Part shown: piece after piece, positions 1 through 64,000 of the stretch
How positions within the stretch are numbered: position 1 is the stretch's first letter
Layout: each line of letters opens with the position of its first letter
DNA from: Alloascoidea africana
Lineage: Eukaryota > Ascomycota > Alloascoideomycetes > Alloascoideales > Alloascoideaceae
DNA: 64,000 nt
Assembly: GCA_030581615.1 (NCBI GenBank)
Contig: JAKTTT010000012.1
Location: 1 to 64,000, forward strand
Reading direction: 5' to 3'
Notes under the pieces: model-generated
Seen by the model: only the letters and a program-made list of their open reading frames with translations
What the model was told of the DNA's origin: nothing
The model's database searches: none
Position numbers and translations under genes: made by a program

Positions 1-640
1 ATCGTCTCTTACCGTTGGCGATGAGATCCCGATCACGTGAGGATAAACGTGCTGGTCTGATAGCGATAATGTGTGGAGACTGGGGAAACAGAAGCATTGT
101 TTGAGCAGATTTGTTCCTAGGTAGAGGGCATTGACTCGGTGGGAAGGCATTGCAAGATGTACATATGAGAACAGAGGTCAGTTGGGCTTGGAAGCAGTTT
201 CCGATTGTCCTACTTATCTGGAGAGACATGGTTAGAGAAGAACCAATTATCAGAAATTGTCAGAGACTCAAGTCCAGAATAGAGAACTTTGTTGTTTCTG
301 TGTGGGTTCAACTATAGACATTGAAAAGCGGTAACATGTCTGGTGTGAAAACAGATGAAACGGTTCGGTTAGGATGAACTACGCGCTACAAAATGAAAGC
401 GAAACGAAGAAATATAAGCAATTAGTTCTAGTAAGTGCTAATTCAAAACAATAGTATCAAGCCGGAGGGGAATAAAATTGTGTGCGTTGAGTTGAAAGTC
501 AACTGAAGAATAGCTCTACCTTTGACCAACAAAGAGGAAACAGCCTACTCTCTTGATACTCAAGATGCGAAAGAGATGGTTTCTTCATTCACCTACGAAC
601 GATCGGTTGTAGTTGGATCGATTTGCTATTTTCGCAACCA

Positions 641-795
641 CTAAAGAATCAAGTAACCCCAAAACCTTGTCATTCGACCTTTTCTCTAGCATATAAAAGA
701 TTGCAAAGTCCAAAGTTCCAAAGTTCCAAAAGTAACCTTTTATTCGCTAGAGAAAAGATCGAATGACAAGGTTTTGGGGTTACTTGATTCTTTAG
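641..795. repeat. foldback inverted repeat, 50-bp arms
   Basis: Arm 641-690 and arm 746-795 are reverse complements at 49 of 50 positions by eye. They are separated by a 55-bp loop containing a short tandem repeat (AAAGTTCC-like, about 707-730). The outer ends read CTAAAG and CTTTAG. No open frame lies inside. This could be a foldback or MITE-type DNA element or a recent palindromic duplication. No clear target-site duplication is visible at the ends. Confidence 0.85.
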
Positions 796-1209
796 AAACG
801 GTGGAAGCTTGGGTGTATGGGTACCAAGTTTCGCCAACTTGGACTTATATTAATACCGAGGAAAGTCAGTATGGAGGCATTGGGCTGGATTCCAGAAGCC
901 TATATACCAGATCGGTGCCAAACTAGTCTGGCTTAACTATGGGGAATATGGAGGTTAGACAGCGAAAAACAGTGCTAGTCTGCCAATCTAGTTTGGCAGG
1001 TTTCAGATCTGGTAGAAATGTTTAAAGAGTATAATGGTGTGGTTGCCAATCTAGCTCTGCTCACCACAGATGTCGTTGGAGTCGTACAAATGTTTGCTTT
1101 GCACATATAGTAAGAATGGCTGGCCACCAATTTAGAAGGAAGTGAAACAGATCTAGGAGAGAATGCTATTGAATCTTTTGATCCAATTTTGGTGGATATA
1201 AAAGTTGTA

Positions 1210-1553
1210 TGTCGTCGGACAGGGATAGCAAACTATATAACCATGCAAACCTTTCAAATTGGTATGAACCATCAATCAACAAAGCTAGAGGTGTAAAAAT
1301 GTTCTACTTTGCCAATCTAGTAGCAGCCGCACAGATCTAGTACAAGGGTACAGAACACTATAGTCAAGTTACTCCCTGTACGTCATCATTTCTTCATTTG
1401 GCCTGAAATTTCTAAGCTGTGGTGTAATGCATTTACATAGAGATTAGATAACTATATCAAGGGCTTGTACCTATAGCTTTGTCGATTGATGGTTCATACC
1501 AGTTTGAAAGGCTTCCATGGTTATAGTTTGCTATCCCTGCCCGACGACACAGA
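1210..1553. repeat. second inverted repeat, arms of about 82 bp
   Basis: Positions 1210-1292 and 1471-1553 match as reverse complements at roughly 90 percent, with small indels. Shared blocks include GGGATAGCAAACTAT and GGTATGAACCATCAATC. The intervening 178 bp is unrelated in the two orientations. The arms are more diverged than those of the 641-795 foldback, so this copy looks older or belongs to a different family. Confidence 0.8.
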
Positions 1554-2329
1554 ACAATGTGGCAATCACTTGTCCCGTCCAGAATGTCCCGAGACAGGCA
1601 TCTTGCGTCCCTCTGTTCTCAGATACCAGCAAAAACAAAGTTCGCTTGCCTTTACAGGCAGTGTTTCGATGAATTTCAGGGTGACCGTCCCTAAATAGCT
1701 TATGAATATTGCAGTCTCTACGATTGCCAGCAAAAATCACCGGTACTTTTGGTTGGAGAAACGAAAGTATCACATTCATGAGAAAAGCACTAGCCCCTAC
1801 CACAGATCTCTAGCAAAAAAGTCGTTAGCCCAATAATAGTTCATGTTGAGGTAATGATATGTATCCAATTTCAGGATGTGGTCTGTCTAATCGCTTTTGA
1901 GAATCGCAGAATGCTCAACGTTTGTGAACAATTTTCATTCCAAGACATCAAAACTCAGCAGAAAAAGAAACAGTAACCATACATTTCTAAAGAGTTTTAG
2001 ATTTATCATTTTCACTATGGACCACGAATCAAAGCTTGCCTTGTACCTGAATTTCCCTACAGAAAAAACTTGTGAAAAAAAAAGATTCTAGTGATCAGTA
2101 TTGGGCTTTCTGAGTACGTCCATTCCGTATAGAAAAGATAGCTTTAACGCCAATGACAAAATGAAACTAATCTGTATGTAAAGAAGATATAGTGAAGGTG
2201 TAAAAAAATTATGAAAACAAAACAAGAAACATATGCGATCATTGCTATTTTTTTTTTCTTTCATTTTTAGGAGTAGAATGAAATATCCAAATTCAGAAAA
2301 CAAAGCAGATACAGAAATTATAAGAAATA

Positions 2330-5300
2330 TCATACAATAAATCCGTGCAATTGTCCCCGTTCATTTGAATTGTCGATATGAACGCTATTCAGAAGCGAGT
2401 TTATATCAAGGGCTTCAGATGATAATGCAGCATCGGTTGGATGAATGACGCTGGTTTCATAGGAGTCTATGGTTTCATCCATAGACACATCAGGGTTGAT
2501 TTCCACTGTTGGAAGAGACAAGTGCTCTATAATTTCTTCAACTGCATCGTTCCCATGGCTTATCATGCTTCCAGATATACTAACGCTGTTGTTGCTCAGG
2601 GATTGCATCGCCCTTGGAGTGTTTGCCTCAGAATCGGGACCCGCCGCCCGGCTAGAAGAAACGCTTATCTTTCGGGAACGGAGCTCAGAAACGCTGGGGA
2701 TGGGCGGGACCTGGGGGATATCATCTCCACCAAATTTAAAGCTGGCACCCGCGGCTCCAAAAGCAGTTTCCCGGAGACTGGTGCCTGATACAGCTCTTTT
2801 CAAATCATGGACGCTAGGAGAAGGTTTCCTTAAATCGGAATAAAACCCAACGCTTAAAAGAGAAGCGCCACCGTTGAATATACTGGAACTGTTGTGACGA
2901 ATTGATTCGGAGCTTGGGATAGGATTGGGCAGTACCGGCGAAGAGATTTTTCTTGATAGTCTCCGTTGGGAGGCCAATGTAACACCGACCTGCGTTTTGT
3001 GGTTATATGTAGAAACCGATCTTGATCTTCTTCTCTGTTGAATTGCTTGGAGACTAAGCGCCTCTGCATCACCTCCAAAACTGGAGATTGAGCTTGGTTT
3101 ACTTGCATCATCAGGAAATACCAAGATCCTATCCACGAGCCCAGAGGGCAAATTACTTGCTCTTAACATGTTGATGATTGCGGTTTGTTGTATCGGTTTT
3201 ATCCTTGAAATCGTATCCCAGGTATAATCTTTTGGTCCAACCGAAGACTGCCGTTTCTTGTATGACAACGGTGGAATAATTGTATACCAAATGTCCTGCT
3301 CATCAATTCGATCAAGCACAAGAAGTGCCAAATCTTCCACCTGTAGCAAATTCGCAGTTTGAAAAAGGAAAGAGTCCCATAATGAAGACATTGCAATACA
3401 TTGTTTTGGCGTGTATTCCGTTTTGTCGTAACTATGTTTGGCCTTTATGAGTTCACACATTTGTTGAAGTTTGTAAAAATAGGGAAGACCACAGATGACT
3501 GCATTTTTACCAAAATGCTTGATCAAAGAACTTGAAATGTGATGAATTTTCAAAAAATCCGCATCTGTAGCACTGGCTGAAATAGAAAGATCGTAAATCT
3601 CTTTGAAAACCATTGAAAGTGTATTTGATCGTGCGGTTGTGCCCATATAACGTGCAGGATTCAATACAGTATCACTTCTTACAAGATCTTTTGCCAAAAA
3701 AATGAGTAAAAGGTCCGAGAATTTGTTTCGAATTTCGGGATCATCTTGGCTAATAAGCGGGATTCCAGGAGCCCATTTGTCAAAAGAAATTTTGGAAACA
3801 TGGTTTGTCTTTTGGTTCAGGTATACCTGCATTACTTCGCCAATGTCATCAAGGTATAAATTTAATAGTAAAAGGCTTCCTGTTTTACCTAGCCCTGAAG
3901 AAGATACAATTGAGGATTTTGATGAACTTGAGTTGGAATTAGAATTGGAATCCGTGGTGGGACTGCCAACACTGAAAATATCGCCAACTTCTTGAGCAAG
4001 GTCTCTACATCTGATCAAAATGTCGTTTAGCATATCGCTTATTTGACCAAAATAGTAAATGTGGCAGGCAAGACTGCTGATTGCATGTGCAATATCGTTC
4101 AACAACTCGGAACGGGTTTCCATAGAAGATTCATTGTCTTTCTCTTTCATCGTTATGACCAAAACGTGCTGGCGATCCAACAATTGTCGCATAATATCGA
4201 TAACAGACAGACCAATCATATTGACGGAGGACGACAGCAGGGAAGAAATCAAAGATACAATCTTTTGTTGGACTTTCAAATCATGGTCTGCGGAAAGACT
4301 TGTAACTAGAACAGATACGATCGCAAAACGAAGTTGAACAGGGACCCATTTCGCAATTATCTCGACAAGAACTTCGCTCCAACCTCTGGGGCAGTCCGTT
4401 TTAAGTATATGGGATTCCACAACCGATGCCGCCTGAGATATTCGAGTAACGTTCGAGGTGCTGAAAATAATTTGTAATACTTTTAGAGCTTCCAGTTCGA
4501 TTGTCGTTTCAGGAGCGACATGTTCCTGTTTTTCATTTTTTTCGTTATCATCTGTTTCGCTCTCATCAGTTGATGAAGAAGGAGCATCATCATCCACAGG
4601 AATCGAAACAGAGGTTTCTTTTTCACTTGTCGTAGTCTGTTTTGTACCAGAGTCCTGGGGTTTTTGGGACAACCGTGTCTCCAAAAGATACAGTTGTTCA
4701 CCACTTGATGACATTGTCAAGTTTACAAGGGCCAATTTAATCACGTCGGGGATTATCTTTGTGGAGAAAACCGGGGACAATATAGCACTTGAACTAATTG
4801 CCTGGGATGCGGAAAGTTCAACCATGGTCCAACTTCAAAAAAAGAACACCGTTCGGTGTTAGAGCTCATTCTCGATTCCCAATTGTTCTGGAATAAAGCA
4901 AAATACAACATGGGAGGGGGAATTTAGATACATACTAAGCTTTTGAAATTTTTGTTTCTGATCCCGCAGAGATGAAACCATTGCACAACGTGGTGAAGCT
5001 TTCGACAAAATCCCGATCACCACTGAAAAGATCATCATCCAGATATTTGCAAAGAACAGTAAACTGTTGTAGTAACAGTTAGCAAGATCGGCTTTATTTC
5101 TTACAAGTTGTACCAAAGGCGGGCAGTTGGAGAACTTACAAGGGACAAACCATTTTGTATCAATGCTAGGTCCTTTGATCCAAGCACGGAGGACAACACG
5201 TTGATGACGTTCTGAGCAAACACATTCAAGTTATCACTACATTTTTCAACCAAAGCTTTGAAAATGTCCAATGTCACTTTTGCATTTCTATATTGGATGT

Positions 5301-5643
5301 TTTTCAAAGTTAGATCTCTTGTTTCGTTTCGTTTCGTTTCGTTTCGTGATTGTAAATGGAGTCAAAAAGCAAAAAATGGAGAGCCTTGAGATGAAAGGAC
5401 CAAAATCTCTCAAGGAAACCAATAGAACCTATGATCATACCCATATCTGACTTTGTAAACATCTGAAAGGCCCAGTTTTTCCAGAAAGATCCCAACTTTC
5501 TCCAACTTTACGCTTCTTGTGGATGCATAGTAGAGAAGGTACGAAAGCTCAGAGGAGTTGGGTTTCTTCTCCATGTCTCCGGCCTTACCAGCCGGATAGC
5601 ATTGGAGAATGAGTTTCTGGTGCTTATGGGCGAATGGCCTCAT
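2330..5643 (-). CDS. EFR3: Efr3, plasma-membrane anchor of the PI4-kinase complex (4 exons)
   Basis: Efr3 tethers the Stt4 phosphatidylinositol 4-kinase complex to the plasma membrane, where PI4P is made. The start MRPFAHKHQKLILQCYP, followed by KPKSSE-like and SYLLYY blocks, is the family's N-terminal signature. Exons by hand: 5643-5441, 5287-5140, 5063-4936 and 4832-2330. Introns open with GTATGA, GTAAGT and GTATGT and carry CTAAC branch sites (ATCTAAC, GCTAAC, CTCTAAC) before the acceptor. The joined frame is 2982 bp, 993 residues, longer than S. cerevisiae Efr3 (about 780). The first half is helical-repeat-like. The last third is Ser-rich and probably disordered, with RRRSRS and RKISS phosphosite-like stretches. 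Intron 1 holds a (GTTTC)5 microsatellite. The gene shares a 250-bp promoter with the divergent mannosyltransferase. Confidence 0.93.
5321..5345. repeat. (GTTTC)5 microsatellite in EFR3 intron 1
   Basis: Five uninterrupted GTTTC units lie inside the first EFR3 intron, upstream of its branch site. They do not touch coding sequence. Confidence 0.9.
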
Positions 5644-5893
5644 CCATAAACAGCGCTGTGATGAAGGGTTATTTGGGGGTGGTGGATGCCGAGAAGCCGA
5701 TGGAGATGGAGATGGAGATTAGGAGGGCCAAAAGATGGTGATTGTGGCCAGCACCAGCAGGCGTAAGGGAGGAGGATTTCGATTCCAATTGCAATTGCAA
5801 TTGCAGCGGGAACGGGCACAAGCACAAGCACAAGCACTAGCACATCTCCCTCTACACGGCTCTTTGTCCATATTTTGTTTCGTTTCGGGAGCC

Positions 5894-6979
5894 ATGAGAC
5901 CCACGACCATCAGACACTTGTTCTTGGGTGCCGCTGCTCTGGTTTTCGTCTGGGTGGTGGTGCTCCTGTTGAACCAGCGGTCCTTTCTGGGCGTTAGCCA
6001 GGTTGGGGGACCCAAACCTCACCACCAGCAGAACCAATATTCGCAAGGACTAGAAAATGCCACGTTTGTGAGCTTTGTACAGAACAAGGATCTCTGGGAC
6101 ATGGCAGAGACTATTGTGTCTGTGGAAGACCGTTTCAACCACAATTTCCACTACGACTGGGTCTTGCTGAGCAACGAAGCGCTAAGCGAGGAGTTTATGA
6201 GGGTTATGAAGGGACTTGTGTCCGGGGGAATCTACTACGGGGCAATTCCCGAGGAGCAATGGAGCTATCCTGAATGGGTGGACGAGGACAAAGCGAAAAA
6301 GGCCAGAGACGGCATGAAAATGCTCTACAAGAACACGGTGGCTGACCAGTTCCGATTCAGGTACGATGCTGGCTTCTTCTGGCGGCATCCAGTGATGATG
6401 GATTATGAGTACTATTGGCGAGTGGAGCCTGGTTCGCGACTGCTCTGTGACGTCCAGTACGATGTGTTCAAGTGGATGAAAGACCAAGGGAAAGAGTTTG
6501 GATTTGCGATTTCGTTCCCTGAGGTGAAAGAGAGCGTTAGCTCATTGTGGGGGCATACTCAGGATTTTCTACAAGAGCACCCAGATAGCGCTGTCTCGGA
6601 GAATCTGCGCGAGTGGGTTTCTCCCGATGGTGAGTTTTTCAACCGGTGTCAGTTCTGGTCGAGCTTTGAGGTTGGTCGACTTGACATGTGGCGAAGCAAG
6701 ACCTATACGGATTTTTTCAACCATTTGGATCACAAGAGTGGGTTTTTCTATGAACGGTGGAGCGATTCATCCGTGAGGTCGCTTGCCGTTTCTCTATTTC
6801 TCCCCCAAAATAGCGTTCATTTCTTTGATGATATTGGGATTTATGATTTGCCATTCACATCGTGTCCCTCAGATATAGACACGCGAATAAAGAATCGATG
6901 TGTCTGTAATCCACAAAAAGATTTCACCCAGAATACAAAGATGAGTTGTACCAACAGGTTTCTAGGATTGGTTTTATAA
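5894..6979 (+). CDS. KRE2/MNT1/KTR-family alpha-1,2-mannosyltransferase (GT15)
   Basis: A type II Golgi glycosyltransferase that adds alpha-1,2-mannose to N- and O-linked chains of secreted and wall proteins, using GDP-mannose. The chosen start (MRPTTIRHLF) is followed at once by a membrane anchor of about 20 hydrophobic residues. The frame is open further upstream to an ATG at 5735, but that extension is Gln/Arg-rich and would displace the anchor. Family blocks are clear: FNHNFHYDWVLLSNE, YYWRVEPGSRLLCD, FNRCQFWSSFEVGRLD, YERWSDSSVRSLAVSLFLP and HFFDDIGIYDLPFTSCP. Length is 361 residues, slightly short for the family (about 390-440), mainly in the stem. There are no introns. Which KTR paralogue it is cannot be told by eye. 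Confidence 0.93.
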   Translation: MRPTTIRHLFLGAAALVFVWVVVLLLNQRSFLGVSQVGGPKPHHQQNQYSQGLENATFVSFVQNKDLWDMAETIVSVEDRFNHNFHYDWVLLSNEALSEEFMRVMKGLVSGGIYYGAIPEEQWSYPEWVDEDKAKKARDGMKMLYKNTVADQFRFRYDAGFFWRHPVMMDYEYYWRVEPGSRLLCDVQYDVFKWMKDQGKEFGFAISFPEVKESVSSLWGHTQDFLQEHPDSAVSENLREWVSPDGEFFNRCQFWSSFEVGRLDMWRSKTYTDFFNHLDHKSGFFYERWSDSSVRSLAVSLFLPQNSVHFFDDIGIYDLPFTSCPSDIDTRIKNRCVCNPQKDFTQNTKMSCTNRFLGLVL

Positions 6980-7169
6980 TACTAAAAGGGGGTTTTATTT
7001 ATATGGCATTGATATATCTATAATAAAAGAAGGTTGATTTGATTTCAAAATCCTAGTCTCGTAGCATCCAAAAACAAAATGAAAAGAAGAGAAAAAGGCC
7101 CACACCGTTCAAAATAATAATAATAATAACTTGAAAAAGAAAAAAAAAAAAGAATGTCTAAAAATCTCA

Positions 7170-8552
7170 CTACCATGCCATAACCTCTTTCTTCTCACCA
7201 CATTCCAATTTTTGGCAAATTGCATCCAAGTCTTTCGCATCTTCAGATAAGCTAGAACCTATGAAAGCAGGGTTCAATTCATGACCTGCTTTTTCTTCAT
7301 TTTCAAAATGGGATTTAACCAAATCTCTAACAACGTTTTGATAATATAATACACCACGTTCCTTTTGTGGATGTAAAAACCCCGTTGAATAAACACCTTG
7401 ATTTAAATTTTTTTGTGTTGCTTCACAAAGATCAAAATCTTCAATTTCAACCTGTTGTAAAAAATCAACAAATTCATCAATTTCTTGTTTTTCAATTCCC
7501 TTTTTCTTGTAAATGTCATACATCAAAATGGTATGACTTGCAGATATAGGACAAACACGGATGGAGTACCATGCAGGTGAATAACAGTTGATTCCACTAC
7601 TTGGGAAAGTGTAAAGCCAAAGTCCATCAAATTCTCCACCTGCATTTTTCGCCTCTTCCTTTTTGTTACCAGGTGTTGATTCTTCCTCGGCAATTGGGAC
7701 CTTTGTCGTTGTCTTTCTACCAAACCAATCTGTTGTCTCAACAGTTTTAAACTTGGTGGTGCCCATCTTTCGCTTCTTATCAGGTTCATTTCTAACAATT
7801 TCCGCATAATGTCGACAATAGTTATTTTTCGGTGTCACGTTATAGGTATTCATTTTAAAAGCTGTATTTAGACCAGGATGGGTTGTAGGACAATGATAAC
7901 ATTCTTGATAACCATCCATAAGAGTTTTCCAATTGAATTGACCATCGAGTTGATAAGACATGTGATATTCATAATCTGCAAAATCAAAATCGTGCATTTC
8001 ATCTTGAAGACCCAAAAACCAATCATCAAATTGTTTTGGACCACCAGGAGTTTGATCAAAATTCACAAATACAAGTCCCTGGTCCGTGATATGGGTATGA
8101 ATAGGGAATAAGCCATTATCACGTTTGTCAAAACCTTCAACCTGATCATCAAAATGAGGAGCCTTTGTCAAATCTCCATTTGTATTATATGACCAACCAT
8201 GGTATTTACATCCGATAACAAGAGATGAACCCTGGGATTTACGTACAACAGGGTATGCTCTATGACGACAAACGTTATGGAAAGCGTTGATTTGACCTTG
8301 TTTATTTCGAATTAAGAAAAATTGAAGTCCTGCAAATGTATAACTTAGATAATCACCGGCTTTTGAAAGTCGGGATTTGTGTACGACAAATAACCAATTT
8401 TGGAAAAAAATTGCACGTTTTTCCAATTCGAAGATTTTTTCAGATAAAAACCAAGATGCAGGGAGTGTATGTTTGCTAGCGGGTCCTGAAGACGAAGACG
8501 AGGAGGAGGAAGTTGTTGATTCGGCGTCTGAAGAGTGAGATAGAGTAGACAT
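7170..8552 (-). CDS. Rieske 2Fe-2S aromatic-ring-hydroxylase / choline-monooxygenase-like protein
   Basis: An oxygenase alpha-subunit of the Rieske non-haem iron family. The Rieske cluster ligands are visible as C95-x-H97 (NVCRHRAYP) and C115-x2-H118 (GCKYHGW). The mononuclear iron site is DGYQECYHCPTTHPGL, with H220 and H225, and the bridging acidic residue is the D of MDGYQE. Layout and size (460 residues) fit plant and fungal choline monooxygenases and bacterial ring hydroxylases. The substrate cannot be read from the sequence. The start is the ATG at 8552; upstream in-frame codons are non-ATG and Lys-rich. The first 30 residues are Ser-rich. No intron and no adjacent reductase gene were found, so an electron donor must come from elsewhere. 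Confidence 0.88.
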   Translation of the reverse strand: MSTLSHSSDAESTTSSSSSSSSGPASKHTLPASWFLSEKIFELEKRAIFFQNWLFVVHKSRLSKAGDYLSYTFAGLQFFLIRNKQGQINAFHNVCRHRAYPVVRKSQGSSLVIGCKYHGWSYNTNGDLTKAPHFDDQVEGFDKRDNGLFPIHTHITDQGLVFVNFDQTPGGPKQFDDWFLGLQDEMHDFDFADYEYHMSYQLDGQFNWKTLMDGYQECYHCPTTHPGLNTAFKMNTYNVTPKNNYCRHYAEIVRNEPDKKRKMGTTKFKTVETTDWFGRKTTTKVPIAEEESTPGNKKEEAKNAGGEFDGLWLYTFPSSGINCYSPAWYSIRVCPISASHTILMYDIYKKKGIEKQEIDEFVDFLQQVEIEDFDLCEATQKNLNQGVYSTGFLHPQKERGVLYYQNVVRDLVKSHFENEEKAGHELNPAFIGSSLSEDAKDLDAICQKLECGEKKEVMAW

Positions 8553-9128
8553 TTTCAAGATTTTTTTTAATTTTTTTAATTTTTTTGAAACTGGGATCAA
8601 ATAGGAAAAAGAGCGATGCCTTTTATTTTAAGCAATTTTTGGAACAGATCCAGACTTGAACATAAATGGGTAAACAAGTGTCAAGTAACCGGTATAGATA
8701 AGGATAAGGGGGTGGTGGTGGATGGGAAAAACTCAAGAAGTTTAAACCAAATCAGTGCGTATACCCACATACAAGAGATGACCACCAACACCAATATTAT
8801 TACGGGTTAAAGGTATAGATAGAGATCGAGATCGAGATCGTGGGGGGGGAAGAAGGGTAGTCGTGGATTTAAAGTTAGGTTATCTATCTATGTATCTGAT
8901 ACACCACCCCGCATGAAAGGTTTGGAATGGTCGTTTTAACCAAAAGTGGTTGAAACGTCCATAGATAAATCATGGATTTTTTTTTTTAACCACTAGTGGA
9001 AATTTCACTTTGTTTCTAATTCCTATAATGGATAACTTTGCAAACATACATAGGTTTACAACCTTTTAACAGAATTAGGTAAAATAAATAGATAGAATAA
9101 ATAAAAGATAGATTAGATCGTTATCTAT
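8553..9128. other. intergenic, promoter side of the Rieske gene
   Basis: No gene is seen. The stretch includes a short (GAGATC)n run near 8824-8838, a CCACTAGTGG palindrome at 8990-8999 and an AACCA/TGGTT mini-hairpin near 8938-8952. ACH1 terminates at its right edge, so the segment combines the Rieske 5' region and the ACH1 3' region. Confidence 0.5.
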
Positions 9129-10703
9129 CTAATCCCAACTTTGGATCCTCATCGTTCCCTTCTCTTTCAAATTTTTGTGCATTTTGAAAACACAATCCAA
9201 CATGTGTGGTTCATACAAACTCCCCAATCTACGACATTCAAACTCCGACCTTTCGAGATAATCGAGTAACAAAGGACGATAAGCTGGATGTGCACATTTA
9301 TCTATAATTTCTCTTGCTCTTTGACGTGGAGTCAAACCTCTTAAATCCGCAAGTCCTTGATCTGTCACGATTATGTCCAGATCATGTTCTGTATGATCGA
9401 TATGTGAACACATGGGCACAATCCCCGTTATTCCAATAGGGTCGGTTTTAGTAGGACGTGTTGAAAGTTGATGAAGAATAGATAATTTTGCATTTCTGAA
9501 AAAATCACCGGAGCCACCCAATCCATGAACCATTTTGGAACCCGATAATAAAGTCGAGTTTGCATGTCCATAAATGTCGGCCTCAACGGAGGTATTCATT
9601 GCAATTACCCCCAACCTTCTAATAATTTCAGGACTATTTGAGATTGATTGAGGTCTTAATACGATCATTTTTTTGAAAACTTGCCAATTTTCATAAAGTC
9701 TTTGAAAAGAAGGTTCTGTGAAACAGATTGCAGTGGATGAGGTCATTTGAACTTTACCCGATTCCATAAAATCAAGGAAAGAATCTTGGATGATTTCACT
9801 CCAAATTTGCAAATTTTGAAAGTTACCACGGGATAAACCCTCGATTACAGCATTTGCAATGTTTCCTATACCGCTTTGTAAAGGCAACAGGTTTACGGGC
9901 ATTCTACCGTATTTGACCTCATTTTCAAACAAGTCCAAAAGGCTATTTGCGATATTGACGCATTCTGGAGGTGTGGGGGTTGGAGTAGAAACAGAATCCT
10001 TTTCCGTTGACTCAACAACAGCAATTACCTTGTTGGGGTCTATTGGTAAAGTTTGGAGTCCAGGCGTATCTGTGATGGAGGAAATTGGTAGAGGAGAACG
10101 TTTTGGAGGAGGTAAGGGGATGATGAGGTCGTGAAGACCGGTGTAAAAAGGTAGTAGATTTGTGGTATTGACCTCCAAGATTATTTTATCTGCAATAGCC
10201 ACCATTTCCGGATTTGCCCCGACGGAGGGGCCCAAGATAAGGGAACCATCCGTGGCGATTCCCGCACATTCGATCATGGCCAGGTCCACCGTGGGTTCGG
10301 AGAGTTGCTTGTCCAGAGAATAATAACCGTACTGCAAGTCCTGGATCCAAACGGACAGATGTTTATCGAAAAAATCGATTTCGCCCGAGTTGACCCCGCG
10401 GCCGGTTTCCTTGCCGGCCTGATGTGGAGAGCGCTTCAGCAGCATTTTGTTTTTGGCCCATCTGTCCTCGACGGAACCCGCGGAGGCGCCAGCGAGCATG
10501 TTGAAGCGGAGGCGGCCTTGTAAGTTGTGGAGCTCAACGTGGTCGGCTAAAGCACCGGCGACAGCCTTGGGTGCGCCGACGCCGCCGAAGCCCGACCAGC
10601 CCAGGGTCTGGCCGTGGTGGAAGAAGGGGATACAGTCGGCGGGGGTGGTTACTTTGGCCAGATACGGGGGGTATCGTATTCTAGATCTGAGGATGGAGGA
10701 CAT
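9129..10703 (-). CDS. ACH1: acetyl-CoA hydrolase / CoA-transferase Ach1
   Basis: Ach1 is the mitochondrial fungal enzyme that transfers CoA between succinyl-CoA and acetate and hydrolyses acetyl-CoA slowly; it detoxifies acetate. The protein opens with SSILRSRIRYPPYLAKVTTP and continues with TLGWSGFGGVGAPKAV. It later carries the CoA-transferase segments GIGNIANAVIEGL, YGHANSTLLSGSKMVHGLGGSGDF and DHDLDIIVTDQGLADLRGL. Length is 524 residues, against about 526 in S. cerevisiae, so the gene looks complete and intronless. Base composition drifts strongly: the first third is GC-rich and the last half AT-rich, mirroring SVL3 on the other side of the shared promoter. It is divergent from SVL3. Confidence 0.96.
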   Translation of the reverse strand: MSSILRSRIRYPPYLAKVTTPADCIPFFHHGQTLGWSGFGGVGAPKAVAGALADHVELHNLQGRLRFNMLAGASAGSVEDRWAKNKMLLKRSPHQAGKETGRGVNSGEIDFFDKHLSVWIQDLQYGYYSLDKQLSEPTVDLAMIECAGIATDGSLILGPSVGANPEMVAIADKIILEVNTTNLLPFYTGLHDLIIPLPPPKRSPLPISSITDTPGLQTLPIDPNKVIAVVESTEKDSVSTPTPTPPECVNIANSLLDLFENEVKYGRMPVNLLPLQSGIGNIANAVIEGLSRGNFQNLQIWSEIIQDSFLDFMESGKVQMTSSTAICFTEPSFQRLYENWQVFKKMIVLRPQSISNSPEIIRRLGVIAMNTSVEADIYGHANSTLLSGSKMVHGLGGSGDFFRNAKLSILHQLSTRPTKTDPIGITGIVPMCSHIDHTEHDLDIIVTDQGLADLRGLTPRQRAREIIDKCAHPAYRPLLLDYLERSEFECRRLGSLYEPHMLDCVFKMHKNLKEKGTMRIQSWD

Positions 10704-12090
10704 GGGCAGGATTGGAACGGAGGAGGCAGAGGCAGAGGCAAAAGAAGCAGAAGAAGCAGAAGAAGAAGCAGAAACGGCACTTTATATAGCAGCAGAGAGG
10801 GGGCGTCTCGTGAACCCTCGACCCAGGGCTTTTTGCTTTGGGGCCATGGATGGTTTCTCACCTCCAGCACCGGCATCACATCTAGCATTAGCTCTGGCTC
10901 TAGCTCGAGCTCCAGCTCTATCTGGCCGGTCTGGGGAAGCGCGGCTGCGACACGCGCCCGCCGCCCATAGCCGCGCACACACCCACACACACAGTCACGG
11001 GTGTGTGGGTGTACCACCTGGGCAGCACCACAGAGCACACGTGATGGAACATATAAAAGAGTTTATGACCGGCGACTTCACCGGGACAGAATCCAGGCCG
11101 GAGATACACTCTCTTGGGTTTAATCTCGCCTCGTCCGTGGGCCGTTGTCCGCGCGCCCGAGGGTTAGTCGGACGGCACGAGACTCGGTGCCGGTATCGAG
11201 CCGTGGGGATGGACACCGCCGCGGCGACACCGGCAGAACGAGGGCTGCTGGAGAGGAAAAGAGAGAGCGAGAGAAAAGCGCGAGAAAAAGGGCCTGGTGG
11301 ACGGAGGCACAAGTGTCGCGGCCGCCGCGGCATGGCGCATGGCCCGGGCACACGCACGCACGCACGCAGCCGATCTCAGTACCCGCACCCGGCCGCGCCC
11401 AGCACACTCGGACCCGCCCCTGTGGCCCCGGCCGTCTTTTTGTCCGCTGCTTTTTCACTTTTGCTGCCGTTTCTGGCCGGTGAGTGCGAGCCTGAGCCTG
11501 AGCCTGAGCCATTCGTCTTTCTCTTTTTCATCCTTTTGCTGCTTTTGCTGCTGCTTCCGGCGCCGGACGACTGTGTCAAGTCTCAGTTCTCAGTTCAGAA
11601 CTCTTAATTCTCAATTCTCAATTCTCAATTCTCAATTCTCAATTCTCACCGCGATCGCGATTGCCGCCTATCTGCCATCTCCAGCTGGTTTCACTCTCGT
11701 TTGCACTCTCGTTCGCACTCACTCGCACTCTCGCTCGGTGCATACCGTCCGGATTGTCCACAACCACAATTACAATTGTTCCATTCCCATCTCATCACAG
11801 AGCTGCCCCTTTCTCTTTCTCTTTCTCCTTCTCTGTTTCTGTTTCTGTTTCCCCTTGACCCTTCTCATCCACATTCACGTCTCCATCCCCAACCCAATCT
11901 CAGTCCACCGCACCCAGCCGACCGCTGCCATTGGCCCTGGTCCGTTTTCCCTGTGTCTCTCTCTCTCTCTCTCTCTCTCCGACTTTCTCTCTGACTAGCG
12001 CCAACGCTCCCGCTACACCTCCAGCCCCAGCCTTCTCACTCACACTCCAACTCCAACTCCAACTCCCACTCCTCCCTCTTTGTCCTCGCC
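10704..12090. promoter_or_regulatory. shared ACH1/SVL3 upstream region, GC-rich then CT-rich
   Basis: About 1.4 kb separates the divergent starts of ACH1 and SVL3. The ACH1-proximal half (about 10850-11450) is very GC-rich with CA/GT and CACG runs. The SVL3-proximal half is pyrimidine-rich on the plus strand, with (AATTCTC)6 at 11606-11647, TTTCTC-type tracts and a CT run near 11956-11978. Long open frames here on both strands come from composition and resemble no protein. No specific factor site could be assigned with confidence. Confidence 0.5.
11606..11647. repeat. (AATTCTC)6 tandem repeat
   Basis: Six consecutive 7-bp AATTCTC units lie in the SVL3 upstream region, with a degenerate CAGTTCTCAGTTC run just before them. 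Confidence 0.9.
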
Positions 12091-14804
12091 ATGACTCCGA
12101 GGCCTTCCGTCCTGGCCAGTATGTGTCCTTCGCTGCACGCAAATAGTCCCTCTACCCCCCCATCACTGACTGACTAACCAACCCAACCAACCCGTTCTTT
12201 CTTGTTCTAATTTGTACCTCTAGTCGGCTCAACTCCCTCGCTAGCGTTCCTCGCCTGGAGACTCTCGCTCTGTCCAGAATGCTCCGTGGCGGTTCTTTCC
12301 GACTCTGCCGAGCCCATAACCTGGAGGTATTTATCCGTGACTCTTAGCACTATTTGTCCCCCCCCTTTTTTTTTTTTCTTTTTTGTTCCGAAAGGGGAGG
12401 GAGAAAATTCACTTTTAGTACCGCCCGCCCACTAACCAACACAAAACTCTCGAAACATGCAAATAGATCCTCAAAATTTGGAAACTCTCGCTACGTTCCA
12501 AATAAACCATTCTCTTCAATTCGGCACGCTTTTGCCTCAGATGGCCCCCCCAACATTGTGATCGTGAGCCCGGACTCGATCGAGGATCTGACTCGTATCT
12601 GCGAAGCTCTCAAAGCGCCCATCCAGGCCTTTCCCAAGACCATTGTGCTGCTGCTGTCGCCGACCTGTGTCAACCTCTACTCGCTGGTCGCCGCCCTTCT
12701 GCCCGCGACCGGCGTGTTTTCGCTGGTCCTGGACGCCGACGTGAGATCCCTTGCTCCCGACACCTTGTTCCTGAGAGGATCCACCGCGGACTGCTTCCTG
12801 GGGCCCAGCCATCTCGCGGATGCCAACACTGGTGCCAGCACTGGCACCAGTGCTGGTCCACCGCTGCTCCACGACCTCGTCGCCGGCCTCAACACGGTCG
12901 ACGTGCTCTCGCGCTACGTGCCCAGCCCGCGGGACCTGCTCCAGCTCCAGTGGGAGCGCGCGATCCCGGCCATCGCAGTCGACTTCCTGGCGGTGCTGGC
13001 CGAGCAGCCGGACCCGGGCCTGCTGTTCGACCAGCCCGTTCTGCGCCCGCTGGCCACGGGCGTGTTGAACGAGCTGCTGGCCGTCGCCCACAAAATGGGC
13101 TGTGAGTTCCCCAGCTTTGCCCAGTATCAGCTCCACGTTATCGACCTCGTCAAGCTCGCCTACCCCAACGCTTCCCTTTCTTCCTCCTCCCCCATCGCAG
13201 ACCCGGCACTGGCCTATCTGGAGTCAACCCCCGTCTTCCACAACTTTGCCCTCCGCCTCCCGCTCCACGAGGACCTGGTCCTACTGCAACCGCTGCTGCT
13301 CGCCGACGACTGCGGCGTGAAAACCCCATACCTCGAGTTCCTCTTTGCGATGGTCTCCCAGTACTCCAAACTCAACTCGAAAAATCCAAATCCAAATTCA
13401 AACTCGCTGTTTTTTGTCCGCAAAAACCTCTACGACGACACATGGAACGCTCCCGGAGTTCCCGGAGACGAAATCGACCCAATCTCACGGGCCCAGCTGC
13501 AATCCCAGCAGTCCCGTAGACAAGACTTAAACACCAACGGTGGCTACTTTTATCCAAATGGTTCTTTACCACCACCGCCCGTCAAGCGAAACAGCGTACA
13601 TAGCACCCATCATCACCAGCAACACCCCCAGCAGCGCAGTATTAACATGACCGAAGACCCAGCGGCCGACCCGATACCCTACCGAACCTCCAGTGCCGTG
13701 CCCAGCATCGTCCACAGCGTGGCCCCCAGCGTCCCAGACTCCATCATCTATCCGTCCTTGACGCCCGACCAGGCTGCAAATTTTGACATTATGAGCTTCA
13801 CGGGCCGCAGAAACAGAAGACAGTCCCGCGGTGACACGCTGACCCGAAGCTCCCGATCCAAGTCCTACAACGATGTTAAAAAGCCTTTCCAGGCTCTCTC
13901 CCTCGAAATGGACTCCGTGCTGGGAATGACCTCCGAAAGATATGGCGCAGTGGACACGGGCAGAAGAGTCTCGAGAATACAGACTCCAGGAACAGCTTCC
14001 CAGTCTCAGTCTCAGGCTCAGTCTCAGTCTCAGTCCCAGTTCCCCTTCCCACCACAACCGCCAGGAAGCATCCGTCGCTTGTCCCAGGGAACCTCTCAGG
14101 GAACTACTCAGGGAACCGGCATGGGCGGTGCTCCCCGTACAAGCAGATCGAACCCAAGGCTGTATAACGACTTTGCCATTGGTCGTGATACTCTGTCAAT
14201 CCAGAGTGGAATGGGAATGAACATGCTTCCGCCTTCTAGACGAAGTTCGGGCAATCCGCTTGACCAAGGAGGGTCTCCCAGTATCAATGGGTCTTATCGC
14301 CAGCAGCAGAGATACAACCCCCAGATGCAAATGCAAATGCAAATGCCTCTGCCCCAGGCGGAGGGATTCTCATTGCCTGGTAAATCTCTGCCTCCTAACT
14401 CGGAAATGAGCCGAAATGCCAGGTCCGGCTCAGCTCCATCCTCAAGAACGAATTCTACACCAAATTCCACTTTCACGATTAACGAAAATGAAATGAGCGG
14501 TGCAGGTTCTGGTGCAGGTTCAGGTTTAAGCTCGGGACTTTCGGGTCCTGGAAGTGGTCTCTACCTACCACCCAGTAAACCTCTTGATTCTTCATTTACA
14601 GGATTGACAAATGGGAAACATAGTAATGGGTCAAGTACAAATTTATCGCAGCAGCAGCAGCAACAACAACAACATCAGATACAAAACAACAAATCTGAAC
14701 CTGTTGTTACAACTACAAGTTTGACAAAATCGAAATCGATCAAGTCCACAAAGGATAAAAAATCAAGATTTGGTTTTGGAAGGAAAAGGAAAAATCACAA
14801 ATGA
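12091..14804 (+). CDS. SVL3: Svl3/Pam1-family cortical protein (3 exons)
   Basis: Svl3 and Pam1 are fungal cell-cortex proteins of poorly defined function linked to vacuole and endocytic phenotypes; their N-terminus resembles a Rossmann/ketopantoate-reductase fold. Exons by hand: 12091-12118, 12224-12326 and 12467-14804 (2469 bp, 822 residues). Introns are GTATGT...GACTAAC...CTCTAG and GTATTT...CACTAAC...AAATAG. The spliced start reads MTPRPSVLAIGSTPSLAFLA, then WRLS and SSKFGNSRYVPNK, matching the family's dinucleotide-fold opening and its SxxFGNxRxxP block. These segments are absent from the unspliced frame. The C-terminal half (about residue 370 on) is low-complexity: Gln, Ser and Gly runs with RRxS-type sites, ending in a Lys/Arg-rich tail. 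GC-rich at the 5' end, AT-rich at the 3' end. Confidence 0.85.
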
Positions 14805-16493
14805 TTTTATTAAACACAAGAAAGAAATGAAAGATGCGAAATGTGTAGTTATACACACATTCATTCCATTTTTTTTTTTTTTTTAATTCGCTCATCAAAA
14901 CATACAACTTAATCAATCATTGTCATCATTATAATCATTATCATCATAATTGGAGGAGGCTAGCGACTTGTAATTTGTTCTATATATTTTTGTTTTGTTT
15001 GTTTGTTTGTTTGTTTGCAATGGAGTAGCATTTTTTTTTTCTCTCTAATATTTCATACATGTGCGCGGAAACAAAAGAAACAAAAAGAACAGAACAAAAC
15101 AGGAAATGGAGCTGTCCAAGAACAGTACAATACAATACAATACAATACAATATACAGTATGGTGAAGAAGAGCAAAAGCAAAACACAAGAGAAATAAAAT
15201 GAATTGGAATGGAATGGAATAGAATCTGGAGATTCATCATATAATCCAAGAGGAAGAACAGAACAGAACAGAAACCATTGATTGATTGAATGAATGAATG
15301 AATCATTCAAAGAAGGAAAAAGGAAGGAAAAAAAGAAGATTGGATCCAACCGTTTTTTTTTTAGATGAAGCATGATTTGTTTTATTCATGGGGGATTAAA
15401 TTAATAATTTTTATTATTATTATTATTATTATTTTTATATTTTTATTCTCGAACAGCAAAAGAGAACGAGAGGAAACTTTATAAAGTAGAACAAAGTCTG
15501 GTTTACAACAAAATCCAGTGTCTTGCTCTTGCCTCTTATTTTCATTTTTTATTTCATTTGTTTTCTCTTATCTTGTGGTCCCTTCCTTACTGTATCGTTT
15601 GTTTGCCTTCCTTCCCATAATTTTTTATTTCTTTTTCTTTTCTATTTGGTGTGTGTTCTCCTTTCCTTAGCTTTCCTTGATTGTCAAAAAAGTGATATAT
15701 CCTATAAAATAGTACCTCTCGTTCTTTCCCTATTCCATTAATAATTAATTTAATACATCTTTTTCTTCAACACAAAAAAATAAAACAATAGAATTTTCTC
15801 TTGTGGTTAATTGAGACCTTCCAAGATTTTCTATTCAATTGTTTTGGATCCGATGATATGTGACATCAACAACAATCAACATTTCCTGAATCTTTTGATT
15901 TGGTATTCAGATTTCACATGTTTTAGTTTCTAGAATCCCAATACTCAATGTTCAATACCCAATAACCTCCTAAACTTTTCATTATTGTTGATCACCGGAT
16001 CCAGATTCTTGAACCCAATTCCGCTACCAAGGGTGGTAATTAATTAAAAATATACAACAAATAATAGAAAATTGGAAATTGGAATTGGAATTGGAACTGT
16101 ACGGGGGATCAACAATAAATCACCCCGCGCAACCATTCCAACTAATTAAAATATCGTTCACTGGCCGCGGCCGCACGCGCGCGTGGGCGCGAGGCTGTGC
16201 TTGCAGCTTCTCTTGCAGCTGAATTGATGTTCGCTGCATAGAAGAATGCACCGGTGCAGCCATGGAAGCTGGCCCCCCAGACTCTTGACTCTCCTCTTTC
16301 TCCGGCGAAGGGAGGAGGAGGGGATCTTATATATTCCAGTGTCCTCGTCCCCTGTACGCCGAAGAGCCCGTCCAGAAACTATCTCGGTCTGTTTGCTCCT
16401 ATCCTCCTCGTGGTGTCTGTGTTTGTGTTTGTGTCGCTCTCGCTCTGCACTTTTCCATCCTCTATCCGTGCTCTCTGCTCTGTCACCACCACA
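14805..16493. other. gene-free interval with microsatellites
   Basis: Contains the SVL3 3' region and the leader of the pogo-derived gene. Simple repeats: (TTTG)n about 14997-15017, (ACAAT)5 at 15127-15151 and (TTA)n about 15411-15431. Homopolymer T tracts are frequent. A compact GC-rich block (about 16160-16200, with GCGGCCGC and ACGCGCGCG) sits 300 bp before the next start. No protein-coding gene or RNA gene is recognised. Confidence 0.55.
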
Positions 16494-16497
16494 ATGA
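16246..16497 (+). other. 83-codon upstream ORF ending on the next gene's start codon
   Basis: An ATG at 16246 opens a frame that stops at TGA 16495-16497. The start codon of the pogo-derived gene is 16494-16496, so stop and start overlap as ATGA. The encoded peptide is compositionally ordinary for the CT-rich leader and has no recognised domain. It may repress or couple translation of the downstream gene, or may be removed if the leader is spliced. Confidence 0.35.
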
Positions 16498-18503
16498 AGA
16501 CGACCTCTTCATCCATCACGACGAGAGCCAAGATGGGATCAAAACATCTCAACTCCCCACGCGAAATCAACATTCGAAACGCCATGTCGGAGCTTGAAGA
16601 AGGCGTCCATGCAAATATCAAAGATGCGGCCCGTGCCCATGGTATCCCCTATACAACGCTCTACTTCCGTGTAAAGGGGAGAAAATCCAAGGACACCTCG
16701 ATCCAAGTGGTTAGACAAGAAGAATTGTTGACGGCTTCGGAAGAAACTCTCTTGACCCAATACGTCTCGATCCTTTCAAGTGGTGGGTATCCTTGCACTT
16801 TTAGACACATTTTTGAACTCATAAAGGAGATCATCAACAGAAGAGAAGCAAAATCTCAAAGACATGTTCATCATCGTCATCAGCATCATCATCAGCAGCA
16901 GCAGCAACATTTGGTGAAAAAACAGGATATGGGCACTTCCCATAAGACCTCAGTTTCCAATTCAAGCTCCCCGTATTTAGCATCAGCATCAGCTTCTGCC
17001 TCGTCATCCGCTTCGTCATCAGTGTTGACCACATTGTCAGCTTCAACTTCGTCAACCACAACTGTTAGCATGAGCAGCAGCCCCCGGAGCTCGTATTCAA
17101 TGAGTAGCGCGGATGGGAGTCCCACGACTCCAATTTACTCAACCTCAGCGTCCACCTCTGCCCTCGTTTACTCTGCTTCTGGTTCCACAAGTGCACTCAA
17201 CAATACCCTAGGCTCTTATAATTCCTATGGTTCCTATGGTTGTTTACCCAACAATCTCGTCTACAAGAGTAACTATCCGAATCAAACACAACCCCCAAAT
17301 TACACACTATCTGGTAATGGTACAGTTGGTGGTCCACTTGGTGAATTTTACACAACTTCTCAATATCAACTCGTAACCCCAACTCTTCACGATCCAACAA
17401 CAAACATGCTGCATCATGAGTTTCCGGATTACAGGGTCTTGGATATACATGAAAACGGACAAATCATGAATGGATTTGCCTCAGGCAGTCCTGGAATGAT
17501 AGCGGGAACGGGAACGGGAACAGGAACAGGAACAGGAACAGTAGCTGTAACTTCTTGTGGTACCCTTGGAACTGGGCCCACAACAATTGCTCCAAACTCT
17601 GCCCTTCTCAACAAGTCTTTAATATCTTCTCGTTCTGCATCCGTATCTGGTTCTTCATCCATTTCGTCTATTCTCCCCGATTACAAAACTTGTAAAGCAT
17701 GGACTCAACGTTTCATGAAACGACATCCTGAACTACCTTCAAATTTATGTCAACCGGTGGACAAGAACAAGACAAGTAACTATTTGGAAACAACTTTGAA
17801 AAAATGGTTCAAAGGTTATGAGAAACTCGTCACAAAACACAAAATCACAGGTGAAAACGTTTATAATATGGATGAAACCGGATTTGTGCTGGGTGAGACC
17901 CAACGACGATGGTCTATCATTGACAGCTCCATGGTAAAAGTGAACCAGCCACGTGGTGATAACATTTCGGTATTGGAATGCATCTGTGGTGATACAACCA
18001 CTCTTAACCCTTACATTGTTTTCAAAGGCAGATGCATTGATCGTAATTGGTTCCCCTATGATACAGATGAAAGCTGGCAATTCATTTGTAGTGAAAATGG
18101 ATCAACGAACAGCCATATCATGTACGACTGGCTCGTCAACTGCTTCGACCGATTCACAAGACAAAAGGCACATAACAGGGCAAGATTACTCATTTACAAC
18201 GGTCGACCAACCCATCTTACAGGTAAATTTTTGGATCATTGTATCTCTTCAAACATCCATCTTCTCATGATGCCTCTTAGTACCTCTCACATTCTCCAAC
18301 CATTGGATTTATCAATATATGGACCACTCAAATATAAAATGGCCTATGAGATGGATGCTCTGTTGGCAAAAGGGTTGCCCAAAGTTCTCAAACCAGATTG
18401 GATCTCATGTCTTAAAAAGGCAAGAGCGTTCTCCATGACGGTGGAAAATATCGATAGCGGGTTCAAAAAAGCCGGTTTGATACCGTTTGCCCCATTCTAC
18501 TGA
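16494..18503 (+). CDS. domesticated pogo/Fot1-type transposase (psq HTH + CENP-B HTH + DDE-1 domain)
   Basis: The 669-residue uninterrupted frame has three transposase parts. A psq-type HTH lies at residues 21-65 (SPREINIRNAM...ARAHGIPYTTLYFRVKGR). A CENP-B/Tc5-type HTH begins at 77-120 (LLTASEETLLTQYVSILSSGGYP). Residues about 121-392 are a His/Gln/Ser/Thr/Gly-rich insert. The HTH then resumes (YKTCKAWTQRFMKRHPEL) and leads into a DDE-1 core. First acidic motif: NMDETGF (about 459). Third: LQPLDLSIYGPLK (about 602). The second, normally DGHxSH, reads YNGRPTHL (about 568), so the second catalytic Asp is Asn. The frame is intact despite this, which suggests a host gene under selection, like CENP-B, Abp1 or the Pdc2 family. 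The start is the first in-frame ATG; no terminal inverted repeats were noticed. Likely a DNA-binding regulator; its targets are unknown. Confidence 0.85.
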   Translation: MKTTSSSITTRAKMGSKHLNSPREINIRNAMSELEEGVHANIKDAARAHGIPYTTLYFRVKGRKSKDTSIQVVRQEELLTASEETLLTQYVSILSSGGYPCTFRHIFELIKEIINRREAKSQRHVHHRHQHHHQQQQQHLVKKQDMGTSHKTSVSNSSSPYLASASASASSSASSSVLTTLSASTSSTTTVSMSSSPRSSYSMSSADGSPTTPIYSTSASTSALVYSASGSTSALNNTLGSYNSYGSYGCLPNNLVYKSNYPNQTQPPNYTLSGNGTVGGPLGEFYTTSQYQLVTPTLHDPTTNMLHHEFPDYRVLDIHENGQIMNGFASGSPGMIAGTGTGTGTGTGTVAVTSCGTLGTGPTTIAPNSALLNKSLISSRSASVSGSSSISSILPDYKTCKAWTQRFMKRHPELPSNLCQPVDKNKTSNYLETTLKKWFKGYEKLVTKHKITGENVYNMDETGFVLGETQRRWSIIDSSMVKVNQPRGDNISVLECICGDTTTLNPYIVFKGRCIDRNWFPYDTDESWQFICSENGSTNSHIMYDWLVNCFDRFTRQKAHNRARLLIYNGRPTHLTGKFLDHCISSNIHLLMMPLSTSHILQPLDLSIYGPLKYKMAYEMDALLAKGLPKVLKPDWISCLKKARAFSMTVENIDSGFKKAGLIPFAPFY

Positions 18504-21332
18504 TCCAAAGTTTACCTTTCTATTTTCTATTTTCTATTTTATTTTATTTTCTTCTTTCATGTCTATGCTTTTTTATGATGATTCTATTTTACTTTCTATT
18601 CTGCATTTATGTTTTTTAAAATTTTTTATGTTGAACGATTGTGAAGCTTTCCTTGTCTTTCATTGATGGTACATATATATATATATTGTGAATAGGGAGA
18701 TGATTGTAGTTTATGAATTGTACAAGTCTGACCTAAACTGATTCATTTGCATACCCAGGTTTTCCTCATTAACGGAGAGGGGGGGGGGATACACTAGAGG
18801 AACAAAGTTTCTGTCGAGAGCGGCTGTAAAGAGTAACCGGGGTTTCCTAATCCGGGGATGCATGGACGACCGCCAGCCCTGTCGCGTGTTGTCCGGAAGA
18901 ATAAGAATAAGAATATGAATATTAGCCATAGCCCCGAGATCAAGATCAGAAATCACAACGACAGAAGATCGGGAAGCAGAATTACGAAATGCGAAGATCT
19001 GGTGTAAACAGACGCACAGAAGCCTCTCATTCTTCTAGAAGGCTGTGTATTGCATGCATGGAACTTTCGCTGCGTCGATTTGCGCCTTTGGCCTGCATCG
19101 CATGCATCCATGCGTCATGCACATAGCCATCCTGTCTGGAAATTGATTGGCCAAACTTTCCCAACGCGGCAATAATGTCTATTCAATATAATATAATATC
19201 ACAGCAGGGCTATGTTCCAATTCATCCAGTATCTGTTTATCTTTCTACCCACCCTGGCTTTGACAGCTACAGGGGGCAGGCAAATAATTAGAATAGAAGT
19301 TGAATTTGAATTGAATTGAATTAGAAAACAACAAAGTAAAGATCTTCGAAAGCTTGTTTCCATTTCCAAAGTTCATATCCTTACAATACACAATTTACCG
19401 GTCATTATTTTGTCCACTTTGCCCCGTTTTCAGATTTTCCCAATTTTTTTCTTCTTTGGTAAAACTGATCGAAAACAGTTAGACTGTTCAGTGGGCTTAG
19501 AATACCTCTTAACTTCTCTATTGTCTTGTATGTTTCAAGGTTTTTTACTACCAGCCCCGCCCCCCCTTATTTCTACTAAATATAGGTTTATCTTTAATCC
19601 GACTAGAAATCTTGTCAAGTTCGCAATAACACTCGTTGGTGTGATCAACACTGACAAACAGGATTTTTGAGCAGTAGTCAGTGAGTCAAGGAACGTTGAT
19701 ATTCGGATATACGCGCAAGCCATTCTGGTATATATCCTTCTGATGACCTGTCCTCATCATGATTGCTGTTATGGTCTGCTAATCAACAAATTTATTGGGA
19801 ATCATTCTTTAACTAGGGAACTCCAAAAGTATGGATCACTTTTTGCGATATGTTGTTTTAATGGATTTTTTCCCTCTACTATAATCAACTATTTGCAAAA
19901 TATTTAAAGCTTTTAATAGTTGCACTTTTGGTTCATTCGTAACAGAGTTGATACAGAAAGCAAAAAGATATTTTCTTTTTGAAGCGTCGTCTTTTTATTA
20001 CTATCTACGGATCTCTAGAGGAAAGTGAACTGCTGATTCCCAAAATGTCCTATTTGTTCTACTATTTTGAAAACACTCAATTATACATTTTTTGAAAGGC
20101 TTTGTGGATGAAATATCAGTAATAACAAAGTTAGAAGCGTTTTGTGTAATGTTTTTGAAGCTGAAAAGAACCATCAATTCAAACAAGAAAATGTTAGCAA
20201 ACCAAAACAATCAATAAAACTGGAAAATTATAAGGTCCCGTCATCCATGTATACTTTTGCAGCATGTCCAGTATCAAGTTTTCTTTTAAAGATTAATCCA
20301 CTTGTGCCATCCTGTCCAGACATGTATACAATTGTTCAAACGACTCTCTCAAGCGGACGGAATAAAATTACTTCCCAGATTAGCCATTATATTTATTTTT
20401 TATTTTTTCTGAAACAAGACAATGTAATTGTTCTCGTTAATACCCTTGTGTTCAATCAATTTAATTATACCAAAGATCTTTATCTAATGACATATTCTAA
20501 TCATAAAACGATAGTTGTGTCTCAAACTGTGTTCTTTCGCATACAAAGAAAAAAAAAGATCTCTACTGCGTCGTTTTCTTTGCCTGAAATAAAACTGATG
20601 TCTTGTTCTATTATAATTGAGTGATTGTGGAGATCGGAAAAATGATAATTCGGTCTTTGTCAATCTTGGTCAACTTATCGACAGGAACAAGCCTCTTATT
20701 AAAAAGTTCCATTCTACCCGACTTTAACAACTTCTGTGGTCAACTACACCTTCCATATCATCAAATTCCAATCAAGAGTCTCTAAATCAAACAAATAAAA
20801 TGATCTTTCTTTCGCTGTCCTAGACAAACTTGGATACTGGTGGTCCAAATCTTGTGCCATTCCCAGTTCGTGCGAAAACTTAACAATAGATTAAGAATTT
20901 GATTAGTCTCTCACAATCAGTGGCTTTTTACTGTAGCGTTTTGAGACACTACAGACATGATGAGGAAAAATATTAATGAACAAAACTCATACATTGATCT
21001 ATGTAGCCAACTATTTTTTAAAACAATCAGAATCAGAATTGTATTTTGCAAGCTATCTCTGTCAACAAATTTGCCCATATAAACCACAACATGGTCAACA
21101 CGGAAAAGCAAGCTAAATCTGAAAGGGTTACCAAAGAACTGAATTTCCAACTAAAAAAATCAAAAATATAAAAATAAAAACCACAATCAATCATTATTCA
21201 CTAACTTATAGCTTGATGTAAACACAGTCTAGATAGCACAATGTATAATACAAACAAAAAATCCATCCATGCTGACTGAATAGTTCCAAAAGAAAATCAC
21301 CCTATCTTTGTCCCTTTCCATACCAAAAACAG
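18504..21332. other. 2.8-kb interval without a recognised gene
   Basis: The left part holds the 3' region of the pogo-derived gene (AT repeats near 18671-18685). A G-run (about 18780-18788) and a short GC-rich patch (18830-18900) follow. The rest is AT-rich. Short frames at 19410, 20142 (160 codons) and 20917 resemble nothing known and have Phe/Ile/Lys/Ser-heavy composition typical of chance frames. A decayed gene cannot be excluded. It ends at the 3' end of the RCK2-like kinase. Confidence 0.5.
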
Positions 21333-23117
21333 TTATTCTGCCGCCGCCGCAACGCCCTTCTTTTTCCGTCTTTCTAACAGTGTGGCACCTTCCAATTTCA
21401 GATCAAAAACTCGAGCTTCAAGGTTCTCCTTGCCATCATGGTCTCCATGTCTGGAATCTCCGTCATCGTCATACTCATTAAGTTCATTTAAAACAGAGAG
21501 ATTCCCATTGCCCTTTCGAAGAGCACCTTCCTCCTCCATTCTATGAACAGCATTGGAAACATCGAATATTTCTCGTAAAGTGACAACCGCTGGAGAGTTG
21601 TAACCATTAGGCGATTGGGCATACGTTACGAGAGTCTTTGCTTGATTAATCGATTGCTTGTAATCATCACTGAGCTCTTTCGTAACGCCTTGATCTTGTT
21701 TCATCCACTTGTGATTCAGCATCTCATCTATAGTATACCGCTTTTCCGGATCAACCGTAAGCAAATGAGATACCAAATCTTTTGCGTCCTTACTAATGTC
21801 GTCCCACCAAGGACTAAGGAAAGTGTACTGTCCTCGCGCCACTTTTTCAGTAAGGGTCTCTATGTTTTCATCATAAAACGGAGGAAATCCACAGAGAACC
21901 GTGTACAGGACACAACCCAATGCCCACATATCCACACTTTTCGTATACCGTTCATCTCTAACGATTTCAGGCGCAGTGTAACCGACAGTTCCACAAGGAG
22001 TCTTCGTTTTACTATCCCAAACCTGTTTGGATAATCCAAAGTCTGCAAGTTTGACAACACCGACACCTCCAGACCCAACACCAGGAAGAAATTCCCCTTC
22101 GTCGGCCTTTTGAGAATGATCGTCACCTTTCCTAAACGCCTGCTTCTTTGAAGGAATGAACGGGATAGGGAAAAACAGAAGATTTTCAGGCTTGATATCA
22201 CGGTGAACTATTCCTGCTTCTTCATGGAGATATCGAACAGCGTTTGCAACCTGTGTAATGACGTGACGAGAAAGATCTTCTGAGAAATACGTCAAGCGTA
22301 CAATCTCTTGAAACAACTCGCCCCCAGGAACAAGTTCCTGTATGATATAATAGTACTGTTCGGCTTCCATGAAGGCCAAAAATGAGACGATATTTTTGTG
22401 TCTGAGTTGTCTCATTATGGCTACCTCTTTCAGAATGCTCGCTTTCTACACATCACCATTATTAGTAACAGAGGGTACATTACCAAGCAATACCGAAAAT
22501 CATACCTGAACAGCATCCATTTCATACTTCTTGATCACTTTTATCGCCACGGATTCACCGGTTTTCGTGTCCTTCGCACGATAAACGATTGAGAATGCTC
22601 CCCTACACACCACATGTTAGTAAAAGTTCCCTCCCCCAGTGGTGCAACCAACCACGAACACAAAAACCCCAAACCAAATACTCACTCCCCCATTTGCTCT
22701 AACAATACGTATCGATCGAGGCCAGGATATGAAGGTAGTTTAGACCTCTGCACGCCTTCCTCTTGCACTATTTGATGAGCGACTTCGTTGTACTTTTCTT
22801 TTGGTGCATTTTTCTCCGTTATAAGCACCTGGCTGATCGACTCCTTCGCAGTGTCCGCGGACGTGGCACTAGAGCTTGCATTCACACCCATAACCGGAAC
22901 TGTATTTAAAACTATAGACGGGCTGTCATAGGCCTGGCGTCCATGCCGAATGAAGTTCTTCAGATTCTGCAAACATTCAGTTGTTTAGTACTTGGAGCTG
23001 TCATACACAGTGTGGGCTCGAAAGTTCAACGGCATCCCGGGAAGCCAGAAAACACTATTGCAAAATGGACTGAAACCCCAGTTTCAAAAAGTGCAGACTC
23101 ACCTCGAGAACCACCAT
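21333..23117 (-). CDS. RCK2: Rck2/Srk1-like MAPK-activated protein kinase (4 exons)
   Basis: A CAMK-group Ser/Thr kinase of the Rck1/Rck2/Srk1 type, which acts below the Hog1/Sty1 stress MAPK and controls translation and the cell cycle under stress. Exons by hand: 23117-23103 (15 bp, MVVLE), 22966-22686, 22602-22506 and 22445-21333; 1506 bp, 501 residues. Donors are GTGAGT, GTGAGT and GTATGA; branch sites are TACTAAAC, ACTAAC and TACTAAT. The pre-kinase segment (NLKNFIRHGR...YNEVAHQIVQEE...LPSYPGLDRYVLLEQMG) is typical of this family. The spliced glycine loop is GEGAFSIVYRAKD. The catalytic loop HRDIKPENLL (D214), DFGLSK and the TPCGTVGYTAPE activation segment are intact. The C-terminus is Lys-rich (RRKKKG). 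It lies 249 bp downstream of RFA2 on the same strand. Confidence 0.92.
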
Positions 23118-23365
23118 TAGTAAGTTTTTACTCAAGTTTCTTCGCTCTGGGAATCGCAGCTCAACAGGTCGAGGGCTATCTGCTAGGGAGGGAGAGAGTG
23201 TGAAAGAGCACTTCGTACTAGGTCCTCTCCCCCCCCCCCCCCACATACATCCACACACCCGCAAACTCTGTGACGTAAATACGCAAAAAAGCTCATATAA
23301 TTTATTTCCATTTGCCTTCAATATGTAGAAAGTTATATCGTTTGAATTTAAATAGATAGAGATCT

Positions 23366-24232
23366 TCAAGTGAGGGAGAAATGGTAGTCATCCAGGGTAG
23401 AGTATACCTCTCCAGTCTCGACCAGCTTCTCCATGATCGCCATCACGTCCTCCGTCTTGATGCCCAGGGTGCGAGATATGAGGTTGACGTGCACTTCGTT
23501 TATGCCCTGGGCCATTTGCTGTTTCATAAAATCTGTTATTCGTCGCATGTCTGGAATATCGCCTCCGCTGACAAATAACTGTTGTTGATTTGCGCCATTT
23601 CCACTCGTGTCCTTTGCACGATGACCAGTTCGTTCCAAGTGCAAGTGACTGGCCTCCAACAGGTGATAGAGAACTTGATTATAATCGGTTATGGGTTTGA
23701 TCTGATCAATCGTGACCTGGATCCTCTCGTTATACGTTTTCAAAGTTCCAATGACCTTGGCATAGTGATAAAGTTCGAGCTTCGCTGTCCCCACTGGTAC
23801 ATCATCTTCTGGAGCTTCACTTATCCATTTTCGTGCATCCAAAACCCCAGTTCCATCTTCTAATCGGTAATTCAGCGTTGTCGTTGCATCGCTTATGTTG
23901 GTGATTTTACCAACAAACGACACTTGAAGTAAGTCATTGCCACTTAACTCGAACGTTCCATCTGGATGAGTTTGGATCATTTGGTTTATTTGCTTAAGCG
24001 TGACAGGTGTAACTGACTGACGCTGCTGAGTCTATCCACAACACAATTCTCAATTAGATATCTCGAACAAACCACAATGAACAAAATGGGCGTTCTGCTT
24101 ACTCTCGCTTCTTGGCTTCCTGCCCCAGAACCGGCGTTGAACCCGCCTCCGCTGAATGAATCGTCGTAGCCTTAAATATTAACATTAGTAGTGTATCATT
24201 ACGTGAATTGGGAATATATACTAACCTGACAT
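23366..24232 (-). CDS. RFA2: replication protein A 32-kDa subunit Rfa2 (3 exons)
   Basis: RPA2 is the middle subunit of the trimeric single-strand DNA-binding complex used in replication, recombination and checkpoint signalling. Exons by hand: 24232-24226 (only 7 bp, ATGTCAG), 24170-24103 and 24031-23366; 741 bp, 246 residues. The spliced N-terminus MSGYDDSFSGGGFNAGSGAG is the usual Gly/Ser-rich phosphorylation region. It is followed by the conserved SVTPVTLKQI, an OB fold (LLQVSFVGKITNIS...YRLEDGTGVLDARKW...VIGTLKTYNERIQVTI) and a C-terminal winged helix (INEVHVNLISRTLGI). Donors are GTTAGT and GTAAGC; branch sites are TACTAAT and TCTAAT. Somewhat shorter than the yeast protein (273). The 7-nt first exon is unusually small. 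Confidence 0.95.
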
Positions 24233-24645
24233 TGTGAAATGTGTACAGTGGTGTTTGCGTAAGATTTTGAAGAAGGACGCGTTGTTTTCGTGTTTTTCAC
24301 AAACTGGGAAAAAAGGAAAGCGTTACCCGGATAGACACCAACCCCAAGAGTATAAGAATCAGATTCAGAAACATCAGGCTAACAATCATGTGCATCAAAG
24401 CCACTGGATGAGCCTGGTTGAAACAAAGGCGATCCCTGGTGACTAAATTGTCTTGGAACATTGACAGGCGATATCTAGTCTTATTCGGCATGACCTAGAG
24501 ATGTGGTTTCAAAATAGAAAACCAAAATGACCGCATGCACTTTTTTTTGAACTGCTACCACCACCCCATCTCTATAGCCACGAATATGCTTTTAGATGTA
24601 TGGGATGGCCTATGGATTGAGAATACATTGTAGTGAAATTGGACT
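24233..24645. other. intergenic, RFA2 5' region
   Basis: The promoter side of RFA2, with no further gene seen. It ends where the A-rich tail of the left LINE copy begins (read on the minus strand). Confidence 0.45.
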
Positions 24646-25995
24646 ATTTCTTTTTTTTCCCCGTTTATATTACTGTGTCTAAAGTATTTACCATGCGAAC
24701 CCATACTCCTCTTACTCGTGCGAGAGCGGCACACTCAAACTTTTCAAGTTCGGGTGGATTCTTCTCGATTGAAACCGAAACATTCTGGAAGCGACTAGGA
24801 GGAGAGCTTTGATCAATCAGCAAACCGGCAAGCGCCTGGCGTTTGCGTCATAGCCGGGAACTCAGAGCTTATGGCTCACTCTGAGAACTCGTGCTACTTT
24901 GACTGCGAACCGTATACCTCAGCCTGTAGAACTCTACAAGCTTTGGGCTGTTCCCCTTTTTTAGCATTTCTGTTGTGGAGTGGAACTCAGCCACTCCGCT
25001 TGTGATTCTCTCCTCGTCCCACAGGGGGCACTCGACGACCTCATGCTCGAAGCGAGGTGCAAGATGGCCGCATCGGACATTTCTTTACATGATGATCCAT
25101 CAAACTCGTACCACTCAACAACTGAGCCAAGGCCAAGAGGATGGGTTTGGGTTCCTTGAAGTACTTTTGTAATAGCAAATCAGATTTCTGTGTCGGAATT
25201 TTCACTTTGTGGTCCTTGTTCGCTACATATCGTGGGTTTAACGTTATGGAGTCAAATTCTTGTTCCCAGAGTTCATTTGCGAATTCTCTACACAATTTCT
25301 TCCATGTGTTTTTCAACTGCGCTTGGGCCAGGTCTTTTTCTAAGTTCAAGCCTTCTTTGGTTAAGAATACCACTATCGACTTGATCTCGTCGGAGTTGTT
25401 GGTGCCTTCGGGAATGATTTTTTGTATGATGTGAGAGAGATGTTGGTCCTCGATTTCTCGAGAGATAGCGCCTGTTGATGAATTCCCTGGAGGTATGTTT
25501 AGCAGGAAATGGCCTTTTGTGGTAAGATTGGTTTCAATCAGTTTTATGTGGATAACTTGTGGTGAATGACATTGCTGAATGCCCCTACGATATCGATCAG
25601 AAGTAGACTTGATGCTTGATGTTGTATTCTATCAGGTTGGTTAAGGCATCGCTGGTGCTGAAATCCCTTCGGCCTCTTTGTAGATTTTGTTTGTTATTGC
25701 TTTTTCCAGAACTTTGCTAAGGCATTTTTTTTTTTTTTATTAGGGATATTGGTCGGTAGTTGGCTATCTTTGAATGATCTCGGTTGCCGCCCTTTGGGAT
25801 TACCGCGATGTTTGCTTCTTTCCATCGTGCTGGATGTCTGCCAAATTTGATGGCGCAGGTGAAGATGTCCAAAAGTTATTCTTTGAAGTTATTCTTTGAA
25901 CGCTTTTGACTCCCAAAGGATTTGAATTGCTCGGTTGCCTATACCGTCGGGGCCAGGAGCCATTTTTGGATGAAGTTTTCTTATCAATTCTCAAG
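24646..25995 (-). mobile_element. 5'-truncated, decayed LINE copy (3' half of ORF2)
   Basis: A non-LTR retrotransposon fragment read on the minus strand. Its 3' end, at about 24646-24660, is an A-rich tail (T-rich on the plus strand) after a terminal segment shared with the copies at 28240-28541 and 31880-32345. Upstream lie the C-terminal Cys/His region near 25050-25100, the NTWKKL/FANELW segment near 25270-25330, and pieces of reverse transcriptase (CAIKFGRHPARWKE, YRPISLIN-like and FSTSDALTNLIE) between about 25620 and 25990. The frame is broken several times, and the catalytic FVDD part is missing through an internal deletion near 25560-25640. Its 5' end abuts, head to head, the copy that starts near 25996. 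The clade looks Tad/I-like rather than L1-like; this is inference. Confidence 0.8.
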
Positions 25996-28545
25996 CAATC
26001 GATCAAGCGACCCCAAGAAAAAAGATATGCTTCTTTGCCAAACGATGGTGGTTTGAAGAAGTGAGCCAAGCATATCAGGAATACAAATACACATGCAAAT
26101 GGGACAGCGAAAATCGCGACAAAGCAAGGGAAAAGTTCCTAGATAAGTGCAAAACAGCAAAACGGGAATGCTGGGAAAGGTATCTAGCCACACTGGACCA
26201 TACCAACGTTTGGCATGCACTGAAATTGACGGAACCAAAACAGATTTCGACGCTCCCCGGTAAACTAGACGACCTGGCTGAAGAATGCGTCACTACCTTC
26301 TTCCCACCGTCAAGAGCTACTCAATTTCAAACAAATACCCACACTAACAACCCGCCAATACTCGAAGAAGGGGATATAGGAGAATTGATCAAGAAACTCC
26401 AACCGAAAAAGGCCTCTGGCCCTGACGGCATAAGTAATCGAACGGTCCAAATCCTCTGGGAGTCGAAAGTTTTCAAGGATCAACTATTGGACATCTTCAA
26501 CTGCGCCATAAAATTTGGCAGACATCCAGCACGATGGAAAGAAGTGATTATTGCGGCAATCTCGAAGGGCGGCAAAAGAGACCATTTAAAGCTAATCAAC
26601 AACAGGCCAATATCCCTAATAAATTGCCTTAGCAAAGTTTTGGAAAGAGCAATCACAAATAAAATCTACAAAAAGGCCGAACTATGGCTACCGTGCTACC
26701 AATTCGGCGGGAGACGAGGCTACAGCACTAGTGATGCGCTAACCAACCTGATAGAAAGATTACAAAACCAAACATCAAGTTTACTTTTGATAGATTCAAC
26801 AATGTCACCCACCACAAGCTTGGCACAAAACTTCTCAAACTAAGAATTGACCCACACATAGTCAATTGGCGCGCGAGCTTCCTACATCACCGGAAAACCA
26901 AGTTTAAAATCAACAACTAGATGTGCGACACGTCACACAATATCAATTGTGGAATACCGCGAGGATCACCGATATCTCCTCTGTTATTCCTAATTTACAG
27001 CGGGGATCTTTACGAAAAGATAACCAATATAGGCCTCCAAATCACAGGCTTTGTCGATGATATCACACTGTGCTCAACAGGGCCGGTTCATTTCAGAGAA
27101 AGGAAAATGCAAGAGGCGCTGGACGTGTGCGAAAGTTGGGCCAGGAAGAATGAAACGAGTTTCGACTACGGCCACAAATGTCAACTACTGTCAACAAAGA
27201 TACGGAAAAGCGAAAGACCAATGGAGCTTATCTTACCCAATGGTACTATCAAACGTGAAGACGAAGTGGTTTAACTGTTAGGGCTATGGATCGGCCCAAA
27301 GTTAACCTTCAACCATCACTTAACCAAGACAATCCCTCGAGTGAAGAGCACGATTTCGAGGGTCAAGCAGATATCAAAGATAAGCAAAGGAGTCAACGGG
27401 AAAGCCGTACTCCAAATGTATCATGCTTGTATCTTACTCAAACTTTTCTATGGGTCTGAAAACCATAGCACGAGAAAACGCATAGTCCGCGATAAGAAAA
27501 TCTCCACCCTACAAAACGAATGCTTGACAATGGCACTTGGTATCCTTAAATCCACAAATGTCCCAGTCCTTACTCTGGAAAGTGGCTGTTTTCCTATCCA
27601 CATAAAACTGATCGAATCCAATCTAAACAAAAAAGGCCGTTTTCTGCTGAACGTACCACCAGGGAACCCATCCAAAGGCACTATCTCTCAAGAAATCGAA
27701 GACCAGTCCAAATTAGACCAACATCTCTCTAACGTTATACAAAAAATCATTCCCGGAGGTACCAACAACTCCGACGAGATAAAATCGAGAGTGGTACTCT
27801 TAACCAGAGAAAGATTGAATTTAGAAAGAGACCCGACCCCAGAGCAAATGAAAAACACATGGAAGAAAGTGTTCAGAGAATTCGCAAACGAACTATGGGA
27901 AAAGAACTTGATTCCATAGCATTAAGTCCACAATATGTGGCGAACAAGGACCATAACGTGAAAATCCCGACCCAAAAATCCGACCTGCTTTGCAGAAGTA
28001 CTTCAAGGAACCCAAACCCATTCTCTCGGCCTTGGCTCAGTTGTTGAGTGGTACGAGTGTGATAGACCATCAGGTAAAGAAATACCTCTCCCCGGAGGAC
28101 ATAACTTGTCGCTGCTGCAAACTAGTGCCTCGCTTCGACCATGAGGTCATGGAGTGCCCCTTGTGAAAGGAGGAGAGAATCAACAGCGGGTTGGCAGAGT
28201 TCCAGTCCACGAAAGACATGTTAAGAAAGGAGAACATCCCAAAGCTTGTAGATTTCTATAGGCTGAGGTATGCGGTGAGCAGTCAAAGTAGCACGAGCAC
28301 TCAGAGTGAGCCATAAGTACTGAGTACCCAGATACGAAGCAAACGCCAGGCACTTGCCGGTTTGCTGATTGATCAAACCCTCTCCCTAGTCGCTTCCAGG
28401 ATGTCTCGGTTTCAATCGAGAAGAATCCACCCGAGCTTGAAAAGTTTGAGTGTGCCGCTCTCGCACGAATAAGAGGAATATGGGTTCGCATGGTAAATAC
28501 TTTAGACAAAGTAATATAAACGGGGGAAAAAAAAGAAAAGAAAAC
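25996..28545 (+). mobile_element. 5'-truncated LINE copy with most of the reverse transcriptase
   Basis: This plus-strand copy begins just after the endonuclease domain (ATPRKK and AKRWWFEEVSQAYQEY). It keeps the RT blocks KKASGPDGISNRTVQILWE, RPISLINCLSKVLERA, GRRGYSTSDALTNL, GIPRGSPISPLLFLIY and the catalytic GFVDDITL (about 27045-27070). The later NTWKKVFREFANELWE and a CRCCK...FDHEVMEC Cys/His region follow. The 3' end is the shared terminal segment with an A-rich tail near 28531-28545. The reading frame is damaged: a shift near 26785 at the first catalytic-Asp block, a stop at 26918-26920, another at 27272-27274, and further breaks after 27916. It cannot move by itself. The endonuclease is absent. 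Confidence 0.85.
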
Positions 28546-31500
28546 GGAATCGAAAAACTCCCCTGAAGAACTAGAGTATAAAAGCTAAAGCTATGTTTAA
28601 GATTACGTACCTGCCTGTAATCGCGAACATAGCCAGATCAGAAAAAGATATTTTATATTATATATCTCATTTAAGTTTATTCTTTGCATTTTAACCATTA
28701 AATTAAAAACCAATATTTATATTTTATGTCGCTATGCTAACGCACTAGGACCGAATCGGGAAAGGGCCGGCAGGTCCACACAGAGCATGAGAACCCAAAT
28801 CTCCACAGAATCTGCGGTTACCCATCGCAGTATACCCTTAGATATCATATATTGTAACTACCCGCCCTTTTCTCCTATTCTCGAGCTTTATTGCATTCAA
28901 TCTGTATTCTACTCCTTTATGACTATATAAAATCGTTGTTACTACTATTTCAATGGTTCTACAGGTAGAGGAGATAGTTTTGGAGGAAGCTGTGTATACT
29001 GAGAGACCTAGAGACTGAAATATCAGAGGAATCAAGCTACCAAGGAAAGGCCATGAATGAAAAGATCTATCAATGTCCATAGCTTCTTCCTGAAGCTCAA
29101 ATAAAGTCTTATTGAGAGGATTGCAAATCCTGTAAAAGCAGAAAGAGAATAATAAGCCTCTTTATAGACACGGCGTAATATCAGAGACGACATTAACACA
29201 CATCGGACTGGAAAATCTATATTTGATACGCTAGATACTGTCAAAAATCAGATAAATCGGTTCCATCAATAACATAAAGCTTGGTCCATTGCCTTGTTTC
29301 ACAAGGATCGGGCATTAATTAATACAATTGGATCATCTCAGAACTAAATCGGCGAATACATTTGTGAACTAGAGGTACCAGAATCAAACGATGTGCATGT
29401 AACAAGACAAGGCAGTTTATTTGTATCGACCTTCATCTTCTCGAAACTTTTCAAGTCGATTCTGCACAACTAGGGTTCTCGCACTGGAGTATGGAAAATT
29501 CAGAAAGCTCCGCACTACAGGTAATTGATACAACAGGCATCTACTCTTGAACATCAACAATCTCCAATGATATTCTCATGCCAATATATGAGTGAACTCT
29601 AGTAGATTTAGGTTGTTCATCAGCAAGTAGCCAAGTACTATAGTCAATATTGAATAGAAAGGTTCGTATTTAGCCGCTAATTACGGCCAACTAGGGATAG
29701 TTGACATTGGTTTATGTGCCTTCTATTTTTCGTTAAAAGTTCTAGCTTGGACTTCGCTTGTGGTGAAATCAAAAATGCCAAGTTGATGGTTTCTTGATGG
29801 TATCAACCGGTTTTATTGCATGATGATCGGTATTGTATTGAAAAGATTGTTCTTAGTGCTTAGCTATGGTCAACTAACGGATTGTTGAGTTTGATAGTCT
29901 GTGGGAAATGCTCGTCTAACTGGAGTAAACCTTGGAGATGATGGTCAGAAACTCACCATAAATGACGCTCCTACTCCTAATTCTCGCAAGGTTGTTGAAG
30001 GGTACCAAAGATGGAGCATGGTATCGATATCTGTATTACCATTAAGTGCTATTTGAAGTGATATGAGCTTGGAAACGCCGATTTATGTGTCCTCTTTTGT
30101 TCGTCGAACGCCCTCATTGTCTGGACTTGGCCTGCTCTAAAGCCGGACATACAAGCTAACAGGTTTGCAATTTCTTGATGGAAAATGAAGAAGAAAAAGA
30201 CTATAAACTATGTCGCCTTTGAAAAGGTATTCATTCTTCAACTGAGATCGTTTGTTGCTTCAAGAATAGGTCTCCCTTGTACAAGGTGAAAGGTGTGCCC
30301 GTTTTGCTCGACTTCACTGGAAATGAGCTCTTAAAAAATTCAGCAGCATGTTTTTTCGTCTTTTTTCTCTTTAAAACGAATTTTTAAGCGTCTTTAGCCA
30401 TGTTGTGTGGCCACTGTGTCGTTGAGAAGTTTCTGGTTACTCCTTAACTATGGGGCGAAGTTGGTGGAGGCTCTTTAACTATGGGAGCTGTGAAGAAAAT
30501 ATGTGGATTTGGCGGGCAGCCGTGAAAAAAATATGTTGTTAACTATGGGACCTCCTACATATTTATTCCACTGCTTAACTATGTGTTTTCAACATATTTT
30601 TTCATGGATACCTCTTAACTATGGGGGCGGGTGACCATGTGACTGAAGATTACCTAATGAGTCCATGGACACTTGTGGTGGTGTTGGAGCAATGGATAAG
30701 TTTGATTTTATATCACAGAAAAATACTAGCTTGCTTAAGTCGCCATTGAACTCCAAAAATATTACAAATTTACTACAGTGTATTCTTAGATCTGTAGATT
30801 CTATTATAAAACCAACAGCAAATTTGTGGCTTTAGAAATGGGGTAGTAATGGTTTTTCAAACAAAAAAAACAAAGTGCATGCGATCATTTTGGAACTCAT
30901 TGTATAATAAGCAAACGAAAACAGTCATTTCGTACAACGAATAGGTAGTTCAAATCACAATCTGGAATAGATCAAGGACAATTCCTCTTGGTAAAGTGCC
31001 ATATTATCCTGCCGATTTTCTTACTGGCTGGCCCTCCGTAAGCTAGAAAAAGGGGGACCATGTTTACTAGAAGTTGGAAGCTTAAAAATCAAGCGTCTGT
31101 AATCCTCAAAAGAACAAGGAGGAGGCTGAGATATAATTGCTATTGATATCAACACCAAAACATTCCGAGATTTTGGGGAATGGATGAAATTCTAACACTT
31201 GAGAAGATGCAAACAACTTAGCTTTTGGTTTTTGTTTTGGTCCACCTGCAGTATACATAAAGTTGTAAAACGGCATTGACATAAGGTGGAGTCGGACAAG
31301 AAAAATGCTATCCAATCTCCATCCCAATACTGGTTGAAAGAGCATGAAAATGTGCGAAACTGAGGACATTGGAACCATGAAAGCATAAACTTCGCTTGTT
31401 CTTACTGGGTATAACAATGTGCAAGGTTCATTTTGGAAGAACCCACAAGAACCCCGTCTGATGTGATGTAAGCATTCAAGCAGAGCAACAGATAGTCTGA

Positions 31501-31879
31501 CCACAGAAAGAATGAACAATGGACACTTTTGATAGGGAATACCAAGCGAAAGATTGCAAAGAAGGAACACTTTTAATACGAAGAAAAATCAGTTTGAACG
31601 AAAATGAATACCGAACAAGGCTCAGAAATCCCCTACCAGGATTCTATCTCTCTTCCTTGTGTTCACTAATTAGAGCTGCAGTTATCATCACCACGTTTGG
31701 CTGTCCAAACCTCGCCAAATGTAGTTCTCCAAAGACTAGAGACTCGCTAGAGGGGGCTTTTCTACACCCAAGTTTTCTAAGAGCCTTTTGGGTCTCCCAA
31801 ACCAAGCGCCAGACAGCAATTGTTCAAACCGTGTTTCGTCTGGAGGACATAGCCTATCTGCTTTTGGGTTTAGGCTATT
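28546..31879. other. 3.3-kb gene-poor interval beside the LINE pair
   Basis: No recognised gene. It contains a cluster of TTAACTATGGG-type repeats at 30444-30625 and many short frames without similarity. The longest is a minus-strand frame of 154 codons at 31106-31570, with no recognised domain. Together with the flanking LINE fragments it looks like a repeat-rich, low-constraint region. Confidence 0.5.
30444..30625. repeat. five dispersed TTAACTATG(GG) repeats with a hairpin
   Basis: TTAACTATG occurs at 30444, 30475, 30539, 30575 and 30615, four of the copies followed by GG or more. Between the third and fifth copies, GTGAAAAAAATATGTTG (about 30522) and CAACATATTTTTTCATG (about 30590) form an inverted repeat. 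The same 12-mer TTAACTATGGGG also occurs at 933-944. Confidence 0.75.
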
Positions 31880-32345
31880 TAGACTAAACAACCGTACTCC
31901 TTTACTCGTCCGAAAGGGGCGCTCTGAAACTTTAGGGAGCCTGAACTTTGTTCGCTTTATATCTGCTTTTCTGGCTTGGTCTGGGGGAAGAAAAATGAAG
32001 TAACCTACAAGACGGCACACGCCCGACCCTTGCGTCTCAACTACTCCGCTAATGAGTTAGCTCACATTAGTGGGTTACCCACTCCATACCTTCGCCTGTA
32101 GAATCTACAAGCGTGGATAGGTTCTCCTGATTGAACATATCTGGCGTGGACTGGATAATATCCAACCAGCTTTCTTTCCTCTCTTCCACAAAGGGCATTC
32201 CATGACCTCGTAATCATAGCTAGGAGCCTGGCGGTGCCCACATGTTCCAACCCAATTTGCGGCGGTTTCAGGAACTGACATTACCCTGCACACACACGAT
32301 GGAGCGTGAACTTCTGGAAGAATCGAAAAGGGCATCAAATGACTA
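31880..32345 (-). mobile_element. diverged 3' LINE fragment
   Basis: A minus-strand relic related to the LINE at 24.6-28.5 kb. The terminal segment ACTCCTTTACTCGTCCGAAAG (31895 on) corresponds to ACTCCTCTTACTCGTGCGAGAG of the left copy. The segment around 32090-32130 (CCTGTAGAATCTACAAGCG) corresponds to CCTGTAGAACTCTACAAGC. The frame at 32338-32105 carries the C-terminal Cys/His region (CRVM...CGHRQAPSYDYEVMECPLW). More diverged than the other two copies, hence a separate and probably older insertion or subfamily. Confidence 0.7.
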
Positions 32346-32858
32346 ACGCCATTTCATCGGGTATCTCGATACTTATGAATGCGATATCCATCTGTATCCA
32401 AGGCATTGATTGCGGCAATTCGTTGCCGTGCCAGTTATTTTCGTACCATTAACGTAGAACCTACAATTTCGAACTCTCAGCGGCAATTGCAAATACGCGC
32501 CGGCGATTGCACTTGGGGCGTTCAAGCTTGTGGATGGAGCACTTTATGGTTCCTGGCACAAGGCTTGCGCCGCGATGGAGATAGTGGACAAGAAGAGGTT
32601 TGGCGCCATTTCCGAGGCCTCTTGCTACACCCCCAGCAAGAACCAAGCAGGAATACATACCCATCGTTTAAAGTTTATCCCCCCCATAGGCTGAGTCTGC
32701 CTCAAACCGAATATGGCATTCCATTAGCTTCCAAGCAACGGACTTTACGGCTCTATAACGTTTCCAAATGGAGGCATGGTTCTCCAGCTTTACTATAAAT
32801 ACGTCTGAGATGCCCTGTCTGTTTGGTTTAGACCCTCTAACGCAATTGCATAAACAAA
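32346..32858. promoter_or_regulatory. upstream region of the MDR oxidoreductase gene
   Basis: Non-coding stretch leading to the start at 32859. A TATA box (TATAAATA) lies at 32794-32801, 58 bp before the ATG, and the ATG context is AACAAAATGG. No other gene is seen. Confidence 0.5.
32794..32801 (+). promoter_or_regulatory. TATA box of the MDR oxidoreductase gene
   Basis: TATAAATA lies 58 bp upstream of the ATG. The strongly biased codons of the gene make a TATA-driven, highly expressed promoter plausible. Confidence 0.5.
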
Positions 32859-33998
32859 ATGGCCACCTCATTCGAAATCCCTAAAGTATACAAAGCTGCT
32901 TTGATCCCAGCTGCTACAAGCACCGATCTAGTTGTCAAGGAGCTTCCCGTCCCCGCCTACGAGGACGACGAAATCCTGATCAAGGTCGAGGCTGCTGCTT
33001 CTAACCCATCTGACTGGAAACACGTTTGGGGAAGACTTTCTATTGAAGGTGCCGTTGCTGGATGCGATATTGCGGGAGTTGTGGTTGCTGCTGGTTCTAA
33101 AGCCACACACTTCAAGGTCGGAGACCATGGTTTTGGAGTTATCCACGGCGCTAACAGAAACAAGCCCGAAACCGGTGGTTTTGCCGAGTACGCTGTCGTC
33201 AAGGACAACTTGTTCTTCAAGACCTCAAAGCCTTTGGTCCATACTACTGAAACCACCCTCCCAAGAGGACCAGTTACCACTTTTGAAGGTGCTAGCTCCA
33301 TTGGTGTCTCTGTGTTGACCACAGGAATCAGCTTTCTTTTCAACCTTGGTCTGAGCACCGATAAGGAAAAGAACCTCAAGGAACACGCCGACGAGTACAT
33401 TTTGATCTGGGGTGGTGCCACCTCTGTTGGCCAGGTCGCCATTCAGGTCGCAAGAGAAATCGGATGGAAGACCATCGCTGTCGCTTCCAAGAGCCACGAG
33501 AAGGCTTTGAAGGCTTTGGGTGCCTCCGCCGTTTTTGACTACCATGATGCTGATGTCAGTGAACAGGTCAAGGCATTCGCTGGTGATAACATCACCAACG
33601 GTCTCGAGGCTGTTTGCACTCCAGAAACCTACAAGGCTACTTACGACCTGCTCTCTGCCTCCAAGCCAGCCAAGCTTGACACTTTGGGAACCCCAGATCT
33701 CGGTTCCTTGATCACAGAACACAAGGACAATGTCAAGACTTCCACCACTCTTGGATACCTTGCCCTAGGAAAGCCAATTGACTTTGGTATTTTCCAGGTT
33801 CCTGCTTTCCCAGAGTTGGCTGCTTTCTCTGTTGGATTCGTTCCATACTTTGAGAAGCTCGTCGACCAAGGACTCGTTCAGCACATTCCTCTAAGAATCC
33901 TCCCCAACGGTTTGGACTCTGTCAATGAAGCTTTGGAGTTGGTTAGGTTGAACAAGATTTCCGGAGAGAAGGTTGTCATTAGACCATACGAGCATTAA
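32859..33998 (+). CDS. MDR-family zinc-less alcohol dehydrogenase / enoyl reductase-like oxidoreductase
   Basis: A 379-residue medium-chain dehydrogenase/reductase of the fungal YNL134C/ToxD-like group, which are NAD(P)H-dependent reductases, several active on aldehydes or enones. The N-terminal GroES-like domain reads VVKELPVPAYEDDEILIKVEAAASNPSDWKH, with AGCDIAGVVVAAG and VGDHGFGVIHG. The Rossmann domain carries GGATSVGQVAIQVAREIGWKTIAVAS (about residues 187-212). The Cys/His zinc ligands of classical ADH are absent. Codon choice is strongly biased (GCT/GCC, AAG, GTC, ACC), unlike its neighbours, which suggests high expression. It has no introns. The gene sits as an island between LINE debris and SSL2. 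The substrate is unknown. Confidence 0.9.
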   Translation: MATSFEIPKVYKAALIPAATSTDLVVKELPVPAYEDDEILIKVEAAASNPSDWKHVWGRLSIEGAVAGCDIAGVVVAAGSKATHFKVGDHGFGVIHGANRNKPETGGFAEYAVVKDNLFFKTSKPLVHTTETTLPRGPVTTFEGASSIGVSVLTTGISFLFNLGLSTDKEKNLKEHADEYILIWGGATSVGQVAIQVAREIGWKTIAVASKSHEKALKALGASAVFDYHDADVSEQVKAFAGDNITNGLEAVCTPETYKATYDLLSASKPAKLDTLGTPDLGSLITEHKDNVKTSTTLGYLALGKPIDFGIFQVPAFPELAAFSVGFVPYFEKLVDQGLVQHIPLRILPNGLDSVNEALELVRLNKISGEKVVIRPYEH

Positions 33999-35275
33999 TA
34001 TCATTGTAGTGATTAGGATTCTATAGATTTCTATAAATTTGATTTTCAATTCGGCCATGTATGAATGATCTTTCATGGTGTTGTAGTACTAAATGGTATT
34101 CAGTAAGTGATTTCGCATATGGAGTCAATTCATTCGGCTTGCTTGTTTACTGCCTGCTTCCCGTTTAACTTGATAATCTAAGCAACTTTAATAGACTTTC
34201 CTACATAGAAGTAATTTTGAAAGAACAAGGCGACCCTTTTTAAGTTGTAACCAATGAGTTTATAAACTGTAATCTGCAATCACAGAAATTAAAAAGAAAC
34301 GGTTGAGTCTGCGTGGGTTCATTGATCGAGTCTATCACTCTTGTGGTTTTGACTCCACTTACAGGGACCTCCTATTCACCAGATTCAACATTGTATATGC
34401 ACCAAGTAGATAAAAGTTGAGCAACAAAAGAACACTTGATTACCCTATAATCACCATTTTTTGGCCAATCAATCAGTGTTTGAAAATTGAACTGGGAGAC
34501 AATACAAACTTTCCAACTAGATTTTGATTTTACCGTAAAGGTTAAGGCCCTTTCGAAACAAGTATTCACCACTCAAATAGCGTTTCTCATCTTGCTCAAT
34601 TTAGATCGATAGACTTCTTACTTTCAGTTCATAAACAAGTCCTGACAATTGCTAATCACAAACCCAAATGGCGCGCTTGTTCCAATCAATTACACACACA
34701 TTATTGAGGAATCAGAATAAAACAAAGGCGGCATAAGATGCGGTCACAGAAGTGATTGGGAATAGTCCTTGGCAGTCAGCCTCACACTATTGCACAAAAT
34801 ACTCAAAGATTAGAATCAAGGAAGGAGGTACGCCGACATGATGTTTGGATGACCCCGTACTATGTAGCGAGACCAAAAACTTGGGAAACTCATCTTATAT
34901 ATAAGAATGAAGGGTTAAAAGTTATTCTTTATTTATACCTCACCTTTCATTTCTAGTCCAGACATTATGAAGGCATGGCTAAAAAGATGCGCGAGAGGGC
35001 CTGTTATACATCATGCAACTCCAAGTGCTTTATTTTTCTCAAAAAATCTCCAATTGCAATCGAGGATTCGTTAATGTGCAAAAAGCATCCGGGATAATCT
35101 TCAGAAAGTTGTTAATGTCAATACTTGAGGGCCATCCATCGGATGCTACTCATGCCACCAATTTTGGAAACGACTCAAAAATCAAATGTGGTTACCCGGC
35201 CTCGTAACTGACTAACTGCTGCGTGCTTATTAACTTCTCATCGCCAATCCTCACACTCTTCCACTATTCTCCTAG
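33999..35275. other. intergenic interval without a recognised gene
   Basis: 3' region of the oxidoreductase gene and 5' region of SSL2. Only short frames occur, none with similarity that I recognise. A pyrimidine-rich stretch ending TTCTCCTAG directly precedes the SSL2 ATG. Confidence 0.5.
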
Positions 35276-37919
35276 ATGTCAAGGTTGCGTGCAAGTAAGC
35301 ATTTCAAAAACAGGAGATTCTACATTGTTTGATATTAACAAAATGATGATCTAGTTCCCAAACCCAACTACGCCGACTTGGATCATGGAGAGTACTACTC
35401 GGATTCTTCAAATACAAGTTATTCTGAGGAGGAGGATGAACCTCAGCGTAAGTATTACTAAAATCAAAGCAAAGGTAGATGATTGATTGATAATGGTATA
35501 AACTAATACAATACCTGAACTAGAACCCGTGCCACGTGTAAGGTTTCGATTTCAAGACAAATCAGCACCTTCCCAGGTAGTAACAAAGACACAAGAGACA
35601 ACATCTAGAGATGCTGCTGCTGCTGCTGCTGCTGGTACCGGGACACCAGAGGATTTTGTCCCCGATTCTGTTACTCGAATATTTGGCAAAGCTGATTTTT
35701 CATATCTCAAGCTAAAACCTGATAACGACTCTCGACCTATTTGGATATCCCCGAACGATGGAAAGATAATATTGGAGAGTTTTTCCCCTTTAGCTGAGCA
35801 AGCTCAAGACTTTTTAGTTACGATTGCGGAACCTATCAGTCGACCGAGTTTTATTCATGAATATAGGATAACAGCATACTCTCTTTACGCAGCCGTTTCT
35901 GTTGGTCTTGAGACAAGTGATGTCATCTCTGTGTTGAACCGTTTGTCAAAAGTACCAGTACCCAAATCAATCATCAATTTTATCCATAACTGTACAATCT
36001 CATACGGAAAAGTCAAACTGGTTCTAAAACATAACCGATATTTTGTTGAAAGTTCACAGGCAGAAATTCTTCAAATGTTATTAAAAGACCCTGAATTGGG
36101 ACCTTTAAGAATTGAGGCTCCAGAAACAGTGACACAAAATGGGTTTATCAAACAAAAGGCACCAGTGGTTGGCGATCTGGTGATTCCAGGGACTCAAACC
36201 AATAAAGATGCCAACAAAATCACAGGAGAAACAGCCAAAGGTAATGCTGATGCTGGCGATGGGTTGTTTGATTCCGTCGTTGGTGAAAAAGACGATGATG
36301 ATGACGACCTGGATGCTGTGCACTCGTTTGAAGTTTCTCCTGATTCCGTGGAAACAGTAAAGAAGCGATGTCAGGAAATAGATTATCCAGTATTGGAGGA
36401 GTATGATTTCAGAAATGATACGAGAAATCCCGACTTGGAAATCGATTTGAAGCCATCAACTCAGATTCGTCCGTACCAAGAAAAGAGTTTAAGTAAAATG
36501 TTTGGTAACGGAAGAGCCAGATCGGGTATCATTGTGTTGCCTTGTGGAGCAGGCAAAACATTGGTGGGGATTACTGCCGCATGTACAATCAGAAAGAGCG
36601 TTATTGTCTTGTGTACCTCTTCAGTTTCCGTAATGCAATGGAGACAGCAGTTTTTGCAATGGTGTACTATTCAGCCAGAAAACGTTGCTGTGTTCACATC
36701 GGAGAATAAGGAAATGTTTCAAGGCGAGGCTGGACTGGTGGTCTCTACTTACTCAATGGTGGCAAACACCAGAAATAGGTCTCATGATTCTCAAAAAGTG
36801 ATGGATTTCCTTACTTCGAGAGAATGGGGTTTTATTATTCTCGATGAAGTGCACGTTGTCCCTGCTGCAATGTTTAGAAGAGTTGTTACCACTATTGCCG
36901 CTCATGCTAAATTGGGTCTAACTGCAACCTTGGTGCGTGAAGATGACAAAATCGGGGATTTGAACTTTTTGATTGGGCCCAAGTTGTACGAAGCAAACTG
37001 GATGGATTTGGCTCAGAAAGGTCATATCGCTAATGTTCAATGTGCGGAAGTATGGTGTCCCATGACTGCAGAATTCTACCAGGAATACTTGAGGGAAAAC
37101 TCTCGAAAGAGGATGCTTCTGTATATTATGAACCCAACCAAATTCCAGGCATGTCAATTCTTAATACATTACCATGAAAAGAGAGGCGATAAAATCATCG
37201 TTTTTTCTGATAACGTCTACGCTTTGCAAAAATATGCATACAAATTGAAGAAACCTTTTATTTATGGCTCAACTCCTCAGCACGAGCGAATGAACATTCT
37301 ACAGAATTTCCAGTATAACGACGAGGTCAATACAATCTTTTTGTCCAAAGTTGGCGATACCTCTATTGATTTACCAGAAGCTACTTGCTTAATTCAGATT
37401 TCTTCCCACTACGGTTCGAGAAGACAAGAAGCGCAGCGACTTGGTAGAATTTTACGGGCAAAGCGTCGTAATGACGAAGGCTTTAATGCATTTTTCTACA
37501 GCCTTGTTTCCAAAGACACTCAAGAAATGTATTACTCTACAAAGAGACAAGCATTTCTGGTAGACCAGGGTTATGCATTCAAAGTAATCACACACCTTCA
37601 TGGAATGGAGAGTTTGCCAGATTTGGCATTTTCAACGAAGGGAGAGCAGCGCGAGTTGCTGCAAGAAGTGCTGCTCCAAAACGAGGATGCTGCTGGACTT
37701 GAAGCCGGCGATGATGCCGACAATTCGCTTGGACGAGGATCTAATTCTCACGCTTTCAAGAGGAAACGCGCAGGCGCTAGAAGAGTAGCCGGGAGCTTGG
37801 CAGGTTTGGCTGGAGGACAAGACATGGCATATGTTGAGGTTAACAAGAATAGGAATAAAGAGTTGGCTAAACCTCGCAACTCGTTTATTTCTAAACTCTA
37901 CAAGAAGAAGAAGAAATAG
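35276..37919 (+). CDS. SSL2: TFIIH helicase subunit Ssl2/Rad25 (XPB orthologue, 3 exons)
   Basis: The 3'-5' DNA translocase of TFIIH, needed for promoter opening by RNA polymerase II and for nucleotide-excision repair. Exons by hand: 35276-35294 (19 bp), 35355-35447 and 35524-37919; 2508 bp, 835 residues, close to the 843 of S. cerevisiae. Donors are GTAAGC and GTAAGT; branch sites are ATTAAC and ACTAAT. The spliced start reads [20 protein letters not shown]. Then come the XPB N-terminal domain ([16 protein letters not shown]), Walker A GAGKT near residue 378, the DEVH box near 476, and the thumb and RED-type loop region. The helicase lobe-2 block [21 protein letters not shown] is near-invariant. 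An Ala run (AAAAAAA, about residues 66-72) is specific to this protein. YOS9 follows 223 bp downstream on the same strand. Confidence 0.97.
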
Positions 37920-38142
37920 ATTTACGGTATAATGTATGTGCAAACAACACATAGCAATGAACATATATGATTTTAGAAGAAACTAAATATACGGAGTTTC
38001 CAACTTTCCCTCTCTCCATGTTCAGGTATATGTCCGGGTAAACTCCTTTTGACAAGTGTACTACAATTACCATCTTGCTAGAGCTCAACAGCACATTAAG
38101 AGAGTGACAGCCAATGCGTTTGCCACATTTAATCCTTCAAAT

Positions 38143-39820
38143 ATGCGAGGCCTAAATCATCTTATCATATCGGGCATTATTATTCTGTTCGAGCTTTCAA
38201 GCAAAAGTGCCGCCACCTTCAGTGTATACGATGATCTTTTTGCTTCGCCTCAGGTAAGTTAGGAGGAATCTGTGCTGTTGTTCATACCCATTTTACTAAT
38301 TCTTGTAGTATTCCGTCAAGTATTCCCAATCATCAATCCCATATTCAGAAGCAAAACTATTACTTTTGCTATCTGGCGACAATTCTTTAGAGCACAAAGG
38401 ATCTTATGAGTATGTGCGAATGTCTCAATCCGATTATCTTTGCTTTGTTCCAGATGTCAAGGCTCAACCTGCTCCTGCGTTAAACGAAACTATGAAGCAA
38501 TTGGAAAAATTAGAACAAGACAAAAAAATAAACTTTGCATTGAATAGTTCATTGGAGATTTTAAATCAGCTTGATGGGCGGTGTATTCATCAAACGTTCG
38601 ACTATTTTACTTATCGGTTCTGTTACAACAAGGATATAGTTCAGTACAGAGAGGATTACAAACAGAGGTTGGAGAAAGGAATTAGGGTGCCTGAGCCGAA
38701 TACACCAACCTATGTGCTCGGGGTATTCCCAAATCTCGATGAACAGTTACAGTCCCAGCAAAATTCAAAAAAAGAAAGCTCTTCCTCCAAGTCTCAGAAG
38801 CAGCTGGTTTCTATTGATGATTACTCTCCGTCTATCCAGACAGAGGGGAAATCCAAATATCTAGTTCAGACTATTGGTAATGGAACCATTTGTGATCTGA
38901 CTAACCAAGAAAGAACCTCTGAGATTCGTTTTTATTGTGAGCCTGGCTTTTCCGAGTCTGCCATTCTTTGGATTAAAGAACTCCGAACCTGTCATTACCA
39001 GCTGGCTGTTAATGAGCCACGATTATGTAGCCAAGAACTTTTTGTTCCCCGGAAAAAAGAAGATCCTGTTCAAGTTCTGTGCCAAAGGGTCGAACAGAAC
39101 TCACTAACAGACAGTCCTGGAACCATTGAAGCATCAGAGCTGAGTTCAGAAGCCAACTCCGAAACCAACGAGTTTGAAGAGACAGAAGATGAGCCTCTTA
39201 GTGTGAATTCGAATCTTACTCCCACCGGAATAAGATATCCCCTCGATTTGTTTCGACTCGAGCCATTGGGCCGCGGAATGTTTCTTGGAGTGCCGAAAGA
39301 TAACTACTACCAGCAGTTTGATTCAAGCCTCAAGCCGGCAGTTTTCATTCTACAAGGAGAGTTCACAACAATAGGAGAATTGGGTCATGGTTCTGCAGCC
39401 GCCTTTATGGCTGCTCTGGAGCTTGAAAAGTTTCGTTGGAATAACAATGCTTTCCAAGAGATCAAATTCGATTATGACATAACATATGTCACCGAGGTGT
39501 TGGATAGAAATGGATATGTTCTGGGGACGGTAAAGATCATGAAGGACGATGGAAGAATCACTGCTGGTCCTTTTGGGATTAAATACGACAATCTTGAGAA
39601 GGATATTCTGCTGCCAAGTTTTGGCTTAGAAGAGAATGTGGAATATCCCTTTCATCCTATAAATATAATCTCGGCAAGAAAGAGGGGCAAGATGGTTATG
39701 AGGGCAAGGAAAAATCCTGAAACTGTTGAAGAGGAACATAAAGCGGAGCCCCCAGAACATGTTGATCTGGAAGGTTACGGCAAGGAGGATGAAGATGTAC
39801 CTGTTCATGACGAGCTATAA
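38143..39820 (+). CDS. YOS9: ER lectin Yos9 of the ERAD-L (Hrd1) pathway (2 exons)
   Basis: Yos9/OS-9 binds trimmed N-glycans with an exposed alpha-1,6-mannose on misfolded lumenal proteins and hands them to the Hrd3-Hrd1 ubiquitin ligase. Exons: 38143-38253 and 38309-39820 (donor GTAAGT, branch TACTAAT, acceptor TTGTAG); 1623 bp, 540 residues. The first exon supplies a signal peptide (MRGLNHLIISGIIILFEL) and the family motif VYDDLFASPQY. The MRH lectin domain lies about residues 125-300 and includes CIHQTFDYFTYRFCYNKDIVQY, IGNGTICDL, RFYCEPG and the CHYQLAVNEPRLC end. The protein ends in HDEL, the ER-retrieval signal also found on yeast Yos9. An acidic segment follows the MRH domain. Confidence 0.95.
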
Positions 39821-40538
39821 TGAGCGATTGACCAGTTTTAATTGATTTCATTTAACAAATCGCAAGATGGGGAAACTGTTATGTCCGAGGACATATCAGA
39901 GAGAAGAAGGCATTTTTCAATGGGACTATACTTTATACCAGAAATCAGCATGTCTGTGAGAGCATCTCATGCACACTATCTCTTACACTCTCTAAATCGA
40001 TGCTTGACAATCATCAAGTCATAATAAGATTGTATACCAGCTGCAGCTGAAAGAATTGGGTAGGGGTAGAACTGTCTAACCAATTTTTGTTAGGACTCTA
40101 GCCAGTATATAATTGGACACAGAAGAACCTAAATACAAATTTTGTGTAATCGGTGTATCCTACAATATGAAATGATTCATGTTTTTATAACACAGGGAAC
40201 AAACTACTGAAGCAATGGATTTAAGTCCGTCTCGGAGGTCATTGTCATGAGACTGACCACCTTTCGGGTTATGTAAGGGCTGATCTCTAGTTTAACCGAG
40301 GAGCTTCCTGGATAAGGAGTTCCTCAGACTTGCATTTTGATCCCTGGGCATCGGTAAGATAGTAGTAGCAAATTGTGTAAAGAGTAGGGAATAAGTAAAT
40401 GATGAGTAAAGAACAAACTATCGATGCACTCTATTAAGGAACAAAACATTCATCTAGACAACAGCGGCAAAATCTAATAACAGAAAGAAAACACACTCAA
40501 CAGTAACAAATGAGGAATCAACACTAAACTAAACTAAA
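39821..40538. other. convergent YOS9/UBC4 intergenic with a stable hairpin
   Basis: Both flanking genes end here. No open frame of note. A 12-pair stem with a 7-nt loop lies at 40296-40326, near a second small stem (GGTCA...TGACC, about 40238-40260). The stretch 40190-40360 is less AT-rich than its surroundings and may be an uncharacterised structured RNA; it is not a tRNA. An (ACTAA)n run occurs at about 40525-40542. Confidence 0.45.
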
Positions 40539-41284
<746 letters not shown>

Positions 41285-42628
41285 GGGTGAAATCCAGTTT
41301 TGTGAATATGCGAGTAGATGGTATACAAGAGGGAAAGAGAAAGAAAAGTAGAGAATCCTGCTGTTATCCTATCCCTCAAGGTCACACCCAGCCAGAAATC
41401 TACTCAGAATGGGCTGGGTTACCCGCAGTCTTCCTATCTACTTCGACCCGCGCCTATTTGTGTTCTTGTGAACTTATAATCGCCAAAAACACATGGTAGA
41501 AGCGTCTTTTGATTTCTAGAATAGTTAAAATGTTTTGAGTGTTCTTTACTTAGTGTTACTAGTTTTGGTGCAATTGCTACAGTGCTCTAATTCGGTTTTG
41601 GATCGTACTGATGAATCAAATGGTATTCCCAATAATCTCATTCTGCTGCGTAAACTATTGTTCCGTGTCGCATATTTTGCGCTCTAACCCTTGAAATTTA
41701 GACTCTCGGATCCCTGTACACGTTTGGCTCCTTGTGATGATCAAGGGTGGTGCACCAGAATCCAATTCTGCCTGAGGTTTTCCTTTAGTACTGCAATCTT
41801 TAGTACTCCAACATACCAGGCCAAAGAAATTACCGTTTGAGATCTTAATCCGACTTTTCCCCTTCTTGTTTGTTTATGGCCATTGCCATTAGAAGTTTGC
41901 GTGGTGTTGATCTCGATAATAGGGGAACTTTTTGACCACATAGAACGGAATTGGTCTGAAAATGGCTTCTCAAAGTTAGCACCAAAAATTGTCCCACGCT
42001 TTGTGAACGAACCTGGGACTTTTGAAAATCTGGCTTTTTCCCCTCAGGGTGCTTTTCGAAAATTCTATTGTATGATGTTCATAATGCAGGAAAAAGAGGT
42101 GGCTTTGGGGGATTAAACTTGAAAGCGAGGGTTCAGCATTGATCTATGAGGTCTGTTCAACCAAACAGATTCAAACAGATCCGAACGGCTCTGTCTTTTC
42201 CAATTCAGACCAAATGCCGCCGTCTGATACAGGAGTAGCCCTGATCAAATAGACCACGACCAGCAGACCCAAAGCTCTCGCAGACCTCGATCTCTTGGAA
42301 AAGCTCAAGATGAGATATCTGGTGGATCACTCCACGCCTCGCTCGTCCGGCCAACCACAGCTTTCTTCCCGTAGTCACTCCCATAATAGACAATATTCCT
42401 CCTTTCTCTTCTCTTCTCTTTTTTTCTTTCTCTTCACCACCACTAAAAAGAACCAACTCGACTGTATTCTATCTTTAATCTGCTCTTCTATTCTCTCTTC
42501 CCTTGTCTTTCTTTTCTCTCTCTTTGCTCTTCTTTTGTTCTTATTCCAACCCCTCCACTGTCTTCCCTGCTCCCCTCCTCGTAGTCCCATTTCTTCAAAG
42601 TTTCATGTATTACTATTTCACCGTCTAA
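41285..42628. promoter_or_regulatory. shared upstream region of UBC4 and the TEA-factor gene
   Basis: Divergent promoter interval of about 1.3 kb. The 250 bp before the TEC1-like start are strongly pyrimidine-rich on the plus strand (CTTTCTCTTC-type runs about 42395-42560), as in the SVL3 leader. This suggests a long CT-rich 5' leader. No gene or RNA recognised. Confidence 0.5.
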
Positions 42629-44985
42629 ATGGAAAACGCTTACTTCTCAATGACGCCGCCTCCATCTGCTAGGCAGAACTCGACATCAATCTTCACCCAT
42701 ACCAATGCTGGATCCCATATCCCATCAGCATTGACTCCAATCTTCGACAAAGACCCACTGCTATACCCAAATCCCACCTTCAACTTGGACTTTTCAAACA
42801 TTAGTTCGCCATCGCCTCTTCCCACCTCTACGTCCCATACCCATACATATCGACCAAAACAAAAGTCTGGACGGCCAGTGCCCTCAGACGTGTGCGGCTC
42901 TTTAGAACCGTCTTCCCAGTCCTCGAAATTGCCAATGATTGTTGACATTTCAATATCCCCGGACGACGGCCGCAGGATTTTCCAGGTTTATCAAGACCAA
43001 TCTCCACAACATCAGGAACGCGATCACTCCTGTACTCCATCCTCGCTGCCACGGGCCATTCTCACTCCCAAATCCGCGTCTGTCCCTCGAAGATCGTGTT
43101 CTCTTATGGACGGCACGGCTACTCCTTGCCTGCCCAGAAAGCGTAGTTTGGACTCGCCTTTAACGCCACTGGGACTAAAACAGCGCCGCACACTATCCAG
43201 CCCGAACGTGTTTCCCTCCACGCCCTTGTACACCTCTCATGCCAAGAAGCTCGACAGCAATGACGAACAGATTTGGGGGAAGGACGTAGAGGCTGCTTTT
43301 TTGGAAGGTATGTTACGCATTTTGATACTTTTGGTGTCATTGCCACCCCCTTAATTACTGACTCGACGCACACTGCTTTTTATGCTTTAGCGCTTCGTAT
43401 CATCCCTAAAAATGGTCTCAAGAAAATTCACATCAACGGAAAGGTCTGTGGTAGGAACGAGCACATCTCGGACTATATTTACTTGAAAACTGGCAAAACC
43501 AGATCGAGAAAGCAAGTTTCCAGCCATATCCAGGTGCTGAAAAACACAGCGAAAGACACAACTCTTTTAAAGTTAATTGCCGAAGGTGCAGAACCAGATG
43601 CTTACAAAACTTCATCGTTTGGCAGTATGCTTTTGGACAAAACCAACCGTGACGGGGAGTCCTCAAAAGACAGTGGTTCAATTGCATCCCCAGAGCCCAG
43701 CGCTTTCAACGATGCTTTTCTATGGAACCCTAGTTCTGTGGCTTCTAGCCCGGAAACGGTTGGAGTTGAGAATAAGGTTAAGGTGTCTGTGGCTGACTTT
43801 GCAATTAAGAGCACTGGTCCAGTCGAGCATGTCTACACCAGATTCCAAAAAGATAGCATAACTCCAACGCCTTTGGAAATAAAGCCAAGTCTACAGCTTT
43901 TGCAAAGATTTCCCAACATTGGTGATTGCTTTCAACAACGTGCTCCATTTGCTTCAATTGGTGGTCAGTACGCTCTAGCAAATATTCGACTCAACCGCAA
44001 ATTGCAAACCAGTAGTCGATCTAGATCTACCAGTTCAGGAAACTATAGATCCGCACTGTCCCTAAATTTAGAGCTGCCTGATGAAGCTCAAGGGTACAAA
44101 TTGTCCTGTTTGACGACTATTTCTACTCTTGGACGTGAAGTTTTGAAGCTTTCTGAAGATCTTGTGTGCGACGACAATGGGAAAGTTACGATTCAATTTA
44201 CCACGGAGTTTTGGGCTGCGTTCCTTAGCAGTATGGAAGCAGGAGGTCCCTCATCTACTCTATCGCCTTCAGCCTCAAGCACAAAGAAGTTCACAGAACG
44301 TGAAATCAATGTTGCGATTGGTGGTCTCACAGTGTCACAAGCGATATATGGGCAATCTCCTAAGGGCTTGGAAAAATACGTATTGGGACTGTTGTTATGG
44401 GAATTCGTTTATGCGAAAGATGAATTGAAAGATCCTGTGACAATCATACGTCCTATCAGTGACAATTCGATCCGTCAAATCGCAAGATTTTCTCCTTTTA
44501 TGGTGAACAGGCAAGATAAGCTGACAAAGACGGCTCAAGAGTTGTTTTCTTTGCCTAAAAGCACTCCTTTCCGCCATTCTGTTGCAGAAATTGACGCCTT
44601 TAAATTTGATTCTGAGTTGGCAAGGCTCAGCAACTTGTCTCATCAAGATTATCGGGAAGACTCTGTTGATACAACAACACTCAAGTCTTCAATTAAGAGT
44701 CCTTCAGATCTCATTGATCTTGAACCTGCCATCAACTATGAGAGCATTTTAGGTTTCAGTTACGATATTGCGGATACGGGAAGTTCTGCAACCAATCCAA
44801 ATTTGTCTTCTTTAAATTGTTTCCTCGCAACTCCAGCTGTTGAAGTTGACGAGTACATCAATGCAACAATGAGCTCGTGTATGGGCATGACCAACACCGA
44901 TACCACTTTTGGTTTTGATCCTTCAGAGGACGACCCATTGTTTGGTGTCAAAACTGGAGATTTCAATCCTGCGTTCGATCGTTAG
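42629..44985 (+). CDS. TEC1: TEA/ATTS-domain transcription factor, Tec1/AbaA-like (2 exons)
   Basis: A TEA-domain DNA-binding regulator; yeast Tec1 works with Ste12 in filamentous growth, and AbaA controls conidiation in moulds. Exons 42629-43307 and 43391-44985 (GTATGT, ACTGAC branch, ATGCTTTAG); 2274 bp, 757 residues. The TEA domain spans about residues 213-285 and is interrupted by the intron: [15 protein letters not shown] joins [18 protein letters not shown], then [32 protein letters not shown], which holds the recognition helix. The roughly 210-residue Ser/Pro-rich N-terminal extension and long C-terminus make it much larger than S. cerevisiae Tec1 (486). Being the only TEA gene type in yeasts, it is probably the orthologue. 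Confidence 0.88.
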
Positions 44986-46587
44986 TCAATCCTTGACAAG
45001 AAGAGCTTTTTTTTGATTTTTGGGTTAACCATTGCTTTCTGCAGAATGCTTTCAAGTTTCTGTTATGTCGACTATTGCCGGTTTTCCTTTTCCTTTGTCC
45101 AACTTTAGAACAAAGCTCGTCAGCTTTGTATATTTTTATCTCTTTTTCTCTAAACGCTGCGTTTCCCTTATACAAATTTGTCATCTCTTGTATGTTTTCC
45201 ATTGAAAAGTGTTATATTATACGGTTACATTGTCTTACGCATTTTATTTCATACCTCCTCCCTATATCTCTAAAGAAAGAACATTGTTATCTATTATTTG
45301 ATTTTCATATGCTTATTTTTTTCGTTGTTTACCATTTTGCTCCCTTTTATCTCATATCATGAATTTTGCATTTTTGGTTATCGTCGTTTTATCCCAGTAC
45401 TCCTATATCTAAACTCTACTGTCCATCTTCTGTACTATTTCCCTTTCCCTTACTTTTGGCTATTTATTTGTTTTGGTCTGAAAGCTTTTGTGTTGTCATT
45501 TTCCTTGATATGAGCTGATCAGTCACTTTATCTTATACACTGAGAAAGAAAAACAAAAAAAGTGAAAGAATGCAAAATAAAAAAAGAAAGATAAATCTTT
45601 CTTATTTCTCAAAAAATAAAGATATGAAAACTCAACAATATCACCGCCATCATATATAATATCATCATTTACAAGCCAAGCGTTCAAAATACATTGGAGA
45701 AGTCTGTTCTCTTGAAATATAATTTGGCTCAAAGAGTGAAATTAATTGCGAATCGAGTTTTGTTGGTCTCTTTTTAGCCCGTTCCGGGTTTTTGGTTTTT
45801 GGTCTTTTGTTGAAGCAACGTTTGTTGGTTTCGAGCTTTTGACTCTGTCATCAACAGATTTAGCTTCAGCATCATATTTTTCTTCTTCCTCCCCCTAACC
45901 ATCTATTATACCTACAGTACATCACTACCCTGATTTCCCAACCTTCTTTGGTTTTTATTTCCCAAAGAAGTTAAAAAAATATTCAATTTCATCCACTCTC
46001 ATTGTTTCTCCCCGCCCTCCTCTTACTTCCTTTTTTTTTTCTTTTTTTTTTGATTCTTCACTTCAACCAATACATATACTATGACTTTTTTTTCTCATAC
46101 TGTACATGTTCCTTTCGGTCTTTTATCATTCAAGCCTTTATTCTGATATACCTCATAGAGGTGCTTAGCAAGCTGCTGTCACTCATTTTGGAAATTTATC
46201 CTTATCGTAAAAATTTTGTCTTACAGTTTTTATTGGCTCAGGTTTAAAGTTTGTGTTATTTCAAATAGTATCTGTTTGATAAGAGATATTTCAACTCGAA
46301 TTTTATATATTTTGAAGTGAAGAAAACCAGACTATGTCTATTCTGTAGTGTTGTAATTGTAGAAATAAAGCACACTGTTTACTCAGATGTTTGCTTTTAT
46401 CTATCTACTTGCATTTTTTTTTTCATTGGAGACTATTACTGTATAGGTATTTCTTGTTTGCAATAATCTCGTTCTTGATCTCATCTTCCTCTCTCGGTTC
46501 CGGGTAACAGAATTTCCCAACATTGAACAAACCAAATCACCAGTCAGTTTTACTTAAGATCTGCTACAAATATCGTCGCTACCAGTA
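44986..46587. other. 1.6-kb T-rich intergenic interval
   Basis: Between two plus-strand genes. The plus strand is T-rich almost throughout, with TTTCCCTTT-type runs and poly-T tracts at about 46033-46052. Its composition looks like untranslated sequence. Small frames are Phe/Leu/Ser-rich and unsupported. Confidence 0.5.
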
Positions 46588-47454
46588 ATGTCAACGAGAA
46601 TAACTTTGCTCGATTCCAGCGGGAGAATGGCTTCAGCATGGTCGCGACATTCCAACCTTATCAGGACGGAGAGCACACAGAAGGGCCTGTTTTCCGTCTC
46701 TCTGCACCATGGAACCTTGTCCACACTCCTAAACCATGGAGAGGAGAACAAAAATGTAGACTGTATTGTATCACCCGGAAATTCGTTTGGATTCTTAGGA
46801 GGCGGATTCGATTTGGCAATTGCCAAATTTTTTGCTCCTTATTCGAAAAAATTCAAAACCGCAGAAAGGGCTCTCCAATTTGCTCTATTTGATTCTTGTT
46901 TGGGTTATAACCCACCATCTACGCCTCAGCTGGTGGACATGAAGCACGCTTACTCTTTGTATAATGATGGCTTGTGTAAAACTGGAAAGGACTCGGATAT
47001 GGTGGATTATTTCATGGACTGTCCTGCTTGGGTTAGGCATAGGTGTCGCTATTTGCTCCATTTACCAACAATGAGGCTACCTCAAATCCTCGATTACGAG
47101 GACGATGAATTAAGACAGATAGTTTTTGACTTTACATGGAATATCTTGACCAGTATTCACTCTCATAACAAAAATAGTCTTGCGAATTCTGCTGCCAATG
47201 ATCTTTCTGAGTCTCCAGATGATATTCACTACCACAACGGCCTTATAACAAGTGTTGTCCTGACCGGTTTAGGCACTGGTGTAGGTGGGGTTGATCCAGA
47301 TTTATGTGCTATATCAATGCTCTCGGCTATTGAATTATTTAACGTTTCGTTTAACACGAAATTTGAAAACAAAAAGGATGCAAGTGCTATGAGAAGCAAA
47401 CTCGTGAATTTTATGAGAACTGGATCAGTAGATTCTTCTGATCTTGAAATTTGA
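46588..47454 (+). CDS. macro-domain protein (YMR087W-like, putative ADP-ribose phosphatase/hydrolase)
   Basis: A 288-residue protein of the fungal macro-domain family typified by S. cerevisiae YMR087W, annotated as a putative ADP-ribose-1''-monophosphatase. The nucleotide-binding loop is VDCIVSPGNSFGFLGGGFDLAIA (about residues 57-79). The second loop is VVLTGLGTGVGGVDPDLCAISML (about 223-245). The insert between them contains conserved-looking HAYSLYNDG and CPAWVRHRCRYLLHLPTMRLPQ segments. No signal peptide, no introns. The ATG at 46588 is the first in frame. Confidence 0.9.
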   Translation: MSTRITLLDSSGRMASAWSRHSNLIRTESTQKGLFSVSLHHGTLSTLLNHGEENKNVDCIVSPGNSFGFLGGGFDLAIAKFFAPYSKKFKTAERALQFALFDSCLGYNPPSTPQLVDMKHAYSLYNDGLCKTGKDSDMVDYFMDCPAWVRHRCRYLLHLPTMRLPQILDYEDDELRQIVFDFTWNILTSIHSHNKNSLANSAANDLSESPDDIHYHNGLITSVVLTGLGTGVGGVDPDLCAISMLSAIELFNVSFNTKFENKKDASAMRSKLVNFMRTGSVDSSDLEI

Positions 47455-47952
47455 TGGTTTGATGATTTCTAATTGCTATTAAAAAAGACACCTAAAGTTG
47501 GGGGGTTTACCGCAATAAGGTATCCCATTTACAAACCTATTCTTCCGTATGTAGAAAATCAAAGTTAAAAGTGAAATTCTGGGAATTGTACCCTCAAAGC
47601 TGAAGGGGCGCATTTTTCCTACCTCTCCAATATTGAGAGGATTGTATATTTATTCTAAGGAGTGCAAACATTCTAATCCAGCAAAAAGAAAAAAATGGAG
47701 TGGAAAGGTTCAAAACGCTTGGACAGTTTTGGAGTAAAATGCATGTTACTTTCATTTCCCAAAGTTGCAAAAATTCTATTCTGGACTCAAAAATCTTGAA
47801 ACGAATTTCCATACTATAGTTACAATCATCATCAAATGTCTTCAAAACGAACCCATAACAAAATCTTAAATAAGAAAACATAGCGACCAAAGAAGAAAAA
47901 AAAGAGAGAGAACAGGAAAACAGATTGACTTTTTTTTTCTATTGAATTACAC
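47455..47952. other. convergent 3' intergenic
   Basis: Short stretch between the ends of the macro-domain gene and BEM1. AT-rich, with no gene or structured element seen. Confidence 0.5.
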
Positions 47953-49771
47953 TTAGTGAATGTTCACATAGAAGGTAACTTTCTTCTTATCCTCTATAAC
48001 GCGCCAGAGGTCTTGGTTACTGTATACCTGTAAATTACCACTGTTTGCTCTTTCCTTTGGGTCTAAAGGACTGATACAATCATTGTTGTAAGGACTTGCC
48101 AATGTTATAGCACCTGGAGACACTTCCAATCTTTTGGCCACACGCTGAGTAAGTTCAAATAGTGAAATGTTTGACGAAATATTAAATGCAAATATATCAT
48201 CCTCATAAAAAAACTTGGCTTTTACTGTACTGGAAGGAGTACCATCCAAATTGGAATGTAGTGTGCTGTTTGGCGTGATCTGACCCCCAAGATAATCAGT
48301 GTCGCCTTGTGCTGAATAGAACTCCTTGGAACTAGAATTGGCCGATTTGGTTAGAAAACTGTCTCCAAAAGGAGATAACACCTGCGAGTTTGTAGGAGAC
48401 AGGAAACTGTTATCCATGGTAGAAGTTTCAGTCTGTTGAATTGAAGGCGGCTGAGGCAACCCACTTGGATACATCCCTAATTCCTCCAAATCTCCTTCCC
48501 TTAGTTCAAAAAGCTGTAGTACTGTATTGCTTTGTGAAACTTTTGAATCGAGCATGATCAAGCTCCTGATGTACTCGTCCAAATCTATCTTTCTTTGACC
48601 GGAGATGGAATCGTTCACATATGTCAAAGGTCCAGGAATATAAGGTAATGTTCGTTTACCTCCACCTTTTCCTGCCTCTTCTGGGAACGCATCTAGTAGA
48701 GATATTTGAAGATCATAAAAATCTTGATAGAATCGACAGAGCTTTCGAAAATGCCCATCGGAAGTCTCGCATACCAAAAGATACCAATACCTGCCTTGAT
48801 CAAAGGCAAAATCAGCTACTGCAGCCGAGACAACAGAGACCATCTGATCCTCTTGTATAGTCATAGGTGGTGTTGGCGCATTTTGTAAATTCCCAGCAGA
48901 ATCGTTGTTCAGATCCACTTCTCCTAGAGGAATAGCATTTGCCTGGTACTTTTCATTTTTCATCTTCCACTCCTCAACAGTCGGAACATTTCCAACTTTT
49001 ATAGCCATCTGGACGTTTTCAATAACACGGTCAGTTGCGATATGTATTACCTCTACAAAGGATACTGGAACAAGTCCAGGTCCTCCTAGACGCTCTATGG
49101 GCTTGGCGATAAACCACTCATAACTATGATGAGCACACACTATGAGTTTCTCTCCTTCGTAAACATCCAACTCATCAGTGCGCTCTGCGGAGAAAGGAAA
49201 GACCACTCTGGCATATAGGCTTCTATCGGCTGCACCAGTTTTGTACATTGAAAGGTCCACGTTGTCGACCGAAAGTGTTTTATCAGCCGCTGCATTTGTT
49301 ATTTTTGAAACAGATTCTGCTTTCAGGTTGGGTGTTGAAAGATATCGCTGCTTTGCTCTCGAGCGATTAAACACTTCAAAGTAGGAAACAGGGACCAATC
49401 CTTTTGCGTTTGTGATGGGATTGGCAACCTCATACCACTGAGTGTCATTTTCGTTTCCAATCACATGGAAAAAATCACCTTTTGAAAATCCTAGTTCTTC
49501 GGCTCCCTTCGGTTCATAATCGTACAGAGCTTTGATGACTCGTTTTGGAATTGCCAGACCAAAAGGGACCGAGGTAGAGTTTACTGGAAGGCTTGATCTC
49601 GTTTTTCCAGCAAACCCTTTGGAATCTTTTGAGTGTCGGTGTCCCTAAGAAAAAAAGATGTTAGAATGGTGTATTCTATCACGTTTCATTTTTAATCGCC
49701 TTGAATAAATAGAGGTAGGTCGAGCAAGCATTATAGAGAAGTTAGACAATGAGGCTTACAATAAGTGCCAT
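47953..49771 (-). CDS. BEM1: polarity scaffold Bem1 (SH3-SH3-PX-PB1, 2 exons)
   Basis: Bem1 (Scd2 in fission yeast) bridges Cdc24, Cdc42-GTP and PAK kinases at sites of polarised growth. Exons: 49771-49760 (12 bp, MALI) and 49644-47953; donor GTAAGC, branch TCTAAC, acceptor TTCTTAG; 1704 bp, 567 residues. Domains in order: SH3-1 about 37-97 (KALYDYEPKGAEELGFSKGDFFHVI), SH3-2 about 140-205 (ARVVFPFSAERTDELDVYEGEKLIVC...EWFIAKPIERLGGPGLVPVSFVEV), PX about 265-375 (RYWYLLVCETSDGH...RFYQDFYDLQISLLDAFPEEAG...LPYIPGP), and PB1 at the C-terminus (VKAKFFYEDDIFAFNI). The PX Arg/Tyr core is present. The first exon codes for only four residues. Confidence 0.95.
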
Positions 49772-50821
49772 TTGTTGAGGTTAAATCTCAAGGTTTTAAG
49801 ATTGTAGGCGAATTTGGATTAGATTCAAGATAGAGAAGATTAGAAGAGACAAAAGTGACAGAGAATTGATTTTGATTTATTCCATACGGAGCAACAACAA
49901 TAATAATAATAATTATTATTACTATGGAAATAATAAAAATCTTCAGAAGTCGGGCGATGCGACTTTCCATATTCGAACAATAGGCGTCGTGTGAACTCTT
50001 GACAGACAAGCAGACAGCAATCACCATGTGAAATCATCTTGGATCAAGGAATAAAAAAGAAATGATTTGCTAGGATACTTGATCTTAATTGTTGTATATT
50101 GTATACTTTTTCCCCCAAAGCGCAAAGTCCTTTCAAAAAGCTACACACCGCTTGATCCTCAAAGTTTGTTAACTTGGAGTTGCTTCATTTCCTCGGTTCT
50201 TTGGTATTGCCCACAAATCAAATTGTTGTGAACATTTGTCGAACAAAAATATGAGGACATATCAATGCCAAAGATTATTTATTTAGCAATTACTTTGTAG
50301 TAAATGAATGAACCGTTGGTTGGAAGAAAGCCAAAAAATGTGATTTTGAATAAGAGCCAAAGCACGCTAACGTCACCAATTGTAAGCTTGTGAGGCTAGC
50401 TTGGTAAACTTCAAGACTTGTAGAAGGAAAGGCCTAAAGATTAAAGATTATTCAATTGTAGATCATTGGCATTCAAAGTGTAATAGCACCATGTAATATA
50501 CAGAGTTATCATCCATTATCATTTCAAGGTACGCTCCCCAAAAACAAAGACAGAAAAGTAGCCTAGCATTTCTAGAAAAATCTACCATAATTAATGCTAG
50601 CTCGTAATCTTTACTCGTCCAACTCTATTGAAGATGACTGGAAGGTTTTTCATAATTATTTAGGCGCTTTGGCAATCCAAAAACAGAATATTTGACAGAG
50701 AATAGAATGATCATACAGCTTTATATCCATAACATTTACAATATATCCTGCCAGGATCCTGTGAGGTGTTTCAAATTGGGAACTGACACTTCAACACGCT
50801 TTTCTTTCACCAACACTAAAC
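49772..50821. other. divergent upstream region of BEM1 and the Ser-rich orphan
   Basis: About 1 kb with no recognised gene. Contains (AATAAT)n near 49895-49919. AT-rich. Nothing else can be supported. Confidence 0.45.
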
Positions 50822-52036
50822 ATGAATGAGTCCAAGAGATACCAGCTCAAATCGTCACCGATCCCTTCTATACCGACATACACCTATTCGGATCCTAGTT
50901 TCATAACAATGGTCCGCTCCAACCTATGCAGCGACGAGGAGAATTTTGATGAAGTTATCGACTGGGGGTTCCCCATCATGTCTTCCTCATCGCATTCTCT
51001 TAATTTGAGTACAGGCTCAAGGTCGAGGGCAACCAGCCCAAGGCCAGATGCTAGTCATAGTGCTCGTCAAAGAAGTTCACACCGATCGCCTTATGGGTCC
51101 ACGCAAACATCTCCTTCTCCTTTCAACCAGGGCAACGATGACGGAACAAATGTCGACGAAAATAGTGAAACCGGAACTGTTGGAGTCCCTGGGGTTTCTG
51201 ATAATGTCTTAGACCTATTTGGAGCCTTGAAGAGTGGACCTAAATCCCGGGGAAGAGCCAACGAGGGATCGGCCCAAGACCAAGGCCAAGGCCCTAACCA
51301 GCCGCTTTCCCTCTTGGGGAGGTCGAAAACCATCAAAGTCGTCCTTTCTAGTTGCCAACCCACAAGATACTGCGAGACCAGCTTCCGAATGATGGAGGCC
51401 CACGCGATTACAGAAAAGTCTCTCGGCGTCATTCAATCCCAAGTGTCCCGGCCAGCCGTGACAGGCAGAAACCGGACCATGACGAACCCAGTGCCCAGCA
51501 GCTTCAGCTCCAGCCGGATCTTTCTGAACATCAAGTCGGGGCCGTCTCAGCAGGTCTCGATAGGCCAGACGCTGGGGATGGCTTCCCAGTCGCAGAATCC
51601 CCGGTTCCACCAGCAGCGACAGCCCGGCAGAGCTCGAAATGCGAACCATCCCAGGTCAAAGTCGGCGGTATCAAACAATATCTCAGCGTTTTCCGTAAAG
51701 AGTGGGAATCCCACTCAGACTCGCACTCGCAAGTACACAGGCGACTCGGTCAGCGCTTCCAGCTTCACGGCCCCAGCCAGCCCTACCTCGACCCACACCG
51801 TGCCCGCGACCGCAAAGACCTCGAGCACGATATACACGCCGAAGCTCCATGGCAGCTCGCTGTCCTACTCGTCGCCCAAGGCCATCACAGTCACGCAGCC
51901 GACTCCGACGGCAGCCAGGCACCCCGATGGCGGCCAGCGAGCTGCCAGGAAGTTATCAAACTCAAACAATCCCCAGACCGTAAAGATGACCACCTATATA
52001 GACCACCCTCGTGCCAACCCTGGCTATAATGTGTAA
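50822..52036 (+). CDS. Ser/Thr/Pro-rich protein of unknown function
   Basis: A 404-residue uninterrupted frame with no recognised fold. The acidic segment SDEENFDEVIDWGFP (about residues 37-51) and DNVLDLFGALKSG (about 127-139) look like short linear motifs. The rest is Ser/Gln/Pro-rich and presumably disordered, with many RS and SP sites. Support for coding: ATG-to-stop length well above neighbouring chance frames, sensible spacing before the PNPOx-like gene (175 bp), and a clear shift to GC-rich sequence from about 51190. A competing plus-strand frame (51352-52029) is likely a GC-driven shadow. Function is not inferred. Confidence 0.6.
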   Translation: MNESKRYQLKSSPIPSIPTYTYSDPSFITMVRSNLCSDEENFDEVIDWGFPIMSSSSHSLNLSTGSRSRATSPRPDASHSARQRSSHRSPYGSTQTSPSPFNQGNDDGTNVDENSETGTVGVPGVSDNVLDLFGALKSGPKSRGRANEGSAQDQGQGPNQPLSLLGRSKTIKVVLSSCQPTRYCETSFRMMEAHAITEKSLGVIQSQVSRPAVTGRNRTMTNPVPSSFSSSRIFLNIKSGPSQQVSIGQTLGMASQSQNPRFHQQRQPGRARNANHPRSKSAVSNNISAFSVKSGNPTQTRTRKYTGDSVSASSFTAPASPTSTHTVPATAKTSSTIYTPKLHGSSLSYSSPKAITVTQPTPTAARHPDGGQRAARKLSNSNNPQTVKMTTYIDHPRANPGYNV

Positions 52037-52211
52037 TGCCTTTGTGCCGTTTGACTGCTTTTTGTCCTTTTAGCCTGCTCGCGTAGAGTTTTTGATCTGT
52101 AAGATTCGGTTTGGGACCCTCCTCACACCACCGCCACTTGCACTTTTTGCCTTGCGATCTCTCCTTTCCTCCCTGGTTTAGAAGACTCGCCCGAAAGAAG
52201 AAGAAGAAAAA

Positions 52212-52997
52212 ATGTCGTTCATGGCTACATGGGTGGCCCCGTTCACAAACTCCATAGCCAAAGAAAAGGCAAAGTTCATTCCTTTTTCTCTGGGCACAGT
52301 TGCGCCAGATGGCTCGCCAAGAGTACGCACTTGTGTCTTTCGAGGGTTTCTCTTCGATGACCAGACCACAAACATACTCACCTTTTGCACAGACAAACGG
52401 ATGAGAAAGCTGGATGAGCTCAAAGCAAATAACCATTACGAAGCATGTTTCCATTTTTATGACTCTCATACGCAATTTCGATTCTCCGGAGTTACGAAGA
52501 ACATCGACATGAAATGTCTACAAAACTCTGACAAACACGCTGATTCGGTTTCGGCCGATAACGAAGGTTTATATCCACTACTAAATTCTGGAAACCAGGG
52601 CAAATATCCAATTTACTCTCCATCGCTCAAGGCTGCTTCAGATGAAGCATTTTTACACCACGACACGAAATCAGCACCATCGCCTACTAAGGAAGAGTGG
52701 ACTAAAGAAATTTACAGGCATTGGAACCTGCTGAGCCCGACAATGAAAGCAAGCTTCCGTAAGCCAGTTCCTGGGAGTGAAATGTCTTCGGATAAACGCA
52801 GCCAGCTCGACGCAATCTCAAGAGGAGTTGACGGGGAAAGCGATGACCATGGACTAGAAAACTTTATGCTAGTCATGCTGTTTGTAGATAAGGTCGACTT
52901 TGTCGATCTGGACGGCGGGAATGGAATTGGCCATCGATTTCTGTTTGAACGGCTGGATGGAGACGATGAGTGGAACATTTCGGAGGTTTGTCCATGA
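52212..52997 (+). CDS. pyridoxamine 5'-phosphate oxidase-like FMN protein (Alr4036-type)
   Basis: A 261-residue split-barrel flavoprotein of the Alr4036/PNPOx-related group, distinct from the true vitamin B6 enzyme Pdx3. The N-terminal part ATWVAPFTNSIAKEK...FSLGTVAPDGSPRVRTCVFRGF is the FMN-binding strand region. TDKRMRKLDELKANNHYEACFHFYDSHTQFRFSG continues it. The C-terminal DKVDFVDLDGG...HRFLFER...WNISEVCP closes the barrel. The middle (about 95-190) is a longer variable insert. The enzyme activity is not established for the fungal members. It lies 91 bp upstream of DPC29 on the same strand. Confidence 0.85.
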   Translation: MSFMATWVAPFTNSIAKEKAKFIPFSLGTVAPDGSPRVRTCVFRGFLFDDQTTNILTFCTDKRMRKLDELKANNHYEACFHFYDSHTQFRFSGVTKNIDMKCLQNSDKHADSVSADNEGLYPLLNSGNQGKYPIYSPSLKAASDEAFLHHDTKSAPSPTKEEWTKEIYRHWNLLSPTMKASFRKPVPGSEMSSDKRSQLDAISRGVDGESDDHGLENFMLVMLFVDKVDFVDLDGGNGIGHRFLFERLDGDDEWNISEVCP

Positions 52998-53088
52998 ATT
53001 TTTCGGGGGTGTATGGTTGTACTGTTTTTCTCTCCTCTCACACAAGAGCCAAATCTTGACGTACAGTATATAGTCGTTAGAGAATTCC

Positions 53089-54056
53089 ATGATCATGCTA
53101 GGAAGGGTTTCTCGAAACCTGTCATCGAGATGTCTACTCAGTCTGAGTAGGCGTCAACTGAGCAGCTTTTCACCGGCCCTTAGCGGCCACAGCAAATGGG
53201 CAACTATCAAGCACGATAAGGCCAAGAATGACGCTGCGAAAAACAGAACAAATGCAAAGTTTGCTTCACAGATCTCTATAGCCCTCAAAAGTACGTCCGT
53301 TGATGGTATATCTTTATTGGTGACTCAGTTTGACAGAAAGTTAACAGCACAATATGCGTAGTGGGCGGCCCTGACGTGGGATCAAATATCAGACTCTCAA
53401 CTGCCATTGCTGCTGCCCAAAAGGCAAATGTTCCGAAGAGAGTTATCGAGTCGGCCATTAAAAGGGCAAGCGGCGATCAATCTGGAAAAGGCACCCTTGA
53501 AAGTGCCACTTATGAATTCATTGGGCCCGGTGGGGTGGGCTTTGTAGTGTAAGCATGTTTGTCATGATTTTTTCTTGATGCCCTGGTCTAATTGTATTGA
53601 AGAGAAGCTCTTACGGATAATAAATCGAGGACGATCGGGTACGTAAAAGCGGCTTTTACAAAGTTTGGAGGGGGTTCCATGTCCCCTACATTGTATCTTT
53701 TTGAAAGAAAGGGAATAATTGTCATTGATAGAGGGGATAAATCATTCGATGACACTTTTGAAATTGCATTGGAACTGGGTGTTGATGATGTAGAGGAAGT
53801 GAACAACGATGAAACAGGAGAGCCAACGTCATTTGTTACAGTTATATGTCCACCTCAAGATACAAACGCTGTAGCTGAGAGTCTAAAACAACAATTTGAA
53901 ATAAAGGAAATCAACATTGGATATACCCCAATAGACGACACGGCTATCGATCGGCTTGACAAAGATACAGAACCAGTGTTTGAGAAATTGTTAAATGCAC
54001 TAGAGGAAATTGATGATGTTTCTGACTACTATAGCAACCTCAAAAACTACCCTTGA
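53089..54056 (+). CDS. DPC29: YebC/TACO1-family mitochondrial translation factor Dpc29 (3 exons)
   Basis: Mitochondrial TACO1/Dpc29 proteins associate with the mitoribosome and aid translation of specific messages (COX1 in mammals). Exons: 53089-53290, 53362-53548 and 53603-54056; 843 bp, 280 residues. Introns are GTACGT...GTTAAC...GCGTAG and GTAAGC...TCTAAT...TTGAAG. A targeting presequence (MIMLGRVSRNLSSRCLLSLSRRQLSS) precedes the YebC signature SGHSKWATIKHDKAKNDAAKN. Then come GGPDVGSNIRLSTAIAAAQKANVPK, IKRASG, YEFIGPGGVGFVVEALTDNKSRT and GGGSMSPTLYLFERKG. Complete. A decayed second copy of parts of this gene lies at about 57610-58080. Confidence 0.93.
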
Positions 54057-54495
54057 ATCGTAAGTTTGTTCTGATATGCATTTGTATATAGTATCCATAA
54101 GGAAACCACAAACATAATGATATAAAATTTCATTGAGATAAAGTACAAGAACATGTTACTTGATACAGATCATGATATCGATTTAGACAGATCCATATCT
54201 TTGCAAGTTTGTTCCTGGAGATGAATTGGGCAGTCTCGGGAATTACTAGAGCCGGCTCATGGGATCATTAGCTTTAAGAATAGTGGACAGAAAAACAGAA
54301 AAAAGCATGTTTCTGATAGAACCATCTGTTCTTCCAATTCTCTTTTTTTCTATCTTCGATTAAGCAGATTCTTCTCATAGCTTTTGCAGACCAAGCGATT
54401 TTGGTCTAGTATAAGGTTACACTCAGAAGGAACTGAACATTAAAATGTATATATAAGAACTCTTTACAAATGCAAAAAATAAATATCTCCTTCTT
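54057..54495. other. intergenic within the duplicated segment
   Basis: 3' region of DPC29. From about 54398 (TTTGGTCTAGTATAAGGTTAC) it is recognisably the same sequence as 58199-58310 next to the intact zinc-finger gene, so it belongs to the duplicated block. Confidence 0.6.
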
Positions 54496-54760
54496 TCATG
54501 TCTTGTCTTGGTTTTTTATCATTGGCACTTGACAAAAACTGAATTCTACACTCTGTTGCCAATAATCTCTGTTCCTGGCCAATTAATCAACTCTCCAGTA
54601 TCCCCCTTCTGCTTAGGCACCAAAGACCCCCGTTTCCCGATAAGCATATCTGTATATAGTGGCGTGCTAGCTTTAAGACCTGGATCTGAACCCCGTCCGT
54701 TGTTCAGAGAGGCAAGAAGGGAGGATAGTGGAAGCATAGAAAGAGCAGACAGGACGTTTA
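54496..54760 (-). pseudogene. truncated copy of the C2H2 zinc-finger gene (C-terminal part)
   Basis: A minus-strand relic matching the 3' end of the intact zinc-finger gene at 58312-59076. It retains PLSSLLASLNNGRGSDPGLKASTPLYTDMLIGKRGSLVPKQK, with only a few differences, and then departs. Relative to the parent it lacks about 40 bp after the KQK segment (positions 58430-58450 of the parent), which shifts the last codons. The whole finger-bearing N-terminus is missing. The nucleotide match is above 90 percent by eye, so the duplication is fairly recent. Confidence 0.88.
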
Positions 54761-55109
54761 TAGTGACTTCCAAAATTGATACAATGTTCTTTTTTGACTT
54801 CTTGAACAGCCGCCAACACTATTGTTGTTATTACACATTTACTGTTTGTTGGGTTGAAAAGTATGGTGAGTTTAGTTTAGAACAGGACTGGAGTCATTAA
54901 GCTCCAGGCGTTGTATGAGAATTGGAAACAGGTTTTTATAGCTGTTTTTTCTATGCCTGCTGTTTGGAGATAAGCTATAAGCGTGAGGCAGTCGAATTTA
55001 AGCGGCGAATGGGTCTTTTGAGTCTTGACATAAAGCCGTATGCGAGTATTCGCCGACCGTAGAAGCAAAGCGGTGGAGGTAAGAGTTGGTGAAAAGAAAC
55101 GATCTGTTT

Positions 55110-55915
55110 CAATAGTTGGGCGTGTTTGCCCATAGTGTAAAAGAACGCATTATTACCATAAAGCGTGAACAGTGCACTTTCTTTAGAGGAGTGGCTTCGG
55201 CTATCCCTTGTTGCAGAAAACTTGTGAATTGATTTGTGATCACCTCGAGGTGACCTTTGTTGCGAATTAGGATTTGCTTCCATTGCCGTAGGTGATTTAG
55301 GAGGCAGACAAGGTCCATTTCCTCGTGGTTAGGAACCATGATATTGTCTGGTGAGAAGTGTTTCTTTTCCGTTTCCAGCGACAGAGCTAGATGATCTGAA
55401 GGTGATGTGGTATAGTCTGGGGGACCCCTGAAGTGGTTATCGAGATTCTTGGACACTAGTAACGCATCCTGAAACGTTTCCCCTGTTGTTGGCTGCTTTG
55501 TTAAAGATGTTCTTGTGGACTAGATCAGCTGTTTTTAAGATCCTGTCGATTTGGTCCGTTCTGGTGGGGTCGTTCCAAGGCTTGGAACACCATTTTGGGT
55601 GCCAGGTATTTATGTCACCTGCGATGCATCCCATGAAAGACGCGGTGTTTTCGAGGAATTGTAGGAGCACTGCGAGTGAATTGGAAGCATTCTCCGGCGT
55701 CGAGCCTGATATGAAGGAGATTTCTTTGCTGTCTTTTTTGATATGAGCTGCCGCGAGGTCGCGGTTGTTTATATCGATTTTGTGGATGGACCAACCTTGT
55801 CTTTGAATCATTTTGTTTATATATAGACGATCTGTTTTGGAGGGTTCAGTATTTTTGTTCTGATTCAATTCTTGTAAATTCCTGATGTGTTGCCGGTCCA
55901 TATTGTAATGGTATG
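55110..55915 (-). mobile_element. LINE fragment: endonuclease domain, minus strand
   Basis: Codes on the minus strand for an apurinic-type LINE endonuclease: QGWSIHKIDINNRDLAAAHI, FISGSTPENASNSLAVLLQFLENTASFMGCIAGDINTWHPKWCSK and DPTRTDQIDRILKTADLVHKN. It continues, after a frame break near 55465, into the SDHLALSLE motif at the end of the domain and a linker (ATPLKKVH). The reverse transcriptase is absent. It probably belongs to the same family as the 24.6-28.5 kb LINE: the GDINTWHPKW endonuclease ends just where that copy begins (ATPRKK). The 5' end faces another copy head to head. Confidence 0.78.
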
Positions 55916-55966
55916 GGCATTCTTGTACTAGGATGTGTGTGAATTCCGATAGAATAGGGATCTAAC

Positions 55967-56345
55967 TACAAGGCTGGTCCATTCACAAAATCGATATAAA
56001 CAATCGCGACCTTGTGGCAGCGCGAATTGAAAAAAACGGAAAAGACATCACATTCATCTCGGTGTACGCGGCCCCAAAAAGCTCGACGCCAGAGAACTCA
56101 TCCGACTCACTAGCAGTCCTATTACAATTCCTCGAAAGCACCGCGTCTTTCATGGGATGCATAGCAGGCGACATAAACACCTGGCACCCAAAATGGTGTT
56201 CCAAGCGTTCGAACGACCCCACCAGAACGGACCAAATCGACAGGATCTTAAAAACAGCTGATCTAGTCCACAAGAACATCTTTAACAAAGCAACCCACAA
56301 CAGGGGAAACGTTCTGGATACGATACTACTTATATACCCATAGAC
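55967..56345 (+). mobile_element. LINE fragment: endonuclease domain, plus strand
   Basis: Near-identical to the minus-strand fragment at 55110-55915 but inverted. It starts at GWSIHKIDINNRDLVAARIEKNGKDITF, keeps the YAAPKSSTPENSS segment missing from its partner, includes GDINTWHPKWCSK and runs to IFNKATHNRGNV before losing similarity near 56320. Truncated at both ends. The pair forms an inverted repeat around a spacer of about 170 bp (55800-55967), part of which is extra 5' sequence of the left copy. Confidence 0.8.
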
Positions 56346-56871
56346 TGAGCTTACCCGGATTTAAAATTACCCTAGTCCTAACAAACAACTGTTTAAACTA
56401 TACACGGCTCAGTATCTAAGAATCTTATCTGTGCCACTATGCCAAGAAGCTTAAAACCTTTTTCTGCTTTCGTAGGTTATCTTGTCACTATCTCTATCAA
56501 CATCATCAGTTACTGTATCCAAGAGTTGGGTTCTGTCTTTGCCCTTCTCAAAGATGTGAAGTTGAGAACCTACATTTGGAGCTTAGTCTACACGAATCAA
56601 AAAGTCAACTTGATTCAGTATTATTATTTGCTATGCAAATATTATATGTTATTGTTGGAACGTGAAGATACATGTTAGAAAGAGATCATGCTGTTTGGTT
56701 CCAGGTTTTCTTAGTGCTCAGATCTTTGACATAGTCTTTGGGTCTTTTTCCGTAGTTGCTTTTGACTTCCTATTCCTTTCGTGTTCATTAGTCTGACCAC
56801 ATTCGTAATAGCCTTTTCTAGTTTCCCGTGTCCACCGCTACACATCTCATCGCCCTTTCCACCTTTTGTCA
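56346..56871. other. unassigned stretch between element remnants
   Basis: No gene recognised. Short frames only. Lies between the plus-strand LINE fragment and the LTR-type fossil. Confidence 0.45.
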
Positions 56872-57222
56872 CTAACGCATAGTGAAATGAAGAGTCCTTT
56901 GAAAACAATTTTCAACAAGAAAAAAAATAAAAATCAATAAAATAGAATTAAAAGGCTGGTTTTTGGCGACCGCTTGGGCTACCCTTGAGATAGGTTCAGT
57001 AGATTTCACGATCAACCCACAATCGAGTAGTTGTTTCACCTCTGTTTCCAGAAACTCCACTTCAGAGATGGTATATTTTGGAAGAGGATGAGGCTTGATC
57101 TCTTTCCGTTGCGTCTCGTCAATGCAAATTTTGTAGTCTGTTGGACACAATGGAGGTGCCTTCTCAGAAAAAAAGACACAATTTACTTTAACTGAGAGCG
57201 CACCTGAGTGAGACTTTGTCAT
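56872..57222 (-). mobile_element. fossil fragment of an LTR-retrotransposon (Ty3/gypsy-type) Pol
   Basis: A minus-strand stretch resembling the region just before and at the start of reverse transcriptase in Ty3/gypsy elements (pattern of a Pro-rich loop followed by EVxxLLDCGLI). Only this part is present; no LTRs, Gag, protease or integrase were recognised nearby. It is a broken, isolated piece of undetermined age. Confidence 0.5.
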
Positions 57223-57609
57223 ATGTTGTGGCTGGTAAAAGGAATTGGTCGGAACTTTTTGGATTGTATTCTAAATCGGTCTCAAATGATGATTTTCCCT
57301 AGAGTGCTGTTGATGGTGCTGAATTCAAAGGAAAATTCTGCGTATGGCAGCAATGATACCATCCGATAAGTAAAAGGGCCAAATAATGAAGCTTGTAATA
57401 AATGTCGTTAATGTTAGGTTTAGGCTGCCAGGCAACCCACGAACACAAATACCAAGCCTTTACAGATTAAAGAAGTTTGTTGGTGTGGTCCACCCGGCGG
57501 TTATTATTAGTAGGTTCATTTAGAGCTAACACAGACACGGCAATTTCGAGATAATAGTAGCGAAAGGAAGAGCCAATATCTACATAAGTTTTATGTAAAT
57601 CATACATCT
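57223..57609. other. unassigned stretch
   Basis: Non-coding as far as can be seen. It lies just before the duplicated DPC29 start and holds no recognised repeat. Confidence 0.4.
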
Positions 57610-58080
57610 ACATAATTGTTAGAAAATTCCATGATCATGCTAAGAAGGGTTTCTCGAGACCAGTCTTCGAGATGCCTACTTGGAGGAACCTCTTGATTCT
57701 CCACTTGCAACGAGCAACAGTTCTCGATATCCTTCGATGCATATCATATGTGACTGGAGGGACAAGCTCCTTATGTACTATACATCAATAAACAGATAAT
57801 TGGGAATTCGTACATGTCTCCAAACCAAACTTGACATCTCTCTTACATATCTCCCCGAACTCGCGAGTCTATGGGCCGAATAACATAGAAAATGGACGAC
57901 CTCCAGGCCCAGGAATCGAATCAGTCCCCGGCTAGCGACCAGGCGAACACCGAAGGAGAAGCTACACCCTCTCAACTGAGTCAGTCAACAGAGAAGTCAC
58001 GGATAAAACATTTGATGGGACTTGTGAGTCGACGATATCTGACGAACGATGAAACACGAGAGCCGACGTCATTAATTTAC
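57610..58080 (+). pseudogene. decayed copy of DPC29
   Basis: The first 55 bp or so (57617-57672: TTCCATGATCATGCTAAGAAGG, TTTCTCGAGACC, TTCGAGATG) match the DPC29 5' flank and start (53078-53132). After an unrelated or heavily altered stretch, about 57998-58076 matches DPC29 exon 3 (GATAAAACATTTGATG; CGATGAAACACGAGAGCCGACGTCATT), with a deletion of some 40 bp inside. The YebC signature and most of the gene are gone. It stands in the same order and orientation relative to the zinc-finger gene as the intact DPC29 does to the zinc-finger relic at 54496-54760. Confidence 0.8.
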
Positions 58081-58311
58081 ATTTTTTTCCTCTTTAGGAA
58101 TCCAGAATAATCCGATGCATGATTGATCGTATTTCCGGACCTATTAATCTTCTTTATGAACTTTTGTCTTGTTTCTTTGTTTTTCCCTTCGTCAAAAGGG
58201 TTTGGTCTAGTATAAGGTTACAAAACTCGCCGCCCGTCAAACGCACCATTAAATGTGTATATATCATGAACTCTTTACAAATGCAAAAAATATTAAAAAC
58301 AGCTCCTTCTT

Positions 58312-59076
58312 TCATGTCTTGTCTTGGTTGTTGAGGTCATTAGCACTTGACAAATACTGAATTCTACATTCTGCTGCCAATAATCTCTGCTCCAAGCCAA
58401 TTAATCTACTCTCGAGTATCCTCATCACCGAACTCATTTCATCCTCCTTCTGCTTAGGCACCAAAGACCCTCGTTTCCCGATAAGCATATCTGTATATAG
58501 TGGCGTGCTAGCTTTAATACCTGGATCTGAACCCTGTCCGTTGTTCAGAGAGGCAAGAAGGGAGGATAGTGGTGGCATGGAAGGAGCCGATATTGAACTT
58601 ATATGGGGTAGGGGCACAACTCCTGTGTGTGCGGATCTGTTATCATCAGTGTTTCTGCTTAGTGTATCTTGAAACCCCTTTTTATCTGAGCCGAATGTTT
58701 TACTAAGCGCCGTTCTTTCTTGTATATTGTCATCTTCATTATGAAGTTGGATTTTTTCGTTTATATTCCGGACTCCTTTACATATCCCACCTTTAATATG
58801 GCGTACCAGAGCATCTGCCCTAGAAAACCGATTCCCACAAACTTGACAGATATGGGGCTTTTGCCCCGAATGAAGCTTCACGTGTCTTCTGAGATCGTGA
58901 AGCCGTCGAAAAGTTGAAGAACATAAATCGCATTTGAATGGCTTTTCTGAGGTGTGTATTAGCAAATGAGACTTTAGATTATGCTGTCGCACGAAAACTT
59001 GGTTACAAACTGTGCAAGCAAACTCTGAACCAGCCTTTGGACTTTCTGATTTTCCAGATGTAGCAGCGATTGTCAT
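58312..59076 (-). CDS. C2H2 zinc-finger transcription factor
   Basis: 254 residues with three tandem fingers at the N-terminus: C21-C24-H37-H41, C49-C52-H65-H69 and C77-C80-H93 with C99 as the last ligand (a C2HC finger). The linkers TSEKPFK and SGQKPHI are the canonical TGEKP type, so it should bind DNA. The remainder is acidic or polar (about 105-180), followed by SSLLASLNNGQGSDP and a C-terminal helix (EMSSVMRILESRLIGLEQRLLAAECRIQYL) that looks like a short coiled coil. Finger spacing recalls Crz1/Azf1-type yeast factors, but no orthologue is claimed. The ATG at 59076 is the first in frame. A truncated duplicate lies at 54496-54760. Confidence 0.85.
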   Translation of the reverse strand: MTIAATSGKSESPKAGSEFACTVCNQVFVRQHNLKSHLLIHTSEKPFKCDLCSSTFRRLHDLRRHVKLHSGQKPHICQVCGNRFSRADALVRHIKGGICKGVRNINEKIQLHNEDDNIQERTALSKTFGSDKKGFQDTLSRNTDDNRSAHTGVVPLPHISSISAPSMPPLSSLLASLNNGQGSDPGIKASTPLYTDMLIGKRGSLVPKQKEDEMSSVMRILESRLIGLEQRLLAAECRIQYLSSANDLNNQDKT

Positions 59077-61988
59077 GATTAGGACGATGTTGAACTCATT
59101 CTATGTTTATGGCCATGCAAAACTAATCACACACACAGAGTGGTTAAAGCCAGGTTAACAATTCCAGGTGTATCGGTCAAAAGAGATGTGACTGAAAGGG
59201 ACCAGGGACTGAGCCACCCGAACATGGCGGATTGTGGCGTGCGCCGTCGTGATATGTGGTGGCTATTTGCTATGGAGAATACGCCATAACACGTGAAATG
59301 TGGCGTTCGAGTCTTAGAGTTCGTAGTTATGGTGAAGTCCTCTAGCGTGTGGGATGGGCTCTAAGAAAGGACCTTGATGCGATGGGCTGCTAGAAGGAAA
59401 GTCGGGTCGACTTTAATCCTTGGGACGCAAGGGCAGTAAATCAAACATCACTTTCAGCAGCGGGGGGAACATTAAAGACTTGTAGGCGATTTTTGAGAAA
59501 GCTGCCACGATTTCATTTATTTCTACTGCCTAGTGTCCCTATCATGCTACAGAGAGATCTGGTTTAAGGACCAGAGAACGTCCAGCGTCAATGAATATCG
59601 TAAAGTGGTACTTGTAGCACATTTAAAGTGCAATGCCCCTATGACCCAGTTACCAGGGTTTTTTAGAACCCAAACCATAATAAGGCCTTAGCAGTCCTTT
59701 AATGGTCATAGTTTTCCTTGGACTCTGTAAACAAACTGCTTGGAGAAACATGGAAGATCCTTTGTAAACCCCAAATATGTGGTCTGGTTCACATGTACCC
59801 CTTATCTTGAAGTTATTCCAAATTAGAGCACTCAATAGAAAGCAAAAAAACAAATCCTAAAATACACAAGCGCTAGAGCATCATCTGTTTTGGTCTCTAA
59901 AACGGTTTCCTTATTTGGGAATAGAATCTGTGCTTGCCACAGCATTAATCTGGGTTCCCCTGACTTGTAGATAACGATTCGGAACGCCTAGAAGACAACT
60001 CTAGCAACACATTAGAACCAACTTATAGAAGAATGAAAAGGAAAAACTTAATGCTTTCATTTTGCTTTTATCTCATTCCCTTCCATTTTTCTCTCCTTGA
60101 TTTTTGTGGAGAAGTACAAATAAATAGACCTAGATTCCTGCGAGACATTCCATCATTCCGATCTCAATAGTTGTATCTGAAATCAATAAACTGATCAGTA
60201 AAAAATGGCAAACGACTGTGCTTTAAAGTATTTGTGCTGTCTTCAATAAACAACTGGAATGTTTGTCGTTGTGTAATTGGTGTTGAGTATCCCAACTGCA
60301 GTTAAAATAAGGGGATTTCTGATTTCAATGGGCTCTTCTGTTTCTTATTTCCAAACATGTATAAATTTCTTCATATGAATAGTGATGTGAAAGGCTTAAC
60401 AATTATTCGGAAACCCCTAGAAGCATGGAGAAGGCCCAAAAGATTAGTTTGAAGTGCTTTTTGTACGCTTTCACAATACAGCCTTTTCTACCAGAGGTTT
60501 ATTAGGAATGATCCTGAATCCGAGAAGAAGTATTTGAGACTCTGATGACATGTAAAAGGTAACTATTTCTTATAGGTTCATCATACAGAGTTAAGGAGTT
60601 TTAAGAGACAATGGGTTTTTGTTGACAACTTACTTTAGTAACGTCCAAGACTAACTGATGAATTTTAGCAACAAACACCTAAGCGAACAAACAATGTACA
60701 TTACATAATTGTAGTAAAATCTTTAAAACTTGTACAAAAATAATAATTGAAATCAAACAACAGACAACAGTGGATCATAGAGATGGTAAAAAACTAAGCC
60801 AGGTTAAGATCTTTTAACCCTACGGAACATGTTTTTTCCGTTATTTGTCATTCTTAAAATGTGCACATGCTATTGATCATTTCCAGGCTTACTATCAATG
60901 ATCCATTAAAACTCTCTTCAATTTTTGTTCAGATTCCTTCTCAAATTTCTTTTCTTGAATCTGAACTTTTGAAACTTTTAGCAACACCCGGTGTCCCGAA
61001 TATAATTTTTGACTGATGAAAAATCTTCCTAAAATGAAAACTGCACTACATTTTATTCTCTAATCACACACATGCTTCACCCCTCGTAAAAGACGAAAAC
61101 AACAATTGACTACTTTCTCAATCATGCTCATGTATTTCTGTATACTTTGCATCTACAAAAAAATGATCCCCAGAGGCTGAGCACTGTCCTGATCTATATT
61201 AGACGCCACTTTTACTTTGCCGACATTCTTTTGTTTTTTTTTCCGGTTGCATTTGTGGCATGCTTCTATTAAAAAAAAAGACATCAAAAAATATCTGTTT
61301 TAACAATCCACAATTACGCCTCAATCAAGTAGTTTTATTTCCAATTGAGAAATTTAGGAACAATTCTAGATTTCTTATCTGACGTGGACATCGAACTGTA
61401 CAAAAGCAATAAGGGAGGAAACACATGAAATATAATTAAAAGTGCAATCACGCATCCAAGTAGTGTCGACAGATGCGTTCATGAATAAGCGGAAGAAGAG
61501 GATAGGTGATGGAAGCCTTTAAAAAAGGAACATGCTTCTGTGTCTCCACAAATGTAGAGACAAAAAAAGGTCAATTCTGTTCATTTACAACCCCCCGCAC
61601 GTACAGTGCAGAACCCGTTATGTATTGACTCTAGTGAAATCTGTGTGTAAGCCATACGATATATATATTAACCTTGCCTATTCCAAATAGCACTGAAAGG
61701 ATATTGCTCTTGCCTTAGTCTTTCACAGGCTGTATAATATTTCTGGGATGAACCATTTCATACAGGTGGATTTGAGTGAGTTGGGATCCAAATTAGCGCT
61801 TACATCAGCCAAATCTATTCCATTCTGTTTCGGCACGGAAAAGGCTCTTTAATGATTTTCATTTGCCAAAGAAGAACAAGATCAAAAGCAGAATACTCCA
61901 TTGACATTAGTATATTATTATTGTCTTTGTTTTACAAGACTGTACCGGTATAACTGACTGTATAAAAATCACGAGCAATCCCCTCTCT
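59077..61988. other. 2.9-kb interval without a recognised gene
   Basis: Upstream of the zinc-finger gene, TGTGGCG-type words recur (59231-59237, 59299-59305, and inverted as ACGCCA near 59281-59286), possibly regulatory sites. The rest, to the 3' end of the Zn2Cys6 gene, is AT-rich with only short frames. No RNA gene was recognised. Confidence 0.45.
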
Positions 61989-63700
61989 TTACAACTCGAT
62001 CAGCTTTTCATAACTTCCAACAATCGAATATCCTTCCTCGACCTCTAATATTTTTAAAATAAATTCCAATTCACCTTGCCATTCTGCACTCAAGTGTTGT
62101 TTACAAAACTCTATGAAATTCCACCAAATGTTTGATTTTCTTGACAGATAAAAGTTGGATACAAGGGCTAAGCAACAATACAATGAAAGTATCAGCATAG
62201 CTATGGGCCGTTTTTGGCGCGCATAGACGGGAAATTCAAAGGGAACTGTAAACAGCCATCGATAAATAGGCATCACATATCGATACTTGAATGAGTTATA
62301 ACAACAGGCTTTAAGTTTGTCAATTGCAATTTGGTATACTTGGTATTCCTTTGCGTTATGTTCATTGCAATTCTGAGACATTTCTTTTACAATGCTTGCC
62401 AACCTGCCAATTGTTGGGGCATATTGTCCATTTGGTACATTATCATACTCCTCTCGCTCAAAGAAAAACGGCTGCAAGAACGTTTTGGTCAAATCTTCCA
62501 TCCCGATTGTAGCGAGCGTCGTGGTCCCTTGTACAATTCTGAAAATATCAACCACTCCTGGTTCAGCAGAAATTAGCGGCACCAACAGTGGGTGGTGCAT
62601 CGAGAAGGAAAAGATTAGAATACTGGATAGAAACAGCAACTGATATCTGCCTTGGTTTGAGACATCTGAAGAGGTTGTCAACTTTGTCAGCTCATACTGA
62701 AACTTTACCAAAGCTTCATTATAGTATTGTGACGCTGCTTCTTCCAGTATAGGATCTTCAAAATTCCCTTTCACAAACCAAATGTTCAGAGCGGATACCG
62801 CCATTATGCTTTTGGATATAAGAGGCGATTCTTTGAACAGACTAGGCACTTTTTCGCACCAGATTACCTTGACCATTGGTCCTCCATCTTTGCTGAAAGA
62901 GCTCTCCACGTTGTTTAAAAAGTGATGTAAAAGCTTCAAATCAAATTGGTTCACCTCGAGTAACGATCCTATTGGGGTGTTGGCTAAGGGATGGGCCAGA
63001 GAGTAGTTATACACAAGTTCTTCTCCTGGACTTCCTGGCGAGGGCAACGAACAGATGTGTGATGAGGCAGAGGATATAGAAGATGATGATCTCGGGAAGA
63101 CTGTGGTATCCCAAGTATTGCTGTAGCTGGGTACCAATTCTTCATGGGCTTGAAGATCCCAGGATTGTACTATACTATTATCGCCATGTTGGTAGTAATA
63201 CTGATATTGGCTCTGGATTTCCTCCAGCTTTGGTGCCTCTTCCTGGAGGTGGCGATGATGATTGTTTTCTGTTTGCTTTGTTTGCACTTGGGGTTGGTTC
63301 GTACTGGTACTAGCTGCTCTGGGCTTTGACTTTGATATTGGCTTTCTTTTTGTCGAAGGGGCTGGAATGGCATAGATACATTCTCGTTTGGTGCTTTGAC
63401 AGTACTCGCAAACTGGTTTGCTCTCATCGCACTAAAGCAAAATAATGGTGGAGGGCCAAATGTTATTTAGGAATAGGGCATTTGACAGGTTTGGGTGATA
63501 GTTCAACTAGGTCCATTGCATACCTTAATTCTGAGCTTCTTGCAGCTCAGACATCCGTTTCTCGATCTTTTGTAGAAGGGCCTTTTTCGAGGCTTTTGGG
63601 ACCGGAACTGGGACTCGGAAGGAGCCTGAGAAGGGGCTCGCGTCTGAGTCTGCGTCTGAGTCCCAGAAATGCCTGTGTTTTCTACTCCCAACGATAACAT
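61989..63700 (-). CDS. Zn2Cys6 fungal transcription factor, Upc2-like architecture (2 exons)
   Basis: Exons 63700-63524 and 63431-61989 (GTATGC, CTAAAT, TTGCTTTAG); 1620 bp, 539 residues. The binuclear zinc cluster is split by the intron: C50, C53 in RSRNGCLSCKKLRIK, then C60, C67, C70 and C77 in CDESKPVCEYCQSTKREC. All six cysteines appear only after splicing, which confirms the intron. A basic linker and a low-complexity segment (to about 200) precede a helical regulatory domain (LLHHFLNNVESSFSKDGGP...WCEKVPSLFKESPLISKSIMAVSALN). This domain resembles the C-terminal domain of Upc2/Ecm22-type factors, which sense sterols in yeasts; the ligand here is unknown. The N-terminus has a QTQTQT run. 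Confidence 0.88.
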
Positions 63701-64000
63701 CAGTCAAGGCGTAGCCTGTATTAAGCGTGGATTCATAAACGGATATCTACAGAGTGCTGCGAGTCTAAAGGGAAGGACAGAGGGTCAAAACGGCTTCAAA
63801 TAGCACAGCGATTAATGCTCTTCAAGCGCACAAGTAAAGAGTTTCGTGTGGGAAAAAGGTGGTCTGGGGCACGCAGATAACTTTGAAAGAGGTGCCTTTG
63901 TACTCTGGGCTCGTTTCACCACCAGGAGAGCCGGCGATGACGAGGGCCGGGCCTGGCTGTTCATGGGCATGGGCCCCAAGTCCCACCGGCCAGTAGCAGC
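63701..64000. other. upstream region of the Zn2Cys6 gene, to window edge
   Basis: Promoter side of the Zn2Cys6 regulator. The last 120 bp turn GC-rich (GGGCCGGGCC, CCCACCGGCC), which may be the edge of another gene outside the window. Confidence 0.4.

What the first reader, a model, noticed from the sequence alone, without database searches (positions are those of the whole stretch)
16494..18503. Domesticated pogo/Fot1 transposase with the second catalytic Asp replaced by Asn
The frame is intact over 669 codons and keeps psq HTH, CENP-B HTH and DDE-1 folds. The first (NMDETGF) and third (LQPLD) motifs are normal, but the expected DGHxSH reads NGRPTHL. Loss of one catalytic residue without decay of the rest is the classical mark of host co-option (CENP-B, Abp1/Cbh, Pdc2/Rag3). 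The position in a yeast, between SVL3 and a gene-free stretch, suggests a centromere- or promoter-binding protein not obviously equivalent to those.
Basis: partly seen in the sequence, partly recalled or inferred. Interest (0 to 1): 0.75.

Follow-up and report, generated by a model that had tools for sequence, protein, structure and literature searches.

The report
Domesticated pogo transposase, now DNA-binding protein
A gene that once let a jumping piece of DNA cut and move itself seems to have been kept by this yeast-like genome as three resident copies that probably still grip DNA but have lost a key residue for cutting it, so it most likely now works as a gene regulator.

Summary
Confirmed: window 16494-18503 (+) is an intact 669-codon frame with a pogo-type DDE_1 domain (E 7.9e-25); its triad reads D460-N569-D605. 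Two full-length paralogues (C12:109836-111590, C1:740815-742725) share the Asp-to-Asn change and the 35-residue spacing. The window and C12 copies lie in an old segmental duplication with an SVL3-like gene, a kinase gene and a TEA-domain gene, so that duplication was not a transposition. Synonymous sites are saturated, yet dN is 0.22; 28 of 28 residues of the first HTH are identical in the three although 23 of 28 codons differ. No convincing TIRs, no near-identical copies found, flanks essentially single-copy. New here: a 180-275-residue low-complexity insert splits the second (Tc5/CENP-B-type) HTH; leaving it out recovers a weak Pfam match. Features point to a Fot-type source; the genome separately holds three Pdc2-like genes of Lemi-like architecture. 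Most likely a sequence-specific transcription regulator. DNA binding, function and conservation in sister species are untested; the organism is unidentified.

The parts
16494..18503 (+). Domesticated Fot/pogo-type transposase gene, 669 codons (or from Met14 at 16533)
   Evidence: open frame; DDE_1; paralogue alignment
16542..16685 (+). First DNA-binding domain (psq-type HTH), residues 17-64; G37-K64 (16602-16685) identical in all three paralogues
   Evidence: (20.2 bits, cut-off 20.4), for paralogues, (28 of 28 residues invariant, 23 of 28 codons differing)
16728..16847 (+). Second (Tc5/CENP-B-type) HTH, first part, residues 79-118
   Evidence: full-length Tc5 match only after leaving out the insert
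16848..17672 (+). Low-complexity insert (275 residues, 59 Ser and 34 Thr) that splits the second HTH; candidate effector region
   Evidence: paralogue inserts of 260 and 180 residues with the limits I set
17427..17474 (+). Short stretch inside the insert, residues 312-327 (DYRVLDIHENGQIMNG), similar in the C1 paralogue; only its first part recurs in the C12 paralogue
17673..17768 (+). Second HTH, second part, residues 394-425
   Evidence: in the intact C1 paralogue the equivalent part alone matches Tc5 weakly (12.1 bits)
17871..17873 (+). First catalytic Asp, D460 (GAT), kept
17970..18464 (+). DDE_1 domain
18198..18200 (+). Second catalytic position, Asp replaced by Asn, N569 (AAC)
18306..18308 (+). 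Third catalytic Asp, D605 (GAT), kept; 35 residues lie between N569 and D605
12348..14801 (+). SVL3-like neighbour (name recalled), open frame; co-duplicated with the transposase gene
   Evidence: two loci found in the genome, each upstream of a paralogue in the same orientation
21336..22984 (-). Protein kinase neighbour (CaM-kinase label recalled) of the duplicated block; frames 21336-22445 (Pkinase) and 22685-22984
   Evidence: best-matching paralogue (75%) is in the other block
42629..44982 (+). TEA-domain gene of the duplicated block; frames 42629-43351 (no Pfam match) and 43264-44982 (TEA)

Best explanation
A Fot-type pogo transposase was captured as a host gene in an ancestor of this fungus and later duplicated into three resident paralogues. 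The second catalytic Asp became Asn in their common ancestor, so the protein should no longer cut DNA (inferred from the chemistry of DDE enzymes; not assayed). What selection kept most tightly is DNA recognition: the psq HTH should bind one fixed short DNA sequence, probably derived from the old transposon ends, and much the same sequence in all three paralogues. The dead RNase-H-like core is kept as a scaffold, probably for dimerising or bridging two sites. The long disordered insert in the loop of the second HTH acts as the effector (probably activation) region. Shown: intact frames, shared Asn, purifying selection, block duplication of two of the three copies, an insert at the place of the second HTH, single-copy flanks of the window gene. 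Inferred: Fot origin (by features, without reference sequences), DNA target, dimerisation, activation, loss of catalysis.
For: Domestication: two diverged intact paralogues and no near-identical copy (54 of 54 candidates scored); flanks of the window gene match nothing else except one 40-base stretch; no convincing TIRs around the window gene (25 longest of 71 pairs seen) or its paralogues (21 and 5 pairs). All three read D-N-D. Window and C12 copies share a duplicated block: the SVL3-like gene has 2 loci in all at E up to 0.001; the TEA genes of the two blocks are 46% identical and are the two best of 6 TEA loci by profile score; the kinase's best paralogue is the block one, 75% against 56-61% for the next three (111 of 197 candidates scored). 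Selection: NG86 dN 0.224 for the block pair with dS saturated, against kinase 0.163, TEA 0.25, SVL3-like 0.416, on well-aligned codons only; codon model omega 0.017, lnL -3309.6 against -3635.5 with omega fixed at 1. The most conserved stretch is the first HTH: 28 of 28 residues, 23 of 28 codons changed. Insert: 22 of 275 columns invariant, Ser/Thr-rich; the C12 copy's insert holds an acidic, aromatic stretch. A Fot-like family with a D-D-D core in the same genome looks different: it was found only as pieces.
Against: No binding, expression or phenotype data. No relative outside this genome was found (those collections are viral and prokaryotic). dS is saturated, so omega is only roughly known, and kappa was fixed at 2 in the null model. 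The insert is poorly conserved and of net charge +3, -4 and -9 in the three; activation is a guess from composition, made without a trained predictor or a control. HTH_Tnp_Tc5 after leaving out the insert is weak (22.1, 22.2, 14.2 bits; cut-off 22.2) and I ran no control with other joins. The upstream 900 bases of the three genes share no 8- to 10-base word beyond chance, so no common regulatory site is seen. The C1 copy shares only a mannosyltransferase neighbour, from a family of 12 loci, so its origin by block duplication is not shown. The single-sequence structure model is unusable (mean pLDDT 34.9).
Confidence: 0.6

Rival explanations
1. Genome-defence factor: the protein binds the ends of transposons or LTRs in this genome and silences them, as fission-yeast Cbp1/Cbh proteins do.
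For: Same superfamily; PMC10085805 (section 31 read) says that S. pombe Cbp1 family proteins bind LTRs and repress retrotransposons. Pieces of a Fot-like element exist in this genome.
Against: HTH_ABP1_N was not found in this clade. Nothing here links its HTH to any element end; I did not look for such sites in the relics.
Confidence: 0.15
2. Centromere-binding protein analogous to CENP-B.
For: CENP-B-type second HTH remnant and the general precedent of CENP-B.
Against: No CENP-B_N or CENP-B dimerisation match at E up to 10 in the three proteins. Tandem repeats in window 12000-33000 are 9 short rows of at most 41 bases, no satellite array. The surroundings are ordinary gene-bearing DNA. Centromere positions are unknown, so the test is weak.
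Confidence: 0.1
3. Residual enzyme: the D-N-D site still supports nicking or strand transfer, or Asn569, which is followed by Gly (a context known to favour deamidation, from general knowledge), turns to Asp in part of the molecules.
For: The first and third Asp and the Asn-Gly pair are kept in all three paralogues.
Against: Asn for a metal-binding Asp normally abolishes DDE catalysis (established knowledge). The vertebrate host gene POGK is listed with the same DN35D triad (PMC7386202 table). The Gly is probably only inherited from the ancestral DG motif.
Confidence: 0.04
4. A recently immobilised or decaying transposon copy with no host function.
For: Transposon relics of related type exist in the genome.
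Against: Three intact copies at saturated dS with dN 0.22-0.31, shared Asn, block duplication.
Confidence: 0.02

Closest known systems
Fot1/Fot-like pogo transposons of fungi
   Same: HTH_psq and/or HTH_Tnp_Tc5, DDE_1 and 35-residue spacing, the features given for Fot/Fot-like in PMC7386202 (passages)
   Different: Second Asp is Asn, second HTH split by a long insert, protein ends 4 residues after the GLIPF end of the core, no convincing TIRs, not repeated
POGK (vertebrate, Passer-derived)
   Same: Same degenerate triad DN35D and host-gene status (PMC7386202 Table 1 passage)
   Different: POGK is listed with BrkDBD and a KRAB domain; independent origin
Cbp1/Abp1, Cbh1, Cbh2, Cbt1-6 of fission yeasts and CBT7 of Dipodascaceae
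   Same: Domesticated pogo transposases in ascomycete yeasts; small paralogue families in fission yeasts; degenerate triads in several (PMC10085805 section 31)
   Different: That paper derives them from Lemi transposons, and found CBT7 single-copy in G. candidum. The window clade has HTH_psq and no HTH_ABP1_N match. No Cbt7 sequence was available for a direct comparison
Pdc2/Rag3 (resemblance recalled, no reference sequence was available)
   Same: pogo-derived yeast protein with low-complexity regions
   Different: This genome holds three separate Pdc2-like genes (C29, C92, C57) with Tc5 HTHs and HTH_ABP1_N similarity, over the cut-off in one; core identity to the window protein is 16.5-17.4%
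CENP-B
   Same: pogo superfamily, two HTHs, degenerate DDE domain
   Different: No CENP-B_N and no CENP-B dimerisation match

Membership tests
pogo superfamily, Fot/Fot-like | DDE_1 domain | tested here: met
   E 7.9e-25, profile 7-177 of 177
pogo superfamily, Fot/Fot-like | HTH_psq | tested here: inconclusive
   20.2 bits vs cut-off 20.4 in the window protein; 20.9 and 21.0 in the paralogues
pogo superfamily, Fot/Fot-like | HTH_Tnp_Tc5 | tested here: inconclusive
   absent in the intact window protein; with the insert left out 22.1, 22.2 and 14.2 bits in the three paralogues against a cut-off of 22.2
pogo superfamily, Fot/Fot-like | 35 residues between the last two triad positions | tested here: met
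   35 in 3 of 3 paralogues; PMC7386202 gives the same spacing for Passer
pogo superfamily, Fot/Fot-like | groups with Fot reference transposases in a tree | not tested
   no reference sequences were fetched; the tree uses this genome only
active transposon | TIRs with target-site duplication and several near-identical copies | tested here: not met
domesticated transposase gene | stable locus, no mobility | tested here: met
   window and C12 copies in a co-duplicated block; not shown for the C1 copy
domesticated transposase gene | purifying selection on the protein | tested here: met
domesticated transposase gene | conservation at the same locus in sister species | not testable with these tools
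   no fungal genome collection at hand; scans found no relative
Cbp1/Cbt family (Lemi-derived) | HTH_ABP1_N | tested here: not met
   not in window protein or paralogues; genome hits C57 (over cut-off), C92 and C29 (below)
CENP-B | CENP-B_N and dimerisation domain | tested here: not met
   no match at E up to 10 in any of the three proteins
Pdc2/Rag3 orthologue | orthology to Pdc2 | tested here: inconclusive
   no reference sequence; three other genes look more like Pdc2 (likeness to Pdc2 itself recalled)

The most novel reading that the evidence does not exclude
A Fot-derived regulator family in which the second transposase HTH has become a split, switchable DNA-binding module: a disordered effector segment sits in its loop, so modification or partner binding of the insert would directly gate DNA binding, while three paralogues with an identical first HTH compete for the same sites with different inserts.
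Probability: 0.2. Interest if true: 0.68.

Novelty: new variant of a known kind. Interest (0 to 1): 0.5.

Why it matters
Repeated taming of pogo transposases into DNA-binding host proteins is a classic case of new genes from mobile DNA, and PMC10085805 (section 31) states that the fungal cases have not had the scrutiny of the vertebrate ones. This genome has 13 long open DDE_1 frames of several lineages beside 7 fragments or broken pieces, of 20 hits over the Pfam cut-off, and a three-gene family whose members share one degenerate active site and one invariant DNA-binding stretch. That makes it a testable system for how transposase paralogues divide regulatory work, and for how a DNA-binding domain tolerates a large insert in its loop.

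Tried and rejected
Chance TIRs: one search reports 71 inverted pairs in window 14800-21400, of which I saw the 25 longest; one (16046-16077 with 18517-18548, 32 nt, 75%) brackets the ORF but is AT-rich and low-complexity, one of many such pairs, so rejected. Around the C1 copy 24-nt arms (88%) rich in A/T runs bracket the ORF, around the C12 copy only short ones do; also rejected.

Is the insert an unspliced intron? Rejected: open in frame in all three paralogues, with short conserved stretches inside it.

Structure: AlphaFold on the single window protein gave mean pLDDT 34.9 and was not used for a fold search. I did not hand in the paralogue alignment because the tool's list of accepted loci does not name loci from the genome search. 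PDB sequence searches: the window protein hit only a His-rich thaumatin chain (E 0.02, low complexity); the profile of seven relatives hit nothing at E up to 10.

Shared promoter words among the paralogues: none beyond chance. Two AGGGG sites (stress-element-like, motif recalled) and a TATATA lie upstream of the window gene; not pursued.

Mannosyltransferase (KTR-like) genes lie within 10 kb of three pogo-derived genes (window, C1, C17). A crude Poisson count with 9 pogo-derived genes and 12 loci gives 0.09 expected and P about 1.3e-4, but it is post hoc and the C17 gene is only eighth in the list, the query itself included, so it merely hints at older shared ancestry.

Whether the S/T-D-K clade (C17, C14, C6, C1:404k) and the window clade stem from one domestication: not resolved (support 86.2/63).

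L041 (C8), under the Pfam cut-off, looks like a chance hit and was dropped from the tree; relic pieces L035-L038 and L040 were also left out of it. tRNA scan and composition profile added nothing; a search for papers on genome duplication was for context only.

Full report
Observation. The ORF 16494-18503 (+) is intact over 669 codons. Pfam gives DDE_1 at E 7.9e-25 and HTH_psq marginally below cut-off. Alignment to other pogo-type genes of the same genome puts Asp460, Asn569 and Asp605 at the three catalytic positions. N569 is encoded by AAC (18198-18200).

A three-gene family. A whole-genome protein search (25 matching pieces, 54 of 54 candidates scored) found two close full-length relatives: C1 (54% identity, 637 aa) and C12:109836-111590 (67% and 70% in its two matched pieces, 584 aa). 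All three have Asn at the second position, Asp at the first and third, and 35 residues between the last two. A tree of 15 pogo-type sequences from this genome groups them at 100/100 (SH-aLRT/UFBoot), and joins the window copy with the C12 copy at 91.9/97.

Two of them duplicated with host genes. Upstream of the C12 copy lies a homologue of the window's SVL3-like gene in the same orientation; a search found only these two loci (8 of 8 candidates scored). In the same 16-kb stretch are the best match of the window's kinase (75% identity; next three 56-61%, 111 of 197 candidates scored) and a TEA-domain gene 46% identical to the window's; of 6 TEA loci these two score best against the TEA profile, though the other four were not compared with them directly. 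Gene order differs somewhat, and in the C12 block a further gene lies between the SVL3-like gene and the transposase gene, as in an old segmental duplication. The C1 copy shares only a mannosyltransferase neighbour, of a family with 12 loci by my grouping of 17 pieces, so its history is less clear.

Selection. Synonymous sites are saturated for all three pairs; dN (NG86) is 0.224, 0.233 and 0.312. For the block pair, dN of the transposase gene (0.224, 392 codons) lies between the kinase (0.163, 329) and TEA (0.25, 338), and below the SVL3-like gene (0.416, 126), on well-aligned codons only. A codon model on 374 codons of the trio gives omega 0.017 and a log-likelihood 326 units better than omega fixed at 1 (kappa also fixed, at 2, in the null). 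By region, invariant positions are: psq HTH 38 of 48, second HTH 21 of 40 and 22 of 32, DDE core 122 of 214, insert 22 of 275. Residues 37-64 are identical in all three while 23 of 28 codons differ. Selection is therefore tightest on DNA recognition.

Split HTH. In the S/T-D-K relatives the second HTH is contiguous and matches HTH_Tnp_Tc5: over the Pfam cut-off in 2 of 4 (C17, C14), below it in the other 2 (C6, C1:404k). Of the intact window protein and its two paralogues, scanned at E up to 10, only the C1 paralogue gives a Tc5 match, weak (E 0.19) and confined to the part after the insert (profile 50-62 of 66). When I left out the insert, HTH_Tnp_Tc5 matched across the join in all three at 22.1, 22.2 and 14.2 bits against a cut-off of 22.2; the cut points were set by hand and no control joins were run. 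The insert thus seems to expand a loop of that domain. It is Ser/Thr-rich and holds a short stretch similar among the paralogues (DYRxxD). The three proteins end 4 residues after the GLIPF end of the core, whereas the S/T-D-K proteins, C31 and C29:85.7k carry 55-435 further residues there.

Context in this genome. A DDE_1 search gave 21 hits, 20 over cut-off. By my reading, 13 of those 20 are long open frames (430 codons or more) and 7 are fragments or broken. Triads of the 13: D-N-D in three; S/T-D-K in four; D-S-E in one (C31); D-D-D in one (C29:85.7k); the three Pdc2-like genes and C2 keep two Asp, with the third position not reliably aligned. A Fot-like family with a D-D-D core was found only as pieces (16 matching pieces, the query's own place included), some at contig ends (C16, C138), a useful contrast; such counts are lower bounds. 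The Pdc2-like genes have Tc5 domains and HTH_ABP1_N similarity, over the cut-off in one of the three, the combination that PMC7386202 gives for Lemi. So at least two source families seem to have been tamed in one genome.

Literature. PMC7386202 (passages): Fot/Fot-like transposases have HTH_psq and/or HTH_Tnp_Tc5 and almost all are DD35D; POGK is DN35D. PMC10085805 (section 31 read in full; passages): Cbp1 family and CBT7 are Lemi-derived; [quoted passage not shown] PMC10799480 (abstract and passages): a fungal screen with more than 1000 DDE_1 candidates; its tables were not seen and could include orthologues. PMC5014426 (passages): Fotyl, a Fot1-type transposon, in Yarrowia. In the listings of searches of this open-licence library (12-25 papers shown of 35-159 found) I saw none that describes a Fot-derived host gene with this architecture; subscription papers were not searched.

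Mechanism. Most likely a DNA-binding regulator with a dead transposase core and an internal disordered effector region. Function remains inferred.

Noticed in passing
C17:117739-119085 (L004), C14:244498-245685 (L006), C6:134841-136220 (L009), C1:404817-406511 (L013): A second family of four intact pogo-derived genes with a differently lost triad (S/T-D-K, with residues missing after the second Asp); omega 0.048 in a codon model.
   Followed up: partly
C29:113788 (L021), C92:36953 (L022), C57:55189 (L023): Three Pdc2-like genes (name recalled) with similarity to the Cbp1-type HTH_ABP1_N, over the Pfam cut-off in one of the three, hinting that Pdc2-like and Cbp1 proteins share a Lemi-type source.
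   Followed up: partly
C16:430928-432127, C10:175003-176278, C9:300303-301257 and others: Fragmented Fot-like transposon family, some pieces at contig ends; one core still reads D-D-D.
   Followed up: partly
window 24872-25628 (-), 27275-28163 (+), 55437-55901 (-): Fragments that look like non-LTR retrotransposon coding sequence (label recalled; no Pfam match for the two frames tested); a relative of the first two lies at C1:731458, about 9 kb from the C1 paralogue.
   Followed up: no
window 5735-6976; C1:734638-736008; C17:121428-122774: Mannosyltransferase genes within 10 kb of three pogo-derived genes, more often than a crude, post hoc chance estimate.
   Followed up: partly
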